In this document: positions 1 through 64,000 of the stretch, in pieces
How the letters are laid out: each line of letters begins with the position of its first letter
How positions within the stretch are numbered: position 1 is the stretch's first letter
DNA from: Planctomycetota bacterium
GTDB taxonomy: Bacteria > Planctomycetota > Phycisphaerae > UBA1845
Assembly (NCBI GenBank): GCA_016208685.1
Contig: JACQXM010000015.1
Coordinates: 141,098 to 205,097, forward strand
Direction of reading: 5' to 3'
Length of the DNA: 64,000 nt
Notes under the pieces: generated by a model
Databases searched by the model: none
What the model was told of the DNA's origin: nothing
The model's input: only the letters and a program-made list of their open reading frames with translations
Program-made: the position numbers and the translations under genes

Positions 1-213
1 ACCCAGGTAATTACCGGCGGCCGTTCCACGCTGCGCCGGTCAGACAGGTAAGGTAGGCGTGCGGAGCGCCCGCCGGCCGGGCATGCCCCACGATCCTACG
101 CTCCCGGGGGCAACGGCATGGGCGTGCGTGCCGCAGCACGGCGCGTACCCGCCCGCGGCCGTCCGCGTGCCCAGAAGGCGCGTGCCATGGGGCGCGGGAT
201 CGCGTGTTTCGTT

Positions 214-999
214 TCATTCCATCTGGTGACAGGTCATGCACAGAATCGAGCGTTCCACCGGGACGCTCAGCAGCTTGGGTGTGCCCGCGTAGAGGTTATG
301 ACATGATACGCAGCTTACTTGCCCGCCCGGCAGGCGGATTTCCCTGGGCAACTGACTGGCGTGGCGGAAAGGAACGTCCGAACCGCGCCGCGCGTGCATG
401 GGGTAGCGCACGCCGATGGGGTGATTCCGCCGCGGATCGCCCACACTGCCGAAGGAAGCCATCGCGGAAGGTGTGGTGGTGCTGGCGTCGCCGGCGTTGA
501 CGGCATCATGGCAGCTCAGGCACTGCCGCGATTCGGCGTCCACGTAGCCGCCGACGCCGGCGGAATCGGCTTCCGCATCGGCATCCGCCCGAACGTGCGC
601 ACGCGGCATTGCCTGCCAGTGGGCGGAACGCGCCGCGAACGAATCTCCGGCGCCGTGGCACTTGACGCAGAAGCCCGCGCCGTGGTTTTCACCCGTGCGC
701 GAATCCCGCAAGCTCCATCCACCCTCAGCATCGGCGGAAGGAAGTGCCGCATGGCAGGTGAGGCAGGTGATGGCGCCGTTGGGATCCAACGGCCAACCGG
801 CGGGAACACGCACCGCGGCCGAAGGAACCACGCGAACCGGATGGTTGAAGAGCCCGGGACCGGACACGAGCAGCACCGGCCGGGTGGACGGCGCCGAACG
901 TGAGGCGGCAAGCGCAGCCACCGGAGCCAAAGTCGCGAGCGCCAGCGCCGCCCGCGCGCAAACCCGGCGCGCGCTTGGAGTGCCGTTGTGTTCCGACAT
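214..999 (-). CDS. Secreted pentaheme c-type cytochrome
   Basis: 261 aa ORF with N-terminal hydrophobic signal and five CxxCH motifs (CLTCH, CVKCH, CLSCH, CVSCH, CMTCH). Confidence 0.85.
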   Translation of the reverse strand: MSEHNGTPSARRVCARAALALATLAPVAALAASRSAPSTRPVLLVSGPGLFNHPVRVVPSAAVRVPAGWPLDPNGAITCLTCHAALPSADAEGGWSLRDSRTGENHGAGFCVKCHGAGDSFAARSAHWQAMPRAHVRADADAEADSAGVGGYVDAESRQCLSCHDAVNAGDASTTTPSAMASFGSVGDPRRNHPIGVRYPMHARRGSDVPFRHASQLPREIRLPGGQVSCVSCHNLYAGTPKLLSVPVERSILCMTCHQME

Positions 1000-1290
1000 C
1001 GCGAACGTCGCCTTGAGGAAAGTGAACCTCGTTCACCGGCGGGCCCCACCTCCGTTAGCGCCGCGATCGCCGCGCGTCGTGCCGCCGCAGCGAGGTCGGG
1101 CGTAAGCGGCCCGCAACATGGACAAGCCCAAAGCTACGATATCGCGTACGCGCGAGGGGTGAGCCAATTGCACAGGGCGGACGACGCGCGCCGGCCGGCG
1201 GTGCCGTCGCCTCTCGCCGCGGAGTGGCGTCCGGGCCGCAATCCGCGCGAGCGCGGAATTCGCCAGCCGCCCGCACCCAAAGCCGCCGGT

Positions 1291-1308
1291 TTTCTCATTT
1301 TTGAGAAA
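1291..1308. promoter_or_regulatory. Perfect palindrome TTTCTCA-TTTT-TGAGAAA, candidate enhancer-binding-protein site
   Basis: 18-bp inverted repeat; the 20-mer tttctcatttttgagaaacc recurs exactly at 38381; about 100 bp upstream of a sigma-54-like promoter. Confidence 0.5.
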
Positions 1309-1405
1309 CCGGTTCCGTTTTTCCCCGCTTTTGAGAGAAAAGGGCCGCCAGCATGTCGGTCCCTTGCGCATTGTTATGGCGCGCGGCAGCGTGGGTGGCC
1401 CACGT

Positions 1406-1421
1406 TGGCATGACGATTGCA
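1406..1421 (+). promoter_or_regulatory. Sigma-54 (RpoN) promoter-like element
   Basis: TGGCATG-ACGA-TTGCA, GG-N10-GC spacing; 50 bp upstream of likely start codon at 1471. Confidence 0.7.
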
Positions 1422-1470
1422 CCGTATACTTTCGGTGGGGTTTCGGCCGCCTGACACGAGGTATTGGCTG

Positions 1471-2367
1471 ATGCTGCGATATGACCCTGAGAAGCAGGCG
1501 GAGGCGACCACGCTCGGCACGGCGGGCCGGGGCGCGCCGCGCCAAACCAAACTCGTTCGCCCGCTGCGGACGACGCTCCCGGTTTGGGTGGTAGCGTGGG
1601 CGGCGCCGGCGGCGCTTGCGCTGACCACGCAGACGCTCCGCCCGGTCGCGGACGGCACGATCGCCGACGGGGGCAGCTTCGGCACGATGGACGGCAGTCC
1701 CGACCACTGGGACTGGACCTTCAACCAATCGAGCTACGAGGGTGCGATAACCCTGCGACGCGGTGCACCGCCGCTGGCCCTCGAGCACCGCCTGGTTTGG
1801 GAGTTCGACCTGGCGACGGTGGCCGCCGGCTCACCGGTGACCGCCACGCTGACGTTCACCATCCGCGGCGCACCGCGGTTCCCCGCCGACGACGCGAATG
1901 TCCATGTGTACGCCTATCCTGCGGATCTGCTGGAACGGGCGGAGGACTTCGCCGCCGGCCCCGGGACCCTGGTGGGCAGCAGGATGATCGCCCCGTATCA
2001 GCCCGCCACGGCGTACACCCTGAACGTCTCGGCGGCCGTCTCGGCCGCTGTCGCCGGCAGCCGCAAGGTCGGCTTCCGCTTTCAGATCGATCCGGCGTCG
2101 ACCCACGAGGTCGATCAGGCCTTCGTGGATGCCCTTGATTCCGACCCCACGAGCAAGCCATTCCTCACGGTCACCGGAAATATGCCGGGTGACGCCAACG
2201 GCGACGGCGATGTGGACCTGGGCGACTACATCGTGTTCCAGAGCTGCTTCGCACACCCCGGGGCGGGATACGTACCCGCGTGCGCCGTGTTCGACGCCGA
2301 CGGCGACACGAATGTGGACCTCTCCGACTTCCTCGAGTTCCAGAACCGTTTCACCGGCCGGAAGTGA
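1471..2367 (+). CDS. Secreted DNRLRE-like protein with C-terminal dockerin-like EF-hand pair
   Basis: ORF 1417..2367; start moved to internal Met at 1471 because the first Met overlaps the promoter; DANGDGDVDLGDY and DADGDTNVDLSDF calcium-binding loops. Confidence 0.75.
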   Translation: MLRYDPEKQAEATTLGTAGRGAPRQTKLVRPLRTTLPVWVVAWAAPAALALTTQTLRPVADGTIADGGSFGTMDGSPDHWDWTFNQSSYEGAITLRRGAPPLALEHRLVWEFDLATVAAGSPVTATLTFTIRGAPRFPADDANVHVYAYPADLLERAEDFAAGPGTLVGSRMIAPYQPATAYTLNVSAAVSAAVAGSRKVGFRFQIDPASTHEVDQAFVDALDSDPTSKPFLTVTGNMPGDANGDGDVDLGDYIVFQSCFAHPGAGYVPACAVFDADGDTNVDLSDFLEFQNRFTGRK

Positions 2368-2605
2368 GTTGGATGGGCCGACTGGCCCAGCCCTGCGCAG
2401 GCTCTCTTGACCCTGGCCGAGGGCCCGGCCCCTGAAGCCGCTTAACTCGCTTTCTCAACGAGCTGCGGGGGGCGCTGCGGCCGATATCCCACCCCGCCGC
2501 CGGCATTTTCCCAGTTTTGGTTCGGACTTAAGTCGTTTCGTGACAACGTCTTAGCACCTCACCAGCCCACTTTCCAGGCCCCGGACGGCGGTTATCGTGC
2601 CGTTC

Positions 2606-2621
2606 TGGTATGGCGATTGCC
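2606..2621 (+). promoter_or_regulatory. Sigma-54 promoter-like element
   Basis: TGGTATG-GCGA-TTGCC, GG-N10-GC; closely resembles the element at 1406. Confidence 0.55.
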
Positions 2622-2699
2622 AACGTTGATCTACTGAGAGGTGGATTTCTTCATCGTAGTCCCGGGGACACTCCGTTGTCCCCACTTGGAGGCAGAACG

Positions 2700-5600
2700 A
2701 TGGTCGCCATTTGCACCTACATGGTCGTGGCCGCTACCTTGGGCCAAACCTCGAGCGTCACATACGCCACCCGCTATGCCACGGGAACCGAGTTTCCGTC
2801 CCGCGTCGCGGTCTCGCCCGGCGGCACGTTGTACGTGACCGATCCCCCGCTGAAGCAAGTCGTCGAGTACGACGCCACGGGCACGGTGCTCGCGACCTAC
2901 GCCGTCTCCCAGGAGCCGGTGGGGATCGCCGTCCATGCCGACGGACGCGTGTTCGTCTCGCGGGCCGACGGCAAGGTGGGCGTGTACAGCTCGGCGTTCG
3001 TGTTCCAGAGCCTGCTCAACGCCTCGCCCATGACCATGGGCGCCCCGAACGACATGGAGTTCGACGCCACCGCCATGGAACTCTACGTGGTCGACACCGA
3101 GGACGCCCAGGTGCTGGTCTTTGAAGAGTCATCTCCCGGGGCGTGGACGCTGGCTCGAGCCTGGGGAACCGACGGCGGCGGACTGGGTGAGTTCGTTTCG
3201 CCGCTGGCGATCGCCGTGGATCCGGTCCGCGAGCACGTCATCGTCACCGACGCCGACAACTTCCGCATCCAGGTGTTCGACACGGCGGGGACCGTGCTTT
3301 TCAAATTCGGCTATCGCATGCTCTATACCGCTACCCAGGAAGTCGGCTGGGTCGTGCGGGCGCAGGGCGTGGCGCTGGACGACTGCGGCAACATCTACCT
3401 CGCCGACGCCATGATGGGCACGGTGCGTGTGTTCGACCCCGCGGGGGGTGAACTCAGCGCCACTCATGCTCCGGCGATCGGCTACGGAACCGGCGCGGGG
3501 CAACTTCGCACCCCGAGTGATCTGACCATCGACGGCGCAGGCAACCTTTACGTGGCCAACACCAGCAACGCCTCCGTCGAAGTGTACGACGTGGTGTGCA
3601 CGGTGGGAACGCTGGCCGCCACCACGCCCGCGACCGACGAGGTGCGTACGTCGCGTTCCCGCAAGGGTTCGCGGCTGGGCATCCGCCTGCCGGACAACCC
3701 CTTCGACCTGGTGGGCGCCATCGCCACCGGCCTTTACTCCGGCGGGTTCGACGTCAACTTCGATCGCAAGGTGAACCTGGCGGACCTGGAGCTCGTGGTG
3801 CGGCACTTCGGCGCGGGCACGGTTCAGGATTTCCTGTCGTACGACGGCGGCCCGCTTGGCGCTGCGTCGGGCACCTATGACGCGCCGCACGTGATCGGCA
3901 TTGCGAACGCTTGCGGCCGGTGCCACTCCGTGGACGGCGCGCCGGGCGGGATGCTCACCGCCGCCGGGCAGGAGAATCTGTGTTTGTCGTGCCACAACCC
4001 GGCGGGAATCGCCATGGGCAAGCCGATCGGCGCCGGCACCACCGGCGGGTCGCACCCGTGGGGCGTGGCCGCGGACGACGCCGACCCCGGTCCGGCGGCC
4101 GGCTCCCTGGTAAGCCTGCACCTGGACAACGGCGATGTGCGTTGCGGCACTTGCCACAATCAGCACGAGGCCTTCCGCGGCACGTGCCAGATCGGCGGTA
4201 TCCAGCCGCCGCCGCCGCTGCCGCACATCGGTCGCTGCATCGACGGCCCGTTCGTCGGCAAGCTGTGTCAGGCAGACTATCAGTGCGACAACCTGTACGT
4301 TCGCACCGGGGGCGACAAGATCGAACTGTGCGGCGAGTGCCACAAGGAATACGACGAGTGGCTGCACGCCGGGCACTCGGAAGAGTACGCCGATCCCTGG
4401 TTCCACTATGACTGGAGCATGGGCAACAACTGGTTGTGCACCGGGCCGGGCACGCCATACGCCTATTGCACGGGCGAGGGCGTGGGCACGGCCGCATCGA
4501 CCGCCGCGGCGGTCTGCACCGGCGCCGGAACGCCTTTGGCCTGCTGCACCGGAGCGGGCACCGGACCAACCTGCACCGTGTCCAACGCGGGATGCAGCGG
4601 TCCCGGCACGCCCTTCGCCTGCTGCACGGGCGTGGGAACGGGCAACTGTGCCAACAACCTCTCCGCGGCTGCGTGCACCGGACCGGGAACGCCAATGGCC
4701 TGCTGCACCGGCGCGGGAACCGGGAGCTGTTCCAGCCGTGAGGCGTGCCGGCAGTGTCACTCCGGTGAGGGTTACATTGATTTCTCGCGGGATTTCCAGG
4801 ACGGCACGGTGGCGACCTCTACCCACCGCGGCACGTTCCGCGTTGCGGACTGCCTGGTCTGTCATGCCACGCACGGGATGGCGCAGGACGACGAACTGCT
4901 GAGGATCTACGACACGGTGCGCCTGCCCACGGGGCAAGTGCTCAGCGGCCTTGGCGCGGGCGCTACTTGCGTGGCGTGTCATAACGGTCGATCCGTTCCG
5001 CCGGTTCCGAACACGCCCGGCGTTTCCTCGCCGCACTACCTGAATGGCGGCGCCATGCTTGAGGGCATCAACGCCGTGCTCACCTTCCCCACGGGACCGG
5101 GAGCAGTCACCTATGCCGTGAGCAACTCGAACCACACCACCAACGCGGGGATCTTCTGCACGACCTGCCATATGGCGCCCGGTCCGTCGTCCGGTCCCGG
5201 TGCGGGCAAAGTCGGCGGCCACACCTTCAACCTGAAGGTGCATGATCCGGCCGATCCGGACTATGGCTTCGAGAACGTGGACAACACCTGCAACTCGGCC
5301 GGATGCCACACCGGCGTTACGTCGATCAACCGTACGGCATACGGCGACTACGACGGCGACGGGACCATCGAAGGCGTGCAGGATGAGACGCGCGGCCTGC
5401 TGGCGCGGCTGAAGGACGCGCTATACGGCGCGGGAGCCTCCAGGTTGCTTGTCAATGGAGTCACCGGAGCGGCCACCACCGAGCCGGAGATCTGCACCGC
5501 GGCCGGCGTGCCGCTGGCCTGCTGTACCGGAGTACGTACCGGCCCGACGTGCGTGGATCCCGACGCCGAGCCGGCGAATCCCTACTGGACGACGACGCGA

Positions 5601-5879
5601 TGCACCGGCGGCACGAGGGCCGGGCTGCCCTGCCGGACGGGGACGGGCACAGCGCCGTTTGACTGCCCGGGCGGCGGAACCTGCACCGCTGCGGTGCCCT
5701 CCGGCAACACTCTGGCGACCGTCGAAGACGGCATCTGGAATTGGGAGTACGTCGACAACAGCGGCGACTTGGGCGTGAAGAACACGGGCTACGCCATCGG
5801 CATCCTTCAGATTGCCTACAAAGGCGTGACCGGCGTTGCCGTGCCCGGCGCCGCGTATCGCTACTCGCCGGCTCCGTGA
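2700..5879 (+). CDS. NHL-repeat beta-propeller fused to multiheme c-type cytochrome with Cys-rich repeats
   Basis: ORF 2610..5879; start at 2700 preceded by ggagg; NHL-type repeats then eight CxxCH plus CNSAGCH, and CTGxGTPxACCTGxGTGxC repeats. Confidence 0.8.
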   Translation: MVAICTYMVVAATLGQTSSVTYATRYATGTEFPSRVAVSPGGTLYVTDPPLKQVVEYDATGTVLATYAVSQEPVGIAVHADGRVFVSRADGKVGVYSSAFVFQSLLNASPMTMGAPNDMEFDATAMELYVVDTEDAQVLVFEESSPGAWTLARAWGTDGGGLGEFVSPLAIAVDPVREHVIVTDADNFRIQVFDTAGTVLFKFGYRMLYTATQEVGWVVRAQGVALDDCGNIYLADAMMGTVRVFDPAGGELSATHAPAIGYGTGAGQLRTPSDLTIDGAGNLYVANTSNASVEVYDVVCTVGTLAATTPATDEVRTSRSRKGSRLGIRLPDNPFDLVGAIATGLYSGGFDVNFDRKVNLADLELVVRHFGAGTVQDFLSYDGGPLGAASGTYDAPHVIGIANACGRCHSVDGAPGGMLTAAGQENLCLSCHNPAGIAMGKPIGAGTTGGSHPWGVAADDADPGPAAGSLVSLHLDNGDVRCGTCHNQHEAFRGTCQIGGIQPPPPLPHIGRCIDGPFVGKLCQADYQCDNLYVRTGGDKIELCGECHKEYDEWLHAGHSEEYADPWFHYDWSMGNNWLCTGPGTPYAYCTGEGVGTAASTAAAVCTGAGTPLACCTGAGTGPTCTVSNAGCSGPGTPFACCTGVGTGNCANNLSAAACTGPGTPMACCTGAGTGSCSSREACRQCHSGEGYIDFSRDFQDGTVATSTHRGTFRVADCLVCHATHGMAQDDELLRIYDTVRLPTGQVLSGLGAGATCVACHNGRSVPPVPNTPGVSSPHYLNGGAMLEGINAVLTFPTGPGAVTYAVSNSNHTTNAGIFCTTCHMAPGPSSGPGAGKVGGHTFNLKVHDPADPDYGFENVDNTCNSAGCHTGVTSINRTAYGDYDGDGTIEGVQDETRGLLARLKDALYGAGASRLLVNGVTGAATTEPEICTAAGVPLACCTGVRTGPTCVDPDAEPANPYWTTTRCTGGTRAGLPCRTGTGTAPFDCPGGGTCTAAVPSGNTLATVEDGIWNWEYVDNSGDLGVKNTGYAIGILQIAYKGVTGVAVPGAAYRYSPAP

Positions 5880-5925
5880 CAGTAGGCGCGGCGCAAGGGC
5901 CGCGCTGAATCTACGGTCAAGCCCG

Positions 5926-5959
5926 CAACCCGCGCTGCTGGGAATCGCAGCGCGGGTTG
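5926..5959 (+). terminator. Strong hairpin, probable terminator or 3' stabilising structure
   Basis: Perfect 13-bp arms caacccgcgctgc / gcagcgcgggttg with 8-nt loop, 47 bp after stop of the NHL-multiheme gene; no clear U-tract. Confidence 0.6.
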
Positions 5960-6030
5960 TGGCGTTTACCCGGCGGACGCCGCCCGCGATGCGGCGGTTC
6001 GGCCCGCCAGGGATCAGGAGGGAACGATCG

Positions 6031-6942
6031 ATGTTGCACGTCCACCGTGGTCATCCTCGCGCAAGGGTTCTTAGAATCAGTGGTATCGGTCTGATCGTAT
6101 GCCTGCTGTGCAGCCCTGCGTGGGCGGTGGCAAGGGTCGGCGTTTCAGCTTATGCCGAAGCTGATTCGTGGATCGACACGGTAGGGAACATAGACGCCCG
6201 CGGCGGCAGCTTGGATGTGACCTACGCACCCAGCGCAGTCTACGCGGAAAGCGGCCTGGTGATAACCAACAACGGATTGGGAACCGCCTTCGCTAAGACG
6301 GCCGCGGACTACGGCTCGCTTCGCGCCTTTGCTGCCGGCACCTCGAGTCAGACGATCGTCGGCCCGGATGTTCTCACGGGGGCCGGCTGGTCGTCTGCGA
6401 CGGCGCTGTTCGAGGATACGTGGACCATCCGGGTGCCGGGGCTCGATGGTCAGCCGGGCCGGATTCGGCTGGCAATGGACGTGCGCGGCACGCTCAGCGG
6501 CGCCGTCGCTCACCCCGGTATCAGCAACGGCGCCTCCTGGATGGTGGCGATGGACCGCGACGCGGCAACGGCATGGATCAGTTGGGACTTCGCCAACAGC
6601 ACCTACCACGAGAACGCCGCGGTCTACTTCGACAAGGACATCACGTACGGACAACCGTTCACGTTCTCGCTTGGGCTGACCGCCGGGGCGACCACGAACT
6701 ACCTGACGGCGCCGATGGCCGCGGCGGACTACTTCGCCACGGCCGTCCTGCAAGGCGTGAATCTGTACGACGCCGCGGGCCAGCCCGTACCGCGTTTTGC
6801 CATTCAGCCGGAGTCCGGCGTCGACTACGGTTTCGTTCCGGAGCCGGCGACCTGGGCGATGCTGGCCGCCGGGCTGCTGGTAGTGGTCCAACGCAGGTTA
6901 CTCTTAGGGTGGCATGGCCAAGCGCAGCGCCGCTATGCCTAG
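6031..6942 (+). CDS. PEP-CTERM sorting-domain secreted protein
   Basis: ATG at 6031 after ggagg; signal peptide; C-terminal VPEPATWAMLAAGLLVVVQRR. Confidence 0.8.
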   Translation: MLHVHRGHPRARVLRISGIGLIVCLLCSPAWAVARVGVSAYAEADSWIDTVGNIDARGGSLDVTYAPSAVYAESGLVITNNGLGTAFAKTAADYGSLRAFAAGTSSQTIVGPDVLTGAGWSSATALFEDTWTIRVPGLDGQPGRIRLAMDVRGTLSGAVAHPGISNGASWMVAMDRDAATAWISWDFANSTYHENAAVYFDKDITYGQPFTFSLGLTAGATTNYLTAPMAAADYFATAVLQGVNLYDAAGQPVPRFAIQPESGVDYGFVPEPATWAMLAAGLLVVVQRRLLLGWHGQAQRRYA

Positions 6943-7129
6943 GAAAGACGTGCCGGCGCACGACTGTGCCCTGCTTGGGCATGCCGCGCAACCCGCAGGA
7001 TCGGGTGCGTCGGAGCAGTAGTCGTGCGCGCTCGTCGCCGGTGACGATCGGGGCGGACCGACGAGCGTCCTGCCGCCCGGGCGGGGAGCAAGGTCCAAGC
7101 CGTACCCTGTCTCGCACTTCCGTTTCGCA

Positions 7130-9314
7130 TCAGGACGACGGGCACGACGGCAACCCGGCGCCCAGCCAGACGTCGAACGCCGCGGCGCCGTTGAGCAGGT
7201 TGATGAGCTGTGTGATGTCCTGAGCGTTGGCGACCCCGCTGTGGTCGATGTCCGTCGCGTGCAGCGGCCGCAGATGGCTCGGTACGCCGTTGAGCGAGTT
7301 CACGAGCGCCGTGATGTCGTGGGCGTTGGTCGCGCCGCTTCCGTTCACGTCGCCGGGCAGGCTCCCCACACAGCTCCGCTGGCCGTTGGACATCACCGTG
7401 ATGCAAGTCCAGCAGCCGGTGGGAATCGGGCCGTCGAAGACCAGCGTGGTCGTGAAGTCCGCCGCGGAGGTCACGTCGATGATCGCCGGGGCGGGGGCAA
7501 TGGCGGGCACGACTTCAATGCGGAAGTCCCCGGCCGCCAGGCCGGCGCAAGCCCCATGCAACAGGATTCGATCGAACCCCATTCGCGGCGCGGTTGCGGT
7601 CAGGGGATGGGGTTGCCGCGCGTCGATGGCGCAATTCGGCGGAATGGCGTAGTCGAAATGGCAGGTCGACGACGGAACGCAGGCGCACGCCGAGTAGCTG
7701 CACATGGTGCCCTGTGGGCAGTCCACGGCCGCGAACACGCACCCCACGTCGGGCAGGCAATCGTCCGCGGTGCAGCAGTCTGCATCGTCGCAGTTCACCG
7801 GCGTGTTCAGGCAGGCGTCGTTAGCGCAGGTGTCGAGCGTGCAGGCGTTGTCGTCGTCGCAGTGCAGCGGCGTGTGGGTGCAGGCGCCCGCGGAGCAGCC
7901 GTCGATGGTGCAGGGGTCAAGGTCGTCGCAGTCGCGGGGCGTTCCCACGCAGGTCCCCCCGGAACAGACATCGGTAACGGTGCAGGGGTCGTCGTCGAAG
8001 CAGGTTGCGGTGTTGGGGACGTGGCTGCATTCGCCACCGACGCAAAGGTCGTCGGTGCAGCGGTTCCGGTCGTCGCAACGGGCCAGGTCAGGCCAGTGGT
8101 TACACACGCCGTAGACGCAGCCATCGTTCGTGCAAGCGTCGCCGTCATCGCAGTCCAGCGGAGTATGCATGCAGGTTCCGCCGGTGCAGGTGTCGACGGT
8201 GCAGGGATCGGTATCAGAGCAGGGCATGGGACGGCCGACGCACATCTGGTGGGAGCAGTAGTCGTTGATCGTGCAGGGGTCGCCGTCGTTACAGGAGCCC
8301 CCGATCGCGGTGTGCCAGCACGTCCCGTCGGGGAGGCAAAAGTCTTGCGTGCATGGATTGCCGTCGTTGCAGAAGGTCTGCGTCGGGGGGGGGGACGCCC
8401 GGACATATAGGCGGCAATCGGATGGTGGCCGGAACCAGGATAAGGTTGTGCGAGTTCAAGCCGTATTGGTCCAGCATGATCGTGTAGTCTTCGTCCGGGT
8501 CGATGCGTACCGTGAAGTCGCCGGAAGCGTCCCCTGAGGGCGTCAGCAGCAGGGTCCCCACGTAGCGCTTCACCCCTGCGTCGCGCACGCCGCCCTCGAA
8601 GTCGGCACCGGCGAGCTGGATGGCCACCGACCGCGGCGGAATCGCGATGCCGAGGAGGAACTGCTCCGCGAACAGCAGGAAATCAGGTCGAGCCGCCTCA
8701 ATGAACACGGACGACGTTGAAAGGCAGTGTCCGTCCGCGGCGCAACTGTCCGCTGCCACGCACGTGCACTGGTCGGCGGACGGATAGTGCAGGCCGCACG
8801 GGCAGTCGACATCGCCTGGGGCCTCGCAGTCGTCCGGATCGCAGGGCACCCGCGCCAGGTCCAGGCTCCCGCTCAGGCCGCTCTGGAGAGAGCCCGGCTC
8901 GACCGACCACTGAAAGGCCGCCGCCAGCGGATATGGCTCGCAAGTGCGAGGTACACAAGCGCTCCCCGCCGGGCAATCGGAGTCCAGGAGGCACGGTCGA
9001 TCGAGGAAAAATCTACATCCGCTGCCCGTACACGAATCCGGCTGCCCCAGCGTGCAGGCAGTGTCCCGCGTGTCGCTGCACAGCCCGCGGCCCGGCTGAT
9101 CGTCCCAGTGTTCGAGGAACGCATCCACGCGGATGATGTCGCCGGGTTGTACTTCGCCGGCCAGCAGGTCCTGGGTCGGACAACTGGGACAGGGACTGCC
9201 GTTCACCTCCGTAACCCAGAGCGAGTAGGTAGGCGACGCCAGCGAAGCCGAAGTTCCGCTGACCAACAGCATACCCAAGACCGCAACCGGCAATGCGAAT
9301 CGGTAGTGCGACAT
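7130..9314 (-). pseudogene. Secreted Cys-rich repeat (Dicty_CTDC-like) and dockerin-like protein, interrupted by a frameshift at a G10 tract
   Basis: ORFs 8289..9473 and 7130..8245 read as one protein if the frame is shifted at the run of ten G at 8385-8394; CTxDxC repeats continue across the junction. Confidence 0.75.
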
Positions 9315-9386
9315 CGCTGGCTCCCTTCTTCTGTCGAGTGACCCCTGGTGTGGACGTACGCTCCTGGAATTCGGGGTGGGCAACCT

Positions 9387-9414
9387 ATTATACCGCACTG
9401 GTCGTGAGGGACAA
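9387..9414 (-). promoter_or_regulatory. Sigma-70-like promoter
   Basis: Minus strand TTGTCC-16-TATAAT, about 75 bp upstream of ATG at 9314. Confidence 0.5.
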
Positions 9415-9681
9415 GCCGGCCGATCACGATTCATGCCGCGCCGACGCGCGACCGCCTTGCGCGCGCAACGCAAAGGAAGGAATCGGCCTGATCACGCTGC
9501 GAGGCGCCACCGACATGCAGGCAACATGCACCAGAGGGATCACCACCACATCGCGAGGAGACCGGCGTGAGTCGCGACGGCGGCGCAGCGATGCGCTCGG
9601 GACCGAGGCGCAGCATGCTACGGTCGGCACCACGCGGTGGCGTTGATGGTGCGGCCGTGGGCAAAGCACCCGGCGCCGCGG

Positions 9682-10464
9682 CTATCGGTGGCGAAGAGTC
9701 ACCAGGGCGATCATTCCGGCGACGGCCAACAGCCACGTCATCGGCTCCGGTAGCAGCGGGGTGGGAATGGCCGCCCCCCACGCCCGGCCGATCAGAAAGT
9801 CGCCGCTGAGGTAGGAGAGCCTGGTCGCGGCGCCGGTCTGCGGATTGATGCGCACGATCTGATTGGTGGAACGGATGCCGAACACCTCACCGTCGAGCGT
9901 AGTCGCCAGCGCGAACACGTCGATGTAGGGTATGCTTCCCACGCGACTGGCGCCTCCGCGACTGCGGTTGAGCTCCACAAGCACACCGGCGTCCGTGCTC
10001 AGCAGCAGTCTTCCCGCGGCATCGACCGTCAGGTCTCCTGCGGAGCGATACCCGGAGATTGTTCCGCGTGCCGTGCCGGCGCCGGTAAGCGGATCGATCT
10101 CGGCCAGAAAGTTGTCGCCCGCGGCGTAGAGCCTGCCATCGTGGTCGAAGGTAAGGGAATCGATCCCCATGATGCTCCCCGCCTCGCCAAAGCCGTGGCT
10201 GCCGATGAGCCGACTCCAACCACTGCCGGGGTCGATCTCGTAGACGTACCGCCCGGTGACGCCGAACAGGCGGCCGGTGGAATCGGCGGCGATGTCCGTG
10301 AATTGTGCCGCCGTCGAGCCGACGAGCTCCGTATGCCCACCCGGCAGCTCCACGCGGAGCAGTTGATTGACGGAATCGGTCACAAACATGTAGGTCGGGT
10401 CGGCTTGTGCCGCCGCGGCCGTGGATAGGGCAAGAAACCCTGCCATGAGGGGTCTGGTGCGCAC
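9682..10464 (-). CDS. PEP-CTERM secreted beta-propeller-like protein
   Basis: Signal peptide; C-terminus LLPEPMTWLLAVAGMIALVTLRHR; GTG start at 10464 preceded by ggaggctc. Confidence 0.75.
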   Translation of the reverse strand: MRTRPLMAGFLALSTAAAAQADPTYMFVTDSVNQLLRVELPGGHTELVGSTAAQFTDIAADSTGRLFGVTGRYVYEIDPGSGWSRLIGSHGFGEAGSIMGIDSLTFDHDGRLYAAGDNFLAEIDPLTGAGTARGTISGYRSAGDLTVDAAGRLLLSTDAGVLVELNRSRGGASRVGSIPYIDVFALATTLDGEVFGIRSTNQIVRINPQTGAATRLSYLSGDFLIGRAWGAAIPTPLLPEPMTWLLAVAGMIALVTLRHR

Positions 10465-10698
10465 GAGTGAGCCTCCCGGAAGGTCCGACGGCCCGGCATT
10501 TCGCCCGCGAAGGCCGGCGCGGCGGGCGGGCGGCTGAAGAACCTCACTGGCCGTCCGCCGTGGTTCATCGACGCGGTTTCTTCCGCACATAAGTGCGGGA
10601 TTTCACGCAGCGTCCGTTCCGGTTTTCCGGTTGTCGCCGCGGCGCCGTTCGTAAACTGTGCCGATCCTGCGGCAGACGATTCTCAAAAATGGAAAACC

Positions 10699-10720
10699 GA
10701 ATTCCCGGACTTGGGAATTC
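10699..10720. promoter_or_regulatory. Inverted repeat gaattccc-ggactt-gggaattc upstream of resB-like gene
   Basis: Perfect 8-bp arms in the divergent intergenic region. Confidence 0.4.
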
Positions 10721-10868
10721 GCCGGTGGAACGCAACGTGCCTTGATGGTTGGCGACCGCTTTTGGCGGCTTGTCCGCTGGCCATGCGTCGCGATCTGACA
10801 GGCGCGGCGCTCGAATCGGACCGGGATGTTATCAGCGGGTACATACGCCGGCGTGAAGGAAGTCCATC

Positions 10869-12791
10869 ATGCTCTCGACTGACGTTTCCAACCGACTCCC
10901 GGAAGGCCGGCGCACCTGGCTCCGGCTGGCCGGATCGCTGTGGTTCGCCGCGGTCATCATGGTGTTGCTGCTGGTGGCCATGGCGTTTGCCACGGTGTAC
11001 GAGTCGTCACACGGAACGGACGCGGTCCAAAGCGCGTTCTATAAGACATGGTGGTTCGAGACGCTGCTGGCGCTGCTGGCGCTGAACGTCACCGCCGCTG
11101 TCGTCGTCCGCTATCCTTTCAATCGTCGACAGGTAGGTTTCGTCATCACGCACGCCTCCATCGTTCTCATCGTCCTGGGGGCGTGGATCAGCGATCGCTT
11201 CGGCGTAGCGGGGCAACTGGCGCTGGTCGAAGGCGAAACGACCTCGGGCTTCAACGTCGAAATGGACGCGGTGACGCTGGTGAACCGTTCCACCGGCGGC
11301 CGCGCCGAGGTTGTGCTCACGCCGTCGTTGCTCGAATCGCTGGCCTCGCCCACTCCGACCAGCCTGCCAACGCTGGCGTTGAGCGACGTCCGCGTCGAAG
11401 TGCAGCGATTCCTCGCGGATGCGGTGGGCAGGGAATCGGTGGTCGACGACGCTCCGTATCCTCAAACGGCGGTGGAACTCGCCGCCACCGGAGAGCTGGG
11501 CGACAAGAATGCGTGGCTGTTCGCCGGCAAGACGGCGGAAGTAGACGGGTTGGCTGTTTCCTTCCGCATGGCGGCCGACGCCGCGGAGTTGGAGCGACTG
11601 CTGGCGGAGGTTCCCACCGCGACGCCGACGCGGATCGTCAACGCGGAATGGAGCGGCGGCGCCGCGGAAATCCCCCTCCAGCAATGCACGGAGAAGCCGG
11701 CCGCCCTGGGCGATTCCGGATTCACGCTCCAGGTCCTGCGCTACCTGCCGCACGCCACGGTGGGGACGGGCAACAAGATGGTCAACGCTTCGGACGAACC
11801 GCTGAACCCCGCGGTCGAAGTCGAGGTAACCGGCCCGGCCGGTAGCGAGCGCCGCGTGGCCTTCGCTCGCTTTCCGGATTTCCGTTCCATGCACGGCGCG
11901 GCGGACGCGGACAACGTGAAGATCACCTTCGTCGAATCGGGCGGCGGCGCGCAGACGCCGATCGCCATCCTGGGCGCACCCGACGGCGCCCTGCATGTAC
12001 GTTTCACGCCCAGAACCGGGCAGCCCGTGGTGCAGCGGCTCGCCATCGGCACGCCGGTGGAATCCCCCTGGCCGGGGCGGCGCTTCGTCATCCGGCGGCG
12101 GTTCGAGCATGCGCGCGTGAGTCGAACCTTCGAGCCCGTCGGCGGCGAAGCGGGCCACGGCGTTCCCGTGTTGCGCGTGAAAGTCGCGAGCGCCAAATCA
12201 TCGGCCGAGCTGTGGCTGGAGAAACAACGACCCTTGCCGCTCACCATCGACGGCGCGGCACACGAGCTCGCCTTCGGGGAGCGGAGCATCCCGCTCGGCT
12301 TCAACGTGACGCTCAATCGCTTCACCGTGGGCTACTATCCGGGCGAGAACCGTCCTCGCTCCTTCGAGAGCCAGGTGACGATCACCGACCCGGTGAACGG
12401 CCGGACGCAGGGGCGGGTCATCTCCATGAACCACCCCACGGAATACGGCGGCTTCAGCTTCTTCCAATCGAGCTACCGCCTGGACGGCAAGCGTGCCATG
12501 AGCGTGCTTAGCGTCTCGCGCGATCCCGGCCAGCCCGTGGTGTTCACCGGCTACATCACGCTGTTGCTGGGGATGATTGTGGTTCTGGTGGTCCGCATGG
12601 GCGACCGCAAGCGGCAGACGGGCGAGCACCGCAGCAACGGCGTGGCCTTGCGGCTGCCGGAAGTGAAAGCGGAGCCGCGTCCGTCGCCGCGCCGGGCGGC
12701 GCTGGCGGGCACTTCGGCGCGGCGCACCGGGGTCCTGTCGCACTCGCGGCCCGAACCGGCGGCGGCCGGGGAGGATACACCTGGCACGTAG
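10869..12791 (+). CDS. resB: ResB/Ccs1-like cytochrome c biogenesis protein
   Basis: 640 aa; three N-terminal TM segments with SLWFAAVIMVLL, large periplasmic domain, NHPTEYGGFSFFQSSY, C-terminal TM; followed by ccsA-like gene. Confidence 0.85.
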   Translation: MLSTDVSNRLPEGRRTWLRLAGSLWFAAVIMVLLLVAMAFATVYESSHGTDAVQSAFYKTWWFETLLALLALNVTAAVVVRYPFNRRQVGFVITHASIVLIVLGAWISDRFGVAGQLALVEGETTSGFNVEMDAVTLVNRSTGGRAEVVLTPSLLESLASPTPTSLPTLALSDVRVEVQRFLADAVGRESVVDDAPYPQTAVELAATGELGDKNAWLFAGKTAEVDGLAVSFRMAADAAELERLLAEVPTATPTRIVNAEWSGGAAEIPLQQCTEKPAALGDSGFTLQVLRYLPHATVGTGNKMVNASDEPLNPAVEVEVTGPAGSERRVAFARFPDFRSMHGAADADNVKITFVESGGGAQTPIAILGAPDGALHVRFTPRTGQPVVQRLAIGTPVESPWPGRRFVIRRRFEHARVSRTFEPVGGEAGHGVPVLRVKVASAKSSAELWLEKQRPLPLTIDGAAHELAFGERSIPLGFNVTLNRFTVGYYPGENRPRSFESQVTITDPVNGRTQGRVISMNHPTEYGGFSFFQSSYRLDGKRAMSVLSVSRDPGQPVVFTGYITLLLGMIVVLVVRMGDRKRQTGEHRSNGVALRLPEVKAEPRPSPRRAALAGTSARRTGVLSHSRPEPAAAGEDTPGT

Positions 12792-12807
12792 CAGGAGCGG
12801 TCGACTG

Positions 12808-14628
12808 ATGCTCAGACAAGCCACATTCTTATTGGCGGCGTTCGTGGCCCCGGCGCTGGTCGGGGCGGCGGAGCTTCCCTCGAACTTCGACCTTACGGCG
12901 CTGCGCGAGTTGCCGGTGCAGCACGACGGCCGCTGGCCGCCGCTGGATACCGTGGCGCGCGACGTGGTGAAGTCAGTGACCGGTGTCTCCCACGGCAACG
13001 ACGACGGAGCGCTGTTGCGCCTGCTGGCGTGGACGTTCGATCCGCAGTCGTGGATGAGCGAGCCGCTGATTCGCATCGCCAACGCGGAACTGCGCGGCGA
13101 ACTGCGCCTCCCGCCCAACAAGACGGTGTTTTCGTTCGCCGAGCTGTCCACGCACGCTCCGCTGACCGACCTGCGCAAGGACCTGGCGCGGGCGGATCGC
13201 AGCCGCAAGCTCGATCCCCTGCAATCCAAGGTCAGCGATATCCACGAGAAACTCGGGCTCCTGCAGCGGGTTTTCTCGGGACAGGTGATCCGGCCGATTC
13301 CCGATCCCAAGGACATGCTGGGCGCCTGGCTGCCGATCGCGGCCGCGCAGGCAAACGACAGCGAAGAGTCGAAGAAGGTCACGGCCGCGTGGGATTCACT
13401 GCGCAAGGCGTTCGTCGCGGGAGACGGCGCTGCATTCGCCGAGGCTTCGCAACGGCTCACCACAAGCCTGGCGGGGCTCCCCGCCGCCTATCGTCCCCTG
13501 CCGCGGCTCATCGCCACCGAGCTGCACTACAACCGCCTCCAGCCCTACCGTTCCGCGTGGCGGATGATGGCAGTGGGCACCTTGCTGGCGCTGGCGGCCA
13601 TGTTCGTACGGCGCAAGTGGTTCGACGGGCTGGCCGCCCTGCCCATGGTCGCGGGATTCGTGCTGGTCAGCTACGGCCTGTGGCTTCGCTGGGACATCGC
13701 CGGGCGAATCCCCGCCTCGAACATGTTTGAGTCGTTGCTGTTCCTGGGATGGGGCGTGGGAGTGTTCGCCATCCTCTCCATCCTGGCGTTCCCGCAACGG
13801 TTGGTGCCGCTGACCGCATCCGGCATGAGCGCCGTGGCGCTGTTGCTCGCCGACGTGCTTCCCGTGGACCATTTCATCCGCCCCATCGCGCCGGTGCTGC
13901 TGGACACGGTGTGGATGTCCATCCACGTGCCGATCATCATGGTATCCTACTCCGTGCTGGCGCTGGCGGTGTTCATCGCCCACATTCAGCTCGTGGTTCT
14001 CGCCGTGTCGCCGGGGCGGCAGCGGGTGAGCGAGGCAATCGACTCCCTGCACTACTGGTACGTTCACGTGGGATCGATTCTGCTGGCCGCCGGGATTATC
14101 ACCGGCAGCATGTGGGCGGCCGCGTCGTGGGGCCGTTATTGGGGTTGGGACCCCAAGGAAGTCTGGTCCCTGGTGGCCCTGCTGGGGTATCTGACGATCC
14201 TGCACGTTCGGGTGGACCGCCTACGACCGCCGGCCTGGGCGATCGCCGCCGGGGTGGCCTTGACGGTGGCGCTGATGTGGCTGGCGGCGCCGAAGATCGG
14301 ACTGCTCAGCGGCGCGCGACTGCCCGCGGCCGCGGCGACGGTGCTGGCGATGGTGGTCCTGGTCGCGGCGCGCGGCCGATTCGCCACCGCGGTCAAGAGC
14401 ATCCTGTGCTTCTGGCTGATCATCATGACCTACGTCGGTGTGAACTACGTGCTGGGCACGGGGCTGCACAGCTACGGGTTCGGCACCGGAGCGGTGGTCC
14501 GCTACATGTTCCTCATCGGCGGCGTAGATTTGGCGCTGGTGGGGCTGTGTACCGTGGTGTTCGTCGCCCGACGCGGCTGGCGCCTCACCCTGCCGCAGAT
14601 CGCACCGTTGGGGATGGCCCCGGCCTGA
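12808..14628 (+). CDS. ccsA: CcsA/ResC-like cytochrome c synthase, multi-TM
   Basis: Tryptophan-rich heme-handling motif WGRYWGWDPKEVWS and multiple TM segments. Confidence 0.9.
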   Translation: MLRQATFLLAAFVAPALVGAAELPSNFDLTALRELPVQHDGRWPPLDTVARDVVKSVTGVSHGNDDGALLRLLAWTFDPQSWMSEPLIRIANAELRGELRLPPNKTVFSFAELSTHAPLTDLRKDLARADRSRKLDPLQSKVSDIHEKLGLLQRVFSGQVIRPIPDPKDMLGAWLPIAAAQANDSEESKKVTAAWDSLRKAFVAGDGAAFAEASQRLTTSLAGLPAAYRPLPRLIATELHYNRLQPYRSAWRMMAVGTLLALAAMFVRRKWFDGLAALPMVAGFVLVSYGLWLRWDIAGRIPASNMFESLLFLGWGVGVFAILSILAFPQRLVPLTASGMSAVALLLADVLPVDHFIRPIAPVLLDTVWMSIHVPIIMVSYSVLALAVFIAHIQLVVLAVSPGRQRVSEAIDSLHYWYVHVGSILLAAGIITGSMWAAASWGRYWGWDPKEVWSLVALLGYLTILHVRVDRLRPPAWAIAAGVALTVALMWLAAPKIGLLSGARLPAAAATVLAMVVLVAARGRFATAVKSILCFWLIIMTYVGVNYVLGTGLHSYGFGTGAVVRYMFLIGGVDLALVGLCTVVFVARRGWRLTLPQIAPLGMAPA

Positions 14629-14735
14629 GCGGCCCAAGTCGTGCCGCGGCACCGCGCGCGGGGTCGCTTTCCCGGCGGAATCCGCCGCGTTCATCCAGCT
14701 TAACAGCCGCTTTTTCGCCTGCACTTCCGCGCCCG

Positions 14736-14751
14736 TGGCACGGGGCTTGCA
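14736..14751 (+). promoter_or_regulatory. Sigma-54 promoter, consensus match
   Basis: TGGCACG-GGGC-TTGCA, GG-N10-GC, 64 bp upstream of ATG 14815. Confidence 0.75.
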
Positions 14752-14814
14752 GCCCGTATGAGGGCAGGCTGGGGGCAACCCGTCCTGCCGGACACGCCGG
14801 GAGGTGGGTTCGCC

Positions 14815-15831
14815 ATGAGCCTGGATCGACGAAGCTTCGTGCAATGTCTGGCGGCGGTGGCGTTGCCGGTTCCGAGCGGGCGCGCGGAGACAGGACAAGT
14901 CCTTGCGCCCGAGGAGTCCGAGGGCGGGGACCGCCGGCCGGGGGTGCTGGTGGACATCCCCAACTGCATCGGCTGCCGCAAGTGCGAGTTCGCATGTCAG
15001 GAGGCGGCCGGCTTCGAAGTGCCACCTATTGACACTTTCGACGATAAGTCCGTTTTCCGGGCGCACCGCCGGCCCGGGCCGCGCGGCTACACCACGGTGA
15101 ACGAGTTTCCCAACCCCCGCGACCCGGACAAGCCCCTGTACGTTAAGGTGAACTGCCTGCATTGCGCTCAGCCCGCCTGCGCCTCGGCGTGCCTGGTGGG
15201 AGCGCTGCGCAAGCAGGCCAACGGCGCCGTGACCTACGACGCGCACAAGTGCATGGGCTGCCGCTACTGCATGATCGCCTGCCCGTTCCAGATTCCCGCC
15301 TATGACTACCACGATCCGCTCACGCCGCAGGTGCGCAAGTGCACGTTCTGTTTCGAGCGCACATCGCAGGCGGGGGGGGTGCCGGCGTGCGTGAAGATCT
15401 GCCCCAACGACGCCCTGGCGTACGGGCCGCGGAGCGAGTTGCTGGCCATCGCGCACCAGCGGATCGCGGCGCGGCCGGAGCAGTATGTGGACCACGTGTA
15501 CGGCGAGCACGAAGTGGGCGGCACCTCGTGGCTGTATCTTTCCCCGGTGCCCTTCGACAAGCTGGCGCTGCCGTTGCTGGGCGCCACGCCGCCCGGCGCC
15601 GTCACGGAGTCCATTCAGCACGCGGTGTTCAAGTACTTCGTCCCGCCCCTGGCACTCTACGCGCTGCTGGCGCTGGTGATGCGCCTGTCGCGGCGCGAGG
15701 TGCCCTCGGACGGAGGCGCCGCCGAGGGCGGCGGTGCGGCGCGGTCGCGCGGCGCCGCGCGGCGCCACCAGGACGATGGGCGCGGCCCGGCGCATAGTCC
15801 GGAAGAGGTTCCGGAGGTGGTGTCCGCATGA
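14815..15831 (+). CDS. HybA/DmsB-like four-cluster [4Fe-4S] ferredoxin subunit with N-terminal Tat-like signal and C-terminal TM
   Basis: RRSF N-terminus; CIGCRKCEFACQ, CLHCAQPACASAC, CMGCRYCMIACP, CTFC...CVKICP. Confidence 0.9.
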   Translation: MSLDRRSFVQCLAAVALPVPSGRAETGQVLAPEESEGGDRRPGVLVDIPNCIGCRKCEFACQEAAGFEVPPIDTFDDKSVFRAHRRPGPRGYTTVNEFPNPRDPDKPLYVKVNCLHCAQPACASACLVGALRKQANGAVTYDAHKCMGCRYCMIACPFQIPAYDYHDPLTPQVRKCTFCFERTSQAGGVPACVKICPNDALAYGPRSELLAIAHQRIAARPEQYVDHVYGEHEVGGTSWLYLSPVPFDKLALPLLGATPPGAVTESIQHAVFKYFVPPLALYALLALVMRLSRREVPSDGGAAEGGGAARSRGAARRHQDDGRGPAHSPEEVPEVVSA

Positions 15832-17021
15832 CGCTTCACGCCCAACCCGTGCCCCTGGGGCACAAGGTGCTCACGCCCGGCGTGTTCCTGCTGCTGGTTC
15901 TGATCGCCGTCGGACTGGGTTTCGCGGCCTATCGCTTTGTGTTCGGGCTGTCGGCAACCACCAATCTGGACCAGCAACATCCGTGGGGGCTGTGGATCGC
16001 CATCGATGTCGCCACCGGTGTGGCGCTGGCGGCAGGGGGGTTCACCACCGCGGCCCTGGTACATGTGTTTCATCGCGAGCACTTTCACGTGGTGGCGCGC
16101 CCGGCACTGCTGACGGCCATGCTGGGTTACACCTTCGTGGGGCTGGGGCTGATGGCGGACCTGGGCCGCTATTACAACATCTGGCACCCCATGCTGCCCT
16201 CGATGTGGCAGGGCAACTCCGTGCTCTTCGAAGTGGGTATGTGCGTGATGTGCTACCTCACGGTGCTCTATCTGGAGTTCCTGCCGGTGGTGTGCGAGCG
16301 TCTCGAACGCCACGCACGCCGCCCGGCGCTCGCCCGTCTGGCGGTTCGGGCGCGAGGCATGGTCGAGGCCATCATGCCGCTTCTGCTCATCGCCGGCGTC
16401 GTACTTTCCTGCCTGCACCAGTCGTCGCTCGGCAATCTCATGGTCATCGCCCCGACCAAAGTTCACGCCCTGTGGTACACGCCGATCCTGTCGCTGCTGT
16501 TTCTGCTGTCCGCGATCGCCGTGGGGTTCCCCATGGTGATCGTGGAGTCGCTGGCGGCCTCGTGGGCCATGGAGACCGAGCCCGAGATGCCGGTGCTCAG
16601 CCGGCTGGCGAAGTACGTGCCGGTGCTCCTGGGGGTGTACGCCGCATTCAAGGTGGGGGATTTGGCGGTTCGCGAACGACAGGGCCTCGTCCTGGAGGGA
16701 TCGTTGCAAAGCACCATGTTCCTGATCGAAATGCTCGCCGGCGTTCTGCTGCCGCTACTGCTATTCCTCTCGGCGCGGGTGCGAAACCGCCCGGGGACGC
16801 TGTTCCTGGCGGCGCTGCTGGTAGTGCTCGGAGTGGCACTGAACCGTGTCAACGTGTTCTGGATCGCCTATCGGCCGCCTTACGCGGTGGCGGACTACGT
16901 CCCGGCGCTGGGCGAAATCGCGGTGACTCTGGGGCTGATCTCGCTACTGATCCTTTGTTACCGACTTGCCGTAACCTACCTGCCGGTGATCGCGGCGCCG
17001 CACCGCGGGAGGGTCGCATGA
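15828..17021 (+). CDS. NrfD/HybB/PsrC-family quinone-interacting membrane protein
   Basis: About 10 TM segments, HPWGLWIAIDVATGVALAAGGF; ATGA overlap with upstream and downstream genes. Confidence 0.9.
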   Translation: MTLHAQPVPLGHKVLTPGVFLLLVLIAVGLGFAAYRFVFGLSATTNLDQQHPWGLWIAIDVATGVALAAGGFTTAALVHVFHREHFHVVARPALLTAMLGYTFVGLGLMADLGRYYNIWHPMLPSMWQGNSVLFEVGMCVMCYLTVLYLEFLPVVCERLERHARRPALARLAVRARGMVEAIMPLLLIAGVVLSCLHQSSLGNLMVIAPTKVHALWYTPILSLLFLLSAIAVGFPMVIVESLAASWAMETEPEMPVLSRLAKYVPVLLGVYAAFKVGDLAVRERQGLVLEGSLQSTMFLIEMLAGVLLPLLLFLSARVRNRPGTLFLAALLVVLGVALNRVNVFWIAYRPPYAVADYVPALGEIAVTLGLISLLILCYRLAVTYLPVIAAPHRGRVA

Positions 17022-18247
17022 TCGACCTTGGCCGCCGCCTGCCCGGAAGCCGGAGCGCCGGCGCCTGCGTGCTTCTGGCGGCGCTGGCGCCGTTGCTGAT
17101 CACCGCCACGGGCGCCGGGCAGCCCACCAAGCGCCCCCGGCGGGCGCTCGAGCCGCCCAGCCCGGACTGCCGACACTGCCATAGTTGCGACACCCCGACT
17201 CCGGAGACGCGCTGTCTGCGCACCTGCACCCGCAACCACGAGCAGGAGGTATTGGACGAGCTGACCGCCAAGCGCGGACCGCAGCTTGTCCTCCTCGACG
17301 AACTGGAGGATCGCTACCTGCCCGTGCCCTTCGACCATCAGGGACACGCGGAGATGGCGGAGATGACCAACGGTTGTGCCGCGTGCCATCATTATACCCC
17401 CGAAGGGGCCAAGCATCCGGCCTGCAAAACCTGCCATGAAGTGGCACCCGCCAAGGAGGACATTGCCAAGCCGGGGCTGAAGGGCGCCTACCACCGCCAG
17501 TGCATGAACTGCCACCGCGAGTGGAGCGGCGAAACGCGCTGCGGCGTCTGCCATCATCCCAAGACCGGAGTGACGCAGCGCGCCGGGCCAGAGGCCATTC
17601 CCACCAAGGACGATATCATGGGCCGCATCCACCCGCCCATCCCCGAGCCGGAAGTGGAGGTGTACATCACCAAGCGGGAAGGCTACCCCGAGACACACGT
17701 GGCGTTCCGGCACAAGGCGCACATCCACGAGTACGACCTGCGCTGCGCCGACTGCCACAAGGAAGACAGTTGTTCCCGCTGCCACGCCGGCGACGCCAAA
17801 CACGTGCAGCGCACGCGCAGCCTGGACGAACACCACAAGCCCTGCGTCGACTGCCACCGCGATCAAGCCTGCGACCGTTGCCATTTCGAACCCGGTCGGC
17901 CGCAGCCGCCTCCCTTCGATCACGCACGCACCGGCTGGCCGCTTCAGCGCTACCACCAGAACAAGAGCTGTCGCGCCTGCCATGTCCGGGCGCCGTATGC
18001 CGAACTGGATCGCGCGTGCAACACCTGCCACGCGTCCTGGACTCCGGCGACCTTCAACCACGCCGCCACCGGGCAGGGGCTGGACAAAACCCATGTGAGC
18101 CAGGAGTGCGAGGAGTGCCACGCGGAACGGCGCTTTGACCGCCCGCCGCGCTGTGACGGCTGCCACGAAGAGGACGAGGGAATCACCTTTCCGGCCAAGC
18201 GGCCGGGACCGCGCACGCCGGGTCGGGAGCCGGACCGGGGCTCGTAA
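17018..18247 (+). CDS. Multiheme (13 CxxCH) class III-like cytochrome c
   Basis: Signal peptide followed by 13 CxxCH motifs; cytochrome c3-like FDHQGHAEMA...CAACHH. Confidence 0.9.
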   Translation: MIDLGRRLPGSRSAGACVLLAALAPLLITATGAGQPTKRPRRALEPPSPDCRHCHSCDTPTPETRCLRTCTRNHEQEVLDELTAKRGPQLVLLDELEDRYLPVPFDHQGHAEMAEMTNGCAACHHYTPEGAKHPACKTCHEVAPAKEDIAKPGLKGAYHRQCMNCHREWSGETRCGVCHHPKTGVTQRAGPEAIPTKDDIMGRIHPPIPEPEVEVYITKREGYPETHVAFRHKAHIHEYDLRCADCHKEDSCSRCHAGDAKHVQRTRSLDEHHKPCVDCHRDQACDRCHFEPGRPQPPPFDHARTGWPLQRYHQNKSCRACHVRAPYAELDRACNTCHASWTPATFNHAATGQGLDKTHVSQECEECHAERRFDRPPRCDGCHEEDEGITFPAKRPGPRTPGREPDRGS

Positions 18248-18361
18248 CCGTGGGATCCACGGCCCCGCCGGCAAGGTGCGTACGGCTCGCCGGCGGCTAC
18301 GCGGCGGTCTCGCAGGCCGAGGGTTCCGTGGCGGGATGGTGAACGATCAGGAACGGGTACT

Positions 18362-21226
18362 ATGTCGCCACGGGAACGAACTTCCTGCATACTCCTCGTT
18401 CCGCTGTTTCTGGCGCCGGCGGCCGCGCTGCACGCTGCGCCGGAGAACGCGGACTGCCTGAAATGTCATAACCAGCCGGGGCTGAAGCTGACCCGCGATG
18501 GTCGAGACGTCTCTCTCTTCGTCGATCCCAAGCGTTTCGCGGAGAGCGTCCACGCCAAGCTGGAATGCGTCTCCTGCCACGAGACCCTCGCCGACGTGGA
18601 CACCTGGCCGCACCCCGCCGACCTGCCGCGCGTGGAATGCGGTAACTGCCACGAGGACGAAGACGGGCCCATCAGCGCCTACTGGGAGAGCACCCACGGC
18701 CAGCGGGCCCGGAAGGGTGACGCCGACGCGCCGCAGTGCCAGGATTGCCACGGCAGCCACTACGTCGTTCCCCTGCGCCGCCCGGATTCCGCCATCTCAC
18801 CCTTCAACATTCCCGCCATGTGCGCCCAGTGCCACGCCGAGGGAGCGACGGTGGAGCGCACGCACGACATCCCCCAAGAACAGGTTTTCCAGCGCTATAA
18901 GGACAGTATTCATGGCGTGGGGTTGTTCCGCCAGGGTTTGATCGTGACTGCGGTGTGCACCAGTTGCCATACCGGCCACCGAGTGCTTCCCCACACCGAT
19001 CCCAGGTCGACCATCCACAAAGATGCCGTGGTGCGTACCTGTACCCAGTGTCACGGCATGATCGAGGAGGTGCACCGTAAGGTGATCGCCGGGGAGTTGT
19101 GGGAGCGCGAGGGCGCTGTGCCCATCTGCGTAGAATGCCACTCGCCGCACGAAGTGCGCAAGGTGTTCTACGACACCAACATGAGCAACGCGGACTGCCT
19201 GTCGTGCCACGGCAACGCGGGGCTGACCGCCGCCGCGGACGGCCGGTCGCTGTACGTGGACGCCGCGGAGCACGGCAATTCCATCCACGGGCGGAAGAAC
19301 GTCTCCTGTGCCCAGTGCCATACGGGAGCCACGCCTTCCGACCGGGAGCGCTCCTGCAAGACCATCGCCCGACGAGTGGATTGCGCCGTGTGCCATGAGG
19401 CCCAAGTGCGCGATTACGACCGCGGACGGCACGGGATGCTGCATCGCGCCGGGGACGCCAACGCGCCTACCTGCACCGACTGCCACGGACGGCACGGCAT
19501 CCTGGAACACACCGTGGCCGACGACGCCCCGCCCGTGTTGCGGGCGCTGGTGCGCGAATCGCCCACCTTCAGCCGCAACGTGCCGCAGCTCTGCGCCCGC
19601 TGCCATCGCACCGGGGGGCAGGCGGCGGTGCGCTACTTCGGCCGCGAGGAGGAGATCGTCGAGCATTACTCCACGAGCATCCACGGCAAGGGCTTGCTGG
19701 CGGGCGGGCTGACGGTGACCGCCACCTGCACCGACTGCCACACGCCCCACAAGGAGCTGCCGCGTAGTGATCCGGAGTCAACGGTCAGCGACCAGCACAT
19801 CGCGGAGACCTGCGGCCGGTGCCATGACGGCGTCTACGAGAAGTACACAAAGAGCATCCATTCCGTGGAGGGAAACCCGGGTTACGAGCAACGCCGCGTG
19901 CGCGGCATGCCGGCCCTGCCCCACTGCAACGACTGCCATACGGCGCATCGCGTGGTGCGCACCGACGTGGCGGACTTCAAGCTGGGAATCATGGAGCAAT
20001 GCGGGACGTGCCATCGCGACGTCACGGAAAGCTACTTCGAGACCTACCACGGCAAGGCCACCACCCTGGGCGACGCCACCCGCGCCAAGTGCTACGACTG
20101 TCATGGGGCCCACGACATCCTGCCGCCCGCCGATCCCCGTTCGCGGCTGTCGCGGGACAACATCGTGGAGACCTGCGCTCAGTGCCACCCCGGATCGCAC
20201 CGGCAGTTCGCCGGCTACCTGACGCACGCCACGCATCATGATCCCGACAAGTACCCCATGCTCTGGTACACCTTCTGGATCATGACCAGCCTGCTGGTCG
20301 GCACCTTCGGCTTCTTCGGCCTGCACACCCTGGCATGGCTGGGCCGCTCCTGGCCGGAGCGCAAGCGCATCCGCGCCCTGCACGCCGCCGGCGGCACCCA
20401 GGGGCGCCAATACGTTCGCTTTGATTCCTTCCAACGCAAGATGCACGTCACCGTCATCATCAGCTTCTTCGGGCTGGCGATCACGGGCATGATGCTCAAG
20501 TTCTCCTACACGCGCTGGGCGGAGCTGCTCTTCCGCCTGCTGGGCGGCACGGATACCGCGGGCTGGATCCACCGCATCTGCGCCATCGTGACGTTCGGTT
20601 ACTTCTTTACCCACCTTATCGACGTGTTCCGCCGCTGGCGGCGCGGCGGCAGGCCGCTGGCCGGTTTCCTCTTCGGCGCGGACAGCATCCTGCCCCGCTG
20701 GAACGACGTGCGCGAACTGCTGGCCACCATCCGCTGGTTCTGGGGCCGAGGCCCACGCCCGGCATACGGACGGTGGACCTACTGGGAAAAATTCGACTAC
20801 TTCGCCGTGTTCTGGGGGGTGGCCGTCATCGGCAGTACCGGGCTGTGCCTGTGGTTCCCCGAGACTTTCACCCACTTTCTGCCGGGGTGGTGGATCAACG
20901 TGGCCACCACCATCCACAGCGATGAGGCCCTCTTGGCCACGGGGTTCATCTTCACCATCCATTTTTTCAACACACACTTTCGTCCGGAGAAGTTCCCCAT
21001 GGACACGGTCATCTTCACCGGCCGGATGAGCCTCGAGGAGCTCAAAGTGGACAAGCCGCGGCTGTACGAGGAGCTGGTTGCCCGGGGCGAGCTGGATCGG
21101 TACCTCGCCGATCCCCCCTCGCCGACCTTCCTGCGGTGGGTGCGAATCGGGGGGTTTACCGCCCTGACCGTGGGGTTCGGCCTGGTGGCGCTGATTATCT
21201 ACGCCATGCTCTTCGCCTATCGCTGA
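18362..21226 (+). CDS. CbcL-like fusion: 19-CxxCH multiheme domain plus C-terminal cytochrome b-type membrane domain
   Basis: Counted 19 CxxCH; C-terminal TM region with conserved His (KMHVTVIISFFGLAITGMMLKFS, WIHRICAIV). Confidence 0.88.
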   Translation: MSPRERTSCILLVPLFLAPAAALHAAPENADCLKCHNQPGLKLTRDGRDVSLFVDPKRFAESVHAKLECVSCHETLADVDTWPHPADLPRVECGNCHEDEDGPISAYWESTHGQRARKGDADAPQCQDCHGSHYVVPLRRPDSAISPFNIPAMCAQCHAEGATVERTHDIPQEQVFQRYKDSIHGVGLFRQGLIVTAVCTSCHTGHRVLPHTDPRSTIHKDAVVRTCTQCHGMIEEVHRKVIAGELWEREGAVPICVECHSPHEVRKVFYDTNMSNADCLSCHGNAGLTAAADGRSLYVDAAEHGNSIHGRKNVSCAQCHTGATPSDRERSCKTIARRVDCAVCHEAQVRDYDRGRHGMLHRAGDANAPTCTDCHGRHGILEHTVADDAPPVLRALVRESPTFSRNVPQLCARCHRTGGQAAVRYFGREEEIVEHYSTSIHGKGLLAGGLTVTATCTDCHTPHKELPRSDPESTVSDQHIAETCGRCHDGVYEKYTKSIHSVEGNPGYEQRRVRGMPALPHCNDCHTAHRVVRTDVADFKLGIMEQCGTCHRDVTESYFETYHGKATTLGDATRAKCYDCHGAHDILPPADPRSRLSRDNIVETCAQCHPGSHRQFAGYLTHATHHDPDKYPMLWYTFWIMTSLLVGTFGFFGLHTLAWLGRSWPERKRIRALHAAGGTQGRQYVRFDSFQRKMHVTVIISFFGLAITGMMLKFSYTRWAELLFRLLGGTDTAGWIHRICAIVTFGYFFTHLIDVFRRWRRGGRPLAGFLFGADSILPRWNDVRELLATIRWFWGRGPRPAYGRWTYWEKFDYFAVFWGVAVIGSTGLCLWFPETFTHFLPGWWINVATTIHSDEALLATGFIFTIHFFNTHFRPEKFPMDTVIFTGRMSLEELKVDKPRLYEELVARGELDRYLADPPSPTFLRWVRIGGFTALTVGFGLVALIIYAMLFAYR

Positions 21227-21247
21227 CGCGGGGGGGGTGCTGTCGCC

Positions 21248-21263
21248 TGGCACCCGGATTGCT
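21248..21263 (+). promoter_or_regulatory. Sigma-54 promoter-like element
   Basis: TGGCACC-CGGA-TTGCT, GG-N10-GC, in the gap between the two CbcL-like genes. Confidence 0.65.
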
Positions 21264-21337
21264 TGGACGAACAGGTGGGGGGCGGGGCAGCAGGCGCGAG
21301 CCGGGCCCGAGTCGGGCACCGTCGCGCCGGGAGCGAT

Positions 21338-23398
21338 GTTGTGAGACAGGCTCGACGAACGGCTGTGGCCATCTGGCTCGCGACGGGCCTGGGCACCGTT
21401 ACCTGCGGGCAAACGCCGGAGGCGGTCAAGTGCGGCGACTGTCACGGCGAGTCCACGGACGCACGACAGGCGGCTCCCCCGGAGGAGCTGCTCAAGGAGT
21501 CCATCCACAAGCGGCTGGAGTGCACCGACTGCCACACCTCGATTTCGGCGGAGAACCTCGACCTCAACAGCGGCCGGCCGCACGGCGGCAGCCCCAAGCC
21601 CGTTGATTGCGGAAGTTGCCACGAAGCGGAGAAAGAGATCTACGCCAAACACGGGCGGCTGGCCATCGACCGCGATCCGGACGTTCCCAAATGCTGGAGC
21701 TGCCACGGATCACACGACGTTCAACCCTCGTCAGACCGCCGGGCGCGAGTACACCCCACGAACCTGCCGGGCACGTGTCGCGAGTGCCACGCCAACGTGG
21801 ACTTAGTCAAACGGCACGACGTGCTCCGCCTGCTGCCCATCCTCACCTATCAGAGCAGCGTGCACGGGACGGCCACCCGCAAGGGGATTTACGTCGCCGC
21901 CAGTTGCAATGACTGCCACTCGGCACGCGGACCGGACGGCAAGCGCACGGCGCACCGGATTCTCGGTCCCGCCGACCCCGATTCGCCGGTGTTCCACTTC
22001 TCCATACCCGACACCTGCGGACAGTGCCATGATCCTGTCACTCGCGACTACTGGGAGGGCATCCACGGACAACTCGTCAAGCGCGGGGCCGTGGACGCAC
22101 CGGTGTGCACGCATTGCCACGGCGAACACGGCATTGTCTCGCCCCGTGACACCCGGTCGCCGGTGAGTGCCACGCACCTGGCGGAGCAGACCTGCGCTCC
22201 CTGCCACGAGTCGGCGGTGCTCAACCAGAAATACGGCCTGGCCAAGGGCCGGCTGGCGTCCTACATCGACAGCTACCACGGGCTGAAGAGCAAGGCCGGC
22301 GACGCCACCGTCGCCAACTGCGCCTCGTGCCATGGCGCGCATCGCATCCTGCCCTCGACGGACGCGAGCTCCTCGATTCATCCCGACAACCTCCGGGCCA
22401 CGTGCGGCGAATGCCATCCCAACATCTCCACGGAGCTGGCCAATACCCGCATCCACGAGACCTCTACCGGCCTGCACGCCGGCTGGCCGGAGTTCTTCCG
22501 CCAGCTCTACATCGTGCTCATCATCGCCACCATCGGCGGCATGCTGCTGCACAACGGCGCCGACTGGCTGCGCCACGTGACGCAGCTCCGCCGCCGCCCG
22601 TTCGTGCAGCGACTGAGCCTCAGCGAGGTGATGCAGCACTGGGCGCTGATGCTGTCCTTCTGCGTGCTGGTGGTGTCGGGGTTCTCGCTGCGCTTCTCCG
22701 AGGCCGCCTGGGTGAAGTTCCTGTTCGGCTGGGAGGGGGGCTTCGAGGTGCGCGGCGTGATCCACCGCGCCGCGGCCATCGTGATGGTGCTTACGTCCAT
22801 CTGGCACGCCTTGTACCTGGTGACGCGGCGCGGAAGGCAGTGGTTCAAGGACATGTGCGTCCGGATCAGCGATCTGGTCGACTTCGGTCAGAACCTCGCC
22901 TACTTCGTGGGCCGGCGAAGCGAACGCCCGCGCTTCGGTCGTTTCTCCTACATGGAGAAAGTCGAATACTGGGCCCTGGTGTGGGGCACGGTGATCATGT
23001 CCGTCACCGGCGGCTTGCTGTGGTTCGACAACGAGCTGGTCCGGCAATGGAACCTGCCCAAGGGCATTCTGGATGTGTCGTTGGTGATTCACTACTACGA
23101 AGCCTGGCTGGCGACGCTGGCCATTCTGGTGTGGCACATCTACGGCACGGTGTTCAGCCCCGCGGCGTATCCCATGAACACCGCCTGGCTCGCCGGCCGC
23201 ATGCCCAAGGAGATGTACGCCCACGAACACGCCAGCGGGCCCAAACTCAAGGCCCGAACCTACACCGTCCACCTGGAGGACGAGCAGGAGCCGAATGCGG
23301 CGGTGTCGGTCAGTGCCGCACTGGTGCCACGCCCAACCGGCGAATCACCCGGCAATGCAGCGCCCTCGGACGACGGGTCGTTGGCCCGGATCGGCTGA
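21338..23398 (+). CDS. CbcL-like fusion: 11-CxxCH multiheme domain plus C-terminal cytochrome b-type domain
   Basis: ORF 21263..23398; first ATG overlaps promoter, GTG near 21338 precedes a signal peptide; 11 CxxCH counted; same architecture as the upstream gene. Confidence 0.82.
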   Translation, partial: VVRQARRTAVAIWLATGLGTVTCGQTPEAVKCGDCHGESTDARQAAPPEELLKESIHKRLECTDCHTSISAENLDLNSGRPHGGSPKPVDCGSCHEAEKEIYAKHGRLAIDRDPDVPKCWSCHGSHDVQPSSDRRARVHPTNLPGTCRECHANVDLVKRHDVLRLLPILTYQSSVHGTATRKGIYVAASCNDCHSARGPDGKRTAHRILGPADPDSPVFHFSIPDTCGQCHDPVTRDYWEGIHGQLVKRGAVDAPVCTHCHGEHGIVSPRDTRSPVSATHLAEQTCAPCHESAVLNQKYGLAKGRLASYIDSYHGLKSKAGDATVANCASCHGAHRILPSTDASSSIHPDNLRATCGECHPNISTELANTRIHETSTGLHAGWPEFFRQLYIVLIIATIGGMLLHNGADWLRHVTQLRRRPFVQRLSLSEVMQHWALMLSFCVLVVSGFSLRFSEAAWVKFLFGWEGGFEVRGVIHRAAAIVMVLTSIWHALYLVTRRGRQWFKDMCVRISDLVDFGQNLAYFVGRRSERPRFGRFSYMEKVEYWALVWGTVIMSVTGGLLWFDNELVRQWNLPKGILDVSLVIHYYEAWLATLAILVWHIYGTVFSPAAYPMNTAWLAGRMPKEMYAHEHASGPKLKARTYTVHLEDEQEPNAAVSVSAALVPRPTGESPGNAAPSDDGSLARIG

Positions 23399-23483
23399 AC
23401 ACCTCGCCGGGACCCACCATGGGCGGCGTGGAAGCCCAACACTGCGTGAATGCGGAATGCGGTGACCGGAACGCGACGCCATA

Positions 23484-23600
23484 CAGCGCCGCGACCGTGA
23501 GGGAGCGGGCAACGCACGCGACGCCGCGCGATCCGTACCGCGACAGTATGGCGCGGTCCTCAATCATCTGGACCGCTCGTTAGCACTCGCGGTACTGAAA
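23484..23600. repeat. Intergenic palindromic repeat, nested hairpins
   Basis: gtaccgcga (23535-23543) / tcgcggtac (23587-23595) enclosing gcggtcc (23553-23559) / ggaccgc (23570-23576); related copy at 59091-59160. Confidence 0.65.
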
Positions 23601-23610
23601 GGAACGCCCT

Positions 23611-23711
23611 GACCGGCTGGAAAGCCGGTCCCACAGCGCATGTTCGTTCCCCGGCACCAGCCGGTCCCACAGCGCCACCCGCAGCCAAAGCGAAAGCCGG
23701 TCCCACGGCAC
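23611..23711. repeat. Three direct copies of AGCCGGTCCCACAGCGC-like unit
   Basis: 23622-23639, 23659-23675, 23694-23711 (last diverged). Confidence 0.7.
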
Positions 23712-23754
23712 GCCGCGCTCCCACGGCGCCGACTCGTGGCACGGCGCCGGCCGG

Positions 23755-24219
23755 TCACCGGCGGCGGGTTGCGGGAATGACGGCGATGGCCTCGATCTCC
23801 ACCAGCAGTTCGGGCCGGCAGAGGACGGCCTGTACGCAGGTGCTCGCGGGAAGGGGCTCCAGGTGATGCTCCTCGTAGAACGCGTTGCGAACGGCGTTGA
23901 AAGTGTCGTAGTTGCGGAAATCCGTCAGGTAACAGGTGGTGCGGACGACGTCGTGCCAATCCGCCCCTTCGCTCGCCAGAAGTCCGGCGATGTTCGCGAA
24001 CACCCGCCGCGTCTGGGCGGGGAACTCGTAGGGATGAACCGTGCGTCCGTGCTCGTCCACGCTGGCTGTCCCGGATATGAACAACATCACCGCGCCCTCC
24101 AGCTCGACGCGCATGCCGCGGGAGAACGAGACCTTGCTGGGATAGTCATACGCCTCGCAGAGCACCTCGCGGTTGCAGATCGCGGATTTCCGGGCTCTGG
24201 CTTTCGTGTCATCATTCAT
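23755..24219 (-). CDS. RidA/YjgF/YER057c-UK114 family protein
   Basis: LFISGTASVDEHGRTVHPYEFPAQTRRVFANIAGLLASEGADWHDVVRTTCYLTDF...EIEAIAVIP. Confidence 0.85.
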   Translation of the reverse strand: MNDDTKARARKSAICNREVLCEAYDYPSKVSFSRGMRVELEGAVMLFISGTASVDEHGRTVHPYEFPAQTRRVFANIAGLLASEGADWHDVVRTTCYLTDFRNYDTFNAVRNAFYEEHHLEPLPASTCVQAVLCRPELLVEIEAIAVIPATRRR

Positions 24220-24475
24220 GAGGCTGTTCCGTTGCCGGCGTCCGTCCGGCGAGCCCTCCCGAGAGGGCAAGGAGTTTGCGGCCCGCCGTGGGCGGATCGA
24301 CGCCTCGAACACGCGGGCCGCCTCCCCGTTGAGGATCGGCTGGCAAACCGCAGACCAGAAGCACGACAGGCGGATCAACGCGAACCGTTCCGCCGATCTA
24401 CACCTACCGCGCCGTGCCCCGCACGGGTCGGGGGGCGGCTGGCGCGGAAACTGCAAGGAGTGCCAGAGGCCCACC

Positions 24476-26110
24476 ATGTCGGGCCCGTGGGCGGAGTATC
24501 GGACGGCCATGGTCGACGCACCCGGATGCCTTCTTGGACCAGCGGTGACCCCGTTTGTCGTGGGTCGGACCCCCGCGGCGTCGTGGGCCACGGTACTGTT
24601 CCTGGCACTTTCCGGACTCGGCGGGCTCGTGGCCGAGCCCGTCGCGGCCGGCCCGGTCGCAGACCGCGCCGTAGTCGGACAGATTCCGCCGCGCGACGAC
24701 AAACCGGCGGCAAACACCCCGGGCGGATTCGACGAGTTGCCGAACGGCAGCCGTCTTATTCTGGTGGACTTTGCGAACCCGGATGGGGCGCCGTGGGTCC
24801 TCACGCCGGATTTCACCGCCGCAGGCCGGCCGACACCCTCTTTTGACGCGGAGCGCATTCTCTTCGTCGCCAGGAGGGGTACGGACGATGTACCGGCCGT
24901 GTGGGAGATGGACGCCGACGGGCGCAACCCGCGCCGTATCGTGGCTCCTGCCGGGGGGGCCGGCCGGGCGGTCTACCTCTCAACGGTGTACTCTCTCGAC
25001 GCCGCTGAACCCGCGCCGGCCGTTGCTTTTCACGCCCGCGATCCCCATGCCGCGGGGGGAGCGCTCTACACCTGCACTGCCACCGGCGACGCCGTGCAGC
25101 GGATCACGTATGTTCCCCATGGGGCGAGCGATCCGCTGCTGCTTGCGGACGGGCGGCTGCTCTTCAGTGCCTGGGCGGGGGCCGCACGTTCGCTGGACTC
25201 CATCGCGCCTCCGCTGGCGGCAGCGCTGCACACCGTGTACCCCGATGGGACCGACGTTTCCGCATTCGCGCCGGCCAAGCCCGGGGCCGCGTACCGCGCG
25301 TCGTGCGAGACGGACGACGGTTGGATCATCTTCAACGAGGCACCGACCACTCCCGCGGCCGGCGGTGCCCGGCTCATGGCGGTGCGAAGAACAGAAAGCT
25401 GGGCCGAGCCGCGGCCGCTGATCCCCTCCGACGAGGGTACGGCTGGTGCTGCGGCGCCGCTCGATCGCGGGAAGCTCGCCGTGTCGTTTCGCGCGCGGAA
25501 AGGCGGCACTTTTGCGTTGTATGTGCTCGATATGGACGCCGGCGGGCCGCTTCGGAAATTGTACGATGACCCGGACTGGGACGAGATCGACGTTGCGATT
25601 CTGCGGCCCCGAGTCGCACCTGCGGGACGCGCGACGGTCGTGAACCGGCAGGTGTCGTGGGGGCAACTCTACTGCATGGACGTGGCGATCGGCGGTAAGC
25701 AAGGGCTGTTGCGTGATGACGGCCACGCCATCCGTCGAGTGCGGGTGGTCGCGGTATCCCAGGACGACGCGCCGGCAGCGGCGCCGCGCGCCGAGCCCGA
25801 AGCGGGAAGCGCCGCGGCGGGCTCCGGCCGCCAGCGTCCGCCGTCCGCGAACCGGGAGCAGGTGTTGGGCGAGGCGACTGTGGAAGCAGACGGGTCGTTC
25901 TTTCTGGAAGTTCCAGCCCGTACGCCGCTTCGGCTGGAGACCGTGGATGCAGGCGGTGCCGTCGTGCGCCGCATGGAGCGGACACTCTGGGTTATGCCCG
26001 GGGAGCGCCGCGGGTGCATCGGCTGCCATGAGCATCCCGCGCTGGCGCCGCCCAACCGACACGTGCTGGCGCTGCGCAAGCCGCCGCAGCGCGTCGCGGT
26101 CGAGCCATGA
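24476..26110 (+). CDS. Secreted PD40/WD-like propeller protein resembling the hydrazine synthase alpha middle domain, single CxxCH near C-terminus
   Basis: ORF 24173..26110, start trimmed to 24476 to avoid RidA overlap; VNRQVSWGQLYCMDV, LGEATVEADGSFFLEVPARTPLRLETVDAGG..., PGERRGCIGCHE. Confidence 0.65.
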   Translation: MSGPWAEYRTAMVDAPGCLLGPAVTPFVVGRTPAASWATVLFLALSGLGGLVAEPVAAGPVADRAVVGQIPPRDDKPAANTPGGFDELPNGSRLILVDFANPDGAPWVLTPDFTAAGRPTPSFDAERILFVARRGTDDVPAVWEMDADGRNPRRIVAPAGGAGRAVYLSTVYSLDAAEPAPAVAFHARDPHAAGGALYTCTATGDAVQRITYVPHGASDPLLLADGRLLFSAWAGAARSLDSIAPPLAAALHTVYPDGTDVSAFAPAKPGAAYRASCETDDGWIIFNEAPTTPAAGGARLMAVRRTESWAEPRPLIPSDEGTAGAAAPLDRGKLAVSFRARKGGTFALYVLDMDAGGPLRKLYDDPDWDEIDVAILRPRVAPAGRATVVNRQVSWGQLYCMDVAIGGKQGLLRDDGHAIRRVRVVAVSQDDAPAAAPRAEPEAGSAAAGSGRQRPPSANREQVLGEATVEADGSFFLEVPARTPLRLETVDAGGAVVRRMERTLWVMPGERRGCIGCHEHPALAPPNRHVLALRKPPQRVAVEP

Positions 26111-26162
26111 ACGGGATTCAGTCACACTACGTGGGTGTCGGTTGCCCGGGGATGATAACAAC

Positions 26163-28556
26163 GTGAACTACCCGACCGCGATCGTAGCTGTAGCGCTCGT
26201 TATCGCGCTACCCGTCGAGGCGGAGCCCCCCGGCGAAGCGGACTTCGCCTGGTTCGTGGGACAGGCGGTCTGCCTGGACTGTCACGGCACGACCGGTCCG
26301 GCCGCGGCCTGCAGTCTGGAGCCGATTCCACGGCATGGCCGTGCGTACCAGCTCCTGCTCCGTCCGGAGGCGCGCTCTGTGGCGGCGCTGAGCGGCATCG
26401 CGGAGTCGCCGATCGAAAGCCGCATCTGTCTCGGCTGCCACGCCACGGGTGCCGAGGAGGGCCCGCGCTGGGCCGCGCCAGGCTTCCGACTCGAAGCGGG
26501 TGTGCAGTGCGAGGCCTGCCACGGTCCGGGCAGCGTGCACGCCCGAGATCGCCGCAACGGGGCAAACACTGTAGGCAGAAGCGTTCCCGAAGCGCTTCGC
26601 CGCGGCGACCGGGAATCGTGTACGGCGTGCCACCGCGAGCGGCCGTCGCACCGCGAGGTTTTCGAAGGCGGTTTTCGCCTGACCCCGAGTGACGAGCGCT
26701 ACAAGACGCCGATCAACCTGGCGGTCTCGCCGGACGGCGCGTGGCTGTACGTTGTCGGCGAGCGCAGCGATTCCGTGATTGTCGTGGACACGGCCCGCGG
26801 CGCGCCCGTGGGCGAAGTCCGCGTCGGCCGGCGGCCGCATGACGTCGCCGTCACCCGCGACGGCGACCTGTTGTACGTTACCAACCGCTTGAGCGGCACG
26901 CTGAGTGTCGTCGACGCGCGCCGGCTGCGCGTGCTCCGCGAGATTGCCGTCGGCGGCGAGCCGCACGGGGTTCTTGTGGATTCCGAGGGTGGTCGGGCGT
27001 ATGTGCTCTGTAGCGCGCAGGATGCGGTGGCGATCGTCAACACGCGAACGCTCGCCGTTGAAAACCGGCTGGCCGCCGGCCGGCGTCCGTGGTCGCTGGC
27101 GCCGGGCCCGGACGGCCGGACCTGCTACGTCACGAGCACCCAGCCCGCGCCGGCCCGCTTCCGCGAATCTTCGCACTCGGAGATCACCCTTCTCGATCTG
27201 GAAAACGGTCGCGTGCATCAGCGGCTGCGCGTGTCGGACGCGAACCTGCTCCAGGGTATTGGCTCCGCAGCGGGCGGCGACGTCACCTTGTTCACGCTGA
27301 TGCGTACCAAGAACCTGGTTCCCATGACGCGGTTGGCGCAAGGGTGGACGATTACCAACGGGTTGGGCGTGATCTGGCCCGACGGGCGCATCGACCAGGT
27401 CCTCCTCGACGAACCGAATGCGTTCTTCGCCGATCCCAACGACGTAGCGGTCAGCCCCGATCGCCGGTTGGCCCTGATTACCAGCGGCGGGAACGACGAG
27501 GTAGCGGTAGTGGACGTGGAGAGGCTGCGGGAAACCGTTCTTACCCACGACGACCGCGAGCGCGCCGAGACGCTCCCCAACGAGCTCGGAGCCAGCGCCC
27601 GGTTCGTCATCAAGCGCTTGCGCGTGGGTGCCAATCCGCGCGGCGTGGCGTTCGCGCCTGACGGAACTCGGGCGTACGTTGCCAACGCGCTGGCGGACAG
27701 CGTCACGGTCATCGACACCCTGGGCCTTACGGTCACGGCGACCATCGACCTGGGCGGACCGGCGGAGGCGACCGAGCTTCGCCGCGGCGAACGATTGTTC
27801 CACAGCGCCGCGAACGCGTTCGGGCGACAGTTCTCCTGTCGAAGCTGTCACCCTGATGGGCACCTCAACGGACTGGCGTTCGACATCGAGGCCGACGGCA
27901 TCGGCCTGCACCCGGTGGATAACCGCACGCTGCGCGGCATCCTGGATACGGCGCCCTTCAAGTGGGAGGGCACGAACCCCACGCTGGCGCGGCAGTGCGG
28001 GCCGCGGCTGGCAGTGTTCTTCACCCGCCTGCCGCCCCTCGCACCGGACGATCTGACGGCGCTGGTACGCTACACGTGTACCATCGAGCGTCCCCCGAAC
28101 CCTTACCATGATCCCCGAGGGTTGACCGCGGCGCAGCGGCGCGGCAAGGCGATCTTCGAGCGCACCATCGCCAACGACGGCTCGCCGCTGGCGCCGGCGC
28201 AGCAATGCGCCGCGTGTCATAGCGGTGTTTACAAAACCAACGGTCAGCGGGCCGCTGTAGCGTCCACCATGTGGCTGGATGCGTGGGTGGACGTCGATCC
28301 CGCGGACTGGTTCGAAGCCGACGAGTTCGGCGAGCTGGGCAGCTACTACTTCATCGATGCCGGCATTCCCTCCCGCGAGTTCGATGTGCCGCACCTGACC
28401 GACATTTACAACGGCGGGCCGTACCTGCACAACGGTGCCGCCGCCACGCTGGAGGAAATCTGGACGCGGTTCAACATCGTCGAGCGTCACGGAAAGACCA
28501 ACGACCTGACGCGGCGGCAGTTCAATGATCTCATCGCGTATCTTAAATCGCTGTAG
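26163..28556 (+). CDS. Multidomain cytochrome: N-terminal multiheme, YncE/YVTN-type beta-propeller, C-terminal diheme peroxidase-like region
   Basis: Six CxxCH (CLDCH, CLGCH, CEACH, CTACH, CRSCH, CAACH); YVTNRLSGTLSVVDARRLRVLREIAVGGEPHG repeats. Confidence 0.8.
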   Translation: MNYPTAIVAVALVIALPVEAEPPGEADFAWFVGQAVCLDCHGTTGPAAACSLEPIPRHGRAYQLLLRPEARSVAALSGIAESPIESRICLGCHATGAEEGPRWAAPGFRLEAGVQCEACHGPGSVHARDRRNGANTVGRSVPEALRRGDRESCTACHRERPSHREVFEGGFRLTPSDERYKTPINLAVSPDGAWLYVVGERSDSVIVVDTARGAPVGEVRVGRRPHDVAVTRDGDLLYVTNRLSGTLSVVDARRLRVLREIAVGGEPHGVLVDSEGGRAYVLCSAQDAVAIVNTRTLAVENRLAAGRRPWSLAPGPDGRTCYVTSTQPAPARFRESSHSEITLLDLENGRVHQRLRVSDANLLQGIGSAAGGDVTLFTLMRTKNLVPMTRLAQGWTITNGLGVIWPDGRIDQVLLDEPNAFFADPNDVAVSPDRRLALITSGGNDEVAVVDVERLRETVLTHDDRERAETLPNELGASARFVIKRLRVGANPRGVAFAPDGTRAYVANALADSVTVIDTLGLTVTATIDLGGPAEATELRRGERLFHSAANAFGRQFSCRSCHPDGHLNGLAFDIEADGIGLHPVDNRTLRGILDTAPFKWEGTNPTLARQCGPRLAVFFTRLPPLAPDDLTALVRYTCTIERPPNPYHDPRGLTAAQRRGKAIFERTIANDGSPLAPAQQCAACHSGVYKTNGQRAAVASTMWLDAWVDVDPADWFEADEFGELGSYYFIDAGIPSREFDVPHLTDIYNGGPYLHNGAAATLEEIWTRFNIVERHGKTNDLTRRQFNDLIAYLKSL

Positions 28557-28584
28557 GCGACGTCGGGGGCCGACGGCGCGCGTG

Positions 28585-30945
28585 ATGCCCGCGGCGGCCG
28601 TGAGCGCGCTCCTTGCCGCGGCGGTTGCGGCGGCGCCGCCGGGACCGGCGGTGGACCCCCGGGTCGTCGCGGAGTGGCGCATCTACCGTGTCGCGGATGG
28701 TCCGCCGGAGGCGGTGCGCGCCTTGTGTGCGTCGGGCGAGCAGGTGTGGGTCGGCGCCGACGGCGTTCTGGCGCGCGTCGATGGCGACCGCCGGCGCTCC
28801 TGGACCGCCGCGGACGGCCTGCCGCTGCGCAAGCTCTCAGCCGTCACCATCGACGAGGCAAACGGCGATGTATGGCTGGGGACACTCGGCGACGGTCTGG
28901 TGCGCTTCAGCGGCGGGCGGTTCGATCGCTTCGACCAGTTCAACTCCGGCCTGGCGGGGAACTTGGTGTACGCCGTGACGTCTTTCGAAGGGCGGATCTG
29001 GGCGGCGACCAACGGCGGCATCAGCGCCTTTGCGCCGCAGGCCGACGAGTGGGAATTGCACGACGCCCGTAGTGCAGACGTCGCCCAGCGGGCGACTTCC
29101 TGCCTCGTGCCTTTGGCGGGGCGCCTGGTGGCCGGCGGTTGGGGATACGGAATCCGCCGCTTCGACGGTGCCGCGCATCGCGGGTCGCCGTTCGCGGAGG
29201 GGTCCACAGAGAACGCTGCGGCGCCGCGCGTGGCGACCTCGCCGCCTTCCACGGCGCCGGGCGGAGGGGATACGGCAGATCCCGAGCCACGAGTCGACGA
29301 GTGTTGCGGTGCATCCGGCGCCATCCTGGCGCTCGCCGCGGCCGGCGATGCGCTGTGGGCGGTCACACCGTCACACCTGTGCCGATGCGACGCCGGCGCG
29401 CGGTGTGCCAGCAAAGCTCTTCCCACGTTCGAGTCCCAATCCTGCACGCCGACCGCGCTGGCGGTGGGCGAGAGGGGCGACGCTTGGATCGGAACGGACG
29501 AGGGGCTGCTGATGCTGGATGATTGGAATTCGGGTGTGTGGATTCACTATCGTCGTGACGACGGCGGGCGAAGTCGACTCGTCCTGGTTCGTGACGGCGT
29601 CGACCATGTGTCCCAGGGCGTTGACGGTGCGTTTCCCGACAACCATGTTCGCGCGGTTCTGCTCCGGGGTAGTGCGGTGTGGATCGGCACCGCGCGCGGC
29701 GTGGCGGTGGGCGAGCGATGGGCCGCGTGGAGTTCTCTGGCCCACGGTGCGGAGGACGCGCGCTCCGCGCCGGAGAGCGACGACGTAAACGAACCGGGCA
29801 CCACCACACCACGTGCCTATCCGAACGCCGGCCCGGCGCGAACTCCGAGCGCCATCGCCGTTCTGGGGCCCGGCAACCGCACCATCGCGCTGCCTGCGTC
29901 CGCTGCCGAGAGCGATACCGCCGCAAGTGCCGAGAATCACCCCGACTTGCTTGCGGTGCAGATCGCCGTGGAGCTTGCGCGCCACGCCGCGGCGCGGAAG
30001 GAAACGGCGACGGTGAACCTCGCTCCCACGGCGCCGGGATACGCCGGCTACGGCTGGGGCCTGCCGGAGGACAACCTCGTCGCGCTGGCGGAGCGAAGCA
30101 GCGTCCTGGGTATCGTCGGCGCCCTGGGTAGTACTCGCGCCCTGATGGACCTGGCGGTGCTCCGGCTTGGGGTCCCGGTTTTGGACGTGGCCGGGGAGGC
30201 GGACCGCGACAACGCTGCCCGCAATCCCTGGGTCTTTCGCTGCCGCGGCGGAGCGCCGCGCCAACATCGCCTGCTGCTGGACTACGTGGTGGATCGGCTG
30301 AACCTGTCGCGGCTGGCGGTGCTGCACACCGGCGGATCGAGCGGCGGCGCCGGAGACTGGTGGATCGACCACGCACGAGCCCGCGGGCTGCCCGCGCCCT
30401 TCGAATCGCGCGTTCCCCACGACGGCGAGGCGGCCGACCGGCTGTTCGACGACCTGCGACGGATAGATCCCCAGGTCATCCTCCTGGACGGCAGTGTGCC
30501 GGCAGTCACGGCGACGATCGCCCGCTTTCGACGCCGCGGGTGCGACCAGGTGATGGTCGTGGATTCACCGCTGCGCGACATCGACCTCGCTGAGCGCGTG
30601 GGCGTCGATCCTGGCATGGTTCTAGCGCCCGACGCGTCCACGCCGCCGGCATCGTCGGCGGCGGACCTGGCTTTCGCGGAGAAGTATGCGGAGCGCAATC
30701 GGCGCGACGGCAGCGTGCGTCCGCCAGACGAGAGTGCATTTCGTACCTTCCACGCCGCCGACCATCTGCTGCATGCCGCGGGCGCCGCGCCGGCGGATCG
30801 GGCCGCCCTTCGCCGCACACTCCGCCAGATGGAACGCTCGGCGTACGGCGAACGACACTACGAAGAGTCGCACCCGCTGGCCGGGTGGAGCGTGGCGCGC
30901 TGGGAGGCCGGTCGCTGGCAGACGCAGGCCGTTGGCGCGCCGTGA
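28585..30945 (+). CDS. Two-component-regulator-type propeller fused to LivK-like periplasmic ligand-binding domain
   Basis: Repeats VWLGTLGDGLVRFSGGRFDRF, IWAATNGGISAF; C-terminal VLGIVGALGSTRALMDLAVLRLGVPVLDVAGE...LAVLHTGG. Confidence 0.7.
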   Translation: MPAAAVSALLAAAVAAAPPGPAVDPRVVAEWRIYRVADGPPEAVRALCASGEQVWVGADGVLARVDGDRRRSWTAADGLPLRKLSAVTIDEANGDVWLGTLGDGLVRFSGGRFDRFDQFNSGLAGNLVYAVTSFEGRIWAATNGGISAFAPQADEWELHDARSADVAQRATSCLVPLAGRLVAGGWGYGIRRFDGAAHRGSPFAEGSTENAAAPRVATSPPSTAPGGGDTADPEPRVDECCGASGAILALAAAGDALWAVTPSHLCRCDAGARCASKALPTFESQSCTPTALAVGERGDAWIGTDEGLLMLDDWNSGVWIHYRRDDGGRSRLVLVRDGVDHVSQGVDGAFPDNHVRAVLLRGSAVWIGTARGVAVGERWAAWSSLAHGAEDARSAPESDDVNEPGTTTPRAYPNAGPARTPSAIAVLGPGNRTIALPASAAESDTAASAENHPDLLAVQIAVELARHAAARKETATVNLAPTAPGYAGYGWGLPEDNLVALAERSSVLGIVGALGSTRALMDLAVLRLGVPVLDVAGEADRDNAARNPWVFRCRGGAPRQHRLLLDYVVDRLNLSRLAVLHTGGSSGGAGDWWIDHARARGLPAPFESRVPHDGEAADRLFDDLRRIDPQVILLDGSVPAVTATIARFRRRGCDQVMVVDSPLRDIDLAERVGVDPGMVLAPDASTPPASSAADLAFAEKYAERNRRDGSVRPPDESAFRTFHAADHLLHAAGAAPADRAALRRTLRQMERSAYGERHYEESHPLAGWSVARWEAGRWQTQAVGAP

Positions 30946-30954
30946 CCCGTGCCC

Positions 30955-33045
30955 TCACTGCGGCTGTGAGAGGAGTCGCGCGTACTGCGGGCTGAGTCGC
31001 GCCGCGGCAAGCAGGTGCTGCTCGGCGCGTTCCGGCTGGTTGCGGCGGGCCAGCAAGCCGCCGAGGTTGAAGTGCGCGTCGGCGTGGTCAGGGTCGATGG
31101 CCACGGCCCGCTCGAACCGCTGCTGCGCCTCGTCAAGCCGGCCGGTGCGGATCAGCGCGTAGCCGAGATTGTTGTGCAGGTCGGCGTCGTCGGGCGCAAG
31201 GACCAGCGCCCTTTCGTACATCTCCACCGCCTGCGGGAACCGGCCCAGTCGGCCCAGCACCGTACCCAGGTTGTAGTGTGCCAGGCGCAACCGGGGGCTC
31301 AGCCGCAAGGCCTCTTGCAGGCTTTCGACGGCCTCTTCCAGTCGGCCCAGCTCCACCAGGACGCCCCCCAGCTCGCGGTGCGCCCGAGCCGCGGCGGGGT
31401 CGGCAGCGACGGCCCGGCGCAGCTCCTGCTCCGCGGCGGGATAATCTCCGACACCAGCGAGCATGGCCGCCAGCCCCTGGTGTGCCGCGCCCACGCTCGC
31501 GGCCGGCGCCGGCACGCCGCCGCCTGGCGCGATTACCTGGCGGTATTCCCGTTCCGCTTCGGCGAGCCGTCCGGTAGCCGCAAAGGCGTAGGCCAGGTCC
31601 AGTCGCACCCGCGGATCGTCATCGAAGCGCATGAGGTAATCAGCGGCGCGCTGCCGCACCTCGTCGTAGCGTCGCAGCAGCATGGAAGACTTGATCAGTC
31701 CGCGATGCGTTCGCGGGTTGGCAAGCAGCCCCCAGCGGTCGCACACGGTGAGGTGCGCGTGGACCCGTCCGGCGTCGGCGGCGGACTGCGCGGGGTCGCT
31801 GTCTTCGTTCAAGCCGACCGCCGCCAGCGTGCCCGAGTATTCGTGGTAGCGCACGAACCCTGAATGGGCCACGAACGCCGCGAGAAACAGGGCAAGCACG
31901 GCGAACGCCCCGCCCGCCACCGTCAGTCGCCCCTGCTCCTTGAGCCGCAGCAGCCCCACGGTTTGCACGGTGGGCCGCGCCACCAGGCGCAGGCCGAGGA
32001 CCAGGAGGTAACCGATGACCACGCCCAGCGCCAGCGAGAGCAGAAAGGGAACCTGTCCGTAGAGTCCGCGGAAGGAAAGCAGAACGGCCACGAACACGCC
32101 GCCCAGGAACACCTCTTCCCAGGCCGTGAAATCCGAGGCCGGAGCGGCGCGGTCGTCATCGGACGCGGCCTGTACCAGCGCCGAACGGGCGAAGCCGTAG
32201 GAAAGCGCCCCATGCGGGCAGACGCTGACGCAATCCAGGTCCTTCAGGCACGCGGCGCTCACCACCTTGCCGTGCCGCGCGATTTCCTCGTGGACGCGGA
32301 TGCCGCTGGTACAGTTGGCGGTGCAGGTGCCACATTTTTGACAGGTGCCGGTGAGGCGGATGCGGCCGGGAGCCACTCGATCCGCCAGGCCGAAGATCGC
32401 GCCGTACGGGCAGACGTAGCGACAGAAGCTGCGCGTGCCCAGCAGGTAGACGATGAGGAACCCGCACACCAGGAACGTGATGGCGATCACTCCGGGTCCG
32501 GGCAGGTTCCGCCAGAAGTTGTCGGTGACGAACGACGCCCAACCGTCGCGATCCGTGGCGACGTGGAAGGTGGGGAAGGCCTTGTCGCGCCAAGCGCGGA
32601 CGATCTGCGGCCAGAGAAACATGTAGGCCGCCGTCAGGGGCGGCACCCAAAGCAGCACACGGGAGCGCAGCGGTCGGGCGCGTAGGCCCAACCGCCGAAG
32701 CAACCAGGCGCAGAAGTCCTGAAGCACGATGATGTGACAGGCCCAGGAGCAGAAGAACCGTCCGAAGAGGCCCGCCGCCACCACCAGCAGGCACATGAAG
32801 AGAAACCCGGCGGTGACGATCCCCAGTTCCAGCGTGTACATCACTTCATTGAGCTCGAGCGGTGCCAGCGTCTTGCCGGTGAGCTTCCAATGCAGAATGT
32901 GGAGCGCGAAAACCACGTATACCAGTGAGAGCGAAACCGCCCGCCAGCGCGGGTAGTTGCGCCGGCGCGGAGGCGCCGCCGCGGGCGCGGCCCGGGTGGA
33001 TGTCGCGATGGCGGGCGGCGGCTGGCCAGGAGTTGCGGTCGTCAT
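30955..33045 (-). CDS. NapH/NosR-like membrane polyferredoxin fused to TPR domain
   Basis: TM segments, CSWAC, CRYVCPYGAIFG, CQKCGTCTANC, CLKDLDCVSVCPHGAL, then tandem TPR repeats. Confidence 0.85.
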   Translation of the reverse strand: MTTATPGQPPPAIATSTRAAPAAAPPRRRNYPRWRAVSLSLVYVVFALHILHWKLTGKTLAPLELNEVMYTLELGIVTAGFLFMCLLVVAAGLFGRFFCSWACHIIVLQDFCAWLLRRLGLRARPLRSRVLLWVPPLTAAYMFLWPQIVRAWRDKAFPTFHVATDRDGWASFVTDNFWRNLPGPGVIAITFLVCGFLIVYLLGTRSFCRYVCPYGAIFGLADRVAPGRIRLTGTCQKCGTCTANCTSGIRVHEEIARHGKVVSAACLKDLDCVSVCPHGALSYGFARSALVQAASDDDRAAPASDFTAWEEVFLGGVFVAVLLSFRGLYGQVPFLLSLALGVVIGYLLVLGLRLVARPTVQTVGLLRLKEQGRLTVAGGAFAVLALFLAAFVAHSGFVRYHEYSGTLAAVGLNEDSDPAQSAADAGRVHAHLTVCDRWGLLANPRTHRGLIKSSMLLRRYDEVRQRAADYLMRFDDDPRVRLDLAYAFAATGRLAEAEREYRQVIAPGGGVPAPAASVGAAHQGLAAMLAGVGDYPAAEQELRRAVAADPAAARAHRELGGVLVELGRLEEAVESLQEALRLSPRLRLAHYNLGTVLGRLGRFPQAVEMYERALVLAPDDADLHNNLGYALIRTGRLDEAQQRFERAVAIDPDHADAHFNLGGLLARRNQPERAEQHLLAAARLSPQYARLLSQPQ

Positions 33046-33202
33046 CGTTAGTCTATCGCCCATGTCATGATAAAGCCGCAACGACTCGCCGGCGCCGTCC
33101 GACGCGCCGGCACGGACGCTCCCGCGGTTGTCGCCCCTCGTTCTGCGACGTCGCGCCGTACCGCCGTGAGGTGGCGGCGGCACCGGACCACCCGCGCCCG
33201 GC

Positions 33203-35485
33203 TCACGGCGGATTCAGACCCGTCATCTGGCGGACGGTTTCATACACCGCCCGACCGGTAGGGTCGAAGGGATCCACCAGCACCATGCGGTCGAACACCG
33301 GCGAATCGAGCGTCGCCGGACGATGGCACTCGTTGCAACCCAGTGCCGGCACCGGCGAGTAGCCCAGCGCCTTGTCCGCGCTAAGCACCGGCGGATGCAG
33401 CTCGTACGCCTCGCCCCATTCCACTTTGATGCCGCTGGTTTCATGCGCGAAGGAGCTGACGCCGTCCGGCGAGCCGGGATCCTCGAACCATACGCGCCGC
33501 CCCTTAACCAGCACCGGGTTGGCGGCCACCGGCACTCCGTAGCTGTCCATGCCCTTCAGCGCCTGAATGTACGCCAGAATCTCCTCCGGGCGGTTTACTT
33601 CCGGCTTACCGTCGTGATTATCGTCCGTCACCACCGGCAGCGGCGCGTTGCTCGTGATCTGTCGCACGCGCCAGAGAACGATAGGGGAGACGATGTCATC
33701 GCTGAAATCCAGCGGTGTGGCCTGGCGATGCCAGTCCCCCCAGTACACCGCGATCTCGAACTTCAAGGGAAACAACCGCCGCACGCCGTCGCTGTCGTTT
33801 TTGAAACTGAAGCCCGGATACCAGCGGCTCTTGTCCGGGTTCGCAGGATCGACGGGGTCCGCCGAGAGGAACTCCTCCGCCCAGTAGCTTACCGGCGTTC
33901 CGGTGACGGAGTTATCCACCACGCTGCGCGTGCGCCCCAGGGCATACGGGATGTGGCACGCCTGGCAGGAGAACACGCTGAACGGTCCGTTTTCGCCCGG
34001 CACGGAGCCGATGAGGTGAACCTGGACGTCGCCGGGAACCACCGGCGCGTCGGGATGCCGCACGGGACTGTCCTCCAGATGACAGTCGCGACAGGAACGG
34101 AGATTCACCCAATCCAGGTCGTCGCGGTAGATGTTGAACTGCGATTTGCCCTTGGCGAAGTTGTGGTCGATGTTGCCGCGGTGACAGTAGTTGCATGCCG
34201 TGCTGCGCTCCGGAGGCACGTCGTTGGTGGGATCGGTGTCGCGCAGCTTGTTGAAGCCCGCATAGTGCACGTCGCGGTCGTCGAACCAGACGGACCCGCG
34301 CTTCGCCGGCCAGCTCTGACTGTGGCAGCCCCAGCAGGAATAGTCGGTCGGCGGGTACGCGATGGCGCGGGGAGAGAGGCTGACGGTGGAATCGTCCCCG
34401 ACCGTCAGGCTGCCATCGGACACTCCGGCGGAGTAGTCGATTTGCAGGCGCGGGGGAACGACGGTGGTCTCCAGATGCGAGAACCAGCCTTGGCCCGCGG
34501 TAGAGGCCGCGGCAAACGCGGGAACCGGCGCGCCCTGGTCGTCCACCAGCGCCGCCCCCGCGACCAGCACGTTTGCGCGCCGTAGTTGAATGAGGTCGCG
34601 ACCGTTGGCTTGCCGCCGATCCTTGCGGTGGCAGAAGAGGCAGTCGGGTTCGGCGACCCCCGTCACGTCCCAGGGCGCCGGGCGGAAGGCCGTGCCATCA
34701 ACGGGATTGAGCGTGGCGTAATCACCATCGAGCAGCACCTCGGCTGCGGTTTTGCCCAACGCCTGGTAGCCGAATCGGCCGGTGAGCACGTCGTAGTAGC
34801 GCTGCCCGTCGCGGTCGAACTCCATACCCCCGCCGCCGGTGTGGCATCCACCGCAGCCCCCCATCCACCAGAAGGCGGTTTGATCCATGGCCGAGGGCCC
34901 CGCGGCGTTTTTCGGTGCCATCTGGCGGTCGTTCTTGGGCCTCCAGGTGCCGTACATCCCCGCCGACTGTATCCACCAGCGGCCATCGCCGAAGTGGTCG
35001 TCGCCCATGACCATGTTGCCCGCCGTGTCCGTGCGCCCCTGCTGGAAGAGGAACCCGTTGGCGATGTGGTCGACGTCGTGGCATCCGCCGCAGGTGTTGC
35101 GGCTGCTGTAGGGCGCCGTGGATGTGACGGTCAACACTTGTCCCGCGACGTCCTTCAGCGGGATCGGCAGGTGACCCGCGGCGCGCAGGAAGGCCGCGAC
35201 ATCGGCTAGATCCACGTCGTCGTCGTGGTCGTCATCCACGTCGGTGATGCAGGGTGCGGCCGGCGCCTGCCCGGGGCCGCGGTAGCACGCTTTCAGGGTG
35301 AGGAAATCCGCCGGATCGACGTAGCCGCTGGCGTCGAAATCAAAACTGGTTCCGGCAGCCGGCAGCGCTGCGAGCGCCAGCAGGGCAACGATTGCCGCAG
35401 TCGCACCCAGGGCCGAGGAGGCGCAGCGCGGTTCACGGTCCGGTGCAGTTCTCGTGGAACGCCTTCCAATCCAGAAGGTCAACAT
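33203..35485 (-). CDS. Octaheme c-type cytochrome with N-terminal dockerin-like EF-hand segment
   Basis: Eight CxxCH (CGGCH x2, CLFCH, CWGCH, CNYCH, CRDCH, CQACH, CNECH); DFDASGYVDPADFLTLKACY. Confidence 0.8.
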   Translation of the reverse strand: MLTFWIGRRSTRTAPDREPRCASSALGATAAIVALLALAALPAAGTSFDFDASGYVDPADFLTLKACYRGPGQAPAAPCITDVDDDHDDDVDLADVAAFLRAAGHLPIPLKDVAGQVLTVTSTAPYSSRNTCGGCHDVDHIANGFLFQQGRTDTAGNMVMGDDHFGDGRWWIQSAGMYGTWRPKNDRQMAPKNAAGPSAMDQTAFWWMGGCGGCHTGGGGMEFDRDGQRYYDVLTGRFGYQALGKTAAEVLLDGDYATLNPVDGTAFRPAPWDVTGVAEPDCLFCHRKDRRQANGRDLIQLRRANVLVAGAALVDDQGAPVPAFAAASTAGQGWFSHLETTVVPPRLQIDYSAGVSDGSLTVGDDSTVSLSPRAIAYPPTDYSCWGCHSQSWPAKRGSVWFDDRDVHYAGFNKLRDTDPTNDVPPERSTACNYCHRGNIDHNFAKGKSQFNIYRDDLDWVNLRSCRDCHLEDSPVRHPDAPVVPGDVQVHLIGSVPGENGPFSVFSCQACHIPYALGRTRSVVDNSVTGTPVSYWAEEFLSADPVDPANPDKSRWYPGFSFKNDSDGVRRLFPLKFEIAVYWGDWHRQATPLDFSDDIVSPIVLWRVRQITSNAPLPVVTDDNHDGKPEVNRPEEILAYIQALKGMDSYGVPVAANPVLVKGRRVWFEDPGSPDGVSSFAHETSGIKVEWGEAYELHPPVLSADKALGYSPVPALGCNECHRPATLDSPVFDRMVLVDPFDPTGRAVYETVRQMTGLNPP

Positions 35486-37953
35486 CGTCGTCTCCGTCAA
35501 AGTCGAGATTGATGGAACACTCATGTGACGGCGGGTTGTAGCCCGGCGTCCCCTCTGGGCCGCTGTAACACTGCTGGATCGACCCGATATCGCCAAGGTC
35601 CAGGTCGCCATCCAAATCGCGATCGCCCACCAAACAGCCCAGGCGGCAGGGCGCCTCGATGCAGTCCGGAACGCCCAGGTCCCGGATGCACTGGTCGCGC
35701 GGGTAATCGTCCCAACAGATCAGGCCGTCGAACCAGCAGCAGCGTCCCACGGCCGGGCAGGCGCAGGCCCCCGGCGGCGTGGTCAGCGGGCAACGGTCGT
35801 AGCACTCGGTAATGCCGTCGCCGTCGGTGTCGTCCGGCGGGTCGCAGACGTCGGGAATGCCGTCGAGATCGCAGTCCGGTTCGCAGCCGTCGGGCCGGGT
35901 GTTGCCGTTGCAGTCGGCGCAGGACAGATCGCCGGGCGGGCATTGCAGCACGTCGCAGGGATCGGCGATGCCGTTGCTGTTGCAGTCGGGTTGGCACTCG
36001 TCCGGCATGCCGTTGGCGTCGCAGTCCACGCTGCCGCCGCACGGCGGGGCGCAGTCCGCGGCGGCACAGTCAAGGTCGCAGGAATCGGGAACGCCATTGC
36101 CGTTGCAGTCGATGATGTCGAGCTTGGGACCGATGGTGGGCGCCGACAGCTCCATGGGAAATCCCGGCTTGAAGACGCCGATGGTCACGCTGGTGGCCTC
36201 CGGCTCGACGTTGGTGTCGAAGCCGAAGCTGTAGATGGAGTCGAAGCGCAAGGCGTTGGCGTCGGGATTGTTGACGTAGGTAGCCGTGGACCATACCACC
36301 GCGTTGCCCGCCACTCCGCCCGGCCAGTCGGTCAGGTCGTACGTCTCGCCGCTGTGATGGTCGACATCGTGGAACCAGATGTTGGCCACGATGGCCGCGG
36401 CGGGCAGCGGCACGCTGAACAGCCGCGCGCCGCGGTCGGAGTTCAGGTTCTGGAGGGCGTAGGAATAGCGCCAGACACCGCTGTTGGTGAGCGTGGCTTT
36501 GGCGGCAAGGATGAAAAGTCCTTCACCGGGAACGCGCAGGTCGGTTTCCACGACCTCGGGATCGGCGTCCTGCCAGGCTCGGACCGCGGCCTGCTGTCGT
36601 TGTGTCTGCCATGCGTCATCGATCAGCACCTGATAGACGAACGGCTCCGGCTCCGCGACCAGTACCTCGCGGTAGGAGGCACTGTTGTCCTGATTACCGG
36701 CGGAGGAGTCGTCGGGGTGGACGTAATGCCCCTCGATGAAGTACCGGGCGCCGGGATTGAACGCCGGGTCCAGGTCCGCGTCGTGCACTTGCAGCCGCCG
36801 ATCGACCTTGGAAGTGATGGAGGGCGCGGTCCACGGATAGGGGAAGTAGCCCGTGTGCGGGTTCACCTGCGAACGTGGGCTCATGTTCGACTGCGCCCCG
36901 TTGAGGGCGGCGCTGTACGGGTCGCTGCATCCCACGCCGAGCTGGGTTCCGTCCGTGGGATCGCGGCACGTCGAACACATGCTCGAAGCGATCGTCCTTC
37001 AGGCGGTAGAGGTTCTGGATGATGACGGGGTGCTGGTTGGTGTACGCCACCCAATCCGCGCGTTCGGTGCCGATGTTGCAGGCGGTGGTCCCGATGGCAT
37101 AGGCGGTAATGTCCCCGACCCGTGGCTCGTAGCGCTGCACACTCTGCAGTTCGGCGACGATGACGTCACTGCCGGTGGGGGAACCGCCCCCGCCGTCCTT
37201 GAGCGCGTAGGGGAGGCCGCCGCAGGAACTGGGTGCGTCGGGCAGTTCCTTGTCGGAGAGCAGGGTCGCGGACAGGTGCATCCGGCCAATGACGGTTCCC
37301 GCCGCCGGTAGCCCCAACTGCGCCGCCCAGGCATCCGTCACCAACAGCTCGGCCACCAGCGACAGCTCGCCGCCGCGCCGCTGGAGCATGGTGTCGCCGG
37401 ACATCCAAACCGGTGTGGCCTCCTGCGCGGGAGCCAGTGTGCTGGAGAGGTAAAGAACGCCGTGCTCCGCCTCAACCAGCAGATTCCCCAATACCATGCG
37501 TTCGCCGGGGCGATCGACGAGCATGGCGCCGCAAGCCTCGAACGCCCCGTCCACCAGGCTCGGGGCACCGCCGACAAACTCCAGTCGCAACCACCCGTCG
37601 GGACTGATAACCAGCGCGACGTGCGTGCCCGCGGATTCCTCATCCAACTGCCCCTGGTAAACGAACTCCAGCTCCAGGTCCGCCAGGGCCGTGGGATCGA
37701 AATCGAACGTGACTACGCCTTCGAGTTGACCTTCGGCAACGGTCCGAGTTTCGCCGCCCCCTGGGACCGTCCCGTCGACATCCTTCGGGACTCGCGCCTC
37801 TCGATCGACCCCACCCTGTGGCGTCGGCGCAACACGGTCCTCCGACCGCGCCGGTGCCGCGGCGATGGAACCCCAAACCGTGGTCAGTGCCAGTCCGAAG
37901 GTGACGGCAACGAATGGCGAATGGTAAAGATGGTGCCTCCGTGGGCCGCTCAT
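35433..37953 (-). pseudogene. Secreted planctomycete-type protein with dockerin-like C-terminus, split by frameshift/deletion
   Basis: ORF 36694..38040 carries the N-terminal half (to RLKDDRFEHV) and ORF 35433..36980 the C-terminal half (from CRDPTDGTQLGVGCSDPYSAALNG); junction about 36960-36990. Confidence 0.7.
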
Positions 37954-38220
37954 ACGCCCCTCCTTTTCGGAGTAGTCGGCGCCCGGAGGAACGAGAGCCG
38001 CGGCTCCCGGCCTTCGTGTGCTTTTTCGGCGGCCTCCCATCGCGGGCCGGATCTCTCACGGCCTACGCGATCAAGCTCCGTCCGTCGTTGCTTTCCGCTC
38101 CCTCGCGCACGACGGCCGTTGCCGCCGCACCCGGCGTTTTCCTGCCTCGCGCGGACTCCTCGAACCACCGTCCGCCGCACAAACAGGACCGGGCGCACCC
38201 TCTCCTTTACCCCCCAATGC

Positions 38221-38236
38221 AGCAATCTCCATGCCA
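38221..38236 (-). promoter_or_regulatory. Sigma-54 promoter-like element
   Basis: Minus strand TGGCATG-GAGA-TTGCT, GG-N10-GC; upstream of the 37953-30955 minus-strand gene series. Confidence 0.65.
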
Positions 38237-38380
38237 GCGGCTTCCCGGAGCGAGGTTAAGAATCTTATCAAGAAAACGGACGAGCCCCGCCGGCGGTGCC
38301 CGACCGGGCCATTCCCCACCGCCGGTCGCGGGATTTCACCCACCGTACGGGCGGCCGATGGCCTTGGCGTGCGGCGAGCC

Positions 38381-38398
38381 TTTCTCATTTTTGAGAAA
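38381..38398. promoter_or_regulatory. Second exact copy of TTTCTCA-TTTT-TGAGAAA palindrome
   Basis: Identical 20-mer to 1291-1310; about 150 bp upstream of the minus-strand sigma-54 element. Confidence 0.5.
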
Positions 38399-38574
38399 CC
38401 CGCGGGACGCGAAGGCGGCGGCGGCGACGCCCACATGCGCGGCGCGCGGGTCGTCGGGGCAGTCCGGCGTCGGCGACAGGGGAGTCGCGCCCGGTCCGGC
38501 GCTCGGCGTGGTGCCCGCACGCGACACAGGTACTTCGGCTTGAATCGCCCGGCGCAGGGCTGAGAACGGGCCAT

Positions 38575-39372
38575 GTGATTCCGTCCCCCCGCGCAGCCGA
38601 TAATCCCGGCGACGGCGGGCGGCGTGCGCGCGCCGGGAGGACTTCCGGGAGGCCGCGCCCTGTGCCCACCAGCGTACCCTACGCCCTCCCCATCATGGCC
38701 TCCGTGGCGCGACAGCTCCGTCCCGCCAGCGTGCTCGACGTCGGCGTGGGGTTCGGCAAGTACGGCTTCCTCTTCCGCGAATACACCGACATCTGGAACC
38801 TGGAGCACGTGGGCCGGTACGGGCGGGAGCACTGGCGCACACGGATCGAGGGCGTCGAGGCCACGCCGGAGTACATCACGCCGCTTCATCGCTACGTGTA
38901 TGACGAGATCCACCTCGGTGACGTACGGGAAGTCGTTCCGCGCCTCGGTACGTATGACGTAATCGTCATGGGCGACGTGCTCGAGCATTTCACCAGGGCG
39001 GACGGCGACGCGCTGCTCGACGCCCTGTACGCCCGTGCACGGCAGTGCCTGCTGCTGACCTTCCCCATCGACTGCGCGCCCAACGCCGGCGTGCTCGGCA
39101 ATCCCTACGAAGCGCATCGCAGCGCGTGGAACCGCAAGAGCTTTCGTCGCTTCCCCCAGGTAGGCTACAAGCGGCTCGAAGGCTACTCGGCCCTGGTCGC
39201 CCTTACTCCACCGTCGCAGCGACCGCCGCTGCTGACCGCCAGTTTCGCGGCACGACGGCGCAGCGGATGGAAACAGACGGTTGCGTGGGTCCTGGTGAAC
39301 ACGCTGGGAGCAGGCAACGCCTCACGGCTGGCTTCCTGGGTTGCCGGTAGGCGAATCGCGCTGCGGACCTGA
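38575..39372 (+). CDS. SAM-dependent methyltransferase, class I-like
   Basis: VLDVGVGFGKYGFLFREYTD, YDVIVMGDVLEHF; true start probably downstream of 38575. Confidence 0.75.
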   Translation: MIPSPRAADNPGDGGRRARAGRTSGRPRPVPTSVPYALPIMASVARQLRPASVLDVGVGFGKYGFLFREYTDIWNLEHVGRYGREHWRTRIEGVEATPEYITPLHRYVYDEIHLGDVREVVPRLGTYDVIVMGDVLEHFTRADGDALLDALYARARQCLLLTFPIDCAPNAGVLGNPYEAHRSAWNRKSFRRFPQVGYKRLEGYSALVALTPPSQRPPLLTASFAARRRSGWKQTVAWVLVNTLGAGNASRLASWVAGRRIALRT

Positions 39373-39743
39373 TCCGGCGATGCGACAGCCGCCCATTGCG
39401 GTTCCCACCGACGCCGCGATCCGGGGCGAGGGCGGCGCAATGGGAAACCAGGGGACCTCCGGGCGTGCCGTGTTCCGGCGCGAGGCAAGTGGTCGTGCCC
39501 CCCGCGGCACGTTCGCGGTCCGGCGGGAGCCATGCAGCGCCCGCCGGTAGGGTGGTGGCTCCCCGGGGGCGGGCTCGCCGGTGAATGTGTGGTGCCCGGC
39601 TGTTTTTTGGTATGATGCTGTAAGAGCTTGTCCGGTGAGGGCGACCCCGGCTCGGAATCCGCACGAAAAGGCGTTATACTGCGGGAGCATGGGCGTCAGC
39701 ACCCATCGAAACCATTGGTTAAACACCTGAAGGAGTGTGTCTT

Positions 39744-41612
39744 ATGCCGCGGAAGTTGATGCTCAGTCTATCGTGTCTGCTCTTCCTGGCGGGCGCGCCG
39801 GTGCAAGCCGGTGACCCGATGAAGGAAGCCATCGCCACGTTGCCCGCCGACGCGATGGGCTTTGCTTGCGTTCCCAGCCTCAAGTCGCTCGACGCGAACT
39901 TCCAGCAGGCGATTAACGATCTTAATCTGCAGCCCTTCGTGCAGCCGCCGGCCAATTCGTTGGTGGCGCTCATCAAGCAGAACCTGCCCATGTTCGCCGC
40001 GCTGGACGAAAGCGGCGCGTTCGCCATCGTCCTGATGCCCGCCGAGACCCTCATGGACTTAAGCAACGCCACGGCGCTGGTGGTCCCTGCGGCCGATCCC
40101 AAGGCCATGCTCGAGGGCATGGGCGGGCAGCCGGGCGAAGGCGGCGTCTGGTCGGTGAGCATGATGGGCCAGCCCAGCTACGCCATCTCCGGCGACAAGC
40201 GGATCGTGGTCACGCAGTCGGCCGAGGTCGCCAAGAAGTTCGCCGAGAGCAAGGGCGGGCTTGATGCCAAACTCAAGCCCGGAGAGATCAAGGCGCTGGA
40301 GGGTCTCGACCTGGCCATCTGGCTGGACGGCGACCGGATGCTCAAGCTGTTCAAGCCGCAGATCGACGGGCTGGTGGCGATGGCCACTATGATGCAGGCG
40401 GGCTCCGGCCCAGTGGGCATGAAGCAGGCGGAAGCCACTAAGAACCAGGTCAACATGCTGGTGGAGGGCACGTCGTCGCTGGGCCTGGGCGTGTCGCTCA
40501 AGAAGCCCGGGCTGAGCCTGCGTCTGGCCATGACCAGCAAGCCGGGCAGCGAGCTTTCCAAGCAAATGAAGGTCAAACCCACCGCGGAGTCTCTGCTCAA
40601 AGGACTCCCTGGTGACAAATACATGGCGGTCTTCGGGCAGACGGCCGACCCCTCACAGATGAAGGCCTCCATGAAGGCCTTCGACCCCTATTTCGGCATG
40701 CTGGAGGCGGTCGAAGGCATCGACAAGGAGAAGGTGGGGCAGCTCAAGTCCGTCGTGGAAGAGTGGCTGCCCATGATGAGCGGCCTCCGCGGCGCGCTGC
40801 GGTCCACGCCGGACGGAAGCGACGGACTGTTCGGCGCCTCCCTGCTCATCGACACTTCGGACGCCAAGAAGTGGCTGGACCTGACGGGCAAGGCGGTGGA
40901 ACTCGCCAAGAAGCTGGTCACTGAGTCCACCAACGAGCACATCGACGCCGACGTCAAGAAAGCGGTCGAGGCCATCACCTTCAAGGCCGACGCCGAGGAC
41001 GCCGGGTCGGTCAAAACGTGTCATCTGAAATTCGACGTGGCTAAGGTCGCGGAGATGGACGACGAGGAGAAAGAGGAACTGGGCAAGGTCCTGGGCAAGG
41101 ACGGGTTGCTGCTGCGTCTGGCGGCCGTGGACGGAAACACCGTGGCCGTCACCTTCGGCGGCGGCGCCGCCGGCATGGGCAAGCTCGTGGAAGCGGCGAA
41201 AAAGAAGGAGTCGCCGCTGGATGCCGACGCGGGAATCAAGAAGGTCGCCACCAATCTCCCCGCCGAGCGGGCGTCCGTGTTGTACTTGGCGGTGGATCAG
41301 ATCATTGCCGGCATTCAGCATGTGATGAAGGCGGTCGACGAGGAAGAGCTGCCGGTGACCATGCCGACCATCGATGCGCCGCTGGCCATGAGCGCAACGG
41401 GTGGAGATGAATGGTCGCGGTTCGACATCTTCCTGCCCACGGAGTTGCTGGTGGCGGCCAAGAACGCCGGCATGGCCATGATGGGCGGTCCACCGCCGGC
41501 GGCGGGCGCTCCGGGCGCCGCGGCCCCGCCGGGCGGTGCTGCGCCGTCGACGGCCGCGGGCGGCAACGAGAAGCCCAAGAGCGACAAGCCCAAGGAAATC
41601 AGTCCGAAGTAG
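39744..41612 (+). CDS. Secreted protein of unknown function, Ala/Pro/Gly-rich C-terminus
   Basis: Signal peptide MPRKLMLSLSCLLFLAGAPVQA; long ORF. Confidence 0.7.
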   Translation: MPRKLMLSLSCLLFLAGAPVQAGDPMKEAIATLPADAMGFACVPSLKSLDANFQQAINDLNLQPFVQPPANSLVALIKQNLPMFAALDESGAFAIVLMPAETLMDLSNATALVVPAADPKAMLEGMGGQPGEGGVWSVSMMGQPSYAISGDKRIVVTQSAEVAKKFAESKGGLDAKLKPGEIKALEGLDLAIWLDGDRMLKLFKPQIDGLVAMATMMQAGSGPVGMKQAEATKNQVNMLVEGTSSLGLGVSLKKPGLSLRLAMTSKPGSELSKQMKVKPTAESLLKGLPGDKYMAVFGQTADPSQMKASMKAFDPYFGMLEAVEGIDKEKVGQLKSVVEEWLPMMSGLRGALRSTPDGSDGLFGASLLIDTSDAKKWLDLTGKAVELAKKLVTESTNEHIDADVKKAVEAITFKADAEDAGSVKTCHLKFDVAKVAEMDDEEKEELGKVLGKDGLLLRLAAVDGNTVAVTFGGGAAGMGKLVEAAKKKESPLDADAGIKKVATNLPAERASVLYLAVDQIIAGIQHVMKAVDEEELPVTMPTIDAPLAMSATGGDEWSRFDIFLPTELLVAAKNAGMAMMGGPPPAAGAPGAAAPPGGAAPSTAAGGNEKPKSDKPKEISPK

Positions 41613-41640
41613 CGAGATTGCAAGGGGGTGTGCGCGAGCG

Positions 41641-44025
41641 ATGAACGGGGTGACGAGGTTCAATAGGCGCGTCCGCGCCGGCCGCCGGCCGAGCGCGCGG
41701 CGCGAATGCAGGGTCCGATCAAGCGCCGCCGTCCTCGCATTGGGATTCGTGGCGATGGGGCCCGCAGCCCCAGCCCCGGGTGAGCTCCGCGGCTCGCCGG
41801 TCGCATCTCGCGTGCCGGAGCCCGCGCCGCCGACTCCCGCGGACGCGCCGACGCCCGACGCACCGCGACCACCCGATCCACCGCCACCCGCAGAACCGGC
41901 GGCGGAGGCTTCTCCACCGGCACCGGGCGCTCCCGCCGCCGGCATAACCGAGCCGGCGCCGCCCGCGGCGCCGGAACCGGCGATCAAGCCGCGGTTCGAG
42001 CTTCGCGTTCCATCCGTTCGCCGCCTCATTACGGCGGCCGCCGCCTCCAAGTCCGGGGTGTTCGTGCACCGGGCGGGCGCGATCTTCCTCGACATGGCGT
42101 CGGCGTCATCCGAGGGCGTTGATCGGGACGAGGTGCTCACCATTCTCGACCAGATCCAGGCCTGGCCCGACACGGCCATCGACGGCGTCACCTTCGCCCC
42201 TGATTCGGAGGGCCGTGCCCGTTGGGCCCTGCGGCTGGACTGGCCGCTCGCCGATCTGCACTCCCGGCTGCGGGCGGTGCTCGCCGCCCCCGCCGCCCAG
42301 GACATGCTGCGCGGCGTGCGCCTGGCGGCTGTCGAGGAGGGGCGCTACGAGCTCCGGCTCGCGGATACCACCCTGGCGCACCTGCTGACCGGCGGGGACT
42401 CGCGTGCCATCCTTGCGTCACACCTCGATCTGCCCTTTCCGGCGCAGGTGTGTTCGGATTTGGGCGGCGAAATCGCAGGGGCCGAACCGCTGCTGGCGGG
42501 GCGACTGAACCTGGCGGCCACCGAGAAGGACAGCGGCGCGACCTTCTTTTCATCGATTAACTTCCTTTCCAGCGTGGACTACCGCGGCGGAGTAGCCGCC
42601 GACGGCGCGTGGTCCGAGGCGCTGGACGTCCGCTGGCCGGCGCTGACCGGCATGGGCGCCAAGATGTTCCTGGGGAAGGTCAAACCCACGTTCTTCGTCC
42701 CTGCCGAAGCCTTCGCCGCCCTGGCGGTGAGCAGCATGATGGCACCGGGCATGCTGGATTCGATGGCCGGCTTCGGGCAACAGGTGGCGATGAGCGCCGA
42801 AGGGGAGCTTTCCATCGAAGGTGAAGCCAAGCCCGGCCCGCTGCTCAGCCACGGGGGCGAGGAGGTTTGTGTGGCGCTCCTTCCCGGCAGCGGCTTCCTT
42901 CCCATGCCCGACGTCGTGGCGCAGGTTCGCGCCAAGGGGGTGGATCGGTTCGTCGAGGACACGCGGGAGGCGATCGAAGCCATCAACAACCGACACCGTG
43001 AGCGCGAGGAACGCCCTCCCTGGCGGGAGGTAGAGGTGCGCGGCCGCACCGTGTTCTACCGCGCAAGCGGAGACGCCGGCGCCGGCCTGATGATGCCGCT
43101 GACCATGCACCCCGTTCTCTTCCTCACCCGGGACAGTGACGCTGCCGGAAAGGAACGCGACTACCTGGCGCTGGCGTTCACCAGCACCGCGCCGGAGCAG
43201 TTCGTCCGCCGGTGGGTGGATCTGCCGCGGGCCAAGGATCGGCGCTTGGTGCCGGAGTCCGGCAAGACGGACGGCCAGCTCTGGGTGAATTGGAAGCAGC
43301 TTTACCGCTGGGTGCAGCCCTACGTGGAGATCGCGCTGAGTGCCGCCTCCGTGGAGACATTGCTGCCCGCGGTCAAGGAAGTGGAGGGTTCGCTCAGCGA
43401 AGCGCGGGCCACGGCCGACATGAAGTACTCCGGCCTATCGGTGGTGCACAGCGGGCCGCTGCCGCTGGGGATCGCCCTCGTCCCCATGCTCGCGGCAGCC
43501 TCGCTGGAAGCCGATGATTCCGGCACCAGCGATCTGGCCCGTGAACGCCTGGCGAGCGAGCGCCTGAAGGTGCTCTACCATCATTGCAAGCTCTTTCAGA
43601 AGGACCTGGGGCGCTGGCCGGCCGAGCTCCGGGAGCTGGAGGGGTACGTCGATTTCCAGGGGAACCCGCGGCTCCTCAAGCTCGAGCTTTCGGCGCGCAA
43701 GCAGCGCAGCCGCTGGTTCGAAGAACTGCTCAAAGGTGAAGACGAGGACGAGACGGAAGAAGAGGCCGACGAACTCCCCGACGAACTCCCCGACGAACTC
43801 CCCGACGAACTGGACACCGATCTGTTCGTGATCGACTGGAAGCGCGATCGCTGGAGCCTGGGGTTCGCGCCCGGGACCTTCGAGCACCTCGAGAAGCTGT
43901 TCATCGACCAGGACGGCCGACTGCACCGCGTTCCCAAGACGACGACCACCGACTCTGCCGCGGCGAAGAAGCCTGCGGACGTGACTCCGGCGGAGGGCGG
44001 TTCACAAGAGAAAGCGAAGGAGTAA
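41641..44025 (+). CDS. Secreted protein of unknown function with Pro-rich N-terminal linker and DELP tandem repeat
   Basis: ORF 41536..44025, start inferred at 41641; ADELPDELPDELPDELD from 12-bp tandem repeats near 43769-43812. Confidence 0.65.
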   Translation: MNGVTRFNRRVRAGRRPSARRECRVRSSAAVLALGFVAMGPAAPAPGELRGSPVASRVPEPAPPTPADAPTPDAPRPPDPPPPAEPAAEASPPAPGAPAAGITEPAPPAAPEPAIKPRFELRVPSVRRLITAAAASKSGVFVHRAGAIFLDMASASSEGVDRDEVLTILDQIQAWPDTAIDGVTFAPDSEGRARWALRLDWPLADLHSRLRAVLAAPAAQDMLRGVRLAAVEEGRYELRLADTTLAHLLTGGDSRAILASHLDLPFPAQVCSDLGGEIAGAEPLLAGRLNLAATEKDSGATFFSSINFLSSVDYRGGVAADGAWSEALDVRWPALTGMGAKMFLGKVKPTFFVPAEAFAALAVSSMMAPGMLDSMAGFGQQVAMSAEGELSIEGEAKPGPLLSHGGEEVCVALLPGSGFLPMPDVVAQVRAKGVDRFVEDTREAIEAINNRHREREERPPWREVEVRGRTVFYRASGDAGAGLMMPLTMHPVLFLTRDSDAAGKERDYLALAFTSTAPEQFVRRWVDLPRAKDRRLVPESGKTDGQLWVNWKQLYRWVQPYVEIALSAASVETLLPAVKEVEGSLSEARATADMKYSGLSVVHSGPLPLGIALVPMLAAASLEADDSGTSDLARERLASERLKVLYHHCKLFQKDLGRWPAELRELEGYVDFQGNPRLLKLELSARKQRSRWFEELLKGEDEDETEEEADELPDELPDELPDELDTDLFVIDWKRDRWSLGFAPGTFEHLEKLFIDQDGRLHRVPKTTTTDSAAAKKPADVTPAEGGSQEKAKE

Positions 44026-44030
44026 CACCC

Positions 44031-46058
44031 ATGAAGTGGACGGCATCGTGTTTGATCTGGTTGGCCATGCTCGGCCCGGCGTCGGCAACTGAGCCCCTGA
44101 CCGATGGTGCGTCCGCCGGCGACAGGATCGGCGGCGCGGCGACCGAAGCACCGTCGGACAAACCGAAGGACCAGGATAAGGACAAAGACTCTCCGAAAGA
44201 CAAGGACGGCGCCAGGGAAAAGAACAAGGACCAGACGGCGGAAAAAGGCGACGCCAAGGACAAGGAGGCCGACGAGGAGGAGGAAGACCCGATCAAGCGG
44301 CTGGCCGAGCTGCGCCTCGACGAGCACCTGGTCCCGGCGCGGGTCATCAATCTGCCGCTGCCCGGAAAGACCAAGACGGTTCAGGATATCCTCGACCGCT
44401 TCGAGGACTGGTCCGAGGACGAGAAGATCGGAGCCGTCCTGCTCGATCTGGGGAACCTGGCCGTTTCGCTGCCGGATGTGGAGGAGCTGCGCGGCGGCAT
44501 CGCGCGGGTGCGCGAGTCCGGGCGCAAGGTGACGGCGTTTCTCAACGGCGGGGGCCCCACGTCCTACCTTCTGGCCTGCGCCGCCGACGAGATCGTGCTG
44601 GCACCCACGGGCAGCGTCATCATCCCCGGCCTGGGAGCGGTCTTTCCCTTCCTCAAGGGGCACTACCAGATGCTGGGCCTGGAGTTCGACGTGATCACCG
44701 CCGGGCGCTTCAAATACCCCGGTTTCGTCAACGAGCGCGAGCCCAACCAGTACTTCAAGGAAGAGTACAACGCCATTCTCGATAGCTGGATCACCGATTA
44801 CGAGGCGATCATCGCCAAGAACCGCAAGCTGGCGCCCGAGGCGGTCAAGGACATCGTGAACGTCGCCCTCTTCAACGCCAACCAGGCGTTGCAGCGCGGG
44901 CTGGTGGACAACCTGGCCTATTACGACGAATGCCGCGATCGCCTGCTCCGCCGCGACAAGCTCAGGAAGTACAAGGACGGAAGCCGGGACCTTTCCAACG
45001 TGAACTCTATCCAGGACCTGGTGGAGATGGTCAACGACGAACTGCGCCGACATCAGGAGGCGCGGAAGGCCGTGGGCCCGAAGATCGCCGTGCTGCACGC
45101 CCGCGGACCGATCATCGACATCAACCCCGGAGCCATGTTCGCCTCGCAGGTGATCGCCCGGGACGATTTCGTCGCCGTCGTCGACGAGCTGCGCCGGAAC
45201 AAGTCCATCAAGGCGGTCGTCATGCGCGTCGATTCGCCCGGCGGATCGGGCTATGCCTCCGATGTCATCTGGCAGCAGCTTCGCCGGCTCAACGAGGAAA
45301 AACCGCTGGTGGTGAGCATGGGGCGGGTCGCCGGGTCGGGCGGGTATTACATCGCCTGTCCGGCGCGGCGCATCTTCGCCCAGCCCACGACCATCACCGG
45401 CTCGATCGGCGTGCTGGGGGTCTTCCAATCGGCACAGTCGCGCTTAAACCGCATGGACTACGAACTGGCGGAGATGAAACGCGGCGATCGCGCCACCCTG
45501 GGCTCGCCGCATCGGGCCATCTCCAAGGAGGATCGCCAGTTCATCCAGGGGTATATCGACGACTTCTACGGAGTCTTCGTCGACCGAGTGGCCACAACAC
45601 GGCGCCTGCCCGCGGACCAGGTGCGCAAGCTCGCCGAGGGACGCATCTACACCGGCCGCCAGGCGCTGGAGATCGGGCTGGTTGACGAGCTGGGCGGCCT
45701 GGCGGAGGCGATCGAGTCGGCACGCGGGATGGCGGACATCCCCCCCAGTGCCGAACTGAAGATCGTCCACTACCCCCGGCCGGGCAGCCTGGGAGAGATC
45801 TTCGAGAGCCTCGGCAGTGCGTCCGCGGCGGGCGTCAACCAGACGGTCGAGCTGTTCCTCCAGGGCGTGGCCTCCGCCAGACCGGTGAGTTTCGACGAAC
45901 AACTGCTGCACTTTTCCGCCGGGGCTCCGCGCCCGCTTTGCTGGATGGCTACGCCGCTCCTGGACGCCTTCGACGGCAAGCTCAACGTGGCGGCCCCGCT
46001 GGACCCGTTGGGTGGGGGCCTCGAGCAACTCGCCGTTCCCCGGCTGCCGGTCCCCTGA
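44031..46058 (+). CDS. sppA: Signal peptide peptidase SppA-like protease
   Basis: Catalytic-type motifs RVDSPGGSGYASDVIW and GRVAGSGGYYIACPARRIFAQPTTITGSIGV; Lys/Asp-rich N-terminal linker. Confidence 0.88.
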   Translation: MKWTASCLIWLAMLGPASATEPLTDGASAGDRIGGAATEAPSDKPKDQDKDKDSPKDKDGAREKNKDQTAEKGDAKDKEADEEEEDPIKRLAELRLDEHLVPARVINLPLPGKTKTVQDILDRFEDWSEDEKIGAVLLDLGNLAVSLPDVEELRGGIARVRESGRKVTAFLNGGGPTSYLLACAADEIVLAPTGSVIIPGLGAVFPFLKGHYQMLGLEFDVITAGRFKYPGFVNEREPNQYFKEEYNAILDSWITDYEAIIAKNRKLAPEAVKDIVNVALFNANQALQRGLVDNLAYYDECRDRLLRRDKLRKYKDGSRDLSNVNSIQDLVEMVNDELRRHQEARKAVGPKIAVLHARGPIIDINPGAMFASQVIARDDFVAVVDELRRNKSIKAVVMRVDSPGGSGYASDVIWQQLRRLNEEKPLVVSMGRVAGSGGYYIACPARRIFAQPTTITGSIGVLGVFQSAQSRLNRMDYELAEMKRGDRATLGSPHRAISKEDRQFIQGYIDDFYGVFVDRVATTRRLPADQVRKLAEGRIYTGRQALEIGLVDELGGLAEAIESARGMADIPPSAELKIVHYPRPGSLGEIFESLGSASAAGVNQTVELFLQGVASARPVSFDEQLLHFSAGAPRPLCWMATPLLDAFDGKLNVAAPLDPLGGGLEQLAVPRLPVP

Positions 46059-46315
46059 ACCGCTCGAAGCGGCCTGCGGAACCGAGATGCCGGCCGGTTG
46101 ATGATCCGCCCCCCCGCGCCTCGCCGGGACTGAGCGAGAGGAACGCGCAGTGCCTACACCTTGCGACTGCGCACGGTGATCCTCGCGCCGCAGTCACCCC
46201 CTGATCGAGGATCGGTTCCCGTTCACAGGTGGAAGCGGTACCTTGCGCGTGGCACGCGGGTCAGCGCGTGGCGCTCGACGCGCCGGGCTCTCCCCACGCC
46301 GCGGGTGGAACGCCT

Positions 46316-47476
46316 ATGAACATCTGGCACGTCATCACCCGGCTGATCGTCGGCGGAGCGCAGGAAAACACGGTGCTCACCTGCCGCGGACTGGTGGAGC
46401 GCGGCCACTGCGTCACGCTGGTCGCCGGGCCGCAGACCGGCCCGGAGGGCTCGCTGTGGAACGAAGCGGAGCACTGCGGCGCCCGGCTGGTGCGGCTTGC
46501 GTCCCTGCGCCGTGCCGTCCACCCCTGGCACGACTGGCGGGCGCTGCGCGAGCTCACGGCGCTGCTGCGCCGCCACAAGCCTGACATTCTCCACACGCAC
46601 AGCAGCAAGGCGGGGATCCTGGGGCGCCACGCGGCAGCCCGGGCCCAAGTACCCATCGTCGTGCACACCATCCACGGCATGAGTTTCAACCGCACGCAAG
46701 CCGCCGCCGTCCGCTTCGCCTATCGCCTCCTGGAGCGCCGCGCCGCGCGACACACGCACGCCTTCGTGTCCGTCGCCGACGCCATGACCGATCAGGCCGT
46801 CGCGGCGGGCATCGCTCCGCGCGAGCGCTTCACCACCATTCGGTCCGGCGTAGAAGCGCATCGCTTCGCCCCCAGCGCTGAGGCGCGGCAGCGGCTGCGG
46901 GGGCAGTGGGGCGTCGGCGATGAGCACGTAGTGGTCGGAACCATTGCCCGCCTCTTTGTTAACAAGGGATACGAGGAGCTGCTGGCCGCGATGCCACGAG
47001 CCGTCGCCGCCGCCCCCGGCCTGCGCTTCGTGTGGATCGGCGACGGCGCGCATCGCGGGCGGTACGAACGGGCGCTGGAACGCTTCGGCCTGCAACAACG
47101 GGTGACGCTGCTCGGCCTGCTTCCGCCGGCGCGGGTGGCCGAGGTGCTCCCCGCGTTCGACCTTCTGGTGCACGCCTCGCGCTGGGAGGGGCTGCCGCGG
47201 GCGGTAGTTCAGGGCCTGCTCTGCGAGGTCCCGGCCATCAGCTTCGACAACGACGGCGCCCCGGAGGTCGTCGTGCCGGGCGAAACCGGCATCATCGTTC
47301 CCTATGGCGACACCGCCGGCCTGGCGGATGCCCTGGTCACGTTGGCGCGCGACGCCGATTTGCGTCGGCGCCTGGGGCAGCAGGGGAGGCAGCGCTGCCT
47401 GACGGAGTTCGACGCCGGGCGAATGGTCGAGGAAATCGAACGGCTCTACCTGCGGCTCAGCGGAGTTGCCCGATGA
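46316..47476 (+). CDS. Glycosyltransferase family 4-like
   Basis: MNIWHVITRLIVGGAQENT, HTHSSKAGILGR, EGLPRAVVQGLLCEVPAISFDNDGAPEVV. Confidence 0.9.
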   Translation: MNIWHVITRLIVGGAQENTVLTCRGLVERGHCVTLVAGPQTGPEGSLWNEAEHCGARLVRLASLRRAVHPWHDWRALRELTALLRRHKPDILHTHSSKAGILGRHAAARAQVPIVVHTIHGMSFNRTQAAAVRFAYRLLERRAARHTHAFVSVADAMTDQAVAAGIAPRERFTTIRSGVEAHRFAPSAEARQRLRGQWGVGDEHVVVGTIARLFVNKGYEELLAAMPRAVAAAPGLRFVWIGDGAHRGRYERALERFGLQQRVTLLGLLPPARVAEVLPAFDLLVHASRWEGLPRAVVQGLLCEVPAISFDNDGAPEVVVPGETGIIVPYGDTAGLADALVTLARDADLRRRLGQQGRQRCLTEFDAGRMVEEIERLYLRLSGVAR

Positions 47477-48404
47477 GTTCGCGCACCGTCCGTAGCCCCC
47501 GCGCCCGCAGGTACTCCGCGAGTCCCTCGCAGATCTGAAGCGGCGTGCGCGGGTCGACGAACAGCGCCGTGCCCACCGCCAGCGCCGTGGCGCCGGCCAG
47601 CAGAAACTCCACCGCGTCGCGCCAATCGGTGATACCGCCCATGCCGATGATGGGTATTCCCGCGGCACGGGCGACCTGGGTGTACACGCGGTTGACCATA
47701 TACACGGCCACCGGCTTGATCGCCGGCCCGGAAAGCCCGCCGGTGCGATTGGCCAGGACCGGCTTCCAGGTGTTGATGTTGATCGCCATGCCCACCACGG
47801 TGTTGATCACCGAGAGCGCCTCGGCGCCGCCGGCGATCGCCCCCCGGGCGGTCTCGGCGATGTCGGTGACGTTCGGCGACAGCTTCACGATGAGCTTCGC
47901 CCGCCGGACCTCGCGGCGCACCGTCGCCACCAGCCGTTCGAGACGCCTGGCGTCGGTGCCGAACTCCAGCCCGTCCGCGACGTTGGGACAGGAGACGTTG
48001 AGCTCCAGCCCCGCGACACAGTCCACCGCGTCGAGCGTTCGGCAGACGGTGCAGTAGTCCTCCAGCCGATGCCCCACGACGTTGATGATCACCGGAATAC
48101 CGAGCGCGCGAAGGAACGGTACCTTGTCGCGGACGAAGGCCTCCAAACCCACGTTGGCGAGACCGATGGCGTTGAGCATCCCCCCGCGCGTCTCCGCGGT
48201 GCGCTCCGGGGGATTGCCCTTGCGCGGCTCAGGCGAGATGGCCTTGGTGACGAAGGCCCCCAGGCGCTTCAGGTCCATCAGGTCGGCATACTCCGTACCG
48301 TAGCCGCTGGTGCCGGAGGCGGTCATCAACGGATTGGCGAGGCGGATGCCGGCAAGATCGACGGAGAGGTCTACCGCGTCGGACGTCCCTGCGGAGTCGG
48401 TCAT
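47457..48404 (-). CDS. pyrD: Dihydroorotate dehydrogenase, class 1B-like
   Basis: NPLMTASGTSGYG, LNVSCPNV, VKLSPNVTDI, GLSGPAIKPVAVYMV, GMGGITDWRDAVEFLLAGA. Confidence 0.9.
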   Translation of the reverse strand: MTDSAGTSDAVDLSVDLAGIRLANPLMTASGTSGYGTEYADLMDLKRLGAFVTKAISPEPRKGNPPERTAETRGGMLNAIGLANVGLEAFVRDKVPFLRALGIPVIINVVGHRLEDYCTVCRTLDAVDCVAGLELNVSCPNVADGLEFGTDARRLERLVATVRREVRRAKLIVKLSPNVTDIAETARGAIAGGAEALSVINTVVGMAININTWKPVLANRTGGLSGPAIKPVAVYMVNRVYTQVARAAGIPIIGMGGITDWRDAVEFLLAGATALAVGTALFVDPRTPLQICEGLAEYLRARGLRTVRELIGQLR

Positions 48405-48512
48405 CAGCATTACAATCGAACCGCATCCCGCGGTTGTCAACACGGCACCGCGGCACGCCGCTACGGCCGGCGGAACGGGCGCGTAAGCCCCTGGCCAGAT
48501 CCCGGTGACCGA

Positions 48513-49565
48513 CTACGCGTTGTCGAAGCAGGTGAAGCCGCGCGCGATGAGGTCCTGGATGTCGATGAGCCCGGCCAGCCGGTCCCCCTCGGCCACCACG
48601 GGTAGTTCGTCGATGGCGAACCGGCGCATCAATTCCAGCGCCTCCATCACCCGGGCGTCGGCCCCGATGCGCTTGGGGTTGCGGACCATGACCTCCCCCA
48701 CGGGGCGGTCCCAGTCCGTGGCGCGGTTCTTGAAGAGACGGAAGAAATCCCCGTGGGTGATGATGCCCACCAACGTGCCCGCGTCGTCGACGATGGCCGC
48801 CGCCCCGGCGCGAAGCGGCGCCTTGAGCACCGTCTCATAGAACTCCGCCAAAGTGGCCGACTGCCGCACCTTGGGGCAGTTGTCGCCGGTGCGCATGATC
48901 TCCCGCGCCCTCATCAGAAAACGCCCCAGCGCCCCGCCGGGGTGGTAACTGGCGTATTGATCGGGTTCGACGGCCTTTTGCTCCATCACCGTGAGCGCCA
49001 GGGCGTCGCCGAGAGCGAGCATGGCCGCCGTGGAGGAACTGGGGGCCAGGCCCAGCGGGCAGGCCTCCTCCGTGGCGCCGATGTCGAGCACGAAGTCCGC
49101 ATGCCGGGCCGCGGGGGAGTCCGGCCGGGCGGTGAGCAGAATGACCGCGCAACCCATCTTCTTGAGCGGCGGGAGCAACTGAACCAGCTCCGAGCCGCCG
49201 CTTTTGCTCAGCGCAATGACCACGTCGTCGGCGTGGACCATGCCCAGATCGCCGTGCAGCGCCTCGACCGGGTGCAGGCTGTAGGACAGGGTGCCGGTGC
49301 TGGCGAGGGTGGCCTGAATCTTGTTGCCTACCAGGCCCGCCTTGCCTACGCCCGTGACACACACCCGCCCCTTGCAGGCAAGGATCGCCCGAACCGCCCC
49401 GACAAAGGCATCCCCCAGGCGCGCCTGGGCGTCGCGAATGGCGGCGGCCTCGGACTCCAGCACCGCGCGCCCGCGCGCGAGAACCGCGGCCGGGTCCATG
49501 CCGGGACTCGCCGCCGTGCGCGCGTCCGCAGGAACGGTTTTACGCTTGACCTCTGCGCCTTTCAT
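48513..49565 (-). CDS. kdsD: KpsF/GutQ family arabinose-5-phosphate isomerase (SIS plus CBS pair)
   Basis: VCVTGVGKAGLVGNKIQATLASTGT, ALSKSGGSELVQLLPPLK, two CBS domains. Confidence 0.9.
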   Translation of the reverse strand: MKGAEVKRKTVPADARTAASPGMDPAAVLARGRAVLESEAAAIRDAQARLGDAFVGAVRAILACKGRVCVTGVGKAGLVGNKIQATLASTGTLSYSLHPVEALHGDLGMVHADDVVIALSKSGGSELVQLLPPLKKMGCAVILLTARPDSPAARHADFVLDIGATEEACPLGLAPSSSTAAMLALGDALALTVMEQKAVEPDQYASYHPGGALGRFLMRAREIMRTGDNCPKVRQSATLAEFYETVLKAPLRAGAAAIVDDAGTLVGIITHGDFFRLFKNRATDWDRPVGEVMVRNPKRIGADARVMEALELMRRFAIDELPVVAEGDRLAGLIDIQDLIARGFTCFDNA

Positions 49566-49651
49566 ACCCGCCGATTATCGCGGCCGGGAGCGGCAGATAC
49601 AAGGACCGTCACCCGCCCGCCAGGGGCGGCAATCCGCCACTGCCGAACCGC

Positions 49652-49712
49652 GTGTGGCATGGTCCACGCTCGCGTGGCCATGCCGATGCCAGGTCGCTTG
49701 CGTGGCCATGCC
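49652..49712. repeat. REP-like palindrome pair 3' of RAYT
   Basis: GTGTGGCATGGTCCACGCTCGCGTGGCCATGCC then GATGCCAGGTCGCTTGCGTGGCCATGCC. Confidence 0.8.
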
Positions 49713-49713
49713 T

Positions 49714-50307
49714 TCATCGGCGCCTGCCCCACCCGCGCGGGTCGTCGGGAAGTGAGTTCATATTGATGGTCGGTCCATCATACGCCTCTCCCGCATAAGC
49801 CCTGGCGCTGGACCACGCCCAACTCGTTGGTGTGTCGCACAATCCCCGGCGCAGCGGGTTGGCATGGATGTAGTCGATCGTTTCCCAGACGTATTGCGGC
49901 GAACGGATATTCCGGTCGTATCCCCCGCCGCGCTGCCAGAAGCGCAATGAGGTTTTCCCGTTCGGCTGACGGTCGGTCATCCTCGGCAGGAAGTGCGGGG
50001 CCTCCCGCCGCAGGTACAGGATGGCCCGTTTGGAAACGGGCTGCTTCAGCGAAGTCAGTATGCGACTCATGGAGTATTCGGCGGTTTGCGGAAGGATCAG
50101 CATGTGCGCGTGCTCCGGCATGATGACGTAAGCCCACACATCGAACGTGTGAAGCTGCCGGGCGCGCTCGATCGCCTCCAGCATCCAGCGGCAGGTTCGG
50201 TCGCGTGCGAAGAAGGGCTGACCGCGAAAACAGGTGAACGTCAACGCGTGCGCATCGCCCGGCTCGTCGTAGCGTTTGCAGGTCTTGTACTTACGCGCCT
50301 GAACCAC
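49714..50307 (-). CDS. REP-associated tyrosine transposase (RAYT, Y1_Tnp/TnpA_REP-like)
   Basis: FDVWAYVIMPEHAHMLILPQ (HxH signature), SMSRILTSLKQ, YIHANPLRRGL, WSSARAYAG; GTG start inferred at 50307 inside the longer ORF. Confidence 0.85.
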   Translation of the reverse strand: MVQARKYKTCKRYDEPGDAHALTFTCFRGQPFFARDRTCRWMLEAIERARQLHTFDVWAYVIMPEHAHMLILPQTAEYSMSRILTSLKQPVSKRAILYLRREAPHFLPRMTDRQPNGKTSLRFWQRGGGYDRNIRSPQYVWETIDYIHANPLRRGLCDTPTSWAWSSARAYAGEAYDGPTINMNSLPDDPRGWGRRR

Positions 50308-50340
50308 GCGGGCATTCTGTTCCACCCCGGCGCCGCGCGC

Positions 50341-50455
50341 CAAGCATGGCCACGCAAGCATGTCGGTTGCCGGGTTGCATCGCCGGCGGCTGGCGGGTGG
50401 CATGGTCCACGCTTGCGTGGCCATGCCGATGCCCGGTCGCTTGCGTGGCCATGCC
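50341..50455. repeat. REP-like palindrome cluster upstream of RAYT
   Basis: agcatggccacgcaagcatg at 50343 and GGGTGGCATGGTCCACGCTTGCGTGGCCATGCCGATGCCCGGTCGCTTGCGTGGCCATGCC ending 50455. Confidence 0.8.
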
Positions 50456-50461
50456 GTGCAG

Positions 50462-50645
50462 CCGGCAGGTTCGATCGCGGGCGAAGAAGGGCTGAACACG
50501 AGAACAAGTGAACCACAAGGCGTGCCCGTCGCCCGGCTCGTCGTAGCGTTTGCAGGTCTTGTACTTACGCGCCTGAACCACGCGGGCGTCCTGTTCCAGC
50601 CCGTCACCACGCGCCAAGCATGGCCACGCAAACGTGGACCATGCC
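50462..50645 (-). pseudogene. Truncated second copy of RAYT 5' segment plus REP
   Basis: 59-nt exact identity (50255-50313 = 50529-50587) and flanking similarity; codes VVQARKYKTCKRYDEPGDGHAL...FFARDRTCR then breaks into REP sequence. Confidence 0.75.
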
Positions 50646-50659
50646 ACCGGTCGACCTTG

Positions 50660-51637
50660 TTAGGGGCTCTGTTTCTCAACTTTCTTCCGTTTTGGCCTTT
50701 CTTTGCTTTCTTGCTCAGGCGGTTCCTCCGTCGGCGCCCAACGCTCGAGTTCGTGCAACAGCATGCCGTGGATCTCTGGGTCGAGGCCCATCTCCTCCAC
50801 GGCAGGGCCATACATACAAGACTCGAGAGCTCCCCGAAAATCCCGCCTCGCACGTAATGCCTCCTCTGGCAACCCGGCCTTCGTGGCCCGGTACGCCTCC
50901 ATCGCCAACTCATACAACCACGGCATCTCCTCCCGAAACACGCTCGCCAGCATGACCAACCGGATAGGGTCATGGGAGCCACGCCTTAGCATGCGCATCA
51001 TGTCCATGCACATCATCGGGCGGATTCTCATCCTCCGACGACGTGGAAGCATCGGCCCACCGTCCGAGAGCTCCCGGAGTCTGGAATCGAGCGAACGAAC
51101 GCTCACGACAAGTTCCTCAAGAATCTCATGCTGTGGTCGTACGTGCTTCTCAGTTTGCGGCTGCTTCGGAATCCCCTTGACTTCTTTCTCCAGTTTGGGC
51201 CACAGTGCGTCAAATAATTCACGTGCCCGCGCCTCCGGAACCTCATTATTCGCGGCCTGATTCATCGAGTCGATGACCTCGTTCAACCCCTTCCTCTCAA
51301 CCTTCTTGGCTTGGAACTGTGCAAGTGGTCCAGTGATGTCCCGAATCTCCAAATCCAGGAGGAGCGGAATAACCTTACTTCCTTGCATTGTCTTGGCGAG
51401 TGCTCCGGCCTCGAAGAGAACCCACGGCGAAGCGACATTCTCCCGAGTCACGCAGATGATTCCGAAATTCGAGTCCGCCAATTCTTTCGCGACAACCTCC
51501 CCCCACCGTTCGCCTGCTTCGATGTCGACCTCGGAGACCCAAGGCTCGACATTGTGCAGGACGAGTGGAATCCAATCGTGCAAAGCCTGTGCCAATGCCC
51601 TACTACGTTCACCACTCCAGCCAATAAAGACTTTCAT
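50660..51637 (-). CDS. TIR-domain protein
   Basis: MKVFIGWSGERSRALAQALHDWIPLVLHNVEPWVSEVDIEAGERWGEVVAKELADSNFGIICVTRENVASPWVLFEAGAL. Confidence 0.8.
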   Translation of the reverse strand: MKVFIGWSGERSRALAQALHDWIPLVLHNVEPWVSEVDIEAGERWGEVVAKELADSNFGIICVTRENVASPWVLFEAGALAKTMQGSKVIPLLLDLEIRDITGPLAQFQAKKVERKGLNEVIDSMNQAANNEVPEARARELFDALWPKLEKEVKGIPKQPQTEKHVRPQHEILEELVVSVRSLDSRLRELSDGGPMLPRRRRMRIRPMMCMDMMRMLRRGSHDPIRLVMLASVFREEMPWLYELAMEAYRATKAGLPEEALRARRDFRGALESCMYGPAVEEMGLDPEIHGMLLHELERWAPTEEPPEQESKERPKRKKVEKQSP

Positions 51638-52044
51638 TTGTGGTTTCCTCTGCTCGGGTGTCAGAGACTCGCGGTTCTGCCGCGCCTCTCAATGATTCGA
51701 CAGTCAGTCTAGCCCGGTAACGGCAGACCACCTGCCTCAGCCTAGACCATCACACTATACGGACATTCATACGCCAAAACCACTGGTTGGCGTGAAGCCC
51801 CAGCCTGTGCCAAGCAGCCATAGTGACCATCCAACGGGCTCCTGACACCCAAACTGGCTTTGCTTAGCACGTGTCTGGCATAGCATCCGCCGTGCCGGAA
51901 AGTGTGCGCACGTCGCCTCGCTTCGCGCCATGTAGGCGCAACGCACCGGCGGCGAGGGCCGCCCGGATTGGGGGTCCTCGCCGCCGGATTGTTGATGCTG
52001 CGCTGCAACTGCTTCGTCAGCCTATGTCATGACTCACGCCTGGC

Positions 52045-52110
52045 GATCACGCGGGTGTTTTGTTCCCCGCCGGCGCCGCGCCAAGCATGGCCACGCAAGC
52101 GTGGACCATG
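52045..52110. repeat. Third, degenerate copy of RAYT-leader/REP sequence
   Basis: acgcgggtgttttgttccccgccggcgccgcgccaagcatggccacgcaagcgtggaccatg, compare 50305-50356. Confidence 0.65.
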
Positions 52111-52197
52111 AGACCCGTCGAATTCCCAATTCAGAATTCAGAATTCGGAACTCGCGGACCGCCGTGGAATCGCGGCGGTAGCCCGCGGCGGTTCGCG

Positions 52198-53862
<1,665 letters not shown>

Positions 53863-53975
53863 AAGCCAGTAACTCCTTTTAGGGTCTGTTGCTCATGAAT
53901 CGGGAATGACGAATGACGAATTCGGTCACCCGAAGCGCCCTCGCTCCCAATTCCAAATTCCGAATTCGCAATTCG

Positions 53976-54281
53976 TTACTCAACCACGCCCAGTATGTCC
54001 GACTCGTCCATGATCATGTACTCTTCGCCGCCCACCTTGATCTCGGTGCCGGCGTAGCTGGTGAAGATGACCTGATCGTCCTTCTTCACCTGCATGGCGC
54101 TGCGGGTGCCGTCATCGAGCAGCCGTCCGGTGCCCACGGCAAGCACGACGCCGCGCTTGGGCTTCTCCTTGGCGGTATCGGGCAGGACGATCCCCCCGGC
54201 CGTCTTCTCTTCCGCTTCCACCCGCTTGACGATGACTTTGTCGCCCAGCGGCCTGATGTTCAGCTTCGGCATGGTTTGCAA
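53976..54281 (-). CDS. groES: Co-chaperonin GroES
   Basis: [38 protein letters not shown]. Confidence 0.98.
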
Positions 54282-54330
54282 CTCCTTTCCAATGGTAACG
54301 CCGCGGTTCGTCGCGGCATGTCAAGGCCGA

Positions 54331-54789
54331 TTACCAGCAAGGTCCCCCGTCGCAGTCGAGCAGCACCCGGCGCAACGCGAGCGTCAGCTCGCTGACTTCG
54401 ACGGGGAAGGACAGCACGGTGGTACGAAGTTCCAGGGCCGCCTCCAGGGTGCGGCGCGTGGTTTCCCGCGTCACGAACCAGCAGGGGAGGCGGCAGTCGA
54501 TGGAGCGGATGACCCTCAGGCTGGACAGGCCCTCGAACGGGGTGCGGTCGGCCATGAGCACCGCGGCCGAAAGCCCGCCGCGCTCGACGCGCCGAACCGT
54601 GGCGGCCAGCGAATCCACATGCGAGACCACCAGCCCGGTGGGTTGCAGACGTTCGCTGATCTGCCGCGCCCACGCCGGTCCGTCGAAGGGCCGTTCGTAA
54701 GCGAAGAGCACCTCGCGGGCGACCCCCGGCGCCAAGTCCAATTCCTGGGTCACAAGTACCTTCTCAGTACGCAGACCGTCTCCGCTCAT
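54331..54789 (-). CDS. Receiver-like / response-regulator-like protein
   Basis: VLFAYERPFDGPAWARQISERLQPTGLVVSHVDSLAATVRRVERGGLSAAVLMADRTPFEGLSSLRVIRSID; start may be GTG near 54753. Confidence 0.55.
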   Translation of the reverse strand: MSGDGLRTEKVLVTQELDLAPGVAREVLFAYERPFDGPAWARQISERLQPTGLVVSHVDSLAATVRRVERGGLSAAVLMADRTPFEGLSSLRVIRSIDCRLPCWFVTRETTRRTLEAALELRTTVLSFPVEVSELTLALRRVLLDCDGGPCW

Positions 54790-54794
54790 GGCAG

Positions 54795-54810
54795 GGCAAG
54801 ACCGATGCCA
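54795..54810 (-). promoter_or_regulatory. Sigma-54 promoter-like element
   Basis: Minus strand TGGCATC-GGTC-TTGCC, GG-N10-GC; close to the annotated start, so a downstream start would be needed. Confidence 0.4.
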
Positions 54811-55244
54811 CGGGGCCGGCGACGGCGACGGCGAACCGCTTGCCACGTAAGTTATGTGATTACAGTAGTTTAGGTGCTGGCGATCCGGATGCCCGGGTGT
54901 CGCCGCGGTGGGGTTGTATCGTCGCCGCCTGTCAGAACGTTGTCGGGACCGACGACTTCGTGCCACTTTGGCAGGCGGACCCGCGAGGCAGGCGCTTGCT
55001 GTTTCGGTGGTAGTTGGCGGCAGCCGAACCCCGCCCGGCTGATCGAGCCCGCCCCGGGCGCCACCGGGCCGGCACACGACGGATCGGCGTTGGCAAGCCA
55101 CGCCGTGTCGTAACCCGCCGCGTGGCACGGGGGCGGATGGGAATCTCGAACGAAGGTACTTCGCATGTGCACAAGGCGTTGCGCGAGGTGAGAGAAGGCC
55201 ACGGCGCGCCGCACGTTCCACGGGTTGGAACCGGTGCCCCGGGG

Positions 55245-56135
55245 CTACGGACACGGCGGACACGAGGGCGGGTCGGTGGTGAATGGATATACGCTGCCCT
55301 GGAAGGCTTTGATGAGATTGAACACGTCGGCGATGTTGGCGGAGCGGTTCAGACAGGCCTCGAAGCCCGGCTGCCCGGCGCCGACCACGTCGACCACGGT
55401 CAGGTGCACGCGCGTGGTGGCGGGGTTCTGGAACTTCTCCAGGCCGGCCAGGAAATCGTTGACGTTCACCACGCCGTTGGGCGGGTCCCAGACGTCGGGC
55501 GTAATGGTTCCGAACTGCCCCACGGTGTCGCCCCAGAACTTGGGCCCCGGCTGGGCGATGGTGTCGACCGCAAGCGGCGCGGAGAAGGCGGACCCGCCGT
55601 CCTCGGACGTGCGAACCTCATAGGATGCCACGGGTACGACCGCGCAGTCCCCGACGTGAACCACAGGTTCGCTCCACACACGCAGAACCGGCGCGGAAAC
55701 CACCGGCGCCAGCCCGGCCGCATCCGGCACGCCGACCCAGCCGCCGCCCGTCGGTGCACTGACTTTGTCGATGCGCAGCGCGACGACGTTGGCTCCAGCA
55801 TTCGGGGCGAACGAAACGTAACGGTTTTTGGCGCGATCATGCGCCGAAGGCGGCTCGGTCGGCGGGGGAATGGTGGCCGCGCTCCAGAACCCATCGTCGA
55901 ACTGATAGAGCGGGGGACCGGGAAGCGGCTGTGCCGTGATGGTTCCCACGCCGCCCGCCTGGCCGGTGGAGGCGCTGATCGAGTACGGCCCGCCGGTGGA
56001 CGTCGTGCCGCCCGCGTTCACATCGAGCGGCCGGATGGTGTACGGGCCGCCGGAAAGCTGCCCGAAGGCGCCGGGCATCGCGAAATGCGCGCTGCCAAGA
56101 AGCGCCGCCCCAAACACGACGGCACGGCGTGACAT
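55245..56135 (-). CDS. Secreted protein of unknown function
   Basis: Signal peptide MSRRAVVFGAALLGSAHFAMPGAFG; PLYQFDDGFWSAA motif; Cys at C-terminus. Confidence 0.65.
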   Translation of the reverse strand: MSRRAVVFGAALLGSAHFAMPGAFGQLSGGPYTIRPLDVNAGGTTSTGGPYSISASTGQAGGVGTITAQPLPGPPLYQFDDGFWSAATIPPPTEPPSAHDRAKNRYVSFAPNAGANVVALRIDKVSAPTGGGWVGVPDAAGLAPVVSAPVLRVWSEPVVHVGDCAVVPVASYEVRTSEDGGSAFSAPLAVDTIAQPGPKFWGDTVGQFGTITPDVWDPPNGVVNVNDFLAGLEKFQNPATTRVHLTVVDVVGAGQPGFEACLNRSANIADVFNLIKAFQGSVYPFTTDPPSCPPCP

Positions 56136-56171
56136 GGACTCTTCACCCCTGCGGAAGCGCATCATTTCCCC

Positions 56172-56528
56172 CTACTCCTTCAAAATGCGAATAATGGCGT
56201 CGGTAACGGCCAGCATTTTCTCACGCTTCAGTTGGCCGACGCGGTAGAGAACAATCTGCTCGGCCGCAGTAAAGAGACGATTGGGGCGGATGTTGCTTTC
56301 GTGTTTGAGCGCTCCTGTTGCAAAATCCGGCTCCCCGAGTGGGACGGCATATCCATCCCGCACGGACTGACTCGTAATCTGACACAGGATCAAGTCGCCG
56401 CCGGGTGACGAAACGACCAAGGCCGGCCTGCGTTTGGCCGCGCTCAAGTCCGAAAACGGGAAAGGGACGACGACCACGTCTCCCCTTACAGGTCGCTCCA
56501 CGCTGCGTCCTCCTCGGCCTTTAGCCAA
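56172..56528 (-). CDS. PemK/MazF-family toxin
   Basis: VRGDVVVVPFPFSDLSAAKRRPALVVSS...LCQITSQ...SNIRPNRLFTAAEQIVLYRVGQL. Confidence 0.85.
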   Translation of the reverse strand: MAKGRGGRSVERPVRGDVVVVPFPFSDLSAAKRRPALVVSSPGGDLILCQITSQSVRDGYAVPLGEPDFATGALKHESNIRPNRLFTAAEQIVLYRVGQLKREKMLAVTDAIIRILKE

Positions 56529-56680
56529 TCGCGGGCGAGCGCCGGTTCAGTGGCTCGGGCGCATCCATTCCGATCGTCATCGCTCTTGCGCTTGACCGCC
56601 CTCACGAATTCCAGCAGTTCGTCGAGTGCGCCGTCGGGCAGGCGTTCCAACTCCTCCCAAAGCTCTTTGCGCTTGTTCAT
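56486..56680 (-). CDS. Cognate antitoxin-like protein, overlaps toxin gene
   Basis: MNKRKELWEELERLPDGALDELLEFVRAVKRKSD...LARDWLKAEEDAAWSDL; 43-bp overlap. Confidence 0.7.
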   Translation of the reverse strand: MNKRKELWEELERLPDGALDELLEFVRAVKRKSDDDRNGCARATEPALARDWLKAEEDAAWSDL

Positions 56681-56809
56681 GCTTGACTCTCCATTTCCGG
56701 CATTCGCGACGCAGTCCCGAGCATCCCGGCGAACCGCAGCCAACCCGTTCCACCGCGTTTCGACTTCTCAAACCGGTCAAGTCGCATCATGGCATGCACG
56801 CTCCGGTGA

Positions 56810-57139
56810 TCACCGCGCGGCCTTCCGGGTATGTCGCCGTTTGCCCGACGCCAGGATCGCCTCCGCGGCGGCGCGGGTAAAACAGCGCTGCCCGCAGTTC
56901 ATGCATACCTCCGCCTCCACGGTGCACGCAGCGCCACGGGGCGCAGGAACGTCTACGGCCTTGACCTTGATCCTCTTCGATCCGCACATGACGCAACGCG
57001 AAATCTTCGCCTTGCTAGTCGGTGACGGTCGCGATCTTGGTCGAGATGAGGATGTAGAAGACTTCCTGGCCGGCTTGGCGGTCGATCCCGCCATTGGGGA
57101 AGGTGAGCGGGCCGTTGAAGTTGGGACTCCGGATGACAT
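56810..57139 (-). CDS. YgiT-type zinc-finger protein (antitoxin-like)
   Basis: CVMCGSKRIKVKAVDVPAPRGAACTVEAEVCMNCGQRCFTRAAAEAIL; true start uncertain. Confidence 0.6.
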   Translation of the reverse strand: MSSGVPTSTARSPSPMAGSTAKPARKSSTSSSRPRSRPSPTSKAKISRCVMCGSKRIKVKAVDVPAPRGAACTVEAEVCMNCGQRCFTRAAAEAILASGKRRHTRKAAR

Positions 57140-57170
57140 ACAGCTACTTCCAAAACCCGTCGTCGAACTG

Positions 57171-58397
57171 TCACAGCTTCATGATAAAGGCGATCTTATA
57201 GTAGGGCGGGGCAACCATTACCTGTTCAGCGGTAAGATCGTAAAGCGGGTTCCATTTCACCAATGTACGATTGCTGCTGCCTCCTGCGAACGCGGATGGG
57301 AACGTCGAAGCCGGGAGCCAGACAGAACCCAACGCCGGAATCTGTGGATCGGAATTCAGAAAGAGGTTTCCGGGTTCCGGACTGGCGTCCATGAGATCCC
57401 TTTCGGCCGTGGCGTTGAAGTCAGGTAGAATGAAGTCTGCGCTTGGGCTTCCGGGGTTCGGGTATGGCGCCACGTAAACTACTTGCCAACGGCGATTCGT
57501 CTTAGCGAGCGCATGGTCATGAGAGAGATTGCCACCGGTGGAGCCGGGCTCCTCGGACGCGGAAATCCCGTAGACGAAACGATCTCGCAGGTCTGGTGTC
57601 CCATTCGCGCCGTCGCAGAGTGCCCAGCCGCTAGGGATGTTCGAACGTGTTCCGGACCACATTACTATTACACCCGCTGGTACTCCATTGGTAGTCTGCG
57701 CCGCGCGAAACGCGTAAGGTGTCGAGGGCAACGGATGGTCCGGCACAAGTTGAACGACGCCGTTTGTTCCATCATCAAACCAAATGCGCAGTGCGCGTTT
57801 TTCCGCGGAGAATACCTCGACCGGCACGGACTTCATGTTGGTCAACACGATGTCGCCCAGCCGCACGTCGTACAGCCCATTTACGCAGGTAAGAACCACC
57901 GGCTGGTTCGGTCGATTGGCCGTGCCGATGTTGGTCGCATCGTTTGTCCACACGCTGTTGCCGGTGACAGTATCAATGATCGCGAAGTAAAACAAACCGT
58001 CACCGCTGAATCGCTGACCGTTGACCGACACGACGCCTTGATGGTTGATCTGCGTGGGCACCGAAGCTTGCGGAGGGCACGGATTCGGCGAGCAAACCGT
58101 GTTGTCACCCTGAAAGGTACCAGTGCTGCCGCTGCATGGACCGTAGAATCGCTCCTCGCAGGAGCCGTCGGTGAAGCAGCAGGCGCCTTGCTGGGCGCAC
58201 AACCCGGGGCACGCGGAGCCGTCGCCTTGATAAGCGCCCGGGGGAAATGCCGATGCACAGGCCGCCGGCGATCCCGAAAAGCAACCACCGCCATCGAGAC
58301 AACACGCGCCCGTTTGAGCGCGGGCAGGCGGTACAGCGCCCGCCAAACAACACAAGATCGGGATAATCCCGAAACTCGACCGTCCAATTCGGTCCAT
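57171..58397 (-). CDS. Secreted protein with Cys-rich N-terminus and phage tail-collar-like domain
   Basis: GACCLDGGGCFSG, GACCFTDGSCEE; GVIVMWSGTRSNIPSGWALCDGANGTPDLRDRFVYG. Confidence 0.75.
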   Translation of the reverse strand: MDRIGRSSFGIIPILCCLAGAVPPARAQTGACCLDGGGCFSGSPAACASAFPPGAYQGDGSACPGLCAQQGACCFTDGSCEERFYGPCSGSTGTFQGDNTVCSPNPCPPQASVPTQINHQGVVSVNGQRFSGDGLFYFAIIDTVTGNSVWTNDATNIGTANRPNQPVVLTCVNGLYDVRLGDIVLTNMKSVPVEVFSAEKRALRIWFDDGTNGVVQLVPDHPLPSTPYAFRAAQTTNGVPAGVIVMWSGTRSNIPSGWALCDGANGTPDLRDRFVYGISASEEPGSTGGNLSHDHALAKTNRRWQVVYVAPYPNPGSPSADFILPDFNATAERDLMDASPEPGNLFLNSDPQIPALGSVWLPASTFPSAFAGGSSNRTLVKWNPLYDLTAEQVMVAPPYYKIAFIMKL

Positions 58398-58401
58398 GGT
58401 A

Positions 58402-58695
58402 TTACTCCGTCTTTCGCCGAAAGAGGCTGCTGCCGGTGCTTGGCCGGGTGATTGCGAAACACAACGTGCCGTGTCTGGCAAACCACTGGCCGCTGACCGA
58501 CACCACGCCCTGATGATTGATCTGCGTCGGGACCGATGCGCCGGCCCCCGAGCAAACCACGAAGGGCCCGAAGAGCACGAAGCCGGACAGATTGACTGAG
58601 ACGGCGAGCCGTAGTACCACCGATCGGAGACATCTTCTCGAGGGTCGCCGTCGCCTGCTTGTGCGCCGCGTTCGTTCGTACCCTTCACTCGACAT
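58402..58695 (-). pseudogene. Truncated paralog fragment of the 57171-58397 gene
   Basis: GASVPTQINHQGVVSVSGQWF matches ASVPTQINHQGVVSVNGQRF of the downstream gene, preceded by a hydrophobic leader. Confidence 0.7.
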
Positions 58696-59090
58696 GGTCG
58701 TCTTCTCTCATTGTCCTTCGTGACCTTCGCGTCCTTCGTGGTGGACAGGCCGCCGCACGACGCGAGCGCGCCGCTCGGATGCAAGAAAGACAGTGAAATT
58801 GTAGCGGCGGGGCATCAGAATGCAACAAAAAAACGCGGCGGTTTACGGAAAGGCGCCGTGCTGGTGCGCCACGGCGGGTCGGAGCGGCGAGCTGCGTTGC
58901 AAACGGGCGATGCGCGCCGCGGGGGCGGGTGAAGAACCTCGTCGCGCGATGACTCCGTCCGCCCCGTCGCCAAGCCGCCCCGGGGGGTGGTCGCGGGTCG
59001 GCGCGACTCGGCGGGTGAGATGGCTTGAACAGGCATCGCGAGGCGCCGCGAGTGGTCGGATGTTCAGTCGAAGGCTCTCGAGCGGCGCGC

Positions 59091-59160
59091 GATCCGTACC
59101 GCGACAGGATGGAGCGTTTCAGGCCCATGGGATGGAACCGCTCGTTTCGCTCGCGGTACC
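59091..59160. repeat. Second copy of the intergenic palindromic repeat
   Basis: gatccgtaccgcgacaggatgg...aaccgctcgtttcgctcgcggtacc; arms gtaccgcga / tcgcggtac as at 23535. Confidence 0.65.
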
Positions 59161-59226
59161 GGCCCGCAGCTTCGGCCTCGGCCGCGGGTGTGACGCATCC
59201 CCGCGGCGGGGTGTGCCCCGCGTTTG

Positions 59227-59256
59227 TTGACAGGTCTCTTAGGAGACCCGTATAAC
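59227..59256 (+). promoter_or_regulatory. Sigma-70-like promoter with palindrome in spacer
   Basis: TTGACA-18-TATAAC with ggtctc-ttag-gagacc directly between the two boxes. Confidence 0.6.
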
Positions 59257-59300
59257 TCGGCAACCGCACGGATGGGGCGTAAGAACGTAGACCTACGCTC

Positions 59301-62300
59301 GTGCGGAATCCGGGGGTTGCCGGCCTACGCGCGGCCCCGCGGAGGCTGCGTCCGTCACGCCTTACCATATTCGGGAGTACACCGGTGGTGGAATCATGGG
59401 TCGGTTGCAGGCGCCGCCTGGCACCGAGCGCCCTCGCGGGCGCTTTGTGCCTGGCCCTGCTGTCGATGGGGGGATGCCCCAATGTAACGGTCGTTCCCGG
59501 GGGAGGCGGAACGGATGGCGGCACGGGGGGCGAGCGGCCGATAACCGGCGACATCATCAGCGTTCGCACGGACCGGCCTATCTCGGAGAAGGAGCCGTTC
59601 CTTTCGATTCTCTACACCCTGAACGATGTTCCCACAGGGTCGGAGATTTCCGCGTTTGCCCAACGAGTGACGGGCTCGGCTCCGAATTACACTCCCATCG
59701 GGGAACGTGTGACGATGCAATCGGACCTGACCGCCGGCGCGAACCAGGTCTTCCGGTTCCTTCCCGGTAACGTTGGACCGGGAAGTTACCAGGTCGGGCT
59801 CCTCGTGGAGCCGCCGACCGGAACGGAAACGGTGATCCTGAGCCTGGGTCTCATCCAGGTTCAAGGGCCGCCCAATCCGGTGTTTATTCGCCCCGCCGAG
59901 GCAGTCACCCTGGTCGACCTGGGCGAGACCGTGGCCATCTCCTTTGACGCCGGGGACCCGGAAGGCAACGTGCAATGGCGACTGTTCTACCTTCGTGAGG
60001 GCGACTCGCGGACGGCCTTGCCGGACCAGATCGGCACGCAACTCGGCCCGCCGGGCTCGGGGAACGTCGGATCGTTCACTTTCTCGACCGCCGATCTGAC
60101 GCCGGGGGACTACCAGATCGGCGTGGCGGCCACCGACAGCGGAGACTCCGTGGCGGCGACCGCGTCGCGCGGCGAGTACGAGCGCATCGTCACCGTCGTC
60201 GACGGGCCGATCATCCGCGTTCAGGTGCCATCGGACGTCATCCCGCCCACCATCGCCGTGACCGCGCCGGGGGCGACGAACGTGAATCTGTTCATCGACG
60301 AGCCGTTCACGGTTCGCTTCACCGCGTCGGTGCGGCAGCCGGGGGCCACGGGGCTTATCGACGTTTTCTATGACGATGACCGCGACCCCGAGAGCCGCGT
60401 GACCTTCGCCTTCGATCTGCCCGCCAGCACCACCTCGGCGGCGTTTCCCGTGGGGTTGCCGGAAGGCGTCTATAACGTCGGCGCCGCGATCAGTGACGGC
60501 GTGAGCCCCACGGTGTTCACGTACGCCCAGGGGACGATCACCGTGGTGCGCACCTCGCAACTCGAGGTGACGGCCCCCAACACCCGACTTTCGATCGCCC
60601 CCTCCGTGCCCGGCGAGCCGCCGATCACGGTCAACGTCACCTGGACCACGAACGTTCCTTCGTCCGCGGGAACGGTGGATGTTTTCGCCCGCACGCTGGA
60701 CGTCAATCGCGAGCCGACCGGCCCGGAGATTCCGGTGCTGGCGCCCACCAGCACTGCGACGACCTCGACGCAATTCAGCAGCACGCGCTCCGGCGTCTAC
60801 CTACTTTTCGTCCGCATCACGTTCACTTCCGGCCAGGAGCAGCCGCTGGTGGCGAGCGCCCCGCAGCCGGTTCGCGTAACTTCCGTACCGCGAATTCTGT
60901 GGCTGGGCTCGCTGACCGGGGCGAACCCGGCGTTCGAGGGCGCCATCTTCGGCGGCGTGAACTTCGAGGACAATCTCGGTGGGTCGCTCAGTCCGGTGGC
61001 GGACCAGAACGGCGACGGCAATGACGAGTTCCTCATCGCGGCGCGCTACGGCAAGCCGTTCTTCTCCAATCCCACGGGCATTGGTCCCGGCGAGGCGTAC
61101 CTGCTGTACGGCGCCGGGGGCAGCGACAAGCTGACGGGCGAGTACAACCTGAACTCGCTGGGCACCGGCCGGCTGGAGGGCGTCACTTTTGCCGGGGTGC
61201 GCACGCCGCAGGGCAACAACCAGACGGACGGCGTGAGCTCCGTTTCCCGTTTGCCGGACGTGGACGGCGACGGCAAGGAGGAACTGGTCTTCGGGTTCCC
61301 GATGACCAAGTCGCGCGGGCACAACGTGCACCCGGCGCAGGACGGCGTGAAGGATCCGCGCTCGCTCTCGACCCTGGAGCGCGAGGACCAGTTCCTGCGC
61401 GGCGGTATCATTGTGGTCAGCAGCCGCAACGGCGTGCTCAGCAACCCCTCCACGGCCAGTGACGGCGTCGACCTTGACCTGGTGGGTCAGGGCTTCCGCG
61501 TTCAGGGAGACACGGGCAACTTCTTCTGCGTCGAGGAGAATCCCGACGCCACCAACGAAGACCCCGCGTTCGCGCTGGACGTGCATACCGGTTTGTCCGT
61601 GGACCCCACGCGCCCGTCGTGCCAGGGGGGTTGCGGTGGGGCCCAGACCGGTGGGAAGCCGGACGCCACGGCCGCGCTCAACTTCGGCTTCGTCTCCGCG
61701 CTGGCCCGCGACTATTTCTCAACGTATGTTTACAGCTTCGACTACTATGGCGGCGGCAACTTCTGCACTTCGTCGCGGCAGTTTCAGTCGCACGAGTGCC
61801 TGGCCATCGATCCGCCGGTCTACCACCAGTACTGCTCCGCGATCATCGATAATTGCGATCCGTTCTCCCCCGGGCTCCACAGTCGGGCGACCGATCCCGA
61901 CGGCCCGACCGACGGCCTCTTCGGCTTCCCGCACGTGGGGCGCGCCTCGGGCTTCTACGCCTCCGTGGTCCCCAGGGGGGACAGCGACGTTTCGGTGGTT
62001 GCCGCCGAACCGCTCGGCGCCAGGATCATCGGCGTGGGGTTGGGTGACCGCTTCGGCACCTCCTTTACGCTGAGCAATGCCACGGGCGGCGGCAGTGGAG
62101 ACATCATCATCTCCGCGCCGGCGCGCACCGCGCGCGGCATTCTGCTGGGGCCTGACCGCGGGCCCGAAGGCGGCGGCGAGATCAGTGGGCTGCAATCCTC
62201 GGACGGCTCGGCACGCACCAACGCCAACGCCGGAGTCGCGTACCTGTTCAGCCTGCGGAGCCTATGGACTTCGGACGCCGCGGGCCGCGTTCCTCCCCGG

Positions 62301-63515
62301 CCGCACCAGTACATCGTCGGCGAGCCCAGCCACTGCGGCGGACCGCTGCCCCTCATCCCCAACATCACTGCCACGCGAATTGCCGGCGCCACCGATGATC
62401 GAATCACCAACGTGGTGGGGATCGATGACTTCAACGCCGACGGCCGTAACGACTTCGCCGTCGGTGCTCCGGAGGCTAACGGTGGACAGGGACGCGTGTA
62501 CGTGGCTTTCCGTCGTGAGCCCTCCCGCGAAGGCGACTATGTGCTGGAGAAGCTGGCGCTCGACCCCACCGACCCGGAACGCCTGGCCGGCGTGCTCATC
62601 ACCACCGGTTCGGTCTCGGCCTTGGGGGCCAGCCTGGTTTCGGGCGTGGACTTTAACGGCGACGGGCTTTCTGACCTGGTAATCGGCAGCCCCAATGCCA
62701 GCGGCGGCATCGGCGAAGTGGTGGTGGTCTTCGGGGATCCCAACCTCATCAGCCCGGCGGGCGGCGTGAGCGTCGAAACGCTCCTCTCCACGCGCAATGC
62801 CGACGGCAGGCCGCGCGCAGCGCGGATCACGGGCAATCGGCTCGACGCGGGCGGGCAGTTCGGGTTCAACCTCGCCACCGCCGGCGACGTCGACGGCGAC
62901 GGAAAGAGCGATCTGCTCATTGCCGCGCCCAATGCCACGCCGCGCTTCGACGCCGACCCCACGGACGAAAACGACGTCCTGACGGCCGCGGGCGTCGACC
63001 TCGATTCCAACGGCACCAAGGACGACGTGGGCGGCGCCACCGGGCTCCCCGACGGCAGGGTGGACGATCGCGACAACCTCTCCAGCGCGGGAATCGTCTA
63101 CGTCATCTCCAGCAAGAACCGGCTGGATCAGATTCGCACCTGTGCCACCAGCGGCCGGGCGTGCTCCGCGGACAGCGACTGCAGCGACAACGAAGTGTGC
63201 GCCGCGGGCAACATCACGATCAGCATCGATCAACTCGGCCGGAATCAGCTTCGCGGCTTCATGATTCTCGGCCGGCGCTCCGGCGATCGCATCGCCGGAG
63301 GCGACGCGGGTGAGAAGACCCAAGGGGGCATCGACGGCAAGAAGAGCCGGGGCAGGTCCTACGGTCTCTCCAGCGCCGGGGATGTCGACGGCGACGGCCG
63401 GGCGGACATCCTCATCGGATCGGTACTCGCCGATCCGCGCCGGGATCCCAACACCGGAGTCGGAGTCCAGAACGGCGGCGAGGCGTACCTGGTGTACGCG
63501 ACGGCGGCGCCGTAA
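59301..63515 (+). CDS. Large FG-GAP/VCBS-repeat lipoprotein
   Basis: Lipobox-like LLSMGGC; repeats DVDGDGKEELVFGFP, DFNADGRNDFAVGAP, DFNGDGLSDLVIGSP, DVDGDGKSDLLIAAP; true start likely about 59382. Confidence 0.8.
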   Translation: MRNPGVAGLRAAPRRLRPSRLTIFGSTPVVESWVGCRRRLAPSALAGALCLALLSMGGCPNVTVVPGGGGTDGGTGGERPITGDIISVRTDRPISEKEPFLSILYTLNDVPTGSEISAFAQRVTGSAPNYTPIGERVTMQSDLTAGANQVFRFLPGNVGPGSYQVGLLVEPPTGTETVILSLGLIQVQGPPNPVFIRPAEAVTLVDLGETVAISFDAGDPEGNVQWRLFYLREGDSRTALPDQIGTQLGPPGSGNVGSFTFSTADLTPGDYQIGVAATDSGDSVAATASRGEYERIVTVVDGPIIRVQVPSDVIPPTIAVTAPGATNVNLFIDEPFTVRFTASVRQPGATGLIDVFYDDDRDPESRVTFAFDLPASTTSAAFPVGLPEGVYNVGAAISDGVSPTVFTYAQGTITVVRTSQLEVTAPNTRLSIAPSVPGEPPITVNVTWTTNVPSSAGTVDVFARTLDVNREPTGPEIPVLAPTSTATTSTQFSSTRSGVYLLFVRITFTSGQEQPLVASAPQPVRVTSVPRILWLGSLTGANPAFEGAIFGGVNFEDNLGGSLSPVADQNGDGNDEFLIAARYGKPFFSNPTGIGPGEAYLLYGAGGSDKLTGEYNLNSLGTGRLEGVTFAGVRTPQGNNQTDGVSSVSRLPDVDGDGKEELVFGFPMTKSRGHNVHPAQDGVKDPRSLSTLEREDQFLRGGIIVVSSRNGVLSNPSTASDGVDLDLVGQGFRVQGDTGNFFCVEENPDATNEDPAFALDVHTGLSVDPTRPSCQGGCGGAQTGGKPDATAALNFGFVSALARDYFSTYVYSFDYYGGGNFCTSSRQFQSHECLAIDPPVYHQYCSAIIDNCDPFSPGLHSRATDPDGPTDGLFGFPHVGRASGFYASVVPRGDSDVSVVAAEPLGARIIGVGLGDRFGTSFTLSNATGGGSGDIIISAPARTARGILLGPDRGPEGGGEISGLQSSDGSARTNANAGVAYLFSLRSLWTSDAAGRVPPRPHQYIVGEPSHCGGPLPLIPNITATRIAGATDDRITNVVGIDDFNADGRNDFAVGAPEANGGQGRVYVAFRREPSREGDYVLEKLALDPTDPERLAGVLITTGSVSALGASLVSGVDFNGDGLSDLVIGSPNASGGIGEVVVVFGDPNLISPAGGVSVETLLSTRNADGRPRAARITGNRLDAGGQFGFNLATAGDVDGDGKSDLLIAAPNATPRFDADPTDENDVLTAAGVDLDSNGTKDDVGGATGLPDGRVDDRDNLSSAGIVYVISSKNRLDQIRTCATSGRACSADSDCSDNEVCAAGNITISIDQLGRNQLRGFMILGRRSGDRIAGGDAGEKTQGGIDGKKSRGRSYGLSSAGDVDGDGRADILIGSVLADPRRDPNTGVGVQNGGEAYLVYATAAP

Positions 63516-63729
63516 GCCCCGCCCGCTGGTTCGTGCGCGGGTTTTCGCGCCCCCGCGACGTTCTCTGCGAGCTCCGGCCCGGTGTAACCGGGGTCTTTCG
63601 GCACAAACGCCGCGTGACGCGCCGGCACCGCGCATCGGCACGCCGGCGCTCGACGCGCGCGTTGCGGCGCGATGTTCTACCGATAATACATCCCGCCGCG
63701 TCCAGCACCCCGTTCCCGACCTCTTTTGG

Positions 63730-63759
63730 TTGACAGACACTTAACCGACGCGATACGAT
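63730..63759 (+). promoter_or_regulatory. Sigma-70-like promoter
   Basis: TTGACA-18-TACGAT upstream of the truncated final CDS. Confidence 0.45.
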
Positions 63760-63916
63760 TCCGGGCGGGACGAAGTATCGATTGCTCGATCACCCGGTCA
63801 CGCAGAAAGGGTTCCAGGGCAGGAGGTTACGGCCGTCGGGTCGGGGAACCAAAGGTGGCCGACGGCGTTACCTTCTCCCTCTCGCCGACGATCCTCCAAC
63901 GGGAGTGGCCAGCAAC

Positions 63917-64000
63917 ATGAACGCGCGAAACGTGAAGGTCCGGAAGGTTCGGTGTGCAGGAGCGGTGTGCCTGGCAGCGGCGGCGGGGCTGCTGTGGCCG
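63917..64000 (+). CDS. N-terminal fragment of a secreted protein, runs off window
   Basis: MNARNVKVRKVRCAGAVCLAAAAGLLWP signal-peptide-like. Confidence 0.5.
   Translation, partial: MNARNVKVRKVRCAGAVCLAAAAGLLWP

Follow-up and report, generated by a model that had tools for sequence, protein, structure and literature searches.

The question that this locus raises is what a perfect palindrome, found twice in a stretch of 64,000 nucleotides from a planctomycete of the class Phycisphaerae, is for. We refer to this whole stretch as the window. The first-pass annotation had proposed that the palindrome is an enhancer site for a sigma-54 activator (bEBP), and that an identical 20-mer is located at 38381-38400. 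Both copies are indeed present at these positions:

1291-1308: copy 1, predicted strong upstream activating site, TTTCTCATTTTTGAGAAA (TTTCTCA-TTTT-TGAGAAA)
38381-38398: copy 2, the identical palindrome; the shared 20-mer, with CC, is 38381-38400

No other exact copy exists in the genome (4,790,831 bp, 77 contigs), where composition alone would give about 1e-5 per 64 kb and 0.0008 per genome. Allowing up to one mismatch, TTCTCAN4TGAGAA was found at 15 sites genome-wide and the reversed control pattern at 0, and a chance origin of the palindrome is rejected by the composition expectation together with this control. Multihaem cytochrome genes are found near the palindrome copies both in this genome and in G043. 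The presence of four Y1 transposase genes in the genome might suggest a relic of a REP/RAYT repetitive element; however, the flanks of all four carry other palindromes and no copy of the one in the window, and the two exact copies are both at promoters, which makes such an origin barely credible. As a separate observation, the Y1 (RAYT-like) genes in L052, L053 and L055 have GC-rich palindromic repeats in their flanks (CGCCCTCCGGGCG among them), which are apparently REP elements.

Each copy was found upstream of a strong sigma-54 promoter:

1405-1421 (+): sigma-54 -24/-12 element TTGGCATGACGATTGCA, rank 1 in 365 kb with the sigma-54 matrix
38221-38237 (-): sigma-54 element CTGGCATGGAGATTGCT, rank 3 in 365 kb with the same matrix

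The distance from copy 1 to its element is 97 bp, in agreement with the spacing of about 100 bp that had been described. Copy 2, also reported to precede a sigma-54 element, lies 144 bp from it, with the refinement that this promoter is on the minus strand and copy 2 therefore serves the leftward gene. A genome-wide search for an association with RpoN promoters, recommended as a check, gave a non-random result, both exact copies being 97-144 bp upstream of strong elements. Searched with a strict sigma-54 pattern, the genome has 20 strong sites, compared with 5 matches to the control pattern; both window promoters are among the 20, and a strong palindrome precedes these two within 260 bp and none of the other 18. 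The chance for two of three exact 16-mer palindromes to fall 60-200 bp upstream of one of these 20 sites is about 1e-6. The generic pattern TGGCACN5TTGCA, with two mismatches, showed no enrichment in the window (18 vs 17 in the control). The 20 strong promoters, together with nine clear bEBPs (PF00158) encoded in the genome, indicate that rpoN is presumably present. The window also contains other good sigma-54 elements that lack the palindrome and are probably under other activators, at 14735-14751 (+) and 21247-21263 (+), upstream of Fe-S/NrfD-type and multihaem/cytochrome b561-type genes, and at 51579-51595 (-).

To establish which sequence is recognised at promoters of this kind, a nearby multihaem cytochrome, L018:13102-13707 (-), was scanned against public genomes, and about 20 close orthologues were found, from Phycisphaerae or other Planctomycetota assemblies. 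By eye, most of the regions upstream of these orthologues contain a -24/-12-like element and one or two palindromes further up. We then enumerated without bias 4096 six-base half-sites with spacers of 0 to 8 (36,864 models) in 18 of these upstream regions. TTCCCA-N4, TTCCCG-N4, TTCTCG-N4 and their close relatives ranked at the top, being present in up to 11 of the 18 regions against 0.2 expected, and TGGCAC-N5, which corresponds to the sigma-54 element, was also among the top models. The matrix derived from the enumerated sites describes a dyad-symmetric site, TTCYCR-N4-YGRGAA. Its training set comprised 18 promoters, 17 from other genomes and one from this genome, and included neither window copy; copies 1 and 2 share the top score in the 365 kb scanned (23.8 for copy 1). 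In 10 of the 18 orthologous cytochrome promoters two sites occur 30 or 31 bp apart, and copy 1 has such a companion:

1321-1338: a weaker site, TTCCCCGCTTTTGAGAGA, partner to copy 1 at 30 bp downstream, matrix score 11.0

The partner contains the core of a stretch related to the palindrome, cttttgagagaaaag (1329-1343), which had already been noted as a half-site; the overlap between them gives that remark its meaning as the second member of a pair spaced by 30 bp. The matrix scan found no partner site for copy 2. Among less closely related cytochrome homologues (mostly 32-43 percent identity), tandem matches are few and show no clear peak at 30-31 bp, and therefore we claim the motif for the family-level group only. 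About a dozen of the cytochrome promoters (L132-L150, L239, L244, L247, L249 and, in this genome, L018 upstream of 13707 on the minus strand) also carry an AT-rich motif (~AAGYTNTT...AACNNNTTA) 47-51 bp upstream of the -24 element. From its placement and a partial resemblance it might be an IHF site, and a search between enhancer and promoter at copy 1 gave no convincing match.

The pairing is found across the family. Searching 51 family genomes with up to two mismatches gave 28 tandem matches and 3 matches to the reversed control; an off-register tandem pattern used as control gave 11 against 2 for its reversed form. Copy 1 with its partner is the sole match, at the same threshold, in its own genome. 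The genes that follow intergenic tandem matches encode either NHL-repeat proteins bearing several CXXCH motifs or orthologues of the 4-haem cytochrome. A -24/-12 element of at least 10 bits is located within 150 bp downstream in 13 of the 17 tandem copies examined in relatives (two of these 13 share one promoter), the shuffled rate of such elements being about 0.009 per 200 bp, and the distance from pair to promoter is mostly 95-150 bp.

These data bear on two other explanations of the palindrome. It could be the operator of a repressor or of a conventional activator independent of sigma-54, next to which the sigma-54 elements would be incidental. Several strong palindromes in the genome agree with this, as no sigma-54 element was recognised near C4:70973, C4:70855, C56:7955 or C60:231663, and a sigma-70-like sequence is seen by eye downstream of C4:70973. 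However, the pairing at 30-31 bp and the -24/-12 element 95-150 bp downstream recur far above chance, and no sigma-70-like promoter was found around copy 1 or copy 2; hence we regard an operator as very unlikely. It may be mentioned that C4:70855 and C4:70973 (L019:9856-9991) are strong palindromes 118 bp apart, upstream of a gene for an IPTL-CTERM protein. The second explanation is a terminator, attenuator or other RNA hairpin, which had been named as the finding that would speak against an enhancer. The palindrome is able to fold as a hairpin, and in G021 a long hairpin that immediately follows a gene has a copy (TTTCTCATTTCTGAGAAA, L024:1475-1545) at its tip. Against it, no terminator-like site was found at copy 1, the hairpins called near copy 2 sit elsewhere, neither copy has a GC-rich stem with a T-tract as in intrinsic terminators, and there is no Rfam match in the window. 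Moreover, the sites are placed upstream of a promoter, vary as a DNA dyad (TTCYCR) and form pairs with helical spacing, all of which makes an RNA element highly improbable. The G021 hairpin itself is probably a terminator and a different thing.

Taken as bEBP enhancers, or upstream activating sites, the palindromes of the orthologous promoters are arranged as expected, in pairs spaced by about three helical turns, with the sigma-54 promoter downstream. This supports the proposal of the first-pass annotation, and from sequence comparison we assign it a probability of about 0.86.

Genes were called throughout with a simple codon-usage script, not with a standard gene finder. The following features may belong to the control from copy 1:

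1471-2367 (+): secreted protein with a dockerin-like C-terminus, first gene downstream of copy 1
2604-2620 (+): CTGGTATGGCGATTGCC, a second, weak sigma-54-like element that precedes the NHL-cytochrome gene, score 10.3
2700-5879 (+): NHL-repeat protein with paired CXXCH haem motifs

The match of 1471-2367 to Dockerin_1 (E = 2.6e-4) is just below the cut-off. Homologues of this gene adjoin the NHL-cytochrome gene in several relatives, as a conserved neighbour; several relatives have the tandem site between these two genes, and here it precedes both. The NHL-repeat multihaem gene is the probable main target of the copy 1 site, and in many family members a homologue of it (32-57 percent identity) is the gene that immediately follows a tandem site. 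Copy 2 and another part of the window add the following features:

35433-38040 (-): secreted protein gene with a dockerin-like C-terminus, downstream of copy 2
10679-10696 and 10701-10718: two further candidate sites, 22 bp apart, matrix scores 20.4 each

The first is read in two overlapping frames, 36694-38040 (N-terminal) and 35433-36980 (C-terminal), and is therefore frameshifted or misassembled. The candidate sites are upstream of ResB/CcsA-type cytochrome-assembly genes, and no sigma-54 element was recognised near them.

Which activator would bind these sites is suggested by the neighbourhood of copy 1:

C60:137917-139308: NtrC-type response regulator (activator) gene, just left of the window
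C60:139301-140794 (= L018:18204-19697): histidine kinase gene, which the activator gene directly follows, 0.3 kb before the window
C60:134196-134804: leftward cytochrome operon, with its own site pair at C60:135093/135124

The kinase and activator genes are thus placed between two divergent target operons, the leftward cytochrome operon and that of copy 1. Their synteny with target genes recurs in relatives at about 50-66 percent identity, and in L237 and L238/L291 sites are present on both sides of the activator region. The activator contains a receiver (Response_reg), a Sigma54_activat domain with the sequence GAFTGA, and a Fis HTH_8. The recognition helix of the activator, LGIGLSSLYRK, hardly varies from one orthologue to another and differs from those of the other activators of this genome. 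Orthologues with 63-74 percent identity were found in 21 of 51 family genomes. They are present in 9 of 11 genomes with a multihaem-associated pair against 12 of 40 without it (Fisher p = 0.003; p = 0.017 over all 17 tandem matches). The test is modest, being made on related genomes, many of them incomplete, and with the 11 selected once the contexts had been read.

It is also possible, if unlikely, that the sites are sigma-54 enhancers bound by a different one, or by several, of the nine bEBPs. In addition to that number of PF00158 activators, two family genomes, the fragmentary G040 and G044 (98 percent complete), have tandem pairs and no detected orthologue of the neighbouring activator. 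On the other hand, the synteny of kinase and activator with the targets in many genomes, the significant co-occurrence of activator and pair, and a recognition helix that is constant among orthologues and differs from those of the other activators all point to the neighbour. Several genomes that bear bEBPs have single or weak sites only. Since the genome has nine clear bEBPs, our assignment rests on synteny and co-occurrence, and from these we think it probable that the product of C60:137917-139308 binds the palindromes.

Regarding the kinase, an alignment of 13 sequences has seven cysteine columns, outside any Pfam domain found, with a conservation of at least 80 percent, a value that leans upwards because the sequences were partly picked by their cysteine pattern. 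The cysteine-rich stretch ends in CPD and is possibly a redox or metal sensor. A match of the kinase to the NCBIfam two-CW domain was sub-threshold (14.6 vs 35 bits).

The proposed arrangement resembles known systems. Enhancers of the NtrC family, for example upstream of E. coli glnA, are paired palindromes about three helical turns apart. A -24/-12 promoter follows at a distance of about 100 bp, and the regulator combines a receiver, an AAA+ domain with GAFTGA and a Fis HTH. Paired-site layout, promoter distance and activator domain set are shared with the present locus, whereas the half-site (TTCYCR here, of GCAC/GTGC type for NtrC), the targets (multihaem cytochromes) and the phylum are different. 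The activator is not NtrC proper, as it scores far below the NCBIfam NtrC cut-off (383 vs 558.6 bits), and by the NCBIfam cut-offs it is not any other named activator. Among the open-access literature, the nearest functional parallel may be the predicted DVU3142-Ohc regulon of Desulfovibrio vulgaris, in which conserved activator sites and sigma-54 promoters are associated with the octahaem OhcA complex of sulphate reducers (PMC4641369). Also there, the gene of a sigma-54 activator adjoins a multihaem cytochrome operon and is divergent from it; however, the present activator has a histidine kinase encoded next to it and two operons as targets, and the likeness is one of layout. The PrsK-PrsR two-component system likewise has an activator of the Fis type and is associated with RpoN-dependent genes whose products are exported; in that case these are PEP-CTERM genes, instead of genes for multihaem cytochromes and dockerin-like proteins (PMC9850573). 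Identity with this system is rejected by the scores of both activator (374.9 vs 502.6 bits, TIGR02915) and kinase (92.4 vs 300 bits, TIGR02916). In Geobacter sulfurreducens, RpoN influences the cytochromes that serve extracellular electron transfer; the available part of that report describes no such tandem site or kinase/activator pair, and the phylum is unrelated (PMC2725144).

Altogether, the comparisons above make it very probable that the palindrome serves as docking site for a two-component activator, which would switch on genes of secreted multihaem cytochromes. We infer the following course of events. The kinase would phosphorylate the neighbouring NtrC-family activator, which may then oligomerise on a single site or on a tandem pair 30-31 bp apart and loop across the intervening ~70-150 bp to the sigma-54 polymerase. 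There, its AAA+/GAFTGA domain would open the polymerase at the -24/-12 promoter, and the divergent operons of secreted multihaem cytochromes (1471/2700-5879 in the window and C60:134196-134804) would be switched on, while copy 2 would bring a secreted dockerin-like protein into the regulon. As for the signal, the conserved cysteine-rich stretch of the kinase and the nature of the target genes lead us to guess at redox state, metal or haem status. More tentatively, and as a possibility that we would hold at less than even odds, this may be a dedicated, undescribed two-component regulon of Phycisphaerae in which a cysteine-rich kinase senses redox, metal or haem and controls, via sigma-54, an extracellular electron-transfer system formed by the secreted multihaem cytochromes, the assembly genes and the dockerin-like surface proteins.

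The switch is of a known kind, and a comparison of some 30 uncultured genomes yielded its motif, its gene set and its likely regulator. In Planctomycetota, sigma-54 regulation has received little attention, the host group of Planctomycetes is itself little studied, and the main text of a recent survey of sigma-54 regulons does not mention cytochromes (PMC12316311). For uncultured bacteria with an abundance of multihaem cytochromes, the present comparison defines the motif, the promoter architecture, the targets and a probable regulator at once. This may provide a testable handle on when these organisms produce their electron-transfer proteins, and a motif with which further members could be found in related genomes.
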